The notes beneath the pieces were generated by a model, which ran no database searches, was not told the origin of the DNA, and was given only the letters and a program-made list of their open reading frames with translations. From the NCBI RefSeq assembly GCF_013426205.1, contig NC_089422.1, positions 5,704,001 through 5,768,000 on the forward strand: a DNA stretch of 64,000 nt, written 5' to 3'. The translations under genes and the position numbers were made by a program. How positions within the stretch are numbered: position 1 is the stretch's first letter; the number at the start of each line of letters is the position of its first letter. Source of the DNA: Metarhizium brunneum. Taxonomy: Eukaryota; Ascomycota; Sordariomycetes; Hypocreales; Clavicipitaceae. This document shows positions 1 through 64,000 of the stretch, piece by piece.

Positions 1-3000
1 CCATTGCTCTCCTACTTCATCATTACGATATCAAAAGAACAAAATGCTCCTTGATACGGCATTCTTGGGCATTCAGGCATTCTTGCCCAGCCTGTCGAGA
101 GCCAGTTGACAAAGACCACGCGGCTCCTGTTCCACAGGCAGACAGATAACGCCGGCAAACTGTACGCCCTCTGCCCACACAACTTCCAAGAAAGTCAAAA
201 AAGGCAACCTTTTTCGACTTTGACAAAGGGCCAGAGAAGCATGTTGCCTGGCGGTCCAGAAGGGGGAACGCCCAGATCCAGCTGCTCATGGGGGAGGCAG
301 ACTGGTGGCGAAAATGGGAATGGCAAGCTGCCTCCGGTGTGTAGGCTATAGTCAAGGAAATGATTCGTTTGAAATAGAAATGATCTCAACACCGTCACCG
401 CGTAATTTCTCTGCTGACGATTGACAATTGCTGACCTGACGCAATGTAAGCCGTCTACCCTTGTCAAGCTGCCCAGGCTACCGCTCACAACTCACATTGG
501 GCAATGTACCGCCGCCTGGACACGGCTGCTTGCGGGCTATCCTGCCGCGATGGATCAAGGGCGTGTGCTTAGCAAGCGATGCGTCGTGAAGGCAGTTTTG
601 ACATGCGGGGCGAAGTCGAGTCTCGTGGTGTTTTAGCACGCGCGCACACAATTGGAACGGGCAATTCGACTGCTGTACTTGTGTAAACGTGTGGGGAAAT
701 AGATTCCAAGCAGGAAATTCGCCTGGCTAACAGGGCAAAAAGGCCGTTTGCTAATTTTCCATTTTTAGGTGGCCGTTTGGGAGCGGCCAAGCGTGAAACC
801 GCTGGGGGACCGGAGAGGCGCGCGACAAGAAGAGGTGGTCGCGGCCGTCCCGAGGAGCTGGTAGCAAATAAGGACGTCTGCGGTGCACAGAGACGGGGTG
901 AGGATGAATTTTGGCGGCTAAAATGTTATTACTTCAGTGCTGTCAAGACTTGGAGCTAAAGTGTCTGCAACCAAGTCTTGCGACCCGGTTTACAGGTCGT
1001 CGTATGCCATGTTGAGCGTTGAGCTGGCTACGTGAACTGGGAGATTCCTTCCTCTGATCTGAACATATCGCAAACCCTCTTCTGCGCTGAGATATTATCA
1101 TTATAACTGCAAAAGAGCGTTACACAGCAAGGTATGGGCGATATTACGGCTGTTGGCTGTCGGTCGATGCTGATTTAGGCCGCTGGCATGGTATGCTTCT
1201 TCGTGGTGATGGCGTCAAGGTGGGCTAAGCTCTAGACAGTACGACTTCGGCAACAACGAGGCAAGGACAAGATTGCAAACCGCCAGACTCTCTCTCACCA
1301 AAGCCAACATATGCGATGCACGATTGATTGCGCCACTTGATCACCTCCACACAAGCCGTCTTGGTGCTGCAAGTCTGATCTAGCTGCAGACACAATGCGA
1401 CCAAGGCCAGCACTGCCTCTCCGCTGCAAGGAACACAGGCAATGTCTCGGCCCTGAGTTTTGCAAGCAAATCAGGACTCATTCCCGGCCTGTTCCTTCGC
1501 CTACCGCAAAGTCGTCGGGCAGACGGCATGAGTGCAAAATGACCACGGCTAACATCATCCTGTGTGCGTATTTGCGAGTCGGAGGCCTTCGGGAGATGCT
1601 AACAATGGCAGTGGGCAACGCGTCACGCAGCCCTAGTGGCTTGTGCTTTGAAATCCTGTCAATGCTGCAAGTCTACGGAGTAGGACTCTGAGAAAGGTAG
1701 TACTAATTGATACAAGATGATGGGGGCCGTTTTTTCAACTCCTGTGTTGTGGCGCGCGGTGGCTGAAGGCTGAGAGGAATGCGGATGAAGCCGTCTGACG
1801 GACTGATAAGCCAGGACCAGGAGTGGGAGGCAGCCCGATTGTTTGCTGCGATGGCATCGGCCGTCTGGCGGGAAGGTGGTCCGGTGACTGTAACCATTGC
1901 GCTCCGTCTATCCCCTCTATTCGGCTTGGAGGATGGCGATAGACCTAGTTGATGGTGAGCACTGAGAAGACTGGAGAGAGAAGTGACGCGCTAACAAAGG
2001 GCAACAGGGCGGGGAACGTAGTAGGTCTGGTTGTTTGACTCCAGATTTGCCCACCAGGCAGGTTCCTTGGTTCATCGCCGCAAGGAACCCGCTGTCATTG
2101 GCATCGCAACAACCGGCCATGTGCTCCGAGATGGAAGCCAAGAGCTGGATACTGGCCCATCTACATAGGTACTCGGCACATCATCGATGGTTCAAGCGGG
2201 GCATTGACGCTTCTTGATGCCGACATGGACGAAGCGTTCGGAAAATCAGGGTTCAAGCAGAAATGTGATTCCAAAATTTGAGCCAGATAATACGACGCAG
2301 TGAGCCTCAATGCGTCAGTGGCGGTGAATAAAAAATCCCGTGTGCCTGGAAATGACGTCTCTGGGTGCGTGGACAATGAAAATGCGGCACATCCGTACAG
2401 AGACGCAGAAAAGGCAATGACTGCATGGGTCGCCAGCTGCTCGACGCCTCTGTTCGTGGTTCTGCCTTGTGCATGCACGGGTCTCGTGGTCTTGTCGAGA
2501 CTATCGAGGTCGGATCACTGGCCGGCTGTGCTCATCCTTTTTTCTCTCTCAGGCCTAACCAGGGAAGGAGCGAGGGACTGCGGTTCTGCCCTCCCCTCCT
2601 CTCTCCTCTCCTCTCCTCTCCTCTCCAGATGTCAGCTAGTCCTTTTCTCTCACGACTCCATCGCCGCATCTCCAGATCCCAGACTACCAGCCCTTGACCA
2701 GGCAGCACTGCCCCCAAGGCTGAAGGCTGATGGCACATGGCATGGGAAGGGCCACACAACCACTCACGCTCAGCGAGCCATCTTTAGTATCCACCATCTC
2801 AGCCGATTTGCCGCCATCCTCCCACTGCAAACCCCATCTTATCCTTTGTCCCCAAAGGCCCGCCACGGGAACCAATGGCCCGTTGACTAGTTCGGCGAGC
2901 CACTCCGCACTTGGACGACTGAGCCAGGGACACTGAGACACTGCGACAGTCGTGGTGGCGAGAGTCTCAAGCCCCATGACCGAATGCAGACTGCACGGCA

Positions 3001-3924
3001 CTAGAGATGCAGGTCTTCGCTGCATTCTGGCGTAGGACCAATCCCCAGGACAGACGACTATTCCCACGGGCCACATCGCCGTGGACGGACTGCCTCCCCG
3101 GCGTGAGTCAACTCGCTGAGCCTCATGATGCTGGAGCCGACCATCGGCTCTGATATGCCGTCTTTTCGTCGACTGGTGTGGTCGTGATGAGGGCCATGTT
3201 TGAGGAAGCGCCAGACAAAGGCCGCTCAATTATTTGCGCACCAAGATGGGCTCTAAGCATATTCCTCGTCTCCCCGTATCCTTTGCTCTGCACCACACTG
3301 ACAGATGGTCTTGTATTCTGGCCAACGTCATGTTCAACTGACGTGCGGCCTCCCAATAGACACGATGGAAGACGGCGCCGCCCCCAAACCAGGCTGTCTA
3401 TTTTCATCCCCCCAGTCGCCTAGGGCCTCAGCCCTGAGACCCAGGAGTTCGTGTCTGTTTCGAATCCTACAACAAGAACTCGATTGCTGGTTCATATAAC
3501 TTCTTGGCAAGTTCGATATGATTCCATTCGCCAATCTCCGTACAACGTCTATATGCTTTGCATGTTCGCGCTGGGCTTCCACCAACAGGACGGGGTTGAA
3601 AATTGCAAAGAACAGTTTGAAGAAGACGGGGACGGGGAGAAACGGCGCCACCATTGGACGGTTGAGGTGATCAGCGCTCCACTTTAGACAGGGAGTCATA
3701 ATTCAAAGACAGCCTTAACAGGCAGAACCGAACTAGGGTGTGTGGTGCGAACATCTAACACACTTGACAACTTAGGACAGGACGGGGGTGTGTTGAGAGA
3801 GGAAACCAAACAGCCAAACCGTCGATCCCTGTCAAAGGCGACCCATGTCCAACCCACCACACCTGTCGGATTTTGCTGCCATCTACCACTTACACCATCC
3901 GTCACCCATGATTTCCTCCTTCAT
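1..3924. other. intergenic, no gene recognised
   Basis: Several ORFs of 60-196 codons occur on both strands, but none shows a recognisable domain, signal peptide or convincing splice pattern, and they overlap one another antisense. The stretch holds a TCTCC-type pyrimidine tract near 2592-2629. It probably contains the upstream regulatory DNA of the gene at 4370 and possibly the flank of a gene lying outside the window. Confidence 0.5.
2592..2629. repeat. CT-rich simple repeat
   Basis: Consecutive CTCTC/TCCTC units form a pyrimidine-only microsatellite ending in CCAG. Nothing coding is attached to it. Such tracts are common in fungal intergenic DNA. Confidence 0.7.
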
Positions 3925-4369
3925 TATAAACAGCGGTGATCCGCCCATCTCGGATTTCAGGCAGCTACATCTTCCCTCCTCATACCGCATCCTCAGGCAT
4001 CTCATTCAATTCTGAACCCCATTTTTGCAAGGCACAATCTTGACTACCGATAAGTCTACAAGACCGCGGAAGCACATCTTTTCCAATTGCACCAACTTGT
4101 TCAGCTGGCCCACATTGACTGTTCAGCTCATTACAAAGAAAAGGTCTCACCCATATATATATCACGTCGACTGCTTCTCCCTCGACTAGAATAGTTCCTC
4201 CTCTGTTCACTTCATCATCAACGAACAGTCGCCAAAGCCTCCTCTTATTCACCGGGGCATCTACACCCCTACACCTCAAGACAAATAGTCTATTGAAGGC
4301 GCCTTTGATTCGGGAACAGCCCCTGAACATACTTGCGCCAGTCGCCCCCATACGTTCACGGCCATCACA
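3925..4369 (+). promoter_or_regulatory. TATA box and AUG-free 5' leader
   Basis: A TATAAA box lies at 3925-3930. From about 3955 (expected transcription start) to the start codon at 4370 I find no ATG on the + strand over more than 400 nt, although the sequence is of mixed composition. This supports 4370 as the translation start and suggests a long leader that is either unspliced or contains a leader intron. Short TA repeats occur near 4152-4162. Confidence 0.45.
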
Positions 4370-5458
4370 ATGTGCACCACCAATTGCTATACATACGTTT
4401 ACCCAGACGGCCACAGGGAGACTATAAAGCAGCCCTCGCTCTGCCCCTCGTCCCGCCATGGCCAGCCGTGCTCCCAGAACATTGTTTTCAAGCACGACGC
4501 ACAGTCCGTTTCATATGGTCACCCAGTTGCTCCTCCCTTTGTGAGCCCAGCTACCTACGCACCTCAATACTATAGCAACTATCCACCGACTCCTACTTAT
4601 TCTCCTCGCGCTTCCACTCCCACATACCGCTCCGGTGACGAGTCGGACCGATCATACCACAGCGCAAGCCGCAGTAGGCGGAGAAGCGTCTACACGAGCC
4701 CGAGAATGGAATCCAGCTCTAGACGCTATGAACAGAACGGACGAACCGTACTTGTTCACAACCCGCCAACCCCGTCAACACCGCCTCCAGCATTTACATT
4801 TCCTCGGACTGCACCTTCGTCTCCGAGCTTTGCAAACGCCGCGCCGTACATTGTAGACACATCCCCTCGCGGAGCTTCGTCCAGACGACCAATGATCGTG
4901 GACGAGCGGCCACGCCATGGCCAGGATGCTGCGCGGATTCACATTGAATTCCATGACGGCGGACGAAAGAAGAAACACCGTCGTCAGACTCCTTCCACCA
5001 GCTCATACGACAGCCGACACTCGTATACCAGCGCCTCGGAGAATGACGAGGTGCGCCGGCGTCGACATGAGGACGAGGCGGCTCGCAGTGAGACGCGCCG
5101 GATGACACAAGAAGAGGAAATTCGCCAGCAGAGGCTTCGTGCTCGCATTGCCAAAGCCAACGCGGAAATTGCCCGCCGGGAGGCAGTTCCTCTGCCCCCT
5201 ACTCTGAAGCGATCATCCACGGCCGCCAAGGCCACCCACCACTTGGGGGACCGAGAGAAGGAACTGATTGAGAGGATTCAGACTCTTGAAATTAAGGAGC
5301 AGGCCCGACAGGACCGAGGTCGCTCTTCCAAGCGTGATGATGATGCCCAGAAGGAGAGGCTGATGGAGCGAATGTTGCCGCGACGCCGGGCTACAGTCGG
5401 GCCCGGGAGCCGGCGACCTCGCGTTGAATACACAGATGGAGTATACCGATGGGAGTGA
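4370..5458 (+). CDS. conserved charged, disordered fungal protein
   Basis: Single-exon ORF of 362 codons. The N-terminus has a small cysteine cluster (CTTNC, then Cys at about residues 24 and 34). It is followed by a Ser/Pro/Tyr-rich low-complexity region (about 45-160) and a strongly basic/acidic region rich in Arg, Glu and Lys (about 200-350) that should form helices or coiled coil (EEEIRQQRLRARIAKANAEI). There is no signal peptide, transmembrane segment or enzymatic motif. The general layout resembles uncharacterised proteins widespread in filamentous ascomycetes, so I call it conserved hypothetical, probably intracellular. The start is supported by the ATG-free leader upstream. No function can be assigned. 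Confidence 0.8.
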   Translation: MCTTNCYTYVYPDGHRETIKQPSLCPSSRHGQPCSQNIVFKHDAQSVSYGHPVAPPFVSPATYAPQYYSNYPPTPTYSPRASTPTYRSGDESDRSYHSASRSRRRSVYTSPRMESSSRRYEQNGRTVLVHNPPTPSTPPPAFTFPRTAPSSPSFANAAPYIVDTSPRGASSRRPMIVDERPRHGQDAARIHIEFHDGGRKKKHRRQTPSTSSYDSRHSYTSASENDEVRRRRHEDEAARSETRRMTQEEEIRQQRLRARIAKANAEIARREAVPLPPTLKRSSTAAKATHHLGDREKELIERIQTLEIKEQARQDRGRSSKRDDDAQKERLMERMLPRRRATVGPGSRRPRVEYTDGVYRWE

Positions 5459-6926
5459 TGCACACACTTGAGTTTGTAAAACATGTAACTACTCTTGACT
5501 TGGTACTGTGATGTTTGACAGTTTTAGGATAACAGGACTTGAAAGCGAGCTATTTGGAATTTGAGATACCTAGAAACAGACAGGGAAAGGATAGACATTA
5601 AATGAAAAAGACATGAACTTTTCGTGAGTGTTGAAGTGTTCATACTCTTCTAGATTTTGTCCATGGTTCGAATGTGAAAGTGCAAGCAATAAAGAGGTCC
5701 TTAAAACGCCAAGAGACATGGCACGGCTACCAAACCTTGTCACCCAGTCGGAAAACCAGTGACAATTTGTCCCGAAGCCTCAGGCCAGAGTCCCGACAAA
5801 GAATCCAACTTGGTCACAACTTGGCCATGGCCAGTCGCAGCAATCAATCACTCCCATCAACGCACACCTCCGCGCACGCCCCGTGCCCAAAATGCAGGAT
5901 GCCTTTTCTGCAGTGTTACCCACACAACGCACCCAAACACAAATGGCATCCAATCGGCAGGCCCTGGCGCCATTGACTCACAAACCTACAGGGCCTTTGT
6001 CACCCGTGATCTTGCGTTTCGCAGCCGTTTCTTGCCGGCACTTTTTTTTTCCCCCGCAACAATCGAGACCCTGATCCAGGGCTTTTTCTTTGTTTGGCCG
6101 CCGCACTGGGTGATGCCTATCGATAAGCCGCGGGGCACCGAGGCATCAGTGCTACGGCATGGAAGCTTCAATGTTTTGCAGAAACTTGCATAGCGGGGCA
6201 CGCTGCTGCCTGTGCGAGGCAGCCGAATATTGAAGTGGAAGTGGAAAAAGTGGCCGGTCCTCGCTTGGTTTGCCCGGCGTCAAGTGTGGCCAACTTTCTT
6301 TATCGATGATTCAGGGATGTTTGATGCAACGGAGTGAATGGCTGCGTGCACGGGCGTTACAAGCGCTTGCGGGCATTGCCGTTTGATAAGATGGATTTGT
6401 GCAACGACTGCTTTGTTTAATGTTTCTTTATTTGTGCGAGACACGCTGTGCGTTTGTGCGAGGTGGTGTCGCACTGTCGGGGGTTTTGCACCTGTGACAC
6501 ATGGGGAATGGGGTGGGAATGAGGGGTGTGGAATCGGGATATTACAGGTCTGGTATCATGGTGGTAGACGAATAGACTGGTCTAAAACATGCGAAAGCTG
6601 TTGACTCCCCCGATTCATAAGTTACGGAACTAGCTAGCAGCTTTAGGAAAAGGGTATTTTTACAAAAGTAGTCGATCAATTAGAAGTGGCACAAGTTGTA
6701 CCCGTGTGAGAGTCGCGCATGTAGCAATTCTATTAATTAGGTGAAGCGGATTAAATTGGTGGCCAAGGTAGAGTGAAAACGGCAGGATGGCAAGCAACTG
6801 GAGCTGGCCGAGCTTCCCGCTTTACCTTTTTAATGTTACATAAAATAGGAACGTCCATAAGTATTTAATTTATTAAAAAAACTTTTTTGGCGATTAATCC
6901 GTAAAAAAAAAGTGCCTTACGCTATT

Positions 6927-6967
6927 CACGGGTAGCTGTTCACGGGTCGCATCGCGAACCCCGTGAA
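6927..6967. repeat. short direct and inverted repeat (TTCACGGGT)
   Basis: TTCACGGGT occurs twice in direct orientation, and its near-perfect reverse complement ACCCCGTGAA follows at the right end, so this could fold into a hairpin. It sits inside AT-rich, gene-free DNA and may be a remnant of a mobile element end. No flanking target duplication was identified. Confidence 0.4.
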
Positions 6968-9039
6968 GTACGCACGTATGGTATTTTGTCACGAAACTAC
7001 AAAACGTGGAAGACCTTCTACAGGTGGAGATCGTATTTTATATATGTCGGTCGGTGTTTGATTACACTGTATAACATAGCTCGTTATAAGCGGCCCATGC
7101 AGTGGATAATTTAAAGAGTTCATATGTAATTCCTATGGAAAACACCATATTATATGGCTGCATTACAAAAAGGCTCGCTGTGAGCAAAGAATAGCGTTGG
7201 TCTCACATAACGCAGGCTCGGCTCTTCGGTTTAGAAGATTGTAAGGACCAAATTATTTTGATAAATGAAAATGACAAGTGTCGCGAAATACCTAGGTAAG
7301 CCTAAGGAAACCCTCGTACAGGAATCTGCCCTTTTTTTTCTTATCTTTCTAACAAAAGTGAATAACAGCAATTTCAAATCAGTTAGGGTTTATTCACGTT
7401 ATTTCGAGCTATATACGTAGGTTCCTTGCTTCACGATTGGTATTAATGTTATTAATATTCTACAGGGACTCGCGCTGCGCGGATAGAGATCCTTGGAAGG
7501 TCGACCACACGGGCTCTCCACCCTACTGTCAAAATAGACCTTTTCTTGTCCCCCCGCCCAGTTATCATTCTATAATGTGCTCAAACCGACCAGGACAGTA
7601 GATAAATGCACGTTATTATGGAATGCGATTCTCCTCGGAAGCTAAGGCAGTAGCTAAACCTTGCGATATGGAAGTGGTAAGTGGCGGATTTTCTAGGACG
7701 CCTTGGTACAGGTTTTTCTCCCTCTTAATTGGGGGTTTTCCCTGTGCCATAATGCAAATGCAAAGGTTTTTCTGTATTAGGGTATACATCTCTTAATTTA
7801 TAACAATTATGTCTTGTAAATCATGTTATGCACTTGAGAAGTAAAGTAAATCTGGCTGTATTCTATGCCTCTTTGGGCTTTCCTGCGCGCAGCTTCGGGT
7901 GGGCAACTAAACACGCATATCTCCTTTTTTGAACAACTCCCTTAGTCCTAATTTAGAAAGACACTCCACTTATACGAATTTGGTGTCGCTTACGTCTGTT
8001 TAATTTTACCATCTTAATAGTTACAAATCCCTCGCCAGCTATTAAGCGGCAAGGGCGTTAATAGCTTCTTCGGCGGTCACGTAAAAAAGCTATAAATTAA
8101 AGGATAACAAGACGGGCAGGGCAAATAAAAGGTATTAATAAGAAGGCTTGTGTTGTGATGCTGCGTTGCGTTGCGTCGCGTTGTGTGTTAAAAAGGTTGA
8201 AATTGTGCAACTATCGTGAAATTCGCTGCAGTGGTATTATGTGGCACTAGGCAGCAGCCTTACAGCTTATAGTCCCGTGTGACTGTATGAAATTTCCTTA
8301 GTATCTTTACAGCAAAAACTGAATGTAAAGGTATCTCACCGGATTAGGACTAAGGGAGTATACATGATCGAAAAAGGAGGTATACTTGACGTGTTTAGTT
8401 GCCCCTCTGGCTTACCCACCACCGCCCAAAGTGGGAGGGGGCGATTTGAGCTGAGGCCCTAGACTGTGACGTTTTTTCGCGACAAATGCAAATTTGCCCA
8501 AGTGAACTCAAAACAAACTTAAATTTGCCGTTTAGAATTCAAGTTAAGTATACCGGGCCCACTAGCGAACTCCCTTCCGTCTCATGCATTGTGGCAGAGA
8601 AGACGACACGAATTCAGTCGTCACTACGACTGAGGCCGAGCACGTTTTGCAGAAGCGAGAGCATTCCTGCTCTCCTGCTGCTCTCCATAGGCATTGACCT
8701 TATCTTAATTCGGCCATCCATTTGGCTCAACTTCTTATGTTTGAAGTATGTTGCTGTTATTTTCATTTCGTTTGTCATCGTAACTGCGAGAGATGACCTC
8801 CGGGGGCATGTGATAATCCATGATCTGTTCCGTGAGATCTTTTGGCCGATCCTGGGATTGCATATGGTGGGTGCGATTTCTGGGTTGTCGAGGACAATTA
8901 CAAAATTCACGCGATCAATTCCAATGTGCAATAGTAGTAGTTATCCCGAGCGCCAAAGACAACAGTCAAAATGGCACTCAATCGGCAAAACGGCGTTGCT
9001 GAGCCGAGTCATGTAACTCTCTGACCAAGAAAACTGAGA

Positions 9040-9235
9040 GGGGTGCATGTTGTCGGACAAGGTCGCCTCTGTTGATAGAACAAGCACACTTGACGTAATT
9101 GCTGGATGCCATGAAATCATCGACGTCATTTGAGAGGCAGGCCAGTCACTTGATGAGATCAGATGGTGGGAAGGTTTCTCAACTCAGATAGACGGCATGA
9201 ATCCTTCTGAAGGATAGAGAGGGACAACGAACATG
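9040..9235. repeat. diverged repeat, copy 1
   Basis: This stretch can be aligned by eye with about 9925-10115 in the same order: GAACAAGCA near the start, then TTGCTGGATG versus TTGCCGGATG, a short ATC(G)ACGTCA-like block, and TGAATCCTTCTGAAGGATAG versus TGAACCCTTCTGGAGTATAG at the end. The spacing is about 880 bp. Both copies are full of stops on both strands, so the pair looks like an old tandem duplication of a decayed sequence. Confidence 0.55.
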
Positions 9236-9924
9236 AATAAGGATTTAATCAAGCAGGTTAGTTGTCTCATGACGTGACAAGTGTAACCACCCCAGGAGAG
9301 ACCATGACTAAGAGCCTAGAGTAGTGTAGAGTTCTGCAGCGGAAGCACGATTATGTGTGACAAACTCAATGTGTCTGGATTAGAGTTTCATCTCCGACGA
9401 GTCCACTAAGTTTGACCGAAACCCAAATCAGACCAGAACAACACGTCGTTGATATGCGATTATAAATATATGGCATTCTTTATTATAACTTCTTCCATTG
9501 CTGAATACTCTACGTCAAAATCACTGCGTGTCCCAAGTCTAAGGGTCGCAGTCCTTTCATCTAACTAGATCCGAGGCTTGTGTTGACCAGGCTTTGTTGG
9601 CAACCCCCTTGAGTAAAACGTATCCAGTCGGGGGTTAGATTTATGGACTAGCTAGGCCCAGACCGAGGATAGGTTCAGAAAACTCTAGTCGAGGAGATGG
9701 AATCCAACCCTAACATATCAATTGCAACCCTACATTCTCGCCTCCCAGGAATACCCAGCCCTAGGAGCACCGCACAGCACCCCGTGGCATCATTGCTCTG
9801 CGAAAACCCGTATTTCGTCTAGCGGGGCATACTTGTAGTGTTGTTCTGCACTGAGTTACGAATAACGCGAGCATTGTATCGGTGAATGTAGTGTTGGGCC
9901 TATTCATACAAGTCCCCGTGGGGT

Positions 9925-10115
9925 CAGTGGACAGAGCTGTCAGATAAGGCTGCCAGTGCTTATTGAACAAGCAGACTTGATGGAATTGCCGGATGTCTTA
10001 AAATTATAGATGTCAGAAGGTTGGAAGGAATCAAGGTGGCTGACCAGCCTTCTAAAGTAAGATAAATGACATGAACCCTTCTGGAGTATAGGAGGAGGAT
10101 CAACAAACCTTGTGC
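9925..10115. repeat. diverged repeat, copy 2
   Basis: Second member of the pair described for 9040-9235, in direct orientation, with many substitutions and small indels. It lies about 500 bp upstream of the phospholipase-like gene at 10602. Confidence 0.55.
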
Positions 10116-10601
10116 CGGCCTACTGAGAGTAAAAAGGGTGCTTGCAAGAAGAGAGGGTTTCATTTTAATCAGATTAAGGATGCTGGAGGAGATTTTGAGT
10201 TCTGGGGTGAGCTTACCCTACGGAATGTCTCAGGCAGATTTCACGTGATGGAATGGGATGTCATGTAATGTCGCTCTGATGCCGCATCTTCTTGCTCTCA
10301 TTTGCGTTGACTGCGAGTAAGAAGGGGATTTGTTACGGGATTGAAAATCTGGGCTCGTCAGGAAGTCCGGTTCCGTGCATAAGAGATTAATTATATAAGT
10401 GGAATCTGGTACCATAGTATAGATATCCGAGATGTCAACTCTGGCACCACTTCGTACACTAACCAGCCCAAACGTCAAGTTTTCATATTTAGTGGCGCAT
10501 GGGGTTTAACCGTCACATTGTCATTTACCCCCTCCTTTATTTGTTAACTATTTCTCTTTTTCATCACAGTTTCTAGGGACTTTGAGCAAACCTTACCCAT
10601 A

Positions 10602-12137
10602 ATGGACTCACAGGACACGGAAGAGTATGCGGGGTATACAGAACTTGATGCCGCGCATAACTTGACTAACCTAAAGACTTAGGCCTGTCCTGTCTGAAGA
10701 GACAAAGGAATTGTTGGCAAATGAACCGGTGGGGTCTTGCGCACAGGGGGCTACATGGATCTCTCCATATCGTATTCTCTTGCCAGGAGAGCAACAAAGC
10801 CCCCATGCGATAAGTCTTGTGGATAGTAGGCCCCATAAACCCGGTAGGTTTACCCCCAGCTCCATGTATAAGTTGACCGTCATAGACGGCAAAATTGGCG
10901 AGAACTAGGCCGTCTAACTATGCTGGAGACTTTGTTTTCGAGTTCGCAGAGCATGGATTCCTAGGAAACCAAATTAAGCTCAAGTACATGAAGCCCAGGA
11001 GCGACACGGACTCGACGCCTGACGGGAAGGAAGTGGAGCTGCGGGCTTATAAGCTTCCTCTCCTTAAACTTGGTCAGGGTAACGTCTTGAAACTTACATA
11101 CGGCCAAATTTCTGCATTGGCAGGAGATTTCTACGGAACCTCGAATCCTATTAGTTCTGGGAAATCAAACGCTGAAAGAAAAAAGTTTTTCTTTAATGCA
11201 TATCATACTCTAGCAAACAACCCACAAGACCAACCCAAGGATGCACGGATCCTACTGGGTTACCTTCAGAAGGAAATAGACGAGGTACAAAAGCTTTATG
11301 ACGCAAAGAAAAACCCGTCAGAATACTACAAGGAAGGCACAGGCCTTGCTGGTATAGAAGCAATTGATAAGCTCATTAAAGGTCGCCACTTTCCGGGATA
11401 TAAGGATCTCCTTCTAATTAACTGGGATCACTTTGGAGACGACGCCCGCACTGCCTATACCACCGGCCATTCAGCCGCCATTAGCTGGGCTGCTAGCGGA
11501 GCGTGGACGGTCGATCGTCTTGTAGAGGCATATGCAATAAACTCCTTTGCCGACCACTATCTGCAAGACCTCTTTTCCGCCGGCCATCTTCGCACGCCAC
11601 GCCGTGTGCTGCACGGTTATGAAGGGGTGGCTGATGCCCTTGCAAATGTACCGCATATTCAACCCCCCATTCCCTCTGCTCTCGTAATGAATGAAGGCTG
11701 ACAACCGCGACTAGATGATGCACGATGAGGAATGCGCGCTCGGACTCAAGGTCTTTAATAAGCATAAGTCGTCGTGGCAAGCGTATGGAGATAAACGCTT
11801 GTTGGACAGTGTGAACAAGGAGAATCTCCTTCAATGCCAAATCGCCATGCTAATATCTGCGCAAGAAGTTTACTCTGCCTGGAAAAACCGCAAGGAAATT
11901 ACTTCATCCGACTTTGAGGTATGGAAGACGGTGCCCACCAAGGAGTCAGCCATGGGCGGGCAGATTGTTGCACCGCTGTTCAAGTTGGGCCCAAGCGGCA
12001 AATGGGGTGATCTTGAGCGACGTAGTTCGTTGAAGAACAGAAGGGAATGGAAATTTACGAAGCAGTGGACCACTGCCGGAACTTTCTTGGAAAAATCTAC
12101 CAGCGGGCTATGGAAGTATCCAATGCACGTGTGGTAG
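10602..12137 (+). CDS. zinc-dependent phospholipase C-like protein
   Basis: Predicted 458-aa protein from four exons: 10602-10633, 10683-10865, 10909-11647 and 11715-12137. Intron 1 (49 nt, GTATAC...CTTAG with GACTAAC branch) and intron 3 (67 nt, GTACCG...CTAG with GCTGAC branch) are well formed. Intron 2 is only 43 nt; an alternative is 10844-10928. The reading frame is restored at every junction. The core has the metal-ligand-like pattern SFADHYLQDLFSAGHLRTPR in exon 3, and a conserved-looking MHDEE segment starts exon 4. This resembles fungal proteins related to zinc-dependent phospholipase C / P1-nuclease folds. There is no signal peptide, so it is probably intracellular. Exact substrate is unknown; the family call is moderately secure. 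Confidence 0.65.
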
Positions 12138-13881
12138 TTGAAGTTGGTAGTGCCTGACACGGCACTAGGCGTTGGGGAGAGCACATGAAACGTTCTGGTG
12201 GTGCATTTGCGAAAAGTGTCAATGGTAATTTGGGAATATTTCAATGTTCGCAGTATGCTGTTTTGTGCAGTCTCTGGGAATGGAGGAGTGCCGTGGTCGT
12301 TGTACGGAGTTCTCCACCGGGAGTTTCAGCTCGGCCGACCATGAGCGGGTTCCTATCTTTAACAATGGATTGATACTTGGGTATTGAAACCCATTCACCA
12401 GACATTACACTAGAAGCAAGACAAGTCGCCTGTGAGCCCCGCTTCCAAAAGATTAAAGTATCAATTGATGTGCAAGTACGGTGATATGTTGCATAGCCAA
12501 GGAGAAGATACTGCGGCGACAGGTACGGATACAAGACTCGATAGGCGAGTCCACACCTCAAATCCTATACAAATGGCCCGTTTGAACGGGACATGGAGAG
12601 AAAAAGAGGTGTTCGTGACCCAGTGTGCACAGATAGTGTACCAAGGCGTGCTCGCGTTGACACCCCGTTACTATCCCCTACTTGTGGAGTGCGGCGGTCG
12701 AGAATTAAACAAAGAGGTAATCAAAAATTACATTATATTACAAAAATTATATTACACTAAAATTACACTACAAAATTACACGTCGTGTAGTTTTTCCGTT
12801 AATACTCTGGGCATAGCTTACTAATACTATTTATTAGCGGCCGTATTACACTCGTGTTGAATACGTTAGCAAGAAAATTAAGGGACTAGTTTACATCTAT
12901 AAGGAATGTAACTACTATCACTAGGTTTAGGTTATACTAGTAACCAAAACTATAGTTTAAGTGTATATAATTTACAGCAGCCCAAAGCTGGCGTCGTTAA
13001 ATATTATTTGCGAGCGGCTTTGCCATGGGTGCCCCTTTTCGCCAACTGATTATATACCCAACGCAGTACCACACCGAACTCAGGGAAGAGTGGCAAAGTA
13101 TCCGGACAAGCAACGCAAACTGGCACGGAGTAAGAATCCTAGGCCTGGCGCTGCGAACAGTCTGCTTGACCATTCCCTTGACTACTGGAAAGGACATCAC
13201 GTTGTTGCACGGAAATGGCTGGTTACACCAGGGCTACGGTCACGGGATTAGGGCAGAAGGTCCTCACCGACTTCTTGTATTTAAAGACGTCCTTGACCTT
13301 CAAGGCCTTGAGGAAAACCAAGGACCTTTGATACCAAAGACTGTTATTAGATGAATTGAGTAATTGCTCCAAGCCTAAGCCCTTGTCGCAAATGTTGGGA
13401 TAAATGACGAGGTGATGGGCGCCATTGTGCTGGACCATGATGCGTCAGTAATAAGCGCCGTGGCACTCAGATCGGCCCAGTTAAACAGGTCTTCAGGTAA
13501 CCAAGGGAGGCCAGTTTCCAGTATGCTGCCCTTGGGATGCAAGCCTCACAGGCATTGGCGCATTCAATTTCTGTACTCGTTGTTGAACGTTTGAGATGTC
13601 CTCGCTACGTGGAGGCAATTCACGTGGGCTGCAAGTATAATCTAGAATAGTTGGTGAGAGGTGTTGGGATCAAAATACGCGAATAGTTGCTGCAAGATAT
13701 TGAATGCCCTTGTTGCGTACTAAAGCTAGTTCTAGTAGAGACATGATTTACAGGGCATGGTGAAGAATATTTATTTTCAATGCCAGCCTCGCAAGTAGTT
13801 GCTCAAAAGGCAACATGGCCTACTTCCATCTGCTAAACGCGGCAACACAGATGAAATCCAAATCATCATTATCCAGCGTTT
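12138..13881. other. gene-free region with AT repeats
   Basis: Several short ORFs exist, but none has recognisable domain features. The middle part (about 12710-12960) is very AT-rich. No conserved gene is seen between the phospholipase-like gene and the convergent hydrolase. Confidence 0.5.
12719..12795. repeat. AT-rich TTACA repeats with short palindrome
   Basis: Repeated ATTACA/TTACAAAA units end in TACACGTCGTGTA, which contains 6-bp inverted arms. Similar wording (TTACAAAATTACAAAAACTA followed by CACGTGG) is found at the far right end of the window near 63940-63977, suggesting a dispersed low-complexity element. Confidence 0.5.
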
Positions 13882-14943
13882 CTACACCGCCGTGAAATTA
13901 GTCCCGCCGAGGCTGTTCTTAAAGAAGTCGGCCAGCTTCTCGAACGGGATAAGCTCTACACGATCGTACAGGTCAACGTGCCCAGCGCGCGGCACCCAAT
14001 ACAGCTCCTTTGGCTCCGCCGCACGAGCGTAAGCCTCCTCGCTAAACTCGCGCGAGTGCGCCTGATCCCCCGATACGAAGAGCAACGGACGCGGCGAGAT
14101 GGTGTGCATGTCGGCAAAGGGGTAAAAGTTGAGAAACTTGACGTTACTCGAAAGCGTAGGGTGCGTCGTGAGATTCCGCGCCGACCCCCGGGGTATAAAC
14201 TCGCCACGGGTGGTGCGGTAAAAGTCGTAGAACTCGCGCTCGACCGGAGTCGAATCCGGCGCGAGGCGGTCCGGCGTGCCGCTCGTGTACTGGAGCTCGG
14301 CGCCGTCCACTTCGGCCCACCGCTGCCTCGATGCCGTGGCGACGACTTCCCCGCGCTGCTCGACGGTCTGCGATTTGCGTAGGCCGTTGCGGTTCGCGGC
14401 GCCCATGTCGTACATGCTCGAGGTGGCGACGGCCTTGATGCGGTGGTCGATCTTGGCCGCGCTGATGACGAAGGAGCCGCTGCCGCAGATGCCCAGTGCG
14501 CCGATGCGCTGGCGGTCGACGGACTTGTGCTTGCCGAGATAGTCGACGGCCGCGCTGAATGCCTCGGCGTAGAGGTCTGGTGACACGGCGTTGCGGGGTT
14601 CCCCGTGGCTGCTGCCCCAGAATGGGAGGTCGAGCGACACGGTGATGAAGCCGTGCTCGGCGAGCTTGGTGGCGTAGAGGTTCGCGCTCTGCTCCTTGAC
14701 TGCGCCCATTGGGTGGCCGACGACGACGGCCGGCGCGGTTGCGTTGGCGCTGCGGTTGAGTTTGCCGTGGATGAAGAGGTTGCCGGCAATGCTGTGGCGG
14801 TATTGGTTCTGGAAGGTGATGGGGTGCACTTCCACGGCGGGACTGCGATAGAAGTTGTCGGCTCCGTACGACATGTTCTGTGCCATGGCGGACATGGTGG
14901 TGCCCATGGCCATGATGCCGAGTGAGATGCCACTTGCCAGCAT
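13882..14943 (-). CDS. secreted alpha/beta hydrolase, bacterial YcjY/DltD-type
   Basis: Intronless 353-aa ORF. Residues 1-21 form a hydrophobic signal peptide ending AMA-Q. An alpha/beta-hydrolase fold follows: VVVGHPMG (about 74-81, oxyanion region), LDLPFWGSSHG (about 104-114), a nucleophile elbow GICGSGS (about 151-157; Cys153 or Ser155 could be the nucleophile), and a late GHVDLYD segment supplying the catalytic His. This architecture matches the bacterial YcjY-like/polyketide-transferase-like hydrolases, which also occur sporadically in fungi. The coding region is more GC-rich than its AT-rich flanks and has no introns, so acquisition from bacteria is possible. Substrate unknown. It is transcribed convergently with the phospholipase-like gene. 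Confidence 0.85.
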   Translation of the reverse strand: MLASGISLGIMAMGTTMSAMAQNMSYGADNFYRSPAVEVHPITFQNQYRHSIAGNLFIHGKLNRSANATAPAVVVGHPMGAVKEQSANLYATKLAEHGFITVSLDLPFWGSSHGEPRNAVSPDLYAEAFSAAVDYLGKHKSVDRQRIGALGICGSGSFVISAAKIDHRIKAVATSSMYDMGAANRNGLRKSQTVEQRGEVVATASRQRWAEVDGAELQYTSGTPDRLAPDSTPVEREFYDFYRTTRGEFIPRGSARNLTTHPTLSSNVKFLNFYPFADMHTISPRPLLFVSGDQAHSREFSEEAYARAAEPKELYWVPRAGHVDLYDRVELIPFEKLADFFKNSLGGTNFTAV

Positions 14944-15856
14944 TTTTGTCGTTCTTTTCCGTGGTGCTTGGGTATGTGTCTGGTATGCGTTTCAACAGAA
15001 ATGTCGGCTGAAGTTTTCGAGTAGAGTCGCCGGCATATCGGTCGTCTTTATATGTTTTGAGGTCATGATGGCCTCTGTCGTCATGGTAAACTGGTTCTGA
15101 TGTGGCCTTGAATCATGCGAGATGCACTTCATCCTTGCAGCGCACAAGACGACCGCGCGTCGCCAACATTCTCTCATACAAGAGTCGCCGGCGGGCCAAG
15201 ATGGCGGTTGACGTAGATGGGTAATCAACGCCTCCCGTCTGGCACGTCATATTCCCCGTCCCAGATAACACGATGCCATCCTGAGCGGGGTTAGGGTTAA
15301 AGCCGAAACTAGCAAAGGCTGTGCAATTGTGCACAGCCAATGTAGACATGGGTGGCATGTTGTTTCTCGGCCATTGATCGACTTCGTATGAAGAAACTAT
15401 TTTCATGGAAGCAAAGTGCAAAGCACGTCAATGGAATTGTGACGTTCGGCTGTTGCTTGCGGGGCTTGATGATGAGTCTTGGGTGATGCGGATGTATTGA
15501 TTTGGTCCGCGGTTATGCTGCTCCTCCAATGGAGAATAAGCTTCAATGTTTCAAGCGCCGGCCAGTCTAGCTCGTTATCATGGTCAGGGCCTGTAGACTT
15601 CATGTGCCCTAATGCAAGCTGCTGACAAGCCCAAACGCTTGGCAGATAGCCGCGTTGAATGGGTCGATGTCAATCAATTAAACCAGACTTGACCAAACAT
15701 TGAACCAATAGGAGCCTGCACACGTAGTCTCAATCTTGATTGGATTGACCCGCCGTCAGCAGCCTGCATGTAGTATATGTATATGCCATTGGGGCCACCG
15801 GACCGTCTTCTTTCAATCCCGGGCACACCACTTCCGGCCTCGAGTTCAGTTCACCC
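14944..15856. other. intergenic between divergent hydrolase and bZIP genes
   Basis: Shared upstream region of the divergent genes at 14943 (-) and 15857 (+). Short ORFs on the minus strand show no supporting features. A TATATGTATATG stretch lies near 15773-15785, about 80 bp upstream of the bZIP start. Confidence 0.5.
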
Positions 15857-16802
15857 ATGGACACGACGCTTCAGTCGGGCACAAAGCGCATCCCGATCCA
15901 GCCGGCTGCAGGGCTAGCAGAGGCACTGGCCCCAACAGAGGATTGGACCGGCGCGGCAAGCAGCGCCAAAAGGAGGAAGCTGCAGAATCGTCTGAACCAA
16001 CGGGCACGACGTAAGCCAACATGCTTCGCATACTACCGTCTGTTTATTATTGACAGCTAGTCTTGGACAAGGACGGAGAATGCTTCTGCCCTGCCCGCTG
16101 CCTTCCACCAGCGCAGTCGGACCAAGGTCATTGCCAACGACCGATGATGGCGCTCACCACACCAGCGACAACGGCAAACCATCTTCTGCGCCTACTTGTT
16201 TGCTTGGAAAAGCCGAGACCCGACAACTGTTGCTCCAAGTGGCCCAGCGCAGCTACGGTAGATACAAAATCGGGTCACCGAGCCTCGCAGATTTGAATGG
16301 CGTCGTGAGGTTCAACGTGTTTCAAGCCTTTGGGCTGATTGCCCAAGCCCTGGGCTTCAACAACGACTGGCTGACGTATGAAGCCACATCGCCATTCTGC
16401 ACACCGGGAGAGTATGCCCCGTCCCTGCATGCGCCACCAACCAGACGGCCCTATTTTATGAATCCTACATTATTGCAGCTGAACGTAGAGCATCATCCGT
16501 GGATTGACTTCTTCCCCTGCCCCCGGCTACGGGATAATCTGTTGGCCGCTTTGGTACCGGGCAGGGAAATGCTCGACGAGGACCATCTCTGTCGGGATGT
16601 GGTGGATGGCGGAGCTGGTGCTGGCGTCGACTCGGCTGCCCTCATCGTCTGGGGTACTCCGTGGGAGCCCGGCGGATGGGAGGTGACGGAGTCGTTTGTC
16701 GAGAAATGGGGCTGGCTGTTGGCCGGCTGTGTCGAGTTGAAAGAAGCGACCAACTACTGGAGAGGGAGACGGGGGCTGGAGGGCATTGTATTCAATGTGT
16801 AA
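15857..16802 (+). CDS. bZIP-type / DUF3425 transcription factor
   Basis: Two exons, 15857-16010 and 16057-16802, with a 46-nt intron (GTAAGC...TGACAG) give 299 aa. A short basic region KRRKLQNRLNQRAR lies at about residues 37-50, at the place where DUF3425 proteins carry their degenerate bZIP basic segment. The C-terminal half has the DUF3425 signature around HPWIDFFPCPRLRDNL (about 200-215) and an aspartate/tryptophan-rich end. There is no good leucine zipper. Such proteins are nuclear regulators in filamentous ascomycetes, often near metabolic genes. It lies about 670 bp upstream of, and co-directional with, the dienelactone hydrolase, which may be a target (inference). Confidence 0.8.
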
Positions 16803-17470
16803 TTTGGAATAGTTTTGCCGAGTTTATCTAGTTTTGATGTATTGGCGCTGATGCAATGTGATGACAACTGCATCCGTTTCATCGTCCCGAAACTCGGATG
16901 TGGAACTGCCGAACATGGGTAGGTTTAGCTTCTTTCCTTATTAGTACGGTCCATGCGTTTAAAGCTCACGAGCTCTAAAGTTACATATGTAGTCTATTAT
17001 GGAGTCTGCTTATCTTGGACGCGACTGGACGCTAATGCGGGTGGCTGACATTTGCGGAGCTCCTTATGCACGATTGAAATTAATAAAAATATATCCTTCT
17101 ATAAATCGTGTAAATAAAAAATAAATACACGTCTGGTCGGTTACATCTCGTTCAGCTTTGTACCGATGTCTCTAGTAACGGTACATGTATCCACACATGT
17201 GCACCATATGTCGATCTGACAGTTTCCAATTTAGTGTCAGGGATGGCGCAAGCGTCCACGCAAGCCTTCATGCAAGACGTGCAAAAAGTGCTACCGTACA
17301 GTATAGAGCCCGGAAAGGTAGGGATCGACGTCAACCTTATCAGTCCAACTCTTATATATACGACGGAGCGGGCAGCCGACAATGCACGTCTACTAATGAC
17401 GCTGCCGGCGACACCAAGCTTAGCATACCGCAGCCACAACTATCTCTATTACGCCGCACTCGACCTCACT

Positions 17471-18443
17471 ATGAAGGCTTTCAGTTACTTACTCGCCGCG
17501 TCAAGCATTGGCGCCTTGGCCTCAGCAACCGAGTGTGCAGTTGCAGATGCCCCAACAGTCGCCCACCAAGGCGACGCTGTCGGGTCTATAGAAGAACACA
17601 ATGGGGGTAAGCACCAGAAAGTATTGTCACGCTGGACATGCTAACAGCTTCTAAATAATAGTCAACATGTATATTACAACCCCGGAAAAGATGCAAGCGA
17701 CAACCAAGCCTGGCATCGCTGTCCTATATTTAACCGACGTATTCGGAATACAACTTCTTGAGAACAAACTGTTGGTTTATATACAAAGCGTCTGGAGCAA
17801 TCCTCCCAGCTAAACGTACTACTATAGCCTCGTGGACAGCTTTGCCCGAGCTGGATACATGACTGTTGCTCCCGACATGTTCAACGGCACTCCGGCACCC
17901 AGCGATCTAAACGACCCCAGCTTTAACACGACGGCATTCCTTGAACTGCATTCACCCAACGCAACAGACCCCATTGTTGAATCAGCCATCAGCCATATAC
18001 GTGGGACTCTTGGCATTGATCGGATCGCCACCGCTGGCTATTGTTTCGGCGGTAGGTACGCCTTGCGCTTCCTCAGCGGCTGTGACGGCGCCGACCTAGC
18101 TTTTGCCGCCCACCCGAGTTTACTCGAGGATGGCGAAATCTCTGGCATTACTGGCCCAGCTAGTGTCGCTGCTGCCGGTAAGTAACATGTGTGCGGGCAC
18201 GATGTCACGTTGTAGAGAAAGCTGACTTGCAATCTAGACGGGGATGAATTGATGCCTCCTGAAAGACGAAGTCAGATAGAGGCGATTTTACTGCAAACAG
18301 GGCAGCCGTATCAATTGTCTCTGTATGGTGGCACGGGCCATGGCTTTGCGGTGCGAGCCAACATATCTAACCCAGTGGAGAAGTTTGGGAAAGAAGCTGC
18401 ATTTGTACAAGCTACAAGGTGGTTCGATACTTGGGGTCAATAA
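17471..18443 (+). CDS. secreted dienelactone hydrolase family protein
   Basis: Four exons: 17471-17606, 17662-17770, 17828-18177 and 18238-18443; 266 aa. All three introns (55, 57 and 60 nt) have GT-AG ends and CTAAC/CTGAC branch sites, and the frame is restored each time. Residues 1-18 or so (MKAFSYLLAASSIGALASA) are a signal peptide, which is unusual for this mostly cytosolic family. The dienelactone-hydrolase triad is visible: Cys154 in AGYCFGG, Asp199 or Asp201 in GDGDELMP, and His233 in GTGHGF. The enzyme should hydrolyse small lactones or esters outside the cell. A TATATATA box lies at 17353-17360. Confidence 0.85.
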
Positions 18444-19597
18444 TTGACTATATTGTGGTTCAGGCTTTGCCTGGACCTAACGATCGCGGTCGCGGGAGCC
18501 TATATAATATTGACTATATTAAATAGTTATCAGGGACTAGTTTAATACGTACCCTTTTAGCGTAATAGTAAAAATCATGTGGTTAGGGGTCTGGGTAACC
18601 CCCGGGACGACTGCGGCTGGCACCCGCTATTAGTCTTGAGCCTAATATTGAATCTATTAGACCAGCAGTATGCGATGCGTTTCAGTCTACTTGGCATACC
18701 GGGTCTGGTCTCAATAACCAGCTCCGCTACCCCGCCCTTAACGCACTATCCCTTCAATATTGCCTGAACCTGCTTCCCCACTGCCGTGTGCTTTTACCTT
18801 GCGCTTTAACGAGCCAGGCCTGATATTACTGCCATGCTCCACAACTGGTGCCGATGCCCCGGTAGCTGTTGATTATTTCCGTCGGTACATGTAACCGTGC
18901 CGGAGTCCCCACGTTAATTGCGTAATGCTGCCGGTCCATCGCCATCCCGTGCGTTCCCTGTAAATCCCAGATAATATTCCAGCTCCTGCCATCATGTATA
19001 GCCTCGCCGGAGATTGGATCTACCTCGACGTCATCGTCATCTATGCAGTCGCCCGCTGACTAATCAATCCGTCTCAAAACTCATCACCAACCCCTACATT
19101 TTACGGCCCATGTTCATAGCTCTTTTAAGGGAAAGCAGAAGATCTATCGAATTAGGACCTGTTCTAGTAGGGGGCCTCTACTTTTGGCAGAGTCGTTAAA
19201 GTAATGGCAATAGCTTACTATCACCCGATGCTTGGCTGAAGCCCTGTGCGCGCATGAAGTATCCTGACCATGATTTTAACCAAAAAGGCAAGACTTATTA
19301 GAGTCGTCCTCTTATACAAGCCATCTTACATTGATCAAATGGTTCCTCCGATTTCTCCCGTTTTTCTGTGTCGATAAAAGCCGCAGCACATTACAAATAT
19401 CACTTTGGCCAAGGACATGCTCGTCATCTAATGTTTTTATCGTATCTATTGCAGAAATCAAATTGAATTGAACCTCTAAAATCTAGAGCACAGCAAAGCA
19501 TCTTGTAGTGGTGCCAGGGAGATGAAGAAATCCAAAGAAGCCAGCCTGTTCTGCCACCATGAATTGATTTCCTGCCCGTCTCCGTCTCCGTGTTTCT
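18444..19597. other. intergenic, AT-rich
   Basis: The 3' flank shared by the convergent dienelactone hydrolase and secreted repeat protein. Two or three ORFs of about 60 codons have no features. Nothing further is recognised. Confidence 0.5.
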
Positions 19598-21127
19598 TTA
19601 AGCCACTTCCAGCCAATCGGCGGGCGAGATGGTGCCAGACCAAGCCGGCTCGCCGTCTTTGTGACTTACGTCTTTATTTTCAGCCGCAAACTTCCTCATT
19701 TGCACCTTCTTTGGCACATCTGCACACGTCGCCGAGAGCGTGAGGCCTAAGGAAAAGACAGGTTTAGTATACCATTAGCTACGCAAGGAATAACTTGAGC
19801 CAGTACACACCTTGAAACTTCCAACCCTTGTCAAAAGTACCAGCGGTAGAGTCATCATCGTTAATGGACACCGCCTTGAGGTCGCGAATGTCAACGGTAT
19901 CCTTGTTAAACGCCGCCTTGAGGTCGATATTGTCCTTCTTGCTGGATCCAGCGTCGAAGCTACTTCCAAGATTGATTTTGCCTTCCCCAAGCACAAGGGT
20001 CAACGTGTCACCGGTTCCGTCGCCGTTCAGCGAGGTGCCGCCCAAGGTGAATTCGTAAGTGAGATCCTTGATGATGTTGCAGGGAGGGGCAAAGGACCAA
20101 TCTCCGGGAACGACTTGGAAAGTTGCCACGGTCTGCCTGTCGAAGTTGGACGGGTAGAAGTTGCCGAAAATCCACCAGCCCTTCTGGGGACGGCCGTACC
20201 AAGCATTGATCCCGACGTACTGGTTATTTCTAGCTTCAAAGCCGGGATCGGCACATTTTGCGCGGAGTCGAATATCTTGAAGCAAAATTGTTAGTCACAA
20301 GAAGGGCATCCATCTCCTTTTGCTTGCTCTCACCTTGGACCTTGAACTGGTCCTCTGCGGTCCCTCTCAGGAAGAACGTCTCGGCGGTAAGAGTAAGGTT
20401 GTTGATGCCGGTGATATCAATGGAGTCCGACTTGAAGGATTCTTGCATATTCACAGGAACCCACTTTGATTCTCCTCGCGAGGGCTGTTCCGTAATGACA
20501 AACTCGGCCTTGCCAGCTGGACCGGAGATTGTAGCGCCGATATCATCGTTGGTTCCCGACCACCAATCGTTGGATAGAGTGAAGCCGAACTCGATCTCCT
20601 TGATTTTGCGGCACGGCTCCGGTATCTTCATTTTCTTCAGAACATCCTGGGCCCGATGGCATTCAGAAAGGTCTGCGAATAGAGTCACGGTTAGCAGAGG
20701 CACGCAAGTCGTCACACAATGCCCGTACCTGTTTCGTCAGTGTCAGCGCGGCGGCCCAGGCTGGTGACGCCCCATGGGTTGTTGTTCCTGGTCAGAAAGG
20801 CAACGATAATCGAGCAGGTTATTGCGGTGAAGCCGTCAAAATTGCCGCTTTCCACTCGCTGCAGTTCCTCTCGGTCTGTCCCCGCGTCGTACATCTCTAG
20901 CTCCTGACAATCGTCCACGTCACCTGTCCCGAGACTCTTGTTAGCACTGATAATCCAGGTTGGCGGACAAGCTGCCTACCGTCGGCGCGAGCGACGAGGT
21001 TCGAAGCCCCGTTCGATGATGCGCAGCATGACGCCGGTGCTGCGTCGTCGCGAGCAGCAACCCGACTGCTAACCTGTTGGAGGCAGAGCAGGGTGCTCAA
21101 CAGCACATAAAGAGACTTTTGGTTCAT
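19598..21127 (-). CDS. secreted modular beta-repeat protein
   Basis: Predicted 431 aa from five exons: 21127-20980, 20923-20729, 20672-20334, 20275-19811 and 19746-19598. The four introns (56, 56, 58, 64 nt) all interrupt codons in phase 1. A signal peptide (about residues 1-22) is followed by a Cys/Ala-rich linker and a DDCQELEMYDAG segment. Exons 3 and 4 encode related modules of 113 and 155 aa. Each ends in KVQG or KFQG directly before the intron, and the next exon begins near a conserved CAD triplet. Module cores share a FGFTLS/YEFTLG strand, a VNMQESF/IDLKAAF strand and SIDITGI/TVDIRDL. Exon 5 holds a third, truncated module ending soon after SPADW. From memory, similar modules occur at the C-terminus of fungal enterotoxin-A-like proteins; no ADP-ribosyltransferase domain is visible here. 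Function unknown, probably extracellular binding. Confidence 0.75.
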
Positions 21128-21917
21128 GGTAATGACTGTGTGAAGAGGCGGGTTTACTCTTGAGAAATAAAAACGATTGTCTTGGTGGTATTCTCTTTGT
21201 CTGTCACGAATTCAGTAGCACATGGGGAGCAGAGAGCGAGGTATATATCATGATGGCCGCTTGCTCACTCTGCTTTCTCACCTTGTCCTTTTTTTTTTGG
21301 GCGAACCACTGAGCTCGGCAGATGATTCCTTTGCCTTCCGAGTCATAATTTCGTGCCATCATGCCGCTGGTTCCGGAACCAATGCATGATGCGGAAATGG
21401 GATGAACCACGTAGCCATAATCTCAAGCTACAACATGAGGCCAGATGAATCCAGGACTCTTGGACTCGGCCACCGACCACGCCATTGCTGAACACTTATG
21501 ACTTTGCATAAATCACGCGCGGCAGTTGCTAGCGGGCGTTGGCATAAGGTATGCAGCCTACGTGTAATCGTAATCTAATGCCTTATCAGCATTGTGGCCT
21601 GTCCTCTTTGCGCCGATCTTTGACATCGATGTCCGTATCACAGCCCAGGGCGGCATGAATGTGGGATGTGGTTACATCAAGCTGTCGATAGAGTCTGGGG
21701 TTGTCACGTCAGAACATTCTGGCAAATTAACCAACTTGGTGTGACTCGCGTTGACGGCGTCTCCGACGTGACATCTGGAGGCACAAGGATCTTGAACCAT
21801 TTCGTAGCACGCAACACTAGAAACAAGCAACTACGCATAAACTGTGATGCAGACTACAACGTGTCCCTTTATTGTAATGTTGCCTTTTGCCTAGTGACTA
21901 AACTCGAACCCCATTTT
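21128..21917. other. intergenic
   Basis: Upstream DNA of the secreted repeat protein and the 3' flank of the next minus-strand gene. A T-rich run lies near 21288-21299. No gene is recognised. Confidence 0.5.
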
Positions 21918-22553
21918 CTACGTCTCGTTTGGATCTGGCATTTCCCCCGCAAGAATCATGTCTGGGGTCTCAGTCTGAAGGACTCCCTCGGCGTCACGGT
22001 ATTCCTCCCGCGAATACAGCTCAATCGCGTTGAAGCCACAGCTATCAATGGCAGTAAAAAAGGTACAAGCTGCCTTGAACGGCACACGCCATTTCCACCA
22101 GATGGTCTCCTGGCCAACTTCGGCCGGGCCAACAATGGCCTCCTCCCAAAGTTCCCGTGGGTACGAGTAGTGCAACACCACGGCAGACTGCGCCTCGGAT
22201 TTCTCGTCGAGTACCGCCATCCAATCGCTGGCAAGGCTGGTTGAGTTTCCGTTTGTTGATCTCTGAATCAGCGGCTCAATGAGGCTTCGTAACTCGGCGT
22301 CGGGTGTAGCCTCGAACCCCGTGTCGTAGTCTTGCACCGGGGGCTCAGTCTTCCATTCATCCAGGCGTTGTTGATCTGGGCTCCGGACCAGACTGAATAT
22401 ATTGTCTGCATCTTCGGCAGTGGCAGATTCCTCCATTAATTGATCGATGACCTAGAATACAGCGTTGGCAATTCTATCCTCGGGACTTGTGCTCGGTAGC
22501 TGGCATACCTTTGCTGGCACCTTGGCGGTGCAGAAGAGGAGAATGGCGGACAT
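21918..22553 (-). CDS. hypothetical protein, 192 aa
   Basis: Two exons, 22553-22509 and 22451-21918, with a 57-nt intron (GTATGC...TTCTAG) placed in phase 0. The short first exon encodes MSAILLFCTAKVPAK, and the second continues VIDQLMEE without a stop, which supports the model over starting at the internal Met. The protein is acidic, without signal peptide or membrane helix apart from a weak hydrophobic N-terminus. It ends with an ELYSREEY...ILAGEMPDP segment. I do not recognise a domain. It is co-directional with the secreted repeat protein, with about 790 bp between them. Confidence 0.65.
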
Positions 22554-23462
22554 GATGAACAGTGATGGAGCAACGGGCGGATGGTGTGCAGAAGTGAAAG
22601 ACGCGAAGCAGGCGTTCGACTAGGTGAAGGTGAAGAAGAAGACCTGGAAGGAGAAAAGGAAGAAGAACAAGGTTACGTGGAAGACAGCTACATGAACGGC
22701 AGATGAAATGATTGAAACACGACCGCTGCTTGCAAGTCCAATCACGTCAATGCTAATAGTATTCCGATAACATTCCCCTGTAATTTCCAGGCCACGCCAC
22801 GAACACATGGGTTCCATTCGATCCACAATTGATTGATACTTATTTTATCTACCAAACTTATACACGGCCCTAGTTTCTCCCCAATGCCGGCGTCTGGGGT
22901 TGACGAGTCTTCCGGTCGTCCCGTCGCTGCGCTGCCCCCGAAGAAGTCGTCGTACAGGTGCAACTAGCGTATCGACGTGTTTCAACTTCTCTTGACTAGT
23001 TGAGGACACGGCAGTTGAACCTGCGGCGCATCAAATCATCCCACTGACATGGCCACGTCACAGCAGGCGCGCAGCATGGATCACGACATGAAAGGCATTG
23101 ATCGGAGCTTGGCGACCACTCTAAACCACGTGGACTCACGTCTTCGCAATATCGACCCTGTCATTCTCGCTTGTAATTTTATGCCGTATCATGAACGCAT
23201 GATTGCAGCGCCATGCTTCGAGCCTGCGCTCAGCGCTGCATGGCCGCGGCGGCAGTTGGAAAGCGTCGTAGTGAAGAGGCTTCATGCCATCAAGTGCATG
23301 GAGATAACATCGTCTTGGTGCTTGCCAAAGCCCAGGATATAAAGAACTACTCATCCTCGCCATGTATCCCTCAGCTTCAGTCACATCCATAAAGACACAA
23401 AGCCGGGTGCAGAGAACCCAGACACTCTTTTCCAAGACACTCGTTGAAATTCTTCTTCCAAA
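22554..23462. other. intergenic between divergent genes; TATA box at 23338
   Basis: Shared upstream region of the genes at 22553 (-) and 23463 (+). A TATAAA box at 23338-23343 lies 120 bp before the DNase start codon. A purine-rich GAAGAAGA/GGAGAAAAGG tract occurs at about 22628-22668. Confidence 0.55.
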
Positions 23463-24413
23463 ATGCAACTCACTGCTGCTGTCTCACTCCTTTTCTATGC
23501 CCTCGGGCTGGCGACGCCAATCTTGGATGAGCCCAGAGAAGTCGGGCCTCTGAGCAATATCAGTCCCCTTTTCCCTCGTGCCGGCACTGGCGATGACAAG
23601 ACTGATCCCATCAAGGCCAAGGTGACCGTTACCAAGGGCAGCAAGAAAGACCCTACCGGTACCGGGGGGAATCAACTCACCTTTGATGTTGACTGCTGGG
23701 CTATTTTGTGCAAGGACGCCCCCAAGGTCTTGTAAGCTACTCGCCTGGCCAGGAAGAACCCCCCCCCTTGTTCACGTTCTTGTCTCTAAATGTCATCTAT
23801 TATAGGCAGCGCGTGGTGAAGAAGAGAGTGACCCAAAACCGTAAGGACAGCAAGGCTTGCCCCTCGCCCTACACGAGGAAGAAGGATCCCGTCACGGCTC
23901 CCGCCAGAAACAACAAATGGGCACAGAGCGACTTTAACTCTGCCGAAGAGTATCCATTCGCGTCCTCCTTGCAGGGCGGAACCGGGTACGTTGCCACATG
24001 TAGCCTCGAGCCGTCTTTCCAGGCCGTCAACTAACCTTATCCGAAGGGCGTACTTGGTTCCTGTCAACGGAGCGTCTCAATCCACTCAGGGAGCTCAACT
24101 GGCCAATCTGTACAGGGCGAATAAGATCCTGCAGTTTGACCCCGAGAGCACGGCTGCTGGAGCCAGCAAAGGGACATGGTTTGAGTTGGAGTTCACCGGA
24201 GAACTGGGGTAAGAAGCTAGAATGATTTTTTGTCCTCGGGTGCCTACAGTCCTAACAACACATAGTCCTTACTGCGACGCCCTCGCAAGAGGCGACACGA
24301 GCGTTTGCGATGACAAGCACGATGCCAGCGGTCCGTGGGGCTTCGACGTGGCAAAGTTTGTCAGTCAGTGGAACGCGGCTACTGGGAAATATGATTATGC
24401 TGGAAAGAACTAA
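23463..24413 (+). CDS. secreted NucA/NucB-type deoxyribonuclease
   Basis: Four exons: 23463-23731, 23806-23985, 24047-24208 and 24266-24413; 252 aa. All three introns are phase 2 with clear donors (GTAAGC, GTACGT, GTAAGA). A signal peptide (MQLTAAVSLLFYALGLATP) precedes a propeptide-like stretch. The NucA/NucB DNase pattern is visible: an acidic pair before YPFASSLQGG (about residues 138-148), then PVNGASQSTQG..L (about 154-167). Known members are secreted non-specific DNases of Bacillus, with fungal relatives in saprotrophs and pathogens. A role in extracellular DNA degradation or competition is inferred. The C-terminal GPWGFDVAKFVSQWN segment is of unknown role. Confidence 0.8.
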
Positions 24414-25603
24414 AGTCCTTCTATAAGTATACTGTAACAAACAGATGCTCAATATGGCATGGGTAGATGGCTCTGCGTGAGCGGTTCGTGGGCGGTGGAT
24501 GGACCGTTGTGAACTCGTACCGTGTTGGAATGTTTATAGATTGCTGAGAAAGAGACATGTACATGTCTGGTATCCTTGGATAGCATAACGGGAGCGAACC
24601 CCAGTTCTCTCCTGCCCTACACGTGGTATCACAGCCATGCCGGCTGCATGCTCCTTTCTGCAAGTGACAATACTCTCTTTGAAAAGGTGGCACGCCCTTG
24701 CATCGCAACATATACGACAAGGCGTATCCCACATGCCAGTAATTGAGCCCGAAGCGAATTTAGCAAGTAGGCAATAGGTTGCGCCTAGTCAGCTGATTTT
24801 AAAGGTTTCAATAATGCCAACGATCCAACCCACCAAAGGCCCAGTGTAAGAGTCCCACGTGGCGATAACATTGAAGTTGGAGTTGAATGTGTATAGCCTC
24901 TCCATGAAATCAGAATATAACGTGTACTATTGATATCCAAGGTCATGGCCCGCGAACCTTGAGTAAAGATGACACAGCTGCACCCTCGCTATAGCAAGTG
25001 AGGACATGGCCCCTTGAGTCGGTGTAGGTGTGGTGCGTTGGTGTCGCGGGGCGTGATTTGATTATTGTAATGGCACCTGGGACTATTGGTAAGGCTTAGA
25101 GGGTAGAAGCCCCTAATAGCTTAGCTATCGGTCTAGGTTCTCTTTAATTAAATCTCTAAACATTAATGGCGGATAACAATGGCATGACAATGACATATCC
25201 CATCACCATGTAACTTTTTGACAGTCAGTCTAGTAGTATAAGCAGTCATAGTCTAGAATTGCCAACACCGACTCGATTGTGAGAATAATTCCACGAGACA
25301 AGGAATAACTAGAATTCTGTAGCTCTCTCACACTTATACTTGGCAACATTTATAAATGAGCAATGTGTTTTGCCGTCACTTTCACTGCGGACAGCAGGCC
25401 AAGTATACCGGATATGACAAACGAAGCCAAATCTAGCTCTTCCCCTATATTCTATCCACAAATACACCCATTATTTACATTGAACCGGGCTCTCTATCTC
25501 AACGCACAAAATTCCCCTATTCCAGTCACGCAAGTCTAACAAGACAAAACGCACTTCACTACCGCAACGCCTCCTCGACCAGCGGCACTAATACCAGCAA
25601 CCG
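24414..25603. other. intergenic
   Basis: The 3' flanks of the convergent DNase and reductase genes. Several short ORFs have no features, and an AT-rich middle section lies at about 25130-25500. Nothing else is recognised. Confidence 0.5.
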
Positions 25604-26736
25604 TTACTTTCTGCCAGTGAGCTCCAAAAAGTGATCCACAACAGAAACAACCTGCTCCTCAAACGTCTTGTACTGAACCCCCAGGACCCTAGTAGCCTTT
25701 GTGCCGTCCACCCTGGCCCCCGTGGCAGACGGCTCCGCGCCGCCGTCAAACTTGAACACGCCGTCCGCATACTCCCCCGGGTACCGCCTCTTGACAATCT
25801 CAAACGACCGGGCAGAGTCGACGCCCCCGGCCTCCGCCGCGGCAGCCAGGAAGTCCTGGTTCCCCGGGACTTTGGGATCCAGCGCGAGCACATGTATCCT
25901 CGCAACGTCGTCGACGTGCACGCTCGCCCCGCGAAGGGGGTATCCGCCCGCGTGGCCGAGAAGAGGGCCGATGAGGATGCCGTTGGTCCCCTTGGCAATG
26001 GAGCCCGCTTCCGTGACGGTCTCGTCGCGGCCAAACACGAACACGGGCATGATGTTGATCACGTCAAAGGGCGGCTTGTGCGCGGATACAAAGTCCCTGG
26101 TGGCCTGGTACGCGAGGGCCTTGGAGGCGGCGTAGGCGGCCAAGTCGTCTGCGAATGGAGGCTGCGTCTCAACGTCGAGGGTATTTTCTGCAACATTGTT
26201 AGGTAGGTATTTCCGCGTGTGTCTGGGGGATGGGGGACCCTTACCGTTGATGACCTCGCCGGTTGCCATTCGGGCGCTGCTCGCAATCGATGCCACGCTG
26301 GCTGTGATTACCACCCGTTTGATCCCTGTCGCCTTGAGCGCGGACTCGAGTATTCCCACGGTGCCCTGGATGGCGGGCCGGATGAGGGAGGTTTCATGGT
26401 CTTGTCCGCTGTTGTCTGGTATCGGAGACGCGACGTGCACAATGTACTTTGCTCCCTTGACGGCTTCGTCGTAGGCCCCGGGGACGGTGATGTCGGGGAC
26501 GATGAAGCTGGTGAGTTGTGGGGGCTTGTACTTTTGCAGAGAGGGCAGGGAGGAGATCCTGTCGAAGCCGGCCTGGTTGCGGACGGCCGCGCGAACCGTG
26601 TACCCGTTTTCGAGGAGCTCGACGAGGGTTTTGAAGCCGATCATGCCGGTGGCGCCGGTCAACTGGGGCTTTGTTAGATACTGTGCAACCGTGTTTGGGT
26701 GCGGAGAAGGCATACCAGGACGATATCTCCAGTCAT
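25604..26736 (-). CDS. extended-SDR ketoreductase (GRE2/dihydroflavonol-reductase-like)
   Basis: Three exons: 26736-26716 (only seven codons), 26662-26245 and 26187-25604; 340 aa. Intron 1 (53 nt) and intron 2 (57 nt, GTAAGG...TTGCAG with CCTAACA branch) are well formed. The conventional first Met in the downstream frame would break the Rossmann motif, whereas this model gives MTGDIVLLTGATGMIG with the NADP-binding GxxGxxG at 10-16. The SDR active site is seen as Ser in ITASVAS (about 133), Tyr165 and Lys169 (YAASK). Such enzymes reduce aldehydes, methylglyoxal or ketone intermediates with NADPH in the cytosol. It is divergent from the Zn2Cys6 regulator at 27358, with about 620 bp shared promoter. 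Confidence 0.88.
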
Positions 26737-27357
26737 TTTGCTTGGGCTTGAAGTTGAGGGGCTGATGTTTAGGGGTTGATGTTGAGTGTATTGTATGGTT
26801 GGGGCAAGACTGGTCTGTGCCTGGATTGTGCTGTGATTGGAGTCAAAGGTTGTAGGAAGACGGTAATCCTAAACTGTTAATAGTGTAATGGTGTCGATGT
26901 GAGAAGATGCTGTTTGTTGATCCGGATTCAACCCCTTATATGCACCTCGAGGCACCAGACGTGATTCCATCACATCCGTGTATTGCTAAGCATCGCCCCA
27001 TTGCATATTTGTGCTCTGCCCATAGGACAAAGCGTACAGCCCGATTATGAAAGCATGGCCGCTAAGAGCAAGCGGAATACTCTTTATTCCGAGTTTATTT
27101 GTGTAACAATGTTTGCCGGAACAATTAGTAATGGCTGGCAGTTGCCGGACGCCACGGCCCACGGATATCCGGCGTTTTTTGCGGGCGAATTGCCGCCGTT
27201 TGTCCGCAAAAGCCCGCAAAAGTCCGCAACGTGCCGCAACGACCATCGTATCAATCTTCCACATTTCCTTGCCCCACTTAATGCCGCAAAAATCCGCAGC
27301 CTCATATCACACCTCTGCTCCCTTTCTGTCGTGACACGAACAAACTCTTTGGTCATA
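26737..27357. promoter_or_regulatory. bidirectional promoter of reductase and Zn2Cys6 gene
   Basis: The 621-bp intergenic interval between two divergent start codons. It contains the phased CCGCAA array annotated separately close to the regulator start. The reductase-proximal half has no recognisable element beyond TA-rich stretches. Confidence 0.6.
27179..27299 (+). promoter_or_regulatory. 10-bp phased CCGCAA array
   Basis: CCGCAA begins at 27204, 27214, 27224, 27234 and 27284, and the variant CCGCAG at 27294. All are spaced by exact multiples of 10 bp, so they would face one side of the helix. An inverted copy (TTGCGG) lies at 27179-27184. CCG half-sites are the classical target of Zn2Cys6 proteins, and the adjacent gene encodes one. 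Autoregulation and control of the divergent reductase are inferences. Confidence 0.5.
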
Positions 27358-29092
27358 ATGCCCGCGAAACACATGCCCCCAGCCTCAGTGTCCCCATACT
27401 CGTGCCTAGGATGTCGCGAGGCAAAGAGAAAATGCGATCGTCTTCATCCCGAGTGCACGCTCTGCACACAGTAAGCAACCCACCCAAGCCGCCATGTACG
27501 GCATCTAACCCAAGACCTCCAGAAAGAATATCCCATGTTCGTATCCCCATCGTCGGAAACGGAGGGAATTACGAAACTCGTCAGAGGCGGCGTCGCCCGC
27601 TGCCGGGAGCAGTGTAGCCAGTCCAGAGTCATCCTTGGCCAGACGCCCAGTGCCAGTGGTGTCGGCAACCGCAGCGAATTTGTTGGCGGAGCGGTTCATG
27701 GATCCGGAGCTGTTTGCGTTTGCGCAGCTTGAGCTTCCCGGTTTGGAAGTAGAGTCCCTTGTGACGGACGATGTGGAGGCCTTGGTTGGAGATGTGCAGG
27801 ATATACAGGCCACCGCTCAATTTTTCTTTGAGACGGTGCACACCTGGATGCCCATCGTCTCCAAGGTGGGCTTCTCGCAATCTCTTATCAGGAGAATGAC
27901 ACACCAGCGGGCCGAGTTCTTCCTGCTGGTCTTGTCAATGAAGCTGTGCAGTTCGCGTGTGACGAATGCCAGGACGAATCTTTACCGGACGGCTCGACAG
28001 CTCCATGCCGACATGGAGCGATCCGGAACCCTGAGCCTTCTGGTGCTGCAAGCTGGTATCCTCATCGCGCTGTATGAGATGGGTCACGGGCTGTACCCCG
28101 ACGCCTACCTTTCTGTCGCGCAGTGTGCTCGATACGGTACCGCGCTCGGGGTCGACAAGACGATTGTCTCGAGGGACCTGGCCGCAACCAAGGTGCCAGA
28201 CTTGGAAGAAGCCCGTCGGGTGTGGTGGTCCATCTTGGTTCTCGACAGGTAAGTCATGTCAGGATCGGGCTCACATCGAGGACCAGCCCTGACGCCACTA
28301 GATTCATGAATCTGTGCGACCCGATGCGCCACCTTGTGACGGCAGACCCCGATTCAACCAGCTACCTGCCCATTGATGACGAGGAATGGGACTCTGGAGT
28401 GAGTGGCCTCTGGACGTGACTTGGCCATGTTGCTGAATCCCTTGTCCAACAGACATCTGGTGCCGGGAACGCATTCACGCTCGGATCCGCCATCAGCCTC
28501 CGCCTCGGCCGGTTTGCGCGCTTCGCCCAAGCCGCGCACCTCCTGAGCCAGGTGCTGCACCAAGTCGCCGACAGGTCGAGCGATACGACGCAGCTGAGAC
28601 GGACCATCTTCTCGCTGGTGAATGTCTCCAGAATCGAGGCCGACATGAGACAGTTGGAGCTCTGTACGCAAATGGCAGTCTGCTACAGGCGCGTTTTTTG
28701 CCCTGACCGGATCGTGACTTGCCATTGACACCACGGGCTAACTGGCACGCAGTGGCATCCTGCTTCTCGACCACCCGACGCTGTTACCCCCGGGGCATCA
28801 ACAGCACGGCGCGGGCGACCTGTCGAGCGAAACCTCGTCGATTCTGCAAGCCGCTTTAAACATGTCGCTACACTTCTCCGACGCCCACATGACGAGATTG
28901 TGCGATTTCATGTCACCGTTCTTATTGTATCTCATGTACAAGGTATCCGCTGTCTGCATGAAGCGCAGCTTGGGCCGGGACTCGGAGTCGTTGGATGCCA
29001 GGAATGCACAGGCGGTGCGCCTTTCGCTCGGGTATTTGAGCCGTCGGTGGCTGGCTGCTGGTGAGCACGGGGAACGAGAGGTCACCGAGTGA
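27358..29092 (+). CDS. Zn(II)2Cys6 transcription factor
   Basis: Five exons: 27358-27470, 27523-28248, 28302-28398, 28453-28688 and 28753-29092; 503 aa. The binuclear zinc cluster is complete: Cys16-x2-Cys19-x6-Cys26-x6-Cys33-x2-Cys36-x6-Cys43, the last Cys being encoded by exon 2. A basic linker (HRRKRRE) follows. The central fungal-specific transcription-factor domain is recognisable by EEARRVWWSILVLDRFMNL and later CYSGILLLDHP. Introns 1-3 are GT-AG. Joining exon 4 to exon 5 in frame needs a GC-AG intron (28689-28752), because the only nearby GT donor shifts the frame. It should be a nuclear activator or repressor of a local pathway, most simply the divergent reductase. Confidence 0.85.
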
Positions 29093-29791
29093 GGATAAGC
29101 TGACGAGTTGTAGATGTTTACTTGTCGCTTTTGAGCCGCCTAGAGGTCTTGTTCATGACGCAGCAGTACGGAAAGATGTTGCCCTTTCGGGCATGTGAAA
29201 CACGAAGACCTTGCGCATAACATTTCAATAATGTTGTTGTACGAGTGGGCTCTATTATCATTGGCCAGTTGGCCGAATCTGGTTAGTAGTCACATGCATG
29301 CATACTATAATACTGCTCCCAATTGGCACATGTGGCTAAAATACCAGACATATACTGCTCCCATTGGAGATTCGCAGTCCAACACTGTCGACGCATTACG
29401 TATGGCCGTGATGATGAAGGAATCGGATGGTGTCTGCAAGGCAAGCCTGCCATGTCCCTCAGAGGAGTGGGTGGCGATGACATTGGGAGGAAACCCAACA
29501 GTGCCGACCCGTGAAGCTCAAGTAGTTGATACGGGGCTAGAGTTCAAGGTCCATGTATGTACTTTGTGCATTTTTCTCTATTCGTCAACTTTTGTGCATA
29601 ATTTTTTGTATGTCCTACCTCGCCTTTACTAAACAGATAAAAATTCAAAGTTTCTTCGCACTACTGGCAATCTCTTTTTTTTTTTTTTTTTTTTTTTTCA
29701 TCCACATTGTCCTTGATGTTGTGCTCGCCCCAAAAGCTATTGACTTCTACCGAGTAAAAAAAAACGGTCCCAAGCGACGACCTTTCAATGT
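29093..29791. other. intergenic with T24 tract
   Basis: The 3' flanks of the convergent regulator and metalloprotease. An ORF of 145 codons at 29195-29632 (+) has no recognisable feature. A run of 24 T lies at 29675-29698, which reads as A24 on the protease strand about 95 nt after its stop. Confidence 0.5.
29675..29698. repeat. homopolymer T24 / A24
   Basis: An uninterrupted run of 24 T on the + strand. Read on the minus strand it is a long oligo-A soon after the metalloprotease stop codon. That gene retains introns, so the run is not the tail of a retrocopy of it. Confidence 0.8.
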
Positions 29792-30691
29792 TCAAATGCT
29801 TGATCTTCCAGCGCATGCCTTGTTTTCCAAATCAAGCACCTCATTCCTGCATTTCTCTGACGCACAAGCCCAAACGGTCGCTGCAGCAAATTCGGCTTTG
29901 CAGTCAACCTGGAATTGTGGTCGGTCCTTTTGACAAAACGACGATAAATTTTGGGACTTGACGTTATCAATGCACGCCTTGTCCGCTTCGCAACTCCGGA
30001 CCATGGCTTTAGGAACTTCGTTGCAGCGTTTTCTCCATTCGTCCCGAGTAATGGGAGCCATATCCCCGTGAATATCCCAGTCGGTCACGATGCCGCCGTT
30101 GTACTCGGCCACGGGATCCTTGCCAGCAACACATTCCTTGCTCTTGAGGGCCTCGAGGCCTCGTCGGCACTTGTCCGTCTCGCAAAGCTTGACGAGCGGG
30201 TCAAGCACATCTTGACACTGCTTGCTGTCTTGTGGTGCCTTTGCGCATCGCGTGAAGAGACTGCCGCAGACCATCTCCTTCTGACATTCGCTTTTCGTGC
30301 ACTGCTCCTGGACCAGCATCGTGGCCTGTCTGCACACCAGCCTCCACTGCTTGCCTGCCTCTGTTTGCGACAGCTTTGGCTTCTGGTCGTCATTCGATGC
30401 GTCAGAGAAGACGCGTCGATCCGCCGCGCAATACCTCTCGTAACTGTTGACAAAGTCCTCCTTGCAAGATTCTGAGTTGCACTTTTCCTTGTAGCGCGCG
30501 AATCGATCCAAGCATTCTCGCTTCGTGGTTGGTGATAACGGGGTGCAAGGCAAGTACGCATTTTCCACCAATTCTGTTGCACACGTCTCATTTTTTTTAC
30601 TCTTGTCCGCTTTACAATCAGTGTACAGGGGAAGGAGTGCAGCTTGGCAATCCTTCTTCCATGATATCTCTGGTACGTTCTTGAACAGGCG
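29792..30691 (-). repeat. six four-cysteine protein repeats (coding)
   Basis: Within exon 3 of the M43 gene the pattern C-x10-C-x(4-10)-C-x(11-12)-C recurs six times. Examples are CLDRFARYKEKC then NSESC, and CQDVLDPLVKLC then ETDKC. Variants are x10 in place of x4 in the first unit, x5 in the fifth, and x11 for the first spacing in the sixth. The units look alpha-helical, each resembling a disulfide-stapled helical hairpin. Confidence 0.75.
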
Positions 30692-31721
30692 AAACCTTTC
30701 CCACAGGTCGCGCATTCGTTTCCTCTGGTCTTTGGTGAACTCATAAAGACAGGAGCTATAAAAATTAGTCTCTTAATACGTGGGACAAGCAAGGCAATGT
30801 GCCGACTGGTCTCTTACGCGGGGCCATAACCCATATAGTTGTGGATTGGGTCCTCTCCTTTATACTTTGGTCCGCGACAAGAATCCAAACCTCGCGTGCA
30901 TTTGTAATCAGGCCGCGCCATGGCAGGCGTATCGTCGATAAAGTCGCCCCCGTCGCAGCCATACTCATGAGGATGCAGGAGACCGAGCCAGTGGCCAACC
31001 TCGTGGACTAGCGTGATTCCCCCGTTAAATTTCGTGTTAGAACCCCCAGGAATTGTTCCAACTATTATATTCACAAGGTCGGCTTCAAGGCCATGGAGAC
31101 CCCACTGATCCGGGGTCAATGCCTCGCCGAGGTTATAGCCCTTGTGTACCTCGCTGACAACAAAGCCCTCGAGTCCCTGGAGGATATAAGCATTGAGAGT
31201 CTTTTGATCGCCTTGACGTAACTGACTTCTCATTGCAAGGCTATCATTCTTCACTGCCCATGTTGCATTGTTGACTCGCCTAATCTTCTTGAGATTAAAA
31301 TGGAACTTGGACTCCTCAAAGGCCTTGTTTAGCACGTCCATCTGGTTGTTCAGCATTGTGTCCTGTGCGTGTTTTGTCTTGTTAGTCGAGTCCTGGACCA
31401 TAAAGCAACCATGTCAGTCTAGCTAGCTTCACGTACACTGGCGAGGGTTTGGTTGTCTTGGTGGGACATGACAACATGCAAGTACGTATCAATGTTGATG
31501 GTTTCGTTTGCATCGATGGAGCGAGTCTTGTGCTGCTGTTCCTTCTTTTGAAGCTCCTCGTGTGCATCCACAAGCTCCTTGGAAGGGTGGGTATTGCCAC
31601 AACGATACACCAGCTCTTCGGCCGCCTGATCCCCAGGAGCTGATGCTGCGGCTGCGGCAATTATAAACGAGGCATGGGCAGTCAATCCCAGCAGCCGAAT
31701 GGCCAATGCGCCTGGCAGCAT
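29792..31721 (-). CDS. secreted M43 metalloprotease with Cys-repeat tail
   Basis: Three exons: 31721-31437, 31392-30818 and 30755-29792; 607 aa. Introns of 44 nt (phase 0) and 62 nt (phase 2) have GT-AG ends. The N-terminus is hydrophobic (signal peptide, about 1-30), followed by a Lys/Glu-rich propeptide. The catalytic zinc motif is HEVGHWLGLLH at about 225-235, followed by the M43-typical Cys-Asp-Gly-Gly and DDTPAM region. The Met-turn NYMGYGPASC spans the second intron. Family M43 (cytophagalysin/pappalysin) enzymes are secreted fungal and bacterial proteases of about 280-320 aa. Here an extra C-terminal region of about 300 aa carries six units with the spacing C-x10-C-x4-C-x11-C. The tail's function is unknown. 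Confidence 0.85.
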
Positions 31722-33233
31722 GGCAAATAAGTGGCCTTTACTTTGAGTAAGAGGAGAAAGAGAAGAAAAGAGAGGATCAACGTTGGGAATCAAAAGAAGC
31801 AAACTGGATAAGTTAATTAATACAAAGTAAAATAGAGGAAAGGAAAAGACAGTTTATATAAAGAGCCCAAGTAATAAGCATAAAAAAAAATAATACACGG
31901 GCATGACTCTTACACGAGCATGACTTTTGCCGCTTTTGCTTGATCGCATGATCTTTGTTAAAGACGCTGATTCTGCCACTTTAGCCGAAAGTACCTGGCC
32001 CTTGCCGACCCAGCAACAGCCAGGTAGACCTTTTCAAGTCCTAAATGCTGGAATACGACAGGCATGCGGTGCAGTGGACGGAGGACAAGGAGTCAATGGG
32101 AATTGGCCAAGAGATACGACGAAGATGCAGATTGTAGTACTGTGAGGCAATAAATCAAGTAGACCTATATCACACCTTTTGCCAGTATTGAGATAGTTGC
32201 TGGCTGACAGTACAAGGACGGTAGTTTTGGTTTGATCTGAAATGCAGGCTTGCAAGCATGATAGCAGAAGACCAACTGCGTCCAACAAGTGACACTGCAT
32301 TAATGGTAATATAGGAGCATGTCAATAAAGTTGGCTACATGGCCTTGCCGACAAAGCGCTTGTGGGCCCAAGAAAGTATACAACCAATTAAAAGTGGTAC
32401 GAGTCATGCCCGTATAGCCAAAGTATTATGCAAAGTAGCCAAAGTATTATGCCCAGTAGCCAAAGCGTCATGCCCGGTAGCTAAAGCGTTATGCCCGTAG
32501 GAATTCCCTAGCACAGCACTATATACGCATAAAAAAGGGACCACTAAACACGCTTCACCCTAAAATTTATTATATTACCTCTTAGCTCTGATCAGGTAAG
32601 CACAGTATTAATTGTAGTGTAAGTTTTGTAGTTTTAGTAAGATATAATATATTGTAAGGCGAATACTCCTATAGGGTACAGCTTTGTACAAGCTAGTATC
32701 GCGGCCGGGCTAGGAGCAATACAAGCTAAGGCTAGTATTAGGCACCGTAATATATATTAGTAGTTTATAAAAAAGCGGAAATTGCCTCTCAACTATTAAT
32801 TTATTACTATTATACGTTATTAGCTTGCAGCTATTATAATAGACTGGCTATACTTGCTATTACACGTATATATTCTTTAAAGGGAAAAAAAATCCTTACT
32901 TAAATGCGTTTCTTATCCGATGATTATCCGGTCCAGGTCTGGGTCGGATCCGTAAGGGCCCTAACCAAGACCCGAGCTTCTAAGCTCGAGTCCGTAACAG
33001 CTACGTACTTTCTTACCCTGGGGAGCTATGTACAGCAACCAGTTGACGTTAGCTGGTGCCACTGTGGCAAGGTTGACAGCCCCACCTGCCCGATCGGGTG
33101 GTCAGGTCCCCTCTGGTAGGTTCTGGTAGGTTCTGGACATGTCGCCACAGCACGAGCAGCTTCAACTGGCATCGGGAGCTTTCCAACTGCCACAGCTCAC
33201 ACGCATCCGAGTACGTCAATGCTGCGTAGCTGA
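31722..33233. other. intergenic, AT-rich with minisatellite
   Basis: The upstream region of the metalloprotease and distal upstream region of the heat-shock gene. It contains a 21-bp minisatellite at 32410-32500 and an AT-rich stretch from about 32510 to 32900. No gene is recognised. Confidence 0.5.
32410..32500. repeat. 21-bp minisatellite, four copies plus partial
   Basis: Units at 32410-32431, 32432-32452, 32453-32473 and 32474-32494 share GTAGCCAAAG(T/C)(A/G)T(T/C)ATGC, followed by a partial CCGTAG. Copies differ at a few positions. The unit does not encode anything evident. Confidence 0.8.
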
Positions 33234-33253
33234 TTTCTAGACATTTCCAGAAA
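33234..33253 (+). promoter_or_regulatory. heat-shock element
   Basis: TTC (33235), GAC (33240), TTC (33245) and GAA (33250) alternate with exact 5-bp spacing. This gives a four-unit element with three perfect nGAAn/nTTCn units and one with a single mismatch. It is about 75 bp upstream of a CATAAAA box (33322-33328) and about 255 bp upstream of the HSP20 gene's main start, as expected for Hsf1 control. Confidence 0.75.
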
Positions 33254-33497
33254 TCAACCACAATGGCGTGTTTTTCTCTAGGCCCCCGCCGACACGGCGT
33301 TTGCTTCATCTCCCTCTCGAGCATAAAATGCGACCGTCATCCCCTCCTCCTCAACCCGAAATCCAACACATCTTGACAAGACACAAAATCACCAACACAA
33401 CAGTTGTATGCAGTGCTTCAGAGCATCTCGGCCCACCGGCATCCTACGAACTCTACAACGCAACATCGTCCCGGCCATCACCACACCACCACGCACA

Positions 33498-34103
33498 ATG
33501 TCCTTCTTCCCACGAGGTTTCTACGAAGCCGACGCTTCATCCTTCACCCCGCTCTTCCGCCTCCTCGACGACTTTGACAGCTACACCCGCCAGGCGGGCG
33601 GCCAGCCCAACGGCCGACGCGCAGGCGCCTCCATCTGGCAGCCCAAGTTTGACGTCCGCGAGACCGACGACGCCTACGAGCTGCACGGCGAGCTGCCCGG
33701 CATGAACAAGGACACGGTCCACATTGAATTCACCGAGCCGCAGACGATGTCGGTCCGCGGCAGGGCCGAGCGCTCCTACTCCGAGGGCACCCCGTCGGCC
33801 GGCCAGATCGAGGACGTGACCGACAAGCCCGCCATCACCCAGGGCGGCGAGCCCTCGCACAAGGCCACCGTCGAGGACGAGGGCGCCGCCGCCGCCGCCG
33901 CCGAGCAGGCGCAGGCCGAGCCCCAGGCGCCCCAGTACAAGTACTGGCTCACCGAGCGCAGCGTCGGCGAGTTCTCTCGCACCTTTAACTTCCCGGCGCC
34001 GGTGCAGCATGACGCCGTCTCGGCTAGCTTCAAGGACGGCATCCTGAGCGTCTCCGTGCCCAAGGCCAAGAAGCCCGAGGCGCGCCGCATCACCATCTCC
34101 TAA
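33498..34103 (+). CDS. hsp30: small heat-shock protein, HSP20/Hsp30 type
   Basis: Intronless ORF of 201 aa from MSFFPRGF. The alpha-crystallin domain begins at about residue 50 (WQPKFDVRETDDAYELHGEL). It is split by a low-complexity insertion rich in Ala and Glu (about 105-145), typical of fungal Hsp30 proteins, and ends with the conserved FKDGILSVSVPK beta-strands. It acts as an ATP-independent holdase chaperone. The frame is open upstream to an earlier ATG at 33408, which would add 30 residues rich in Arg without acidic residues. The 33498 ATG has A at -3; the upstream one has T at -3. A heat-shock element upstream supports stress induction. Confidence 0.92.
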   Translation: MSFFPRGFYEADASSFTPLFRLLDDFDSYTRQAGGQPNGRRAGASIWQPKFDVRETDDAYELHGELPGMNKDTVHIEFTEPQTMSVRGRAERSYSEGTPSAGQIEDVTDKPAITQGGEPSHKATVEDEGAAAAAAEQAQAEPQAPQYKYWLTERSVGEFSRTFNFPAPVQHDAVSASFKDGILSVSVPKAKKPEARRITIS

Positions 34104-35328
34104 AAGCCGATTCGGTGGCCGACTTATGATACACACGACTTTTATAATGTTGACCGCACACACGCACACACAATCCTTTCTTGCGAGTTGGCAGTTGATG
34201 GTGTTTTGTTGAATGGGGGGAGAGCACAATGGCAGAATGCGCAATTTGACATGGTTTTCGTTGTCTTGCTGCTTGCAATTCGCTCCTTTGCATGCCGAGC
34301 CTGCCAAGGCTGAGATTGTAATAACATAGTCTTGTTAATTGATACCTCATTACGCTCCTTTGAGCCGGTAAATAACCTGGTCTTGTGCTACTTTCGTGAT
34401 GAAGACGTGATATTTGTCGTGAATAGACGTGGAATCGAGGGCATCGCTTCAACGTATCGGGTAATACACCTTGAAAATCGTCGTGTTAAAAGGACCACAA
34501 ATACCTTGGCCTCGCTTAGCCCTTAGCAATGTAAATGCATGAAGAGCTGGCAATGTCAGGCCCTGGATCCCCCATGCGCCGTCGTGGCTCATGAGTCGGC
34601 CGGCTTGTCATTACCCGCACAGCAACCACGGAGTCTCCCGACGTGTCTGTTTCCGCCTCGCAAACTTGAGGGCAGAGGTACCTAGGCAAGCATGCAGATG
34701 TGGCATTTTTGGTCTTGTAGCGTGTGCAAACAGTCCCGAAGCTATCCCATAGAGAAGGCACTCAAACCACCATTTGCAATTGTAGGGTAGTCAGATGCTG
34801 CCAAGCTATTGAGCAGCATAAACGATCAAGGTCTCTAGCTCATCGGCGTGATAAAAGACAACACTTTAACCGGTCTCGTAATAAAGTGCGCCGGTAGGTA
34901 CCCTAACCCAATAGAGTCATACGTCTAGATTATCACATTAGAGGTGCTGTCGAAACAAAGCTTCACGCAGCCATTGCGCAAGATGACCTTGTTCACAAGC
35001 CCGAGCTCATCACCGGCCCTTCACCATCGGACACTCCAAAAGAACAAAACTACAAAAGCAAGGCTGGGTCAAGAAAACGCCCGTTCATATTAAAAAGAAA
35101 CCCGCCAACACAACGCCATGGACTCGATGCATCATGCCCGCCCGCCACTCGCTAGCCGTCACTCATTACAGATATCCCATTTTCCATTCTAATAATACAC
35201 ACGCCTACCGAAGCGCAACCCATTCGCTACCCAAGACCATGATACGCCGGCCAAACACCAAGATGCAACCCTAGACCCCCTCGCCCATCCCGTCCCGTCC
35301 CATGCCCATCCGATATATGTGTGTTTCA
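34104..35328. other. intergenic
   Basis: The 3' flanks of the convergent HSP20 and cyclin genes. CA-rich repeats lie just after the HSP20 stop (about 34155-34171). No gene is recognised. Confidence 0.5.
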
Positions 35329-36405
35329 TCACCCGCTTGCCTGCGCCATCTCCCTAGGCCTCTTGCTCAACTTCAAGGTCGGCACGTCCATGCCCCTAAG
35401 AGCCTGCTGGGCCCTGCCGTCGCGCAGCTCCTCCCAGTGCCTCCGCAGCGGCTCCTCGCCGACGACGAGCTCGAAGCCAGCCAGGAAGCAGAAGCTGATT
35501 TCCAGCCGGGCCAGCTCGACCTCGCTGACGCCCCCTACGCGTGCGACCTTGGCGTGCGGGTACGACAGGTCCTCGAGCGCCTTCATGGCGACGCGCAGCC
35601 CCGCCAGGACCAGCCTGTGGGCGTTGCGCTTCGTCACCGGGATGGCGCGCTCCTCGACGGCCAGCCGGTGGATGTAGAGCGACGTGGCGAGGTAGACGGC
35701 CGTGCTCATGGGGCAGAACCTGTGCAGCCGCAGCAGGTACTGGCTTATCGGGATCGGCGGCTCCTTTTTGCTGTAGAACTTGCGCGTGATGGCGCCGTGC
35801 TGGAGGTTGACGGGCCGCGAGTCGGCGCCGACAATGATGTACGGCTCCGCGTCGGCGTCTGGGTGCTGGCGCAGCCTGACGCCGTCTATGGGTTCCGCGG
35901 ACGTGGATGGCATCGCAGACGCGTGCTGTTGGGCCGCGAGTTGGGCAGACATGGAAGCGCTGTAGGCTTGCAGCCTGTCGATGCCGCTCGTCGCTTCGCC
36001 CGCGTCGCCGTGTTGCCGGTGGGCGGCTGCTCGCTCGGCCTGCTGCCTCGCGTTCGCCAGGCTCTGCTGGGAGCGCGACCGGACCATGTTGTCCTTTTCG
36101 ACCTGCATGCCCGTCATCTGGGGGTCGGTGGGCGTCTTGGGCGGCGGCGTCGGGGGGATGTCGCCCGTCATGAGGACCAGGAGCTCGACGCTGGCGCTGA
36201 GGAGGCGCAGCGCTTCGGCAGCGGGTAGTTTAAAGAGGTCGTCTTGGTCGGCGGCGCTGCCGTCGTGGTCGACAATGGCGAGACCGGGGTCGGACGAAGG
36301 CATCGGGGGGGAAGGGGGGATCGCGGCTCGGGCTGCAGCGTCCGAGGCATCCCGCTGTATCTGAGCGTGATCGGTGGCCGCAGGTTGATGGTCAGTGTCG
36401 GCCAT
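35329..36405 (-). CDS. Pho80/PCL-type cyclin
   Basis: Intronless ORF of 358 aa starting at the ATG at 36405. The N-terminal 180 residues are low-complexity (Pro, Ala, Ser, Gln). Residues about 215-335 form a single cyclin box with the Pho80 family hallmarks: PPIPISQYLLRLHRFCPMST, a TSLYIHRL helix, then TKRNAHRLVLAGLRVAMKAL and a LEISFCFLAGFELVV end. Such cyclins partner the Pho85-like kinase to control phosphate, glycogen or cell-cycle responses in the nucleus or cytosol. The family call is firm, but which PCL subgroup it belongs to is not resolved. Confidence 0.9.
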   Translation of the reverse strand: MADTDHQPAATDHAQIQRDASDAAARAAIPPSPPMPSSDPGLAIVDHDGSAADQDDLFKLPAAEALRLLSASVELLVLMTGDIPPTPPPKTPTDPQMTGMQVEKDNMVRSRSQQSLANARQQAERAAAHRQHGDAGEATSGIDRLQAYSASMSAQLAAQQHASAMPSTSAEPIDGVRLRQHPDADAEPYIIVGADSRPVNLQHGAITRKFYSKKEPPIPISQYLLRLHRFCPMSTAVYLATSLYIHRLAVEERAIPVTKRNAHRLVLAGLRVAMKALEDLSYPHAKVARVGGVSEVELARLEISFCFLAGFELVVGEEPLRRHWEELRDGRAQQALRGMDVPTLKLSKRPREMAQASG

Positions 36406-39030
36406 GGCCACGTCGGAAATGATAAAGTGTCTGGTGGTCGGCGGCGGGAGATGGTAGGGGCTGCAAAGGAGGACAAGTCTTGACGGTCACGACACGACGT
36501 CGCGGATGCGCAGGTGGCGCCCGAGATGATTCAGATGGGATAGAAAAGCTGTCTGACCCTTATTCATGATATATCCAACTGTCCACACAAGTACGAATGT
36601 TGGCAGACTGACGGGTGAAGGGGAAAACACGACGAGAAGGAAAACAAGCTTGGGCGCAAAGTTTCTTGGGTAATTAAAAATAAGGTGGGTTCAAGTTGTT
36701 GATGGGGATCGTCACGAGGGAGACCCTGCATCGTTTAGTGCCAAGCGGGCCATGGGAAGGGCCAAGGAAAAAGCACAGACCACGTGTTGACTTGACGATG
36801 AATTAATTGAAAAAAGGAAACCAGGACTGACTGGGGGCCCGGGTCAACCCCGCTCCGAGTGCGGAACCCACGGCCGCAGGGAATGCGGCGCGGAAATAAG
36901 AACTTGAGGCGTATCAAAGCGATGCCGCCGATGTTGGCGGACGGCCAAGGAGGGTTTCATTTGGGCGCAGAGCTTTGAGCGGCGTCATCGATGGCAACAT
37001 GCAAAGGTGCAACGGCAATAAACTACCAGCAAGCCGCCAGCCATGGCAACATGCGAGGCCAGATGTTGCTCGACGCAACCATGGCGCTTGAAATGAAGGC
37101 CGGGTCTGCGGGGCGCAATTTGCGGACTGATGGACAGATGGACATGAATGGAATTGATCCCGGCCATCACATGCACTGAACGCACCCCGGTGCCAATTTA
37201 CTGCACATGAAAATGGCGGAGCAATACAATATATTGCCAGCTCTTGGTTTTCCTACTTTCCGTCTTGGCACCACGAGACTGCCTGAGACAGTGCTGAGGA
37301 AGGCGCAAAGGCATTCGCCCTTCAATTAGGTTAGTGCCAGTCAGCGGCCCTTATTTCTTTGCCAATATTGATATCAATTGATCCATTGATATTTCACCAG
37401 ACCGCTCTACTCCACCGCATCACATGCCATCACCTACTACATCTTTCCACGAACGCCATCCACCGAGTGACATGCTATCAACTCGTATTCCGCCGCATCA
37501 TTCATCGTCATCCATCGTCTTATAAGGTGATTCAATGGCATCATGTCAAAAATTCCACCCGCATGCGGAGCCCCCACCCCGGATTCCCGTAGCCTGCCGC
37601 GCAAGACGACATGACAGATGATACCGACACTAACCCGAACAACATCAGCTAACCAACCAACCAGATTCGGGACGAACACGGAACACGCCCCCAGACTATG
37701 TACGACATTATATCAGCAGATCTGTAACCCCAGCCATTCGCATGCAGGGACCCCAGCACACCTCGTGTTCCCCCACATCCAATGGGTCCCCTATCCTTTG
37801 ATACCACTCCGTACGAAGCTGGACAAACGTCAAGTGAGCATCTGGTATCCATTGTTTCTGTCTCGGGAATCGCCCAAGTCCCTTGTCTGTGGGCCGCAAA
37901 CTGACGTGGAGGTTGTCAGCCTGTCAGCTTGCCCAGGCGGCCATAGTCTGCGGTCGAGGGGGTACAATGGCGCCGTATTACCTCTATCTACCAATCCATA
38001 TCTAATAGATGCCGTCTTGTTTCCATTTTCGTGTCTATTGTCAATGTTCCAAGTCCAACAGCCCGCCGCGCTCACACCTCCGACACACCCACACTCGTCT
38101 ATAAAAAAACATAATCGACAGGACGCACCGCAGCCCCAGCCAGGCCGGGTGGTCGGCGTGGAAGCACATGTCGCTGCCGCCCGGTCCGGCCGGCGTACCC
38201 GGTGACGACGACCGGCCGTGCTAAAGAATCGCTTCCATCTGTTGGTCAATTCGCAGCTGGGCTCTAGTGCGCCGAGTATAAAGACCATTGACGGGACCTG
38301 CATAGCTTGGGAATACTTGGCGGCGTTGGTGACGTCAAAGTCGTCCTAGAAGTGAGTTGCCTCTGTACGTACACGCTCGCAAGGACAAATGGGCGGCTCC
38401 AAGACCAATTGGTGTTATCAATCGACAATGAATCAGTACCCGAAAGATGCAATGGATTCGTGAAGGAATGCATCGCGGTCCGGCCGGAGGGAGTCCACGC
38501 GGGACAACTAATACACATATATAGGCACTATATATACTCGTACACAAATCATGGCGCATCTTCAGTCTTGACCCTAGCTAGCCGTTAGTTATCAGTGGCG
38601 CCGAGAGCAAATCACCGACATGAAGCCTTTACGCCGTTCCGCATAGAGTTTGCGGGAGGGTTGGAGAGGGTGGTGGTATTGCAGATGCGTCCATGAGCAA
38701 CGGCCGTACAAGGCTTCGACTGCGAGTAGGTGGAACAAGGATTTGAATTTGATCCAACGCCAAGAATATAATAAGATGAATTGGAAAAAAGGCAGTACAC
38801 GTGCTGCATATGTACCACGTCCAGGTGCTCGCACGAGGAGACTGAGGACTAGTTCCCCCGTTCCAAACCCACAATCCCACGTTCCCAACAAATTGCAAAC
38901 AAAAAAACGCCATGAGCCATGCCTCCCTGAACTGATTCCCCAAGTCCGGGTCCTACAACGAAAGAAAGTACCAGCGCCAAGCCCTCACATACCCAAGTCG
39001 GGTACCTTTCGAAAAGGCAGCACAGGTATT
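36406..39030. other. long intergenic region
   Basis: About 2.6 kb, comprising the upstream region of the cyclin gene and the 3' flank of the oxidase gene. ORFs up to about 195 codons are present but overlap each other antisense and have no family features. The largest reading frame beginning here (38650 onward, +) is a shadow of the oxidase on the other strand. Confidence 0.5.
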
Positions 39031-40610
39031 TCAGCCCCCTCCGACCCCGTCGGCAGGCGCAACACTCTGCGGGTTGTGAAAGACATCGCCCGGATCCCAG
39101 CGCGCCTTGATCTCCCCCAACCTCGGCAGCTTGTCCCCCCAATACGCCCGCTGGGCCTCGGCGCGGCCCAGCTCGCGGTCCACGTACCCTGCATACCGGG
39201 TATTCGCGCCCGGCGCGCCCCTCTGAATAATGTCGTGGATGCCCTCTGCAAACCTCCGGCTCTTCTCGCTCAGCGGCAGCCCAATCACATACGACTGATA
39301 CATGAAGAGCTTATCGCGGTGCGGGTACGCCGTCTCGCCGGCGGGCACGTCGTTGATCGCGCCGCCCTCGGAGTCGAAGATGACCGTCCAGAAGGGGGTC
39401 CCCGGGTCCGCGGCGCCGGTGTAGTTGAACAGGCGCGCGACGGCGTCCGGGGACAGCGCGTCCTCGCGCCGCAGGGCGAGCGACTTGCCGTAGAACTGAG
39501 TCGGGAGGTCGCTCAGCGCGAGGGCCGCCTTTTCCGCCATGTGGCCCAGGGAGCCGAGCCAGTCGGTGAGGCGGAGGGCGGCGGCGCCGCCAGCCGGCAT
39601 GCGGCCGTGGATGCCCGAGGCCTCGTACTCGCGCCGGGTGCCGAAGAAGGTGCCCGTGACGACGGCGCCCAGGGGCTGCGCGATGAAGAGCGTGGAGAAG
39701 CGGCGGTCGAGGTCGGGGTCGTTGGCGACCGCCTGCCAGGCCGAGTAGACGGGGGCCATCTCGTGCTGGCTGCCGAAGCGGAACTCGTACGTGTACTCGA
39801 CGACGTGGCCGGGCGCGGGCTGCGTGCGGACGGTGAAGTGCGTGACGATGCCGAAGCTGGCGCCGGCGCCGCGCAGCGCCCAGAACAGGTCGGCGTTTTC
39901 GTCGCGGCTGGCCGTGCGGACGTGCCCGTCGGCCGTGACGACCTGCACCGAGAGGACGTGGTCGAGCGCCGTCCCCCACATCCGGGACGACGGGCCGATG
40001 CCTCCCTGGATTGGGGGGGCGTATTGTCAGCATCAGGGGGGAGATGGGATTGACGTGGACTTTGGGTTGCTCACAATGGTGGCGTGTCCGCCGGCGCCGA
40101 CGCCCGGGCATGTGCCGTGGGCCATGGCGCGGCCGCCGTGTTTATGCAGCTGGTGGTCGAGCTCGCCGAGCCTGTAGCCCGCGCCAAAGGTGGCCTGCCA
40201 GGTCGTCGTGTCCATGGTGAAGTGTTTAAAGTTGGCCATGTCGATCATGAGGGAGCCGTCTTGGCCCCCGAGGCCGTAGTTGCTGCGTTGCAACAACGTG
40301 TTAGTCGAAACCGGCCGTGACGGCTGCTATCCCCGGGCACAACCCACGGTAAAACTCACCCGTACGAATGTCCACCCGACTTGGCTTGGACGTGGACTTG
40401 GCTCTGCACAGCACACTTGACGGCCTCGGCGACCTCGTCGGCCGTGTTGGGCCGAATAACGGCCACCGGCGTGACTTTAATAGCCAGGTTGTAGGGCTTC
40501 ACCCATGACAGCTGGTAGAAGGGGTCGCTGGGGTATCCGACGCAGCCACTGCGGCCGTGGCAGATTGTGTTCAAACATTGCTGCAAGGGAGTGCTGTGCC
40601 CATTGCCCAT
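39031..40610 (-). CDS. bicovalent FAD oxidase (glucooligosaccharide oxidase-like)
   Basis: Three exons: 40610-40360, 40282-40075 and 40005-39031; 477 aa. Introns are 77 nt (phase 2) and 69 nt (phase 0). The FAD-binding (PCMH/VAO) domain is clear. His81 in SGGHSYG and Cys142 in CPGVGAGGHAT are the two residues that in the BBE/GOOX family bind flavin covalently, so bicovalent FAD is expected. The C-terminal BBE motif (RYAGYVDRELGRAEAQRAYW, then KARWDPGDVFHNPQSV) is intact. Typical substrates are oligosaccharides or specialised metabolites, with O2 as acceptor giving H2O2. There is no signal peptide (starts MGNGHSTPLQQC), so it is probably intracellular, in contrast to secreted sugar oxidases. 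Confidence 0.92.
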
Positions 40611-43590
40611 GGTGTCGGAGGCGTACACGGCACAAAGGGGGTTGGTGGCTGCCAGGAAGGGCGACGGTGTTGGTGGACGGGGAGCCTTGGTTCGAGAAAA
40701 GAAGAGAAAAAGGCTGGCTCAATGTATACTCGGGGGTTTTATGCGAGTTGGATGAGAAGCCCAGTCACGGAGCCAACTCGGAGCTGGTATACAGGCGGGA
40801 TTGTCCGACGACGCCCAGTGAGCTTTCAACGGAAACAGAAAACATGGACGAGACGGAGAAGGAGAATGAGGAACAGACACGAGTAGAAATATATGTCTGA
40901 TGGGGGGTAAATGTGTTGCATCGGTGATGAGTGGCTGAGACCGGCCGGGGAGAAGGCAATGCAGCAAACACAGGCACCCCATCACTCATACGTCCTCCGT
41001 GTGCATGGAAGACATCTGGTTGAATGTTCGGCTAACCAGCCTGTGAATCTACGGATTCACCGACGGCGGTTACTTGGGATGTTGGGCCGGGGCTACACGA
41101 CGCCTCGTCCGAGAAAGTCAAAGTCGGTCCTGAGATTGGACGAGGCGCGTGTCAATGATGAGGAGCGGGCAAGGGTCAAGCTCGTCCCTGGCTCAGTAAT
41201 TATCGCCGTCCCTCACGCACAGCCAGAGCAGCATGTCAGTCCATCCCAAGAACGGCCAACCCGGGCAAGACGTCAATCCTTCCTCTTGTACTCGGTAGGT
41301 CTCCCAGAATCTTGTACATATGTACAACCAGACCCTTGCAGCACCCCTGGAAAGCCTGCTGATTGGAGCCATTGTTGCACGGCAATCTCTTTGTGTCCTC
41401 CGCCACCTTTGCGCCGTCTCCAGGGGCCGGCCAGTCAGAATCGAGCCCAAGCCGGCACCTGGCTCCCCTGCCTGATGATTTCATGCATCCCCCGAGCGGG
41501 GAGGGTCCATTGGATCTCCTCCAAGTTTCCCATGTCGCGGGTGGCGGCCACTCACCCACCTCGTCACTTCAATGTTGGACCGGCGGCATCTTGTACTTCG
41601 TCTCTCCCAGGAACCAACGACCTCGTGACCGGGTGCCAACGCGCGACACGCCGTCATTGCTTACATGTCTTACTTAGGCCCGGTACTAGTTGCGTCGGCA
41701 AACCTCGCTCGTTGTAGCCATGTTTGCTCCCTGGCGCGGCGGCCGGCTCGCGCTTGGCGGCACAAGCCGAATGAATCATCTCGCACAGGCCAAATGGTGA
41801 CGTATGTACAATGTGGCCAATATAGTCTGGTAGCACGCACGACTACGGCGCGCCTTGCTACTCACAGTTACGCCGAGATGGCAAGAGGAGCAGAGACAGG
41901 CGCACATGCAGCACATTGCCATTCACATAGCCAGCACGCCGTGCTTTCAACAGGATGCGCTTGGCCGTCATGAAATTATGGTCACAGAACACAAGACATG
42001 ATAGGATGCGCCGCCGCCGTCAAAAGGGCTCGTGGCCCGAGAAAACCTTGCCGCCGGGAAAGGGGACCGATGGTGAAGCTGTACATATGTCTGGTACCCG
42101 GCTAGATTTTCCTTCCTTGCCCTTGCGGCACCTGTACTCTGTAGAACCTGTCCGGTGCGACTCCGGTCGCAACCCGGCAGCTTGTCACGTCTGTAGAACC
42201 AGACGTAACACGACCACGGTGTCACAGAAGTAAATCCCTCTGAATGTGCGCAGCTCCAATTGATGTATTCAACCCACTTTTTTCATGATACTTAAGGATA
42301 CATATGTACTTGAAGATACTTGTTATCAGCAATAATAACTAATATATTCTTATATACTTGCGTATTTGTAAAATCTTAATACCATTTATTATCATATACT
42401 CTCTTAATAAGTACACATATATTATTTAAATAAGTAATTATTATCAGCTACAACCTCTGTCCGTTACGAAAATTGCCTGCGCACATCAAAGGGATCAATA
42501 GTTCGAACAACAAACCTAGGAGCGCAACCCCTGCCATCCGCACCCGACGAAGTGATAAACATAAAAAGTCAACACGCCCCTCGTATTACAGTTCCGCGAG
42601 AAGAGCACCTCATCAGTGACACCGTACAACCGTGACTCTGGTCGTGGCTTGCCCATGAGTAACTCACATACGAGTAGCATGGAGCTACGCCGGCGTCGCC
42701 GTTTGTTTGGCTCGGCATCGCAGTTAGCGGCCTCTAGCGAACTGGCGAGAGGGCAGCACACGGCCGAGCACCATGTACATTGATGGCTTCAATGTTGCGC
42801 TCGATGCTTCGGCCCAATCCGACCGGTGCGGTCGCGCAAGTGCGACCTCAGCCGCGCCGAGACGCCATGGCGGGCTGGCATCCTTTGCGGGCACTTTTCT
42901 TGGCAATCCAGACGTGGACAAGACGTGGGAATGACGTGGGACGGTGTAATGTATTTTGCAATGGAAGAAGCTACTGCTACATATACAATGTCGAGCATGC
43001 TCGGCCGAGTCGGGCCGCGCCTAGACTCGTGATAAGCCGTCAACTGAGCGGGGAAAGCTCTAGCACCAGACCTGTTAACATGTAGTGACGAATTGCCAGG
43101 TTGGCCTTGTGAGCAATCACATATGTACATGTCATCAAAACCTAGAATCCAAACCAAATCCAGAACCGACACGAGCCCATGAGACCGGAGATGGGATCGC
43201 GGGACCGGGAGGCTTGTCCGCCGCCCGAGACGCACACACCCGGATTTCCATCTGCAGGCGAAACCCAACCCGTCGACCTGTTTCTCCATGTATCTCGACT
43301 GTATTGAGCGCGGGGAAAGTGTTGCATGGCCACGTGCATGGTCTCAATAACCGCAAAACCGCAGCCGTCAACCGGCGCATGTAGCTGCCCGTCAGGCTTC
43401 TCAGCTCCATCCGTCTTTTGCCATCTCCAGCCCAGCAAATACACCATGACCCCTGCGTCACGGCCACCATGAGGGGATGCCGGATGCAGTTCACGGCAGG
43501 TCCGTATGGGATGTATACGCGTCCCAACGGCCGCCACGCCGGGAGCCGAGACACACAGCCCAATTGCATCCCATCAGCAAGTGCTCCTCT
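40611..43590. other. long gene-free region
   Basis: About 3 kb between the oxidase start and the end of the membrane-protein gene. ORFs such as 40911-41717 (+) have random-looking composition. An AT-rich patch occupies about 42250-42460. No gene is supported. Confidence 0.5.
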
Positions 43591-44294
43591 TCACGGCCCC
43601 TGCTCGGCGTCGGCCCGCCTCGAAGCGTGCCTCTCATCGCGCTGATACTCCTTGTAACAGTCGGCACAGGACCATGCCGCAAACCCAACGCGAAAGACTC
43701 TGCTCGCCATCAGCCCGCGCCGCCGTCGGACGGGGGAAAACAAAGACACTCACATGATGACGGTGAGCAACCACAGGCCCAGCCACGCCATGGTCGACCG
43801 GCGCAGGGCGATTCCTCCGGCGCCGGGCCCCTCGTCGCCGGCGTGGCTGGCCGGATCGCGGCCCTCCCCGCCCGGCACGTTGGACACGAGCATGAGCGCG
43901 ACGCCGCCGAGCGTGACGGCCAGCGAGAAGACGTCGTGCATGAGCGTCCGGTGCGGCTTCGTGGGCGCCACGCCCAGCCGGCGGTCGGCAAACGCGACCA
44001 TCTGCCAGCTATCGCTGAGCAGGGCGATGACGGCCTGCGAGCCCCGTGCTTGTCAGAACATTGAAGACGCCAGGCCAGACCATACATCCAAGGGGGCAAG
44101 GGGATAGTAGTAGTCAAGACTGAACATTGAATACTCACGCCGATGATTCCTGGCGCCACGGCCCCGCACGTCGCCGTCCATTTCTGCGCAACGAAGCAGA
44201 GCACCACGATGGCCGCCACGTCCGTCGCCCACGCTGCGCCGCGGGCCGCTGTCCGCGCGAGCGTCGCCCAGCCAGGGAGGTGCCATGCCGCCAT
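43591..44294 (-). CDS. small four-helix membrane protein
   Basis: Three exons: 44294-44139, 44034-43754 and 43699-43591; 181 aa. Introns are 104 nt (GTGAGT, phase 0, CTGAC branch) and 54 nt (GTGAGT, phase 2). Four hydrophobic segments are visible: around residues 20-38 (VAAIVVLCFVAQ), 45-70, 85-105 (FSLAVTLGGVALMLVSNV) and 135-155, the last formed across the second splice junction. A charged CADCYKEYQRDE tail follows. The topology resembles small fungal MARVEL-like or uncharacterised tetraspan proteins, but no family motif is recognised. It lies about 550 bp downstream of, and co-directional with, the metalloreductase. Confidence 0.7.
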
Positions 44295-44844
44295 GAGGGA
44301 ACGTCAGCCTTGTGCTGTGCCAGAGTCACCATGCAACCAGACTTGACCGTTTGCTGTTGTCTGTTCGCGGTGCTGCGGTGGGTGGTCATCGTGTTGCGGT
44401 CAAGCGACGGCTCTGGTCGCCTGCTCTGTGGCTGGTACGCACGACGGCATTCATTCTGTCCATCTGTCAGCCTTTTTGCTTGGCGTCTTGGCCTGCTGCT
44501 GCGTGGGCACACGACGAGCCTTGTTGTTCGTCGTGCGTTGGGGACTGGACAGCCACAGCAGGGGGGTCCCGTCTTCTTTTTTTGGCCGAGAGCCAAGACT
44601 GGAGCTTATTGGCGAGCACGATGCTCATCTGTCCTGGCCGACGCGTGAGGAATCTTACATTTGAGCTACCGTTGGCATCTGGACCCTTTGGCATCTCTTG
44701 GCTTCCGCTCTGATTAGGGTTTCTCCAACGAGATCCTCTCGCTTCAACCACGTCTTTCCTGCCGTTACAATCGCACGCCTCATCAAAAGAGTTTCTCATA
44801 CTAGATCCAAATCAATTAAACGCTGCCCAACTGTCAAAACTCCG

Positions 44845-46772
44845 TCAAAATGCGTACTCTTCCACATGCAAATAGATACCCTGTGCGCCTGTCCCCTTGT
44901 GTACCGCCCGCTCATCACTTAATTTGCCAACACAGTTTCGCGTCCTCGCCACGATTTCCTTTCCTCCGCATACCACCACTGCCGTCTCCCCCCATGCTTG
45001 TTCAACAGGCTCACGGAGTAGAGCCTCAATATCTGGTCTGGACGCGTACTCGCGCACCATGTCCACAGTAGATGTGCTGTTGCGAGACGTGCTCGAGCAT
45101 GAGTTTCTACTCCTGGATCGTAGACCGTCTTCCACTGATTTCCCAGAGTACGAGGCGGCTGCCTTTTCTTTTATTGAGCCTTCTGTTGAGCCGTCCTTGA
45201 CGTCCCGTCGAAGCTGAACAAGCGGTACTCCGGAATCCGTTTCTGAATAGCCGCCTGTGATGGCAATGTGCAATCGTACCATAATGCCCTTCTCCTGCGC
45301 GCTCCTGGCAGCATCTCTAGCCCTTTCCACGTAGTATTCCATCTCCTCCGCCGTTCTTGCCACCAGTGTCATCTCCAATCTCCGCACGCATGACGTGTTT
45401 TCTGAGTAGGCAACATACTCCATGATGGGCACTGTGAAGCTTGCCCCCGTTGATGCTCCGATCAGAACAAGAGTCTCAAATGTCTCCCATCTGGTTGTTA
45501 CTCCAAATGGCCCCAATACATATCCAGTCAGGGTCTTGGCCGGGTTCTTGACAGCAAAATTATGGATGCGTTTCGAAAATCCCCCGTGTGACCGGATAAT
45601 GAGCTGTATACTGTTGCAACAGCACGAGCCCTTGATTTGATGCGCACACGCAATGGTGTATGGGTGGGATTCCAAAAAGCCGAGCCGAGGAATCCACAGG
45701 TAAATGTGTTGTCCCGCATGCCACTTGAAATGAACATCCTTGATGGTCAGCACGGTGATTGAGTCGCCTATGGCTCGTGAGGACATGCTATGTCCTAATC
45801 GCCTCATCCCTTCACAAGCCGACGTGCTTGGCTTCCATCGGGTATTCTGCCAGGCTGTCAATGCCCCCCTCGCCGCTCTATCGAACGCCAGGAACGACAC
45901 CGACATCCACAGCAAGTACCGTGCGTCGGCCGGAATGTGAAAACCGAGGAGCACCAGCATGGCGACAGATGATAGCACGTGTTGTATCAGCCAAATTTCG
46001 TACACCATTCTCCGGATGGGCACAAACCCGACAACCACATTGAAGAGCAGTACTCCCCATGCGCCAAGTCCGTATCTGACTAGAGGCATAATGGACAATT
46101 CATACTCAAGAAAGTCTGCCCGTACCCATTCGGTCCAAAAATGCCAGCCGTGGACTGTCGCGGTGACAAACATGGTTCGCGCAACCCAACGGTGAAGCCA
46201 ATTCAGTCGCTCGTGGCTACTCCCAATCAAAAAGCCCACTATATTGAACTTCATGGAGAGGAGGAAGATAAAGGGCAGCTGCATTATGGATACCCAAGCG
46301 TTTCGATAGCCGATGCGTTCCCAGAAATACGCGTCGTTCTTGACAACATTCCAGGACATGAAGTAGATAATCATGGCCCAGTAGCACAGAAGGACCATGA
46401 TCCTTCCCAACGGCGGCGGCGTAGCCCATCGAAAACCGACTCTCGATACGTACAATTGCGGATGGCTCATCTCGCGGGTGATGGCGGTTGCGGTAGCCCA
46501 CGCCTGGCTGACATGATTCCCTGGTCTCGTGGCATGTTCTATCGAGGTTTCCTTGCAAGCCTTTAACCTGTTTCGAAGACTTAGAATGCATATCGCAGAG
46601 AAACTTTTTATCACGCACTGTACCTTTGTTTACCTGTATATATCTCTATGCCTCGAAGCGCGGTCAAGCCGCCAACCACCACGGCAATAATATACCAGTA
46701 GTCCCGGGCAAAGGCGTAGTTGTAGTCCATGCCTAAGCCCGCATCATGCATGTGCATATCTCCCATATCCAT
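44845..46772 (-). CDS. ferric/cupric reductase, FRE family
   Basis: Two exons, 46772-46624 and 46567-44845, with a 56-nt intron (GTACAG...AAACAG, phase 2) give 623 aa. The first exon is Met/His-rich (MDMGDMHMHDAG), a possible external metal-binding site, followed by a transmembrane helix. The bis-heme pattern is complete: His175 and His189 in one helix, His246 and His260 in the next, each pair 14 residues apart. FAD binding is at HPYTIA (about 351-356), and the NADPH domain begins at LIGASTGASF, ending with VVVCGGKEIV. A Ser-rich insertion lies in the NADPH domain. Plasma-membrane enzymes of this family reduce Fe(III) or Cu(II) before uptake. It is head-to-head with a BIM1-like copper protein. 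Confidence 0.9.
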
Positions 46773-47880
46773 GATTCCTGGGGATTCTGGTTTGCGATAC
46801 CAGGGATCGAATAATCGGGGAAAACTTGATTTGTGTGTTTTGTCGAGGACGACCGAGAAGAGAGCCGGATGGCTTCGGGAGGGAGTTGGCGGCTTGGTGG
46901 AGTGTCGGCGGGCCGTCTCACGAATTCTGTCTCAACAAGCCGTCTTTTTATGCGCCGCAAATTTCCCAGTCACAAACCAATTTCCCAAAGTCTGATGGCT
47001 GAGGATGAAACTTTCTCACGGTTTGACTAGGTTGGAGGTCAAGCGCCGACCGCCAATGAAGCGCATAGGGTGTCGAAGGCAAAAGTCAAGGCGTCTGTCA
47101 CAATGAGCGACCCTTGAAGACCTACTAGTTTGACCATCTGCCAGTGTCATCGGTACTCCGTAGACACTTCTTCATTATCCAGCCCGCACTTGTGCTTATG
47201 TGCGTCACTGCTCCCCGAATATTCTTTTCAGGGCCCACTGCATGCAGAACAATGCGAGATGGGCAGCTGTTCATCCATCCCCAATGTGGGCTTGGGTCTG
47301 AGACCCCAGGACTGAGCTGGTTTCCCTCCAGCCTCACGAAACAAACTTGCTCAAACATACTCACTTGCCCCAAATGTGGCGGCCCTGATTGGACTGTCAA
47401 CGTCAAATGCGGGATCCTAGTCCAAGCCCAACGCCAGACCCACCGCTGGTTCCGGTGTGAATATCCTGCACCGACTTGCCCCTCAACACCATGGCCGCGA
47501 TGGTCCGCTTTGACTTTTGTCTTGATGCCTGGGTTATGCTGCTCATCCGGAACGTCTGTGCCGTTGACATGGATAGTTCGACAAAGTGGCGCTTCCCTGC
47601 AGCAGTCCACGAGGCCGAGCTCCGTGATGCCGTGCCGGACAAGGCCATCAGTAGGCGATCTGCAGCTTGACAGAGCTCGGCCAAGAATGTCATTTTCCTG
47701 GAGCAGGCCGTAAAGCCGACCTATCCCCTGGCCCTCCTTGGGTTACTTGTTCGTTACGCCCACCTTTCCCAAGCTTTCGCTATAAGGCTGTGACGCCCAT
47801 CCCAACCATCCGGCCTACTTTTCCATCGTCACCGTGTCCCATACGTCCCGTGTCTAGCTTTCACGCAGCTTGCCGATTCT
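46773..47880. promoter_or_regulatory. shared promoter of metalloreductase and BIM1-like gene
   Basis: 1.1 kb between divergent start codons. TATAAG at 47781-47786 lies about 95 bp before the BIM1-like start, and a CCAAT box is near 46977. CTTGCTCA at 47347-47354 is a near match to the yeast Mac1 copper-responsive core (TTTGCTC), which is weak evidence only. An ORF with CxxC pairs at about 47242-47540 (+) is discussed under findings. Confidence 0.4.
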
Positions 47881-48638
47881 ATGACCATGAAGTCCTTTGC
47901 ACTGCTGTCCGCCCTTTGCGGCCTGGGATCCGCCCACTTTCTCCTCAACTACCCCAAATCCATTGGCTTCGACGACTCGAATGAAGGCAATGCTCCCTGT
48001 GGTGGATTTACACCAGACTTGTCCAAGGACTTGGTCGATTTTCACGTGGGCGGTGATGCCATCTCCGTGAAGCTCACCCACCCTCAAGGCAATTGGCTCT
48101 TCCGCGTCACCACTGATGAGAAGGCTGAATCCGGTTGGGAACAGATCTTCCCCATTGTGCAACAGAGCGGGTTGGGAGACTTTTGTGAGCCTCAAGTCAC
48201 AGTGCCCAGCAAATACGCCGGCAAGAAGGGTGTTCTTAGTGTCGTTTCGTCTGCGACGGATGGTCTTCTGTACCAGGTGAGTGAGCTGGCCGCTGCCTTG
48301 TCCGAGAAGATGCTAATGTATATCGTACCGTGTAGTGCGCTGTTGTCAACTTTGTCGATGGCAAGGGTGACAAGCCGTCTGCCTGCGTGAATGCGTCAAG
48401 CGTCAAGGCCTCGTTCACCGACGATTCCAAGCTCACTGCACTCGTGGGCAGTGGCTCATCATCTACACCTACATCTGGCTCTGGATCCAGTACTGCATCA
48501 AAGACGTCGGCTTCCTCGACAGCTACACACTCGGGTGCTGCATCATCGCTTCATGCTTGGTCCCTCACCAGCGCGGGATGGGGTGGTGCGTTGACTATTG
48601 TGTGCATGGCAATGCTGGGTGGAGCTTTGATGATTTAA
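47881..48638 (+). CDS. BIM1-like X325 copper protein, GPI-anchored
   Basis: Two exons, 47881-48276 and 48336-48638, with a 59-nt phase-0 intron (GTGAGT...TGTAG) give 232 aa. Two ATGs (47881 and 47887) could start. The signal peptide ends LGSA, leaving His19 as the mature N-terminus (HFLLNYP), the copper-brace residue of the LPMO-like X325/BIM1 family. The APCGGF and FCEPQV cysteines form the expected disulfides. The tail is Ser/Thr-rich and ends in a hydrophobic segment without charged residues, typical of a GPI signal. In Cryptococcus the family member Bim1 helps copper import at the cell surface; other members have unclear roles. Head-to-head arrangement with the FRE reductase supports a metal-uptake role here. 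Confidence 0.88.
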
Positions 48639-49712
48639 CCCCGCGGACAGGGGACTGTGAAAACAAATTGTCGGGATAAGGAGTGAAGGCATCGGGTATG
48701 CCAATGGTTTGCCTAGCATGTAGCGATGAAATGGAAGTCGTATTGCCTCTTGACTCTATTCGCACCTAGACGTGACGGGTGCAAACTGACATCTGGAGCT
48801 GAGCAATGGTCTGTGCTTGCAATCTTCAATGTTGGCAAATGGCTAAAACCTGGCAGGAGTGGCGCCTGCGCCTTCCGGCCCTAGGCGATGCCAGGGCCAT
48901 GGAGATTGAAAATTGAATTCCCGCTCGCTTTAGACCAAGCGATCCCCAAAACTCAAACCCCGAGAAACTTCGTTTGTTCGGCACGGTCTTTCTTATTGTT
49001 CGCCTATTGCATAGCCGGCTCAACACCCACGGGTCATTAACCATAGGACGGAACCAACTCAGCACGCAACTTAGTACATCCCGCATCTCCACATGATGGA
49101 CCTCCAAGGACTTGCGGTGTCGGGTCCATCGACGCCTCTGATTGCGTCGCTTAGAATTCACGATCCCCACTTTTATATTCTACCCCAACTTCGGCATTTG
49201 GGACATTGCGGTATCGCGAGCCTGCCCTTGGCATCAATTACGAGGCGGAATGCTTTGTTCGTTTTGATCAGCTGCTGTCGCCTGGCATCTCTGTGTCTCT
49301 GACTGTCATTTCTCCGCCTGGAGTAGTCAATTGGCGCCGTCAATGCATGGCCCGCTGCGTACTTGATGGAAGCACCCCGCCAAGCGCCGGCATCACGATC
49401 TAGTCACGGCAAGGCTGGACTATGCCAGATAGACTTGGCTTGATTTATACTTACCAATAGTATGAACTAGGCTTGGGAACGTCTGAGCCTTCGTACCGCT
49501 ATAAACTTTGAATTCCTTTAGCATTTTTAGGCGTTCAAGCTTTACGACGTGGAAGCAATTGCTGATGCGACGCCCAGCGGTGAGAGTACATATTTTGACG
49601 TCTTTCCAGCCAGGTCATTCTGGTCTTGTCTCTCTAATCCCTTTTCCTCTCCCATCATTGAAGCTATTCAGATGACCATCAAATGACCTTTACTGAATGA
49701 CAACTGTTCAAC
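48639..49712. other. intergenic
   Basis: The 3' flank of the BIM1-like gene and upstream region of the ABC transporter. Minor ORFs only. No clear TATA box was found close to 49713. Confidence 0.5.
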
Positions 49713-52700
49713 ATGGCCGCCCTCACCAATGCTGCCGAGCTTGATTCAAAGAGCCTGTCTCCTCGCTTTCGCGTTGGTGGCCAGCTTTCAATCGGTGGCA
49801 TAACCTTCAGACCCAATCTTCGCATGTCAAATACAGATGCGAGTATCTTAATCACGCTGAGTGTAATCTCAGTTGCGACATTTTCTCTTTATGTCTTTCG
49901 CAATCGACTCCAGCGTCTCCTTCCTCGATGGCTTCAGCCTTTTGCCAGAGAAGAAGGCCATGCGTCAAATAAACGCAAGGCTTGGACACATTGGACTCTA
50001 ATTCTTGCTTTAATCTCTATTTCTGGCTTTATCCTGTCGGTTGTACCGATTTGCCTCGCCCCGAATGAGCGCCGGGGCATTCTCGATATTGTTCCCTGGA
50101 TGTCTATTCTATTCATGACTGCTTTGGACCGGCCCACTAGCACACCTCGGATTTTGCTCTTGCAGTATTTTCTCGTCTTGAGCTCCGGTATGGGTATTTA
50201 TTCCGCCCAATTCTTGGACCACCATCTTCGGTCCATCGATCCATTTCGCGTTGCAAGACTGGCTCTCTCTTTGTTCGGTATCGTTTCGATTGGCAGCATG
50301 CCACTTCGAAACCCAGCTTGGGATGCTGAAGACATTGCAAACCCGAAGCTCCCCCCATCTCATCATGTTCGAAGCCCGGAAGATAACCTCACACTCTTCA
50401 CTTTCTGGGCTATGACGTGGGTATACCCGCTTGCCCGGCTCTGTCGGAAGAAAGAAATCACCGTCGAAGATGTGTGGCAACTACCACATGATTTCCAACA
50501 TACACGCCTCTATCTAGCCTTCCGCGAACTCCAGGGAAAGCTTCTCCCCTGCCTGATCGAAGCAAATGGTCTCGATTTATCCATTGCGACTACTCTTGCT
50601 ATCGTTGAGAAACTCGCTGAGGTATCCAACATTCGCCTCACCAGCCGGCTTTACAGTGCGCTGGACAATGGTAACCCAACCGAAGCCTACTTTTGGTGCG
50701 CGGTAATGCTATGTGTGGATTTTATGCGACAGATCTCCAAAACGACATCCTCTTGGTACTCTCGCAAGGCCTACGAAAGATCTAGGGGCGAGACCTTTAT
50801 TGCGCTATTTGGCAAACTCCTTACCCGGGCCGTCCCAGGATCAGATGTCACCGAAAAGGGTCCAGAAGAAGACAGTGTCGGAACACTGACAAGGCCAAAT
50901 AATACCTTACGAAGAGGATGGCTTAGCTGCTGCTGTGGACGCAAACACAGGGTCAAGTCGACTCCTACACAAGCAACCCCTGCATCAAATGCAAAGGTCG
51001 TCAATCTTGTTCGGGGAGATACCTACGAGATTTCTCAACGCTTCTGGGATTTTCCAAAGCTCATGTCGCAGCCAATCAAGGTTATTGTTACAATTTACTA
51101 TCTCATCGACATCATGGGTTGGCCGTCCTGTGTCGGCCTTGGACTCATGATCCTCTTCCTGACCAGCAACTCACTCCTCGTTCGCAAGGTCGTTCAACTG
51201 GAACGTTCCAGGACCGCGCACTCTGACAAGCGCGCACAAGCTGTGGCCCACTTTGTAGAAGCTAGTAGACCTTTGAAGCTCAACGGCTGGACATCTTCTT
51301 GGAGTGCTAGAATCTTCAAGTTTCGAACCATGGAGATGCTGAAGCGACTGCAGATTGCACGGGTAATTGCAGCGATATCCACCACAAATGTCGCTGGAGG
51401 CTCGGCTTACCCTTTTGCCAGCATTTGCTTATACACCCTGATTCTCCGACAAGGTCTTCCAAACGACGTTATTTGGCCGTCTTTGCAGCTCTTCAACCAA
51501 CTGGAGGCGAGTCTCAAAGAAGCGTTCGATCTTATCACTGCTTATTGGAAGGCAGTAATTCCTGTCGAACGTGTCAACAAATACATGGAAGAACCAGATC
51601 GGGACGAAGATTCTCTTGGCATTACAGACGCTAGTGATATCGAATTTCATGGCGCCTCATTCGCTTGGCCCTCCACCAATCACTTGGTTCTTTCTCAGCT
51701 CAATCTCAAATTTGGCAAAGGACTCACGATTATCCGAGGAAAAGTTGGCTCCGGCAAATCTAGCCTCCTGCTTGCAGCCTTGAACGAAATGGAGTTGCAT
51801 GGTGGCGATCTTCTTCGACCAGATGAACCGGTTGGTTATGCACAACAGCTTCCATGGCTACAGAATAAGACGATTCGAGAGAACATCGTCTTTCATCATG
51901 GTTTCGATGCCGCCCGATACCGACAAGTCCTGCATGCTTGTGCGCTAGGACCTGACCTTGCAGCTTTTCCCGATGGTGATCTTACCAAGTTGGAGGAAGG
52001 CGGTGTTGGGTTATCTGGGGGCCAGAAAGCCAGAGTTGCTTTGGCCAGAGCCGTATACAGTCCATGCAGAATTCTTCTTTTGGATGATCCTCTTGCTCCT
52101 TTGGATCACGACACTGCGAGCAATATTGTACGACGATTTTTACAGGGCCCTCTGGCCAGGGAACGCACTATTGTGATGGTGACGCATCGCGATGACCTGG
52201 TTCTTCGCATTGCTAATCAAGTCATTGATATGGATGATGGGACCGCTAGGAGGTTATCTCAATCGGAAATTAAAGATGAACTTGAGCATCCCTATCATGC
52301 TACATCTCAAGATACCATAGTGGAAGAACTTGAACCGACCCATGAAACCCACGAAGAGGAGGAGGAGGATTTGCAGGAGGCACCGGAAGAGCCTTCAGAG
52401 ACTGGAAGCGTGCCCCTTACAGTCTATTTGAACTATATGAGGGCTGGTGGATTGTATATGTGGGCATTCCTAGCACTGTTCTACGGAATCTCCAGATACT
52501 GCGATGTCTCTGAAGCGTCATTGCTTGAGTCGTGGGGAAATGAAACGGCGAAAGATCGTGTGATATCTACAAGAGGCTATTGGAGTCTTCCAAATCCCCA
52601 AAAATTTCCCCAAATCTGGCTCGCTGTGTTTGGCGGTCTTGCACTCGGACAGACCATATCATACGGTATCGCCCAACTGCTGCTAGCCAAGATCTCTATC

Positions 52701-54116
52701 GATGCAGCTCAAGGCATTTTCAAAGCTGCCATCGGCCGAGTGAGCAAAGCCACCTTCAGATATCACGACACCACACCCACCGGACAGCTTAAAAACCGAC
52801 TCGTTTCTGATATGGGTATGGTTGATGGTGGCATTTTGGCACCACTGGAAGGCTTCGTCTATAATTTCATTGCTCTAGTTTTGAGCATCGTCGGTATTGC
52901 AACACACCAGCCAATGCTTCTCATTATTCTCGGCGCCGTCGCTGTCCTATTCGTTTACTTTTTCAGAATCTACGTTCCAATTTCACGCAGCTTGCGACGC
53001 ATGGAAATGCGATATCTCACGCCCATCATTGCCAATATTGGCGTTATGCAGGACGGCCTTGTCACTATTAGAGCGCTTCGCGTAGAAGGTCGTTTCCAGG
53101 ACCGGCACTTGGATGCAGTGGATGACTTCCAGAAGCAGGATCACTTTTTCTGGAGCATGGCTTTCTGGCTCGACTTTCGGCTCAGTATATCGTCTGCCTG
53201 CACTCGTGCTGCCCTGATTATTTTCATGATTTGGCGCGGCACTCCAGCAAGCGCGATTGGATTTGTGTTGACGCAGACGTCAATTTCTATGGCATCTATT
53301 CAACAGCTTTGCGAGAAATTTGCCCAGCTTCAACTAGACGCAGTATCGCTGGAGCGTGTTGGCATGCTTGACAAGATCCCAGAGGAGCCAAATGGCGATG
53401 AGGAGCCACCTGCAGATTGGCCTAGGCCATGTGACGACGTCAAATTTGAGTCCATGTCCTTCAAATACGCCGAGGGACTGCCCAATGTCCTCAAAAAGGT
53501 CACTTTTGAGATACCGGGAGGATCTACGTGCGCGGTGCTAGGTAGAACTGGGTCAGGAAAGTCCACCATAGCCAATGCTCTGCTGGTGACAGAGACGGCA
53601 TCCGAAGGCACGGTAAAAATTGGCGGCATGGATCTGGCCAAGGTCAACCGCACTGCTCTTCGAAACCGTGTCACATTCATTCAGCAAGACCCTACACTGT
53701 TCCCGGGAACTCTGCGTGATAATATCGACCCAGAGGGTAAATTTTCCGATGAGGAGTGCGAAAATGCGATTCAAAATGTTCTTGGGAAGGAATGGGGGTT
53801 AACATCGCAAATCGACGCCGGTGGGAAAAATCTTAGCCAAGGACAGCGGCAGTTGGTTGGTATCGGACGCGCAGTTTTGCGAAAGAGTGGACTAGTTATC
53901 CTAGACGAAGCGACAGCATCAATCGATCGCGGGACTGCGGCCACAGTCCAAAAAGTCCTACGAGAGGGGCTGTCCAAGAGTACTGTTATCACCATTGCTC
54001 ACAGACTCGAGGCTGTCGAGGACGCAAATTGGTGTCTCCGCCTTGAAAAGGGCCAGGTATTGGACTGTGGTCCCGCAAAGGACCTGGGCAAGAAGGCAAA
54101 AGAGGAGGAATCATGA
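49713..54116 (+). CDS. ABC-C (MRP-type) full transporter
   Basis: Intronless ORF of 1467 aa, near the usual size for fungal ABC-C proteins, starting at ATG in good context (CAACATGG). N-terminal transmembrane helices (TMD0-like, about 40-200) precede two TMD-NBD halves. NBD1 has Walker A GKVGSGKS (676-683), signature LSGGQ (767-771) and Walker B ILLLDDPLAPLD (about 785). NBD2 has GRTGSGKST (about 1277-1285), signature LSQGQ (about 1374-1378) and Walker B VILDEATASID (about 1395). In the first site the usual catalytic Glu after Walker B is Asp, the degenerate form common in the ABC-C subfamily. A Glu-rich linker joins the halves. It exports conjugates, drugs or metabolites across the plasma or vacuolar membrane. 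Confidence 0.95.
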   Translation: MAALTNAAELDSKSLSPRFRVGGQLSIGGITFRPNLRMSNTDASILITLSVISVATFSLYVFRNRLQRLLPRWLQPFAREEGHASNKRKAWTHWTLILALISISGFILSVVPICLAPNERRGILDIVPWMSILFMTALDRPTSTPRILLLQYFLVLSSGMGIYSAQFLDHHLRSIDPFRVARLALSLFGIVSIGSMPLRNPAWDAEDIANPKLPPSHHVRSPEDNLTLFTFWAMTWVYPLARLCRKKEITVEDVWQLPHDFQHTRLYLAFRELQGKLLPCLIEANGLDLSIATTLAIVEKLAEVSNIRLTSRLYSALDNGNPTEAYFWCAVMLCVDFMRQISKTTSSWYSRKAYERSRGETFIALFGKLLTRAVPGSDVTEKGPEEDSVGTLTRPNNTLRRGWLSCCCGRKHRVKSTPTQATPASNAKVVNLVRGDTYEISQRFWDFPKLMSQPIKVIVTIYYLIDIMGWPSCVGLGLMILFLTSNSLLVRKVVQLERSRTAHSDKRAQAVAHFVEASRPLKLNGWTSSWSARIFKFRTMEMLKRLQIARVIAAISTTNVAGGSAYPFASICLYTLILRQGLPNDVIWPSLQLFNQLEASLKEAFDLITAYWKAVIPVERVNKYMEEPDRDEDSLGITDASDIEFHGASFAWPSTNHLVLSQLNLKFGKGLTIIRGKVGSGKSSLLLAALNEMELHGGDLLRPDEPVGYAQQLPWLQNKTIRENIVFHHGFDAARYRQVLHACALGPDLAAFPDGDLTKLEEGGVGLSGGQKARVALARAVYSPCRILLLDDPLAPLDHDTASNIVRRFLQGPLARERTIVMVTHRDDLVLRIANQVIDMDDGTARRLSQSEIKDELEHPYHATSQDTIVEELEPTHETHEEEEEDLQEAPEEPSETGSVPLTVYLNYMRAGGLYMWAFLALFYGISRYCDVSEASLLESWGNETAKDRVISTRGYWSLPNPQKFPQIWLAVFGGLALGQTISYGIAQLLLAKISIDAAQGIFKAAIGRVSKATFRYHDTTPTGQLKNRLVSDMGMVDGGILAPLEGFVYNFIALVLSIVGIATHQPMLLIILGAVAVLFVYFFRIYVPISRSLRRMEMRYLTPIIANIGVMQDGLVTIRALRVEGRFQDRHLDAVDDFQKQDHFFWSMAFWLDFRLSISSACTRAALIIFMIWRGTPASAIGFVLTQTSISMASIQQLCEKFAQLQLDAVSLERVGMLDKIPEEPNGDEEPPADWPRPCDDVKFESMSFKYAEGLPNVLKKVTFEIPGGSTCAVLGRTGSGKSTIANALLVTETASEGTVKIGGMDLAKVNRTALRNRVTFIQQDPTLFPGTLRDNIDPEGKFSDEECENAIQNVLGKEWGLTSQIDAGGKNLSQGQRQLVGIGRAVLRKSGLVILDEATASIDRGTAATVQKVLREGLSKSTVITIAHRLEAVEDANWCLRLEKGQVLDCGPAKDLGKKAKEEES

Positions 54117-55044
54117 TCATAAAGGTATACCAAACAGAAAGACTGCTACACCTATTAAACGGCGATGGGCATCTGGTAGCTATCGACACATGTACTTATA
54201 GACAGGCGGCTTTTGGCCAAGGATTGGATGGCCATTGGTAGTAGGTACAGTTGATGGTACCAAGAATGATAGAGATATGGCGTGACGCTTGCGATGATTT
54301 CGACAAAGGGGGTTGTTGGTGTCTGGATACCGAAATAGCTCCCATCTCATATGTATTGCATCAATTGAAACGTCAAAATACGGAAGGTGTGAATGGTGTC
54401 CCAAAACAACTAGCCTAAAATATGAATAATATAAACTTAACACTCTTAAAATTGAGAAAACGCCAGGCTGCTAAGGCCACTAAATCAGGCGAAAAGTGTC
54501 GCTCTTTCCGCAGGCATAATCAGTCCGGGGAGGGGGAGTCCAGCGACAAGAGGTCGCGGGGCAGGTACAAGGGTTGACATGTCTAGACTTCAATGTTCCC
54601 GCGCACAGATCAGATTGCACGTGCCAGGGGAGCATGCAGCACGGCCTAGGTACCTAGGTACCTAGGTAAGTACTTGATGGTGGGATGGAGGGGCATAGTG
54701 CAAGTACCCCGCTGAATCGCGCGGCTGTGACACACGAAAATGGATGGTAATGGAGATGCCGATTGATTAAGTTATGTCTGGTACATACATAAAGTACCAA
54801 GGTACCTGGGTAGGCTCTCTATCCGGCCTGGCTACCGGCGCGGACCCGAACCTAAGGGCCCGCCGGGACCTACCAGTACCAATGACCCCTCCGGGAAAAC
54901 CCTATGCCGTAATCCCCCTCAACCGCTGCTCTGACGCATCTTTCGAGCACCGCAGCTTTAAAACTTTGTGCGGATCGCGTCTTTTTTTCTCCTCTGCAAT
55001 CTCAACGGCGGCACCCACGACAGCCAATTTTGATCCTGCGCAAC
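54117..55044. other. intergenic
   Basis: Lies between the co-directional ABC transporter and adenylosuccinate synthetase genes. It contains the CCTAGGTA tandem repeat at 54645-54668 and further GGTACCT words near 54798. No gene is recognised. Confidence 0.55.
54645..54668. repeat. three tandem CCTAGGTA units
   Basis: Three perfect 8-bp units, each containing the palindrome CCTAGG and together forming a self-complementary block. Similar GGTACCTAGG words occur elsewhere in the window (34677-34686), so this may be a genome-wide motif rather than a local operator. Confidence 0.7.
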
Positions 55045-58000
55045 ATGACCATCACTGTCATTCTTGGGGCCCAATGGGGTATGTTTCTCTCCCTTGCCTG
55101 GAATACGTCCTTCCTCCGCACCCGACCGACATCGGTTCGATATCATTATACTGACCAGGACTTCTACAGGCGACGAAGGCGTGAGTACTCGGGGAGAACC
55201 CAATACAGCCAATTACACCCAGGAACTAACGATACTGCGTACTCAGAAGGGCAAGTTGGTTGATGGACAGTGCCAGGAGGCGCAACTCTGTGCTCGAGCC
55301 GCGGTAAGCACAACGCAGGCAGAATCCGGTCGACCAAACGGCTTCCACCGATGCTTAAAACATCCCCAAACGACAAATTTGCGCCGAAACATCTGCTAAT
55401 GAACGTCAAGGGTGGGGCTAACGCTGGGCATCTCGTGCGGTTGGTTGAACGCTTTCTGTCGATCGATATCTATACATGCATACTGTGATGCTAATGGGTG
55501 CAAAAGTGTAAACGGAGTTTCGTATAGGTGAGAACCAGCAAACGTGGAAGGACGGGGCGGTTGCTAACATAGAGGCAGCTTTCACCTCTTGCCCTCTGGG
55601 CTGATTAACCCAAAATGGTTTGTCAAGGCTAATGATCGTTCAAGCTGGCAACGGCGAGGCTGACAAGTACCATAGCATGAACTTCATCGGTTCGGGCGTA
55701 GTATTCCACGTGTTAGTCTTCATATAATCCTCCACCCCTAACTCGACTACCACATCGGAATCTTGTTGATGTCTCGCCTGGCTCGCGCCTCTCAACCGAA
55801 CATGCCAAGAAGACTGACTCTGTCCTCCAGCCCAAGTTTCTTCAGCGAGCTCCGGGAGCTCGAGGAAAAGGGCCTGACCGCGGTGCATGACCGGATCCTT
55901 GTTTCTGACAGGGTCAATGTCCTCTTGGACCTGCACATCGCAGTGGATGGTCTCGAGGAAAGGGAACTCGGGGGTTCGTTTCATAGTTTCCGACATTGTC
56001 GTTGAGGAACAGCAGCTAACGTCTACCCCAGACGCAGCTATCGGAACGACAAGACGCGGTACGCTACCCCCAGGACTCCATGCCGGATTGTCCTTTTCTG
56101 TTTCTGTCACATCATTGCAAGAATTCCCAAATCTCAATAGCGGGGACAATCTCGGTCATCGTCGTGCTAGCGACGCTATTGAAGCAACGAGTTCTAACGT
56201 CCGCCATAGGCATTGGTCCCTGCTATCAGACAAGCAGAGCGGTAAGAGATAGTCACGACAAGGGAGCGGACTGCGCGCTAACTTTTCCAGCGAACTGGCA
56301 TCAAATTGACCGACGTCTTCCACCCCGACCTTTTCGAGCAGAAGGTGAGGCGCTTAGCCGATGGCTATCAAAAGCGCTTCGGAGAACTGTTCGAATACGA
56401 CATCAAAGCCGAGCTTGCTCGTTTCGACGAGTACAGGGAGACGCTAAAGAAGTACGTCGTGGACGGCGTGTCCTTCATGAGATCCGCACAGCAGAGCGAC
56501 ACGAAAATTGTGATCGAAGGCGCAAACGTAAGGTTCTCATCCTAAGATCAAACGAATAGTACTGACACATTGGTGGAACGAGCACCGTGCCCGTGGTCCC
56601 CAGTCCTCTTTCCTAGTCCCGCAAGGATTCTTAGCTCGGGGCGGAACATAGTGCTCGTCTGAGCAATCACTTTGTTGGCGGAATCTTACAAGGGTCTGCG
56701 CTGTAACAAACTGTGTACTATGTTCACGCCTCGGCAGGATTCGGGAGTCATACGGAAACCTGGCTTCTACCCATCTACTGGTTGGTTATCGAGCGTGGTC
56801 AGTGGAGTTAATGACAATTTCACGTGAGGATGGCGCCCTAGAATCAACTCGGAGCAGGCCCAGTCATGGCGTCTCGAGGTTCAAGCCAAACTGTGCTCAG
56901 AAAGCCCCTCTTGAGATGATTCCGGGGCTTCATTTTCACGTTCAACCTCTGCGCCACGTGCGATGCTGGTAGATCGGCATCAGTCCAATTTCCTATGAAG
57001 GCAAGGGGTTCTGGGACCTGGCGCTTGTGCTTGTTCCCAATTGAACAGGCACTGATGCTAGATGTTGATTATGGCTCTTACCCAGTAAGTTTCCATCAAC
57101 CTGGCCCTTCAGTTTGCACTAGTACTCATGATTAACTACAGTTCGTCACTTCCTCAAGTACTACGCTTGCTGGTATTATTGGTGGACTTACACTGAACCC
57201 AAAGAATATCACAGAGACGGTTGGAGTGGTCAAGGCTTGTATGTCGATTGCTCCAAGGCTGTAATTCACTGCTGACTGGCAACAGATACCACCCGTGTCG
57301 GAGCGGGGGCTTTCAAGACTGAAGATACCGAAGAGTGCGTCCGAATTACCATCTTGAAGCGACTCTGAAGCTGAATCATGACCTCAGGATTGGCACCAAG
57401 CTCCAGGAGATTGGACGCGAATGGGTGAGGCTATAAGTGCCCTGGAGGTTTCGAGCTTTTACCGCTGACAAGACTTAGGGAACGTCGACTGGCCGCAGAC
57501 GCCGGTGTGGATGGTGAGTTTTCATCACGGCTCCTAGTTGCTGACAAACTTGCTGACCGTTCTCAGGCTCGGTGCGCACAACCTCAAAACCTTGAGTAGT
57601 AGGGAACACAACTGACAAACACAAACAGACCTTGTTGTTGTCAACTACAGTAACTCGATCAACTACTACACCAGCCTGAATCTCACGAAGGTAGACATTG
57701 CCCATGGCATGCTTGTGACTCGCGTCAAAACGCTCTAACACTCTGCAGCTCGACGTTTTGGATACTTTCGAAACGATCAAGATTGCCATAGCTTACAAGA
57801 TCGACGGAGAGGTCAGTGATGCCAACGAGATCATGATGGATTCTGGAGACGCTAACCGTTTGGACAGGAACTGGACTCTTACCCTGCAGATCTTGACATT
57901 TTGAACCGAGCTGAGGTGGTTTACCACGAGATGCCAGGCTGGCAAAAGCCGACCACTAACGCGAGGACCTACTACGATCTCCCCAAGGCGGCCCGCGATT

Positions 58001-58197
58001 ACGTTGAGGTGAGCATATTCACCTGGGCTAGCATAACGAACAGTTGCGCTGACCACCAGCAGTACATCGAAAAGTTTGTCGGAGTCAAGGTAGGTACCTG
58101 GTCGCGCATACTAACCTGCACCGCAATTGCTAAAGTTGAGCAGATCAAGTACATCGGCACTGGTCCCGACCGTGAGGCCATGATCCAGCGCTCCTGA
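55045..58197 (+). CDS. adenylosuccinate synthetase, 22 exons
   Basis: Predicted 423 aa, the normal family length. Exon ends: 55045-55078, 55170-55180, 55247-55303, 55411-55439, 55507-55527, 55579-55617, 55676-55711, 55831-55973, 56032-56058, 56210-56241, 56291-56527, 57049-57084, 57142-57238, 57286-57334, 57388-57424, 57479-57513, 57567-57571, 57629-57690, 57749-57811, 57868-58008, 58063-58089, 58144-58197. Every intron is GT-AG and every junction restores both frame and family sequence. The enzyme joins IMP and aspartate using GTP in AMP synthesis. Asp13 (QWGDEGKGK) and His41 (NAGH), the catalytic pair, are present, as are GTT and RRRRCGW. However, the GTT-G-R-G-I-G-P stretch has Arg131 for Gly, and the usual TK(A)xR lysine is Ser141. 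A paralogue or altered enzyme is therefore possible. Exon 21 may start at 58060 (CAGCAG acceptor). Confidence 0.85.
56528..57048 (+). other. 521-nt intron of the adenylosuccinate synthetase gene
   Basis: Intron 11 begins GTAAGG and ends GAACAG, joining EGAN to ALMLD, which are contiguous in the family. It is about nine times longer than the median of its neighbours. I see no coding frame, repeat or mobile-element signature in it. Confidence 0.75.
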
Positions 58198-58728
58198 TTG
58201 CGCGAGATAGAGGAGGCGCCCGAGGCTTGACTTGGATCGTGCGCGAGGATTGGCTGCGGAAGCCATTCGGTGACCCGAAGAAGAGTGTGCGCATATAGAC
58301 TTGGATTTCTTACACGTTGGCCATACCTTAGACTATAACTGATAGCTACTTGGATACCTGTCTCCCTCCGTGAACGTGCCGTGGGTTATGATGCATCCTG
58401 TGTGCGAGTATCATTGTTTCATTCTGAGCTAGAATCGATTTATGCCCTCTGGGCCTGGCTGTGCCTGGCTGGAGCGGATTATAAATACGTAGAGAAGCTG
58501 AATTTTGATGTATTCGTTTTGCAAACATGGCGTGGCTGCGCAATCTTTTGCATGCAAGTAGGAACAGCCGCCCCCCCAATTCATGGATGTGTTTTGCAGC
58601 GGCTTGGATTCGATCATGGAAACATGCTAGTTCAAGTGAAGCACGTAGAATCTAAGCTCATACCTTCTCAATCAATATACATTACGCAGGTCAAACCACA
58701 TTTCAAAACAAGGCAGGCCAAGGCCCCG

Positions 58729-59778
58729 TCACTGGAGTTTGCGAAAGCGCAGAGCCATAATGGCCGGAATCTGCGTATAATTCGCCGACGACTCGGGCCG
58801 TTCCTTGATCGCGTCCGCCTCGTCAAAGTACAGCTCCTCCAAGCTATCCATGACCAAGCCCGTCTTGAAGAAGGTCCCCAACAAAACATCGAGCGGGCGA
58901 TGGAAGTAGAGCTACGCATGTCCCGATAAGCCACACTCTTCACTACCGCATTCTTACACCGCGAGAATCCCCGGGCTGCTTACCTGGAACGCCGGCTGGC
59001 CGTTGACGGCGACACCTCGCCAGGGAGCCTTGTCGCGATACTCGCGGACGATTTTCCCGCGGGCGTTGCAGTATTCGCCCGTGGCCTCGTCGGTGACGAC
59101 TTCGACGAAGCGCGTTGCCCCAGAGGTGAAGAACACAGGGTGCAGCAGGGTCGCGAAGAAGCTGCGATTCAACGGCTATTAGCACAGCGTACATCCTGGG
59201 AGATTTCACTCAGACGCATGGCGGGATCAAACGCACATGCCGCCCCGTTTCAAGAGCTTGGGCAGCGCGTCCGCGAGCGGCTCGAGGTCAGAAATATCCA
59301 TGAGCGCCATGTTACACGTCACAATGTCGAATCCCCCCTCCTTTCAAACAAACACATGGTTAGCAGGTAAATTTGCCAGTAGATGGAATTGTTCGGCTGG
59401 GTGTTTTCTCACCGCCGACTCTGATTTGACAAGGTCCTCAAAGGCCTCGGGCAGAGTGACATCCAGAACGCGGTACGAGATCCGGTCCGCCTCGTCGGGC
59501 GAGCTTCTCCGCGCGGCGTGCTTGATCATTTCTTCACTGCCGTCGGATGCGGTGACGCAGGCGCCCTTGCCTGCGAGCCAGCGCGCCACGAGGCCGTTGC
59601 CCGTGGCGAGATCGAGCGCCCTGCCGCCCGGCTGTACGGGAACCAGCCTCTCTAGACTGGGCTTCTGAAGCTCCTGCCAGTATTTATTCCCGTCAAGGCC
59701 CATTGTGGTGTCCCACCATTCGGCGTTTTCAATCCAGGAGCCATGGATGCCGCGTTGCTTCTCGGGGTTGGATGCCAT
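58729..59778 (-). CDS. class I SAM-dependent methyltransferase
   Basis: Four exons: 59778-59413, 59340-59237, 59161-58984 and 58911-58729; 276 aa. Introns of 72, 75 and 72 nt are GT-AG and in frame. Motif I (ALDLATGNGLVARWLA, about 54-69) binds SAM. An acidic residue in TASDGSEEM (about 76-84) should contact the ribose, and the exon 2 motif FDIVTCNMALMDI is motif IV. The post-core CADALPKLLKRGG-type helix and strand are present. The end (LYFHRPLDVLLGTFFKTGL) matches small-molecule methyltransferases similar to UbiE/Coq5-like or secondary-metabolite enzymes. Substrate unknown. It is convergent with the adenylosuccinate synthetase gene, with only about 530 bp between stops. Confidence 0.85.
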
Positions 59779-61341
59779 CGTGTCAATGGTGTGAGCTGCT
59801 GGACTACGACTTACAAGGGTCTTTTCCTACGCAATCGAGTCGCGGGAAACAACGACGCAGTTTTTTTTTGGGAGGATCAATGTAGTTGAGGTATACGCGG
59901 GTTCTATTCGTGTTGGGTCCTGTGGTAGGCATCATGGCAATTGACCATCTTGGTTGGCTGGCTGAGGTGTTGGGCAACACTGCCGGTGACTCACTCGGCG
60001 TGGAATGCGTCAATGAGACCACATGTGCAGTCACCTTGCGGTTTCGATGCGCCCTGCATGCACGCCACTTTCCCCCCGCGGGGAAGTGTCAACTGGTATT
60101 TATCCGCATACCACGAGGGGCATGGGAGCCCAGGACGACATGATGGCCGATTGCTTCATAACCACACGGCACCGGGCCATACGGGATACGCCGGTCCAGG
60201 GAATGTGCACATGAGCCATTGACTGGAGATGAACCAGACGTTTGGGGTCCGAGATCATCTCCACTTCGGGGCGATGGCCGGGCTAACGTCTCCACTGACG
60301 GCACAATTGAAACGCCGCACCGTCCAAGTCGGCCGGGATCATTTAAAAGGCCAGCCGAGGTTCGCGAGAAAAGCGCCGTGTTCAAATCAAGACCCTTGAT
60401 GTGAAGTATCCTTCGCGCTGTCGGCGAAGCTTACCAAGCTGATGTCCAGAGCAACTACCAACAAGTGTACCGAAATCAGCGCCCAAGGCTCAGACCTGCA
60501 AGTAGAGGCAAGATCTGCCGGGCACAAGGCGAATTTGGGTTGTGTAATTAGCGTCTGGTCAAGTTTAAATTGTTTTGACACTTCTCTCCGAACCTTTTTC
60601 AAAACGGATTTTTTCTCTCTAATTAATTACATGGTTGCGATGTGACGGGAAGTATCCAATCACACAGCTATGTTTTGGGGGGTTTGTACTTGACACCATG
60701 CAGACTTATTTTAAATTACATGTAGTCCATCAAAACCATCTTAGCAAGCGCGACTGAGCAGGACCAGCATCAATTGCCACTCAAATCTACTGGTCGACCA
60801 TTTTCGACATTTGCCAAGCTGTCAAAGGTTCCAAAGCGACCTAGTCCAGGAACCCTAGTCCACGCGGCTGGGTTTGATACTTATATCTGGAAGGTCCGGT
60901 ACATTGCGAGAGTCACTTCAATCACCGCTGCCCATTAATACCCCGAAGGATCAGCACAACTGTATTCCACGTACTGGTTTAAAAGTATAATATTGATATA
61001 TTTTTACAGTATTGGCCGCCACTCCAAGTACTCATCTGACTAAACAGAGGAACGCCTAAACCTAAAACGAAATGACAGCACGGGGGGTTTTGTCCCAGTA
61101 TTCCCTATCGCCCACCGTAGGCCAGGACGCTTCCTTGACTGGGGCGGAATATCGTTTGACATAATCCACCTGTGTACTTATAATAGTAATAACTTTTTCT
61201 CATCCATTTTTCAGCACGTAAAAAGGTGCAACACAAAGCTTCCAAAGGAAGCTCTTACTCTCCTTATGAACAATCGCTTTATCCAAGTCGCACTGGACGT
61301 CCTTCGTGCTCTTAGACCGTGACAATATAGAGCAAATAAGG
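59779..61341. other. intergenic
   Basis: The upstream region of the methyltransferase and 3' flank of the small secreted gene. Scattered ORFs under 100 codons have no features. The region becomes AT-rich from about 60900. Confidence 0.5.
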
Positions 61342-61527
61342 TTACTCGGTGTATTCGCAGCGATTCGTTTGGGAGTTACAATGGCAATAAGGGACAAACT
61401 CGCAATCAAAACATGGAGAGGGCCCGCATTGTTGGCCGCGGCGGAAACAATGACCAGTATTTGAGCTCATAAATGGCGTGGCCAAAGCTAATCCACCAAG
61501 TGTGACAAGTATGATTGGAAGTTTCAT
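61342..61527 (-). CDS. small secreted cysteine-rich protein, 61 aa
   Basis: Single-exon ORF. Residues 1-17 (MKLPIILVTLGGLALAT) form a signal peptide. The mature part of about 44 aa has seven cysteines spaced C-x6-C-x4-C-x2-C-x6-C-x-C-x6-C, an odd number that could allow one free thiol or dimerisation. A TATATAAG box reads on this strand at about 61661-61654, some 130 bp upstream. Such proteins are typical fungal effectors or antimicrobial peptides, but nothing in the sequence decides between these. It lies in AT-rich, gene-poor DNA. Confidence 0.65.
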   Translation of the reverse strand: MKLPIILVTLGGLALATPFMSSNTGHCFRRGQQCGPSPCFDCEFVPYCHCNSQTNRCEYTE

Positions 61528-62890
61528 TATGAGATATGGTGTTGGGAGAAAAGGAGAAAGAGTTTAGAGTTGGGCAAAGCAGGAGAAATAGCCGCGTGTT
61601 GAGTTAGGCAATACCTGCTCGGTAATAGTTAAGATCGGGTGCCGTCCCTGCTACTTATATAGCTATTCATGATCTTTTAAACGGGATATAATATTATAGG
61701 GCTTATATTAACATAAAAATTGCAAGATAAGAAGAGATTCTTACTTGACCAAAAATACAGAAGAAGTGGATAGATAAGTACACCATTGTGACCGTGAGAG
61801 TTGCGTAGTTTTTCGGTCAAAAACTACACAAAAAAGTAAAGTTTGCTTGGCGATAATTCAACCAAAACAGCCACGTCGTAAACCTAAATGTGAGACTTTT
61901 GGCGATATTAGTAGAGGGTACCAAGATAAATTCTAAGACAGGAACGGTAAACTACTCGGATAATATGGAGAGACAGATATATACTTCTACTAGTCTATTG
62001 AGAGCCGACTAGAAATGGAGGACGTTATTGGACGTTTCTCGATAGAGCTTTTATAAGGAAGCATCGGATGCTACGCTCGGGTAGCACCGGTATTATAGAA
62101 CTAGGTTTCTGAGACTACTGCGGTGCATAGGTGTTTTTGGCTTTTGCCCAACTTAATTTTTGAAAGCCAAAATGATGGGATTAGGTAGCATCGTCTAAAT
62201 GCGGCTGGCTCATGTCAGTCAATCAGACCATCTCGGCTTCTCTTATTGGCCTTTACTACTTAGGTATCTGTGACTTCTCAGGCCTGGCCCTCGACTTCTA
62301 TGTTCAACGTATATCTCTTGGAGAGGGGTGTGCTTGTCCAAGGTCAATAAGTATTGGCACAGCCTTGTGAGATCTTTGAACAAGTAACCCCCACTTTCTA
62401 GCCCTTTGCGTTTATGTGTCCGGATACGAAGCTGTTTTAGCACGCCAAAGTTAAGCCTTCTGTTACGACCTAGCTTATAGGCTGCAGTGAAAGTTGTTGA
62501 ACGTCACAGCGGAACACAGATGAAAAGAGTGCTTTTATTCTGTAAGCTAGAGATGCCGCCCAGGCACGTTATTTATAAAAGGCGCAGGCTGGACCCTGCA
62601 CGTGATGCTGTTTCATGTTTCAACACAATTGACTGGTTCGAATACATCCAAGGGTAGCGTCTAGAGTGCCTCCGTAAGGCGTGAAAGAATTTCACACTAC
62701 TACTCCTGTCACACAGCACGATTGTATTGTACAGCTTGGACAAAACGAGAGACTCTTGATTTTCTATCTAAAGGAGCGGAATAATAATTAAATACTTCTG
62801 GAAGACTGCTACTTAGGCAGCAGTATTACGATTTCCTTTTGCCAATTGGACAATAATACTTGCGTGTTCTTAACAGAAGCAGTATTATGC

Positions 62891-63244
62891 TTAAATGAGA
62901 GGCCTGATCTTGACACCAATCTTTAACCAGCTAATAAGTCTATTAACTCTAGTCACGGCAGCAAGTCCAACACCTCCCCTGGGAATTAATGAGTTAGCTT
63001 CGGTATAGCTTCGTTTGGATTTATTGCGGGTTCGAACCTGTTGTTCAGCGACCTTGGGAGCATAAATATCAGCAACTGTCTTCATTGCAATGACAAATAT
63101 CTTGTACACAATACGCACCAATCCAGGCGGGCAGTCTGGCTCCTCGGAGAAGCAAACACGCCAACACACACCCTGACGGAGGTTAACAGGTGTAGACATG
63201 GCTGCTCCCGCAAGGAGAGTGATGATAGCTACAAAAAAGTTCAT
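62891..63244 (-). CDS. small secreted protein with possible 3n intron
   Basis: ORF of 117 codons. Residues 1-18 are a signal peptide (MNFFVAIITLLAGAAMST). The next 24 residues (GVCWRVCFSEEPDCPPG) have the C-x3-C-x6-C start seen in families of small fungal secreted cysteine proteins. A GTGCGT donor directly follows (63118), and a TCCCAAG acceptor at 63053 would define a 66-nt phase-0 intron, giving 95 aa. That intron has no in-frame stop, so both forms are translatable. The downstream part lacks the cysteines expected for the family, so the true 3' exon may differ or the gene may be decayed. Confidence 0.4.
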   Translation of the reverse strand: MNFFVAIITLLAGAAMSTPVNLRQGVCWRVCFSEEPDCPPGLVRIVYKIFVIAMKTVADIYAPKVAEQQVRTRNKSKRSYTEANSLIPRGGVGLAAVTRVNRLISWLKIGVKIRPLI

Positions 63245-63929
63245 AATTTTTAATAAAAAGAGTCAGCGTATTTAATTTATAGTAATGAGACGGAGTTGCT
63301 AGGTCCCTTTTTGTGGCCACGAAAACAAGCATGCCATAATACGACTTTGGGGCGACCTTTTTATACTTGAGTAAATCGCCTGTCACGGGCAATGCGGAAG
63401 ACTTTGGAATGTGTGTAAATTAAATTTATTTCGCCGCAAGTTGCCACGCAGTTATTATACTTTTTAATCCAAAGTATAAAGTTATTATACCAGGATATAC
63501 TGGCACGAGCAAAGACTCCTGTGACAGTACAAGAGCAGGAGTAAGGTCTTGGGGACTTAAACAAGCGAAGAGTAAAAGGTTCTGGAGGAAGCTCTGACTC
63601 AAGCTATCTAGGTTTTACAGTAAGGCTGTTCTCCTATAACCCCTAAGATTAGTACCAACAAGGTCTACAATCAAATAATATCACGGGATAATTTAACGTT
63701 TTTAGATAAAACATAATACTGCAAGCATAAATTCCGACTTGCAAGCAACTAGAGGTGCTGCAAGTATTGTGAACTGCGATAATATACAGAAAAACTCAGT
63801 AATAAAAAGTTTTTTGGTAGGTAATAAATACCCACTTCTTTTTTTTAGCTTATAATATAAAATTAATACTAGTTATCTGCAAAATTTATAATTATATAAA
63901 GTATGTTATTAGATTTAATATTATTTATT

Positions 63930-63977
63930 ATAAAAAAAAACTACAAAAAATTACAAAATTACAAAAACTACACGTGG
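63930..63977. repeat. AT-rich TTACAAAA repeats at window end
   Basis: A run of A, then ACTACAAAAAATTACAAAAT and similar units, ending ACTACACGTGG. It resembles the block at 12719-12795 in wording and in the terminal TACACG. Confidence 0.5.
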
Positions 63978-64000
63978 AAATGCTCTGGCCAAGAGCAAAG

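Follow-up and report, generated by a model that had tools for sequence, protein, structure and literature searches.

An old, near-saturating intron set in an adenylosuccinate synthetase gene of Metarhizium brunneum and its likely passage between fungi

The closest parallel to the gene described here is found in the alpha-amylase genes that Basidiomycetes acquired horizontally. As far as the accessible part of that account describes them, these genes contain up to 22 introns each (about 62 nt on average), far above the genome average, and the donors of the introns were not identifiable (PMC3584928). The adenylosuccinate synthetase (ADSS) gene of M. brunneum resembles them in both respects. It differs in that the amylase donor was an intronless bacterial gene and the hosts were intron-rich, whereas ADSS is a fungal gene of the housekeeping type in an intron-poor group, and in that its intron positions are fixed between old paralogues. 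A second comparison is offered by the introner-like elements of fungi, which, in the portions of the reports available to us (PMC4457414, PMC9860276), share with ADSS the occurrence of many introns in a gene of a filamentous ascomycete; the ADSS introns differ in having no sequence in common with each other or with the rest of the genome. For scale, the available part of a survey of fungal introns gives a mean of 0.47 introns per kb for Pezizomycotina orthologues and 0.98 for their reconstructed ancestor, reconstructs the fungal ancestor at 7.6 per kb, and reports more introns in Basidiomycetes than in Pezizomycotina (PMC8476143). Our literature search found nothing on the structure of the M. 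brunneum gene; most subscription journals lay outside that search, so a prior publication is possible.

The window analysed here is a 64-kb stretch of contig C1 (G000:C1:5704001-5768000) of the 37.8-Mb, seven-contig genome of M. brunneum (Hypocreales, Clavicipitaceae). Within it the ADSS gene lies on the plus strand at 55045..58197, and its spliced model, from the ATG at 55045 to the TGA at 58197, comprises 423 codons in 22 exons with no inner stop. The exons occupy positions 55045-55078, 55170-55180, 55247-55303, 55411-55439, 55507-55527, 55579-55617, 55676-55711 and 55831-55973 (exons 1 to 8), 56032-56058, 56210-56241, 56291-56527, 57049-57084, 57142-57238, 57286-57334 and 57388-57424 (exons 9 to 15), and 57479-57513, 57567-57571, 57629-57690, 57749-57811, 57868-58008, 58063-58089 and 58144-58197 (exons 16 to 22). 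They range from 5 to 237 nt, the longest corresponding to 79 codons and the shortest being the 5-nt microexon 17 (57567..57571), which is the same in the second copy described below. All 21 introns are of the GT-AG type, with lengths of 47-521 nt and a median of 57 nt; 16 of them measure 47-67 nt, and the five longer ones are 91, 107, 119, 151 and 521 nt. Intron 11 (56528..57048), the longest, is a single copy in the genome and measures 99 nt in the second copy of the gene. Ten introns are in phase 0, five in phase 1 and six in phase 2, and 18 of the 21 have a CTRAY motif no more than 40 nt from the 3' splice site. The introns are not regularly spaced, the spread of exon lengths being like that of random placement (a proportion of 0.49 of 10,000 simulations at or below the observed value). 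Retention is predicted to cause an early stop for 18 of the 21; the remaining three, introns 2 (55181..55246, 66 nt), 20 (58009..58062, 54 nt) and 21 (58090..58143, 54 nt), are open and in frame.

With 21 introns in 1,272 coding nucleotides, the density is 16.5 per kb, far above the Pezizomycotina mean of 0.47 per kb in the accessible part of the survey (PMC8476143), much as the earlier note on this DNA had estimated. That note had also read a 423-codon enzyme divided into 22 exons by 21 GT-AG introns, which the spliced model and a homologue bridging its junctions bear out, and had correctly described most introns as 47-67 nt long, several with a visible CTRAY branch site, and the adjacent ABC transporter gene as intronless: the latter is a single uninterrupted frame of 1,467 codons at 49713-54116. 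Between the two genes, at 54640-54680, units resembling TACCTAGG are repeated in a short tandem array. Upstream of the transporter gene are a ferric reductase gene (44845-46614) and, close to it, a gene for a BIM1-like copper-acquisition protein (PF20238; 47881-48390); this stretch is possibly a metal-uptake neighbourhood. An Rfam scan of the 64-kb window gave no match at the gathering score.

ADSS catalyses the conversion of IMP into adenylosuccinate, with which the route from IMP to AMP begins. A draft of the C1 protein, one residue short at junction 4 and one too long at junction 20, matched solved ADSS chains over at least residues 3-418, which align with residues 19-436 of 5i33 (E 2.9e-152). 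In a 97% identical homologue, P0103, the PF00709 model was matched at positions 1-416 of its 416 (E 4.5e-168). The stretches GDEGKGK, NAGH, LTKLD and TGR-RRCG, which we take to be conserved ADSS motifs, are present both in the alignment with 5i33 and in the final protein. The gene product is therefore a member of the adenylosuccinate synthetase (PurA/ADE12) family and is predicted, from its sequence, to be an enzyme. It resembles other fungal members (PF00709; Cryptococcus neoformans 5i33/5i34) over the full length of the protein and differs from them in its gene, in which 22 exons are used for 423 codons.

How well supported are the exon junctions? P0103 is an intact 423-residue homologue from a 1,626-nt contig, identical to the C1 protein at 412 of 423 residues (97%) without a gap, and it was one of six homologues tested against the junctions, all 21 of which it bridges. 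So do P0092, from a 1,490-nt contig, and P0078, which is less telling in that its own longest contig measures 3,943 nt. P0196 is partial and bridges 15 of the 21, the first six falling outside it, and P0003 and P0007 bridge all 21 junctions of the second ADSS gene. Contigs of some 1.6 kb have no room for the introns and so look like cDNA, the alternative being an intronless copy. Two variants of the model were dropped: one in which intron 4 was of the GC-AG type and intron 20 was displaced, since P0103 and P0125 read LVRVNG and VEYIEK at these places and so fit GT-AG introns, and one with exon 4 a base shorter, which breaks the frame. In the deposited models P0125 and P0126 of M. brunneum and P0129 of M. 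anisopliae, exon 12 (57049..57084, 36 nt), which encodes 12 residues, is missing and the 5-nt exon is misread; the resulting 12-residue deletion at 222-234 has its two ends at introns 11 and 12.

The genome contains a second ADSS gene, on contig C4 (exons between 1942 and 4507 of locus L008), and it too has 21 introns. We refer to the C1 and C4 copies as types A and B. Their products are identical at 307 of 422 residues (73%), and 260 of 422 third codon positions differ. Nevertheless, 19 of the 21 C1 introns have the same position and phase in the C4 gene (chance of at least 19 shared positions, 7e-38). Intron 12 is shifted by 1 nt between the copies, intron 9 (56059..56209, 151 nt) is present in the C1 copy only, and one C4 intron, at coding position 533, is without a C1 partner. 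Of the 21 C4 introns, 13 have a CTRAY motif no more than 40 nt from their 3' splice site. No intron-poor third ADSS copy was found in the genome, either with the PF00709 profile (seven matches, all in the two ADSS loci) or with the Sordaria protein (nine matches, eight in these loci); the ninth, at C1:6296373-6296513, was 40% identical over 47 residues (E 3e-5) and was taken as a chance match. Three further purine-pathway genes of this genome served as a control: their best matches within one reading frame covered 258 positions for purB (one stop read through), 255 for IMPDH and 103 for GMP synthetase, as against 79 codons for the longest ADSS exon. The C4 gene is flanked by two degenerate direct repeats of about 500 bp each, 5.25 kb apart and 71-92% identical in their aligned pieces (L008:938-1432 and L008:6217-6678, or G000:C4 at about 2344437-2344939 and 2349716-2350177), which were found nowhere else in the genome; an AT-rich stretch lies inside each end of this bracket. 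The repeats may mark how the C4 copy arrived.

Is this layout confined to Metarhizium? We read other species through the annotation errors in 199 homologous proteins, taking insertions of at least 5 residues as unspliced introns and counting an insertion as at a site when it fell within 1.5 residues of a C1 intron position or of the one C4 position that lacks a C1 partner. Among 81 insertions, 77 were at such sites, as compared with a mean of 12.4 and a maximum of 25 in 2,000 random draws; the counts are not independent, many rows being several annotations of one species. When the four Metarhizium insertions were set aside, the figure was 73 of 77. With clades assigned by nearest reference, clade A contributed 67 of 68 insertions at a site (110 proteins), clade B 2 of 2 (9 proteins), B2 1 of 2 (12), C 5 of 7 (41) and T 2 of 2 (19), making 10 at intron sites among the 81 proteins of B, B2, C and T; the basal Sordariales/Xylariales group showed no insertion traces in 8 proteins. 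Deletions with both ends at intron sites numbered 22 of 44 in clade A, 6 of 9 in C, 1 of 4 in T, and none of the single deletions in B and B2. Such traces touch 19 of the 21 intron positions in clade A and 20 of the 21 over all clades, introns 16 and 17 being only 5 coding bases apart and poorly told apart in placement. They include exon-skip or insertion traces in Nemania sp. FL0916 (introns 4 and 5), Thyridium and Phialemonium (8 and 9), Verticillium (9 and 10) and Venturia (17). The 120 matches of a C. neoformans query held three gap events of at least 5 residues, too few to use: two insertions, one lying 1.0 residue from the intron 19 position and the other 33 residues from any, and a deletion with one end at intron 4.

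These traces in other species, like the gene model and the positions common to the C4 copy, are direct observations. The comparison of intron positions with orthologues that had been proposed in the earlier note thus recovers the same positions in other fungi, as read through proteins. The note had named beforehand, as the finding that would make the intron set ancestral rather than unusual, the same set in relatives, and this is largely what we see. The C1 intron layout is old rather than recent. Because there are few traces outside clade A and none in the eight basal proteins, the depth of the shared set in the fungal tree is uncertain.

How might these introns have arisen? The layout might be an artefact, the gene model being wrong or the gene a pseudogene in decay, as the divergence of the deposited P0125 and P0126 from the 22-exon model could suggest; but the 423-codon frame is intact and its splice sites are consensus, P0103 crosses every junction, and the alignment to solved ADSS spans its length, so that this explanation is hardly worth entertaining. 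A recent, lineage-specific burst of gain by introner-like elements, which a density of 16.5 introns per kb within an intron-poor group brings to mind, appears extremely improbable. In all pairwise comparisons among the 42 introns of both M. brunneum ADSS genes, the best score was 21, as against best scores of 20-32 in 20 shuffles, and the C4 introns show no likeness to those of C1; a search with the C1 ADSS DNA against the whole genome, which very short matches may escape, found the C4 exons and no intron copies elsewhere; and 19 of the 21 positions are common to the C4 paralogue. Massive intron gain, one of the two origins that the earlier note had offered, can therefore be kept, with the gain placed before the paralogues parted, whereas its suggestion that the spread was introner-like, visible as shared intron sequence, and with it a lineage-specific burst, finds no support. 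We infer that the gain took place in the ancestor of type A and type B ADSS; it would have been massive gain and not simple retention, because 16.5 introns per kb stands against about 1 per kb reconstructed for the Pezizomycotina ancestor in the available part of the survey (PMC8476143). The other origin offered, descent from an intron-rich donor, is very unlikely if the donor is taken to be distant, such as a basidiomycete. Basidiomycetes are richer in introns than Pezizomycotina in that same source (PMC8476143, as far as available), but at the protein level the C1 product is no closer to C. neoformans ADSS (56.6% identity; C4, 56.3%) than is Sordaria ADSS (57.9%), and it groups with other Sordariomycete rows (100/100), on a long branch. 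An outgroup tree places types A and B with types T and C in a 33-row clade (100/99) outside the Sordariales. What survives of the donor idea is that the gene may have come by horizontal transfer, its introns already in place, from a different fungus that has the same set.

Several observations bear on this last point. In a first tree, C1 ADSS fell in a 31-row clade (100/100) with Hypocreales, two Xylariales rows, Coniochaeta, Verticillium, Diaporthe, Thyridium, Phialemonium and Venturia, and C4 ADSS paired with M. robertsii and then Nemania diffusa; the Xylariales rows stand among Hypocreales in the ADSS trees. Core Hypocreales as one clade, a grouping picked once an earlier tree had been seen, received p 0.0335 in an AU test, and the bootstrap had not settled. 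The C1 protein is 98.3% identical to that of M. acridum (the closest named row), 96.7% to Xylariaceae sp. FL1651 and 96.2% to Nemania serpens; within the same clade, a Fusarium solani row and an F. oxysporum row are 91.0% identical and two Trichoderma 93.1%. For type B, M. brunneum and N. diffusa share 96.0%, and the corresponding values are 78-79% between Xylariales and Sordariales of the basal group and 90.1% between a Xylaria and Ustilaginoidea in clade C. We also compared retained-intron peptides of at least 8 residues with all 42 introns of the two M. brunneum genes. The M. brunneum intron at the peptide's own position gave the best fit in 37 of 66 events, or for 29 of the 50 peptides that are distinct. 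The figures are 36 of 57 in clade A and 1 of 9 in other clades; the 29 events without such a fit include all seven F. oxysporum intron-3 events, all seven placements at intron 16, and Venturia. The genera compared belong to different Hypocreales families, Nemania to the Xylariales and Venturia to the Dothideomycetes. The intron 2 peptide of M. brunneum stands about equally far from M. acridum, which it matches at 18 of 22 residues, and from F. lateritium, which it matches at 17 of 22. Translation of intron 20 gives 17 of 18 residues in common with Neonectria punicea, and that of intron 21 the same number with F. lateritium. Intron 9, absent at that position in the C4 copy, is matched by peptides of F. 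decemcellulare (19 of 23) and T. viride (27 of 37), and intron 19 by T. viride (13 of 17). According to the available text of Da Lage and colleagues, intron divergence is so fast that alignment fails already between two species of Phanerochaete (PMC3584928).

Because intron sequences are alike between families and the Xylariales copies are 96-97% identical to Metarhizium, a recent horizontal passage of the whole intron-loaded type-A gene between fungi is likely, if not proven, on this sequence comparison. Against it count the weak support from the trees, with clade A poorly resolved and the AU grouping chosen after a tree, the 29 peptide events without a best fit, and M. acridum as the closest named row. 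The alternative is strictly vertical inheritance of an ancient set, in which clade A would be slow-evolving and its introns constrained by splicing, regulation or retention peptides. This we regard as rather unlikely. Clade A is weakly resolved, and three of the best-matched introns (2, 20 and 21) are open and in frame in M. brunneum, as such constraint would have it; but introns 9 and 19 are matched as well although their retention leads to an early stop, the C4 introns are unlike those of C1, and the identity to the Xylariales copies exceeds that within Fusarium or Trichoderma in the same clade. Beyond the passage itself, we advance with slightly less than even confidence the wider proposal that an intron-saturated Sordariomycete ADSS lineage now moves between genera, families and orders intact, with its some 21 introns, and that in Metarhizium the ordinary housekeeping gene has given way entirely to types A and B. 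Starship elements carry a DUF3435 captain at one end. No such captain was found near ADSS: the 17 PF11917 matches in the genome all lie more than 1.5 Mb from either copy, the nearest being at 9.06 Mb on C1 and 0.79 Mb on C4. Relatives of the gene were not found among viral contigs.

Taken together, we consider it probable that C1 encodes a predicted working ADSS whose short spliceosomal introns are inherited, close to saturation and gained before the A/B split; a likely later spread of type A between fungi, introns included, belongs to the same reading. Under this explanation, introns would have been gained in the ancestor of the type A (C1) and type B (C4) paralogues; since the split, their positions would have been kept while their sequences drifted; and type A would later have passed between fungal lineages as genomic DNA. 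Every ADSS transcript would pass through 21 splicing events, and, because retention of 18 of the 21 introns is predicted to bring an early stop, ADSS output should depend on the quality of splicing. Errors in public ADSS models often recur at the same places, a point of importance wherever ADSS serves as a marker. The gene is also a natural test of intron gain and retention: its 16.5 introns per kb compare with a group average of 0.47, and intron positions are fixed at 19 of 21 between paralogues of just 73% identity. If the horizontal reading is true, its introns would serve as neutral clocks for dating the transfers of an essential enzyme between fungi.
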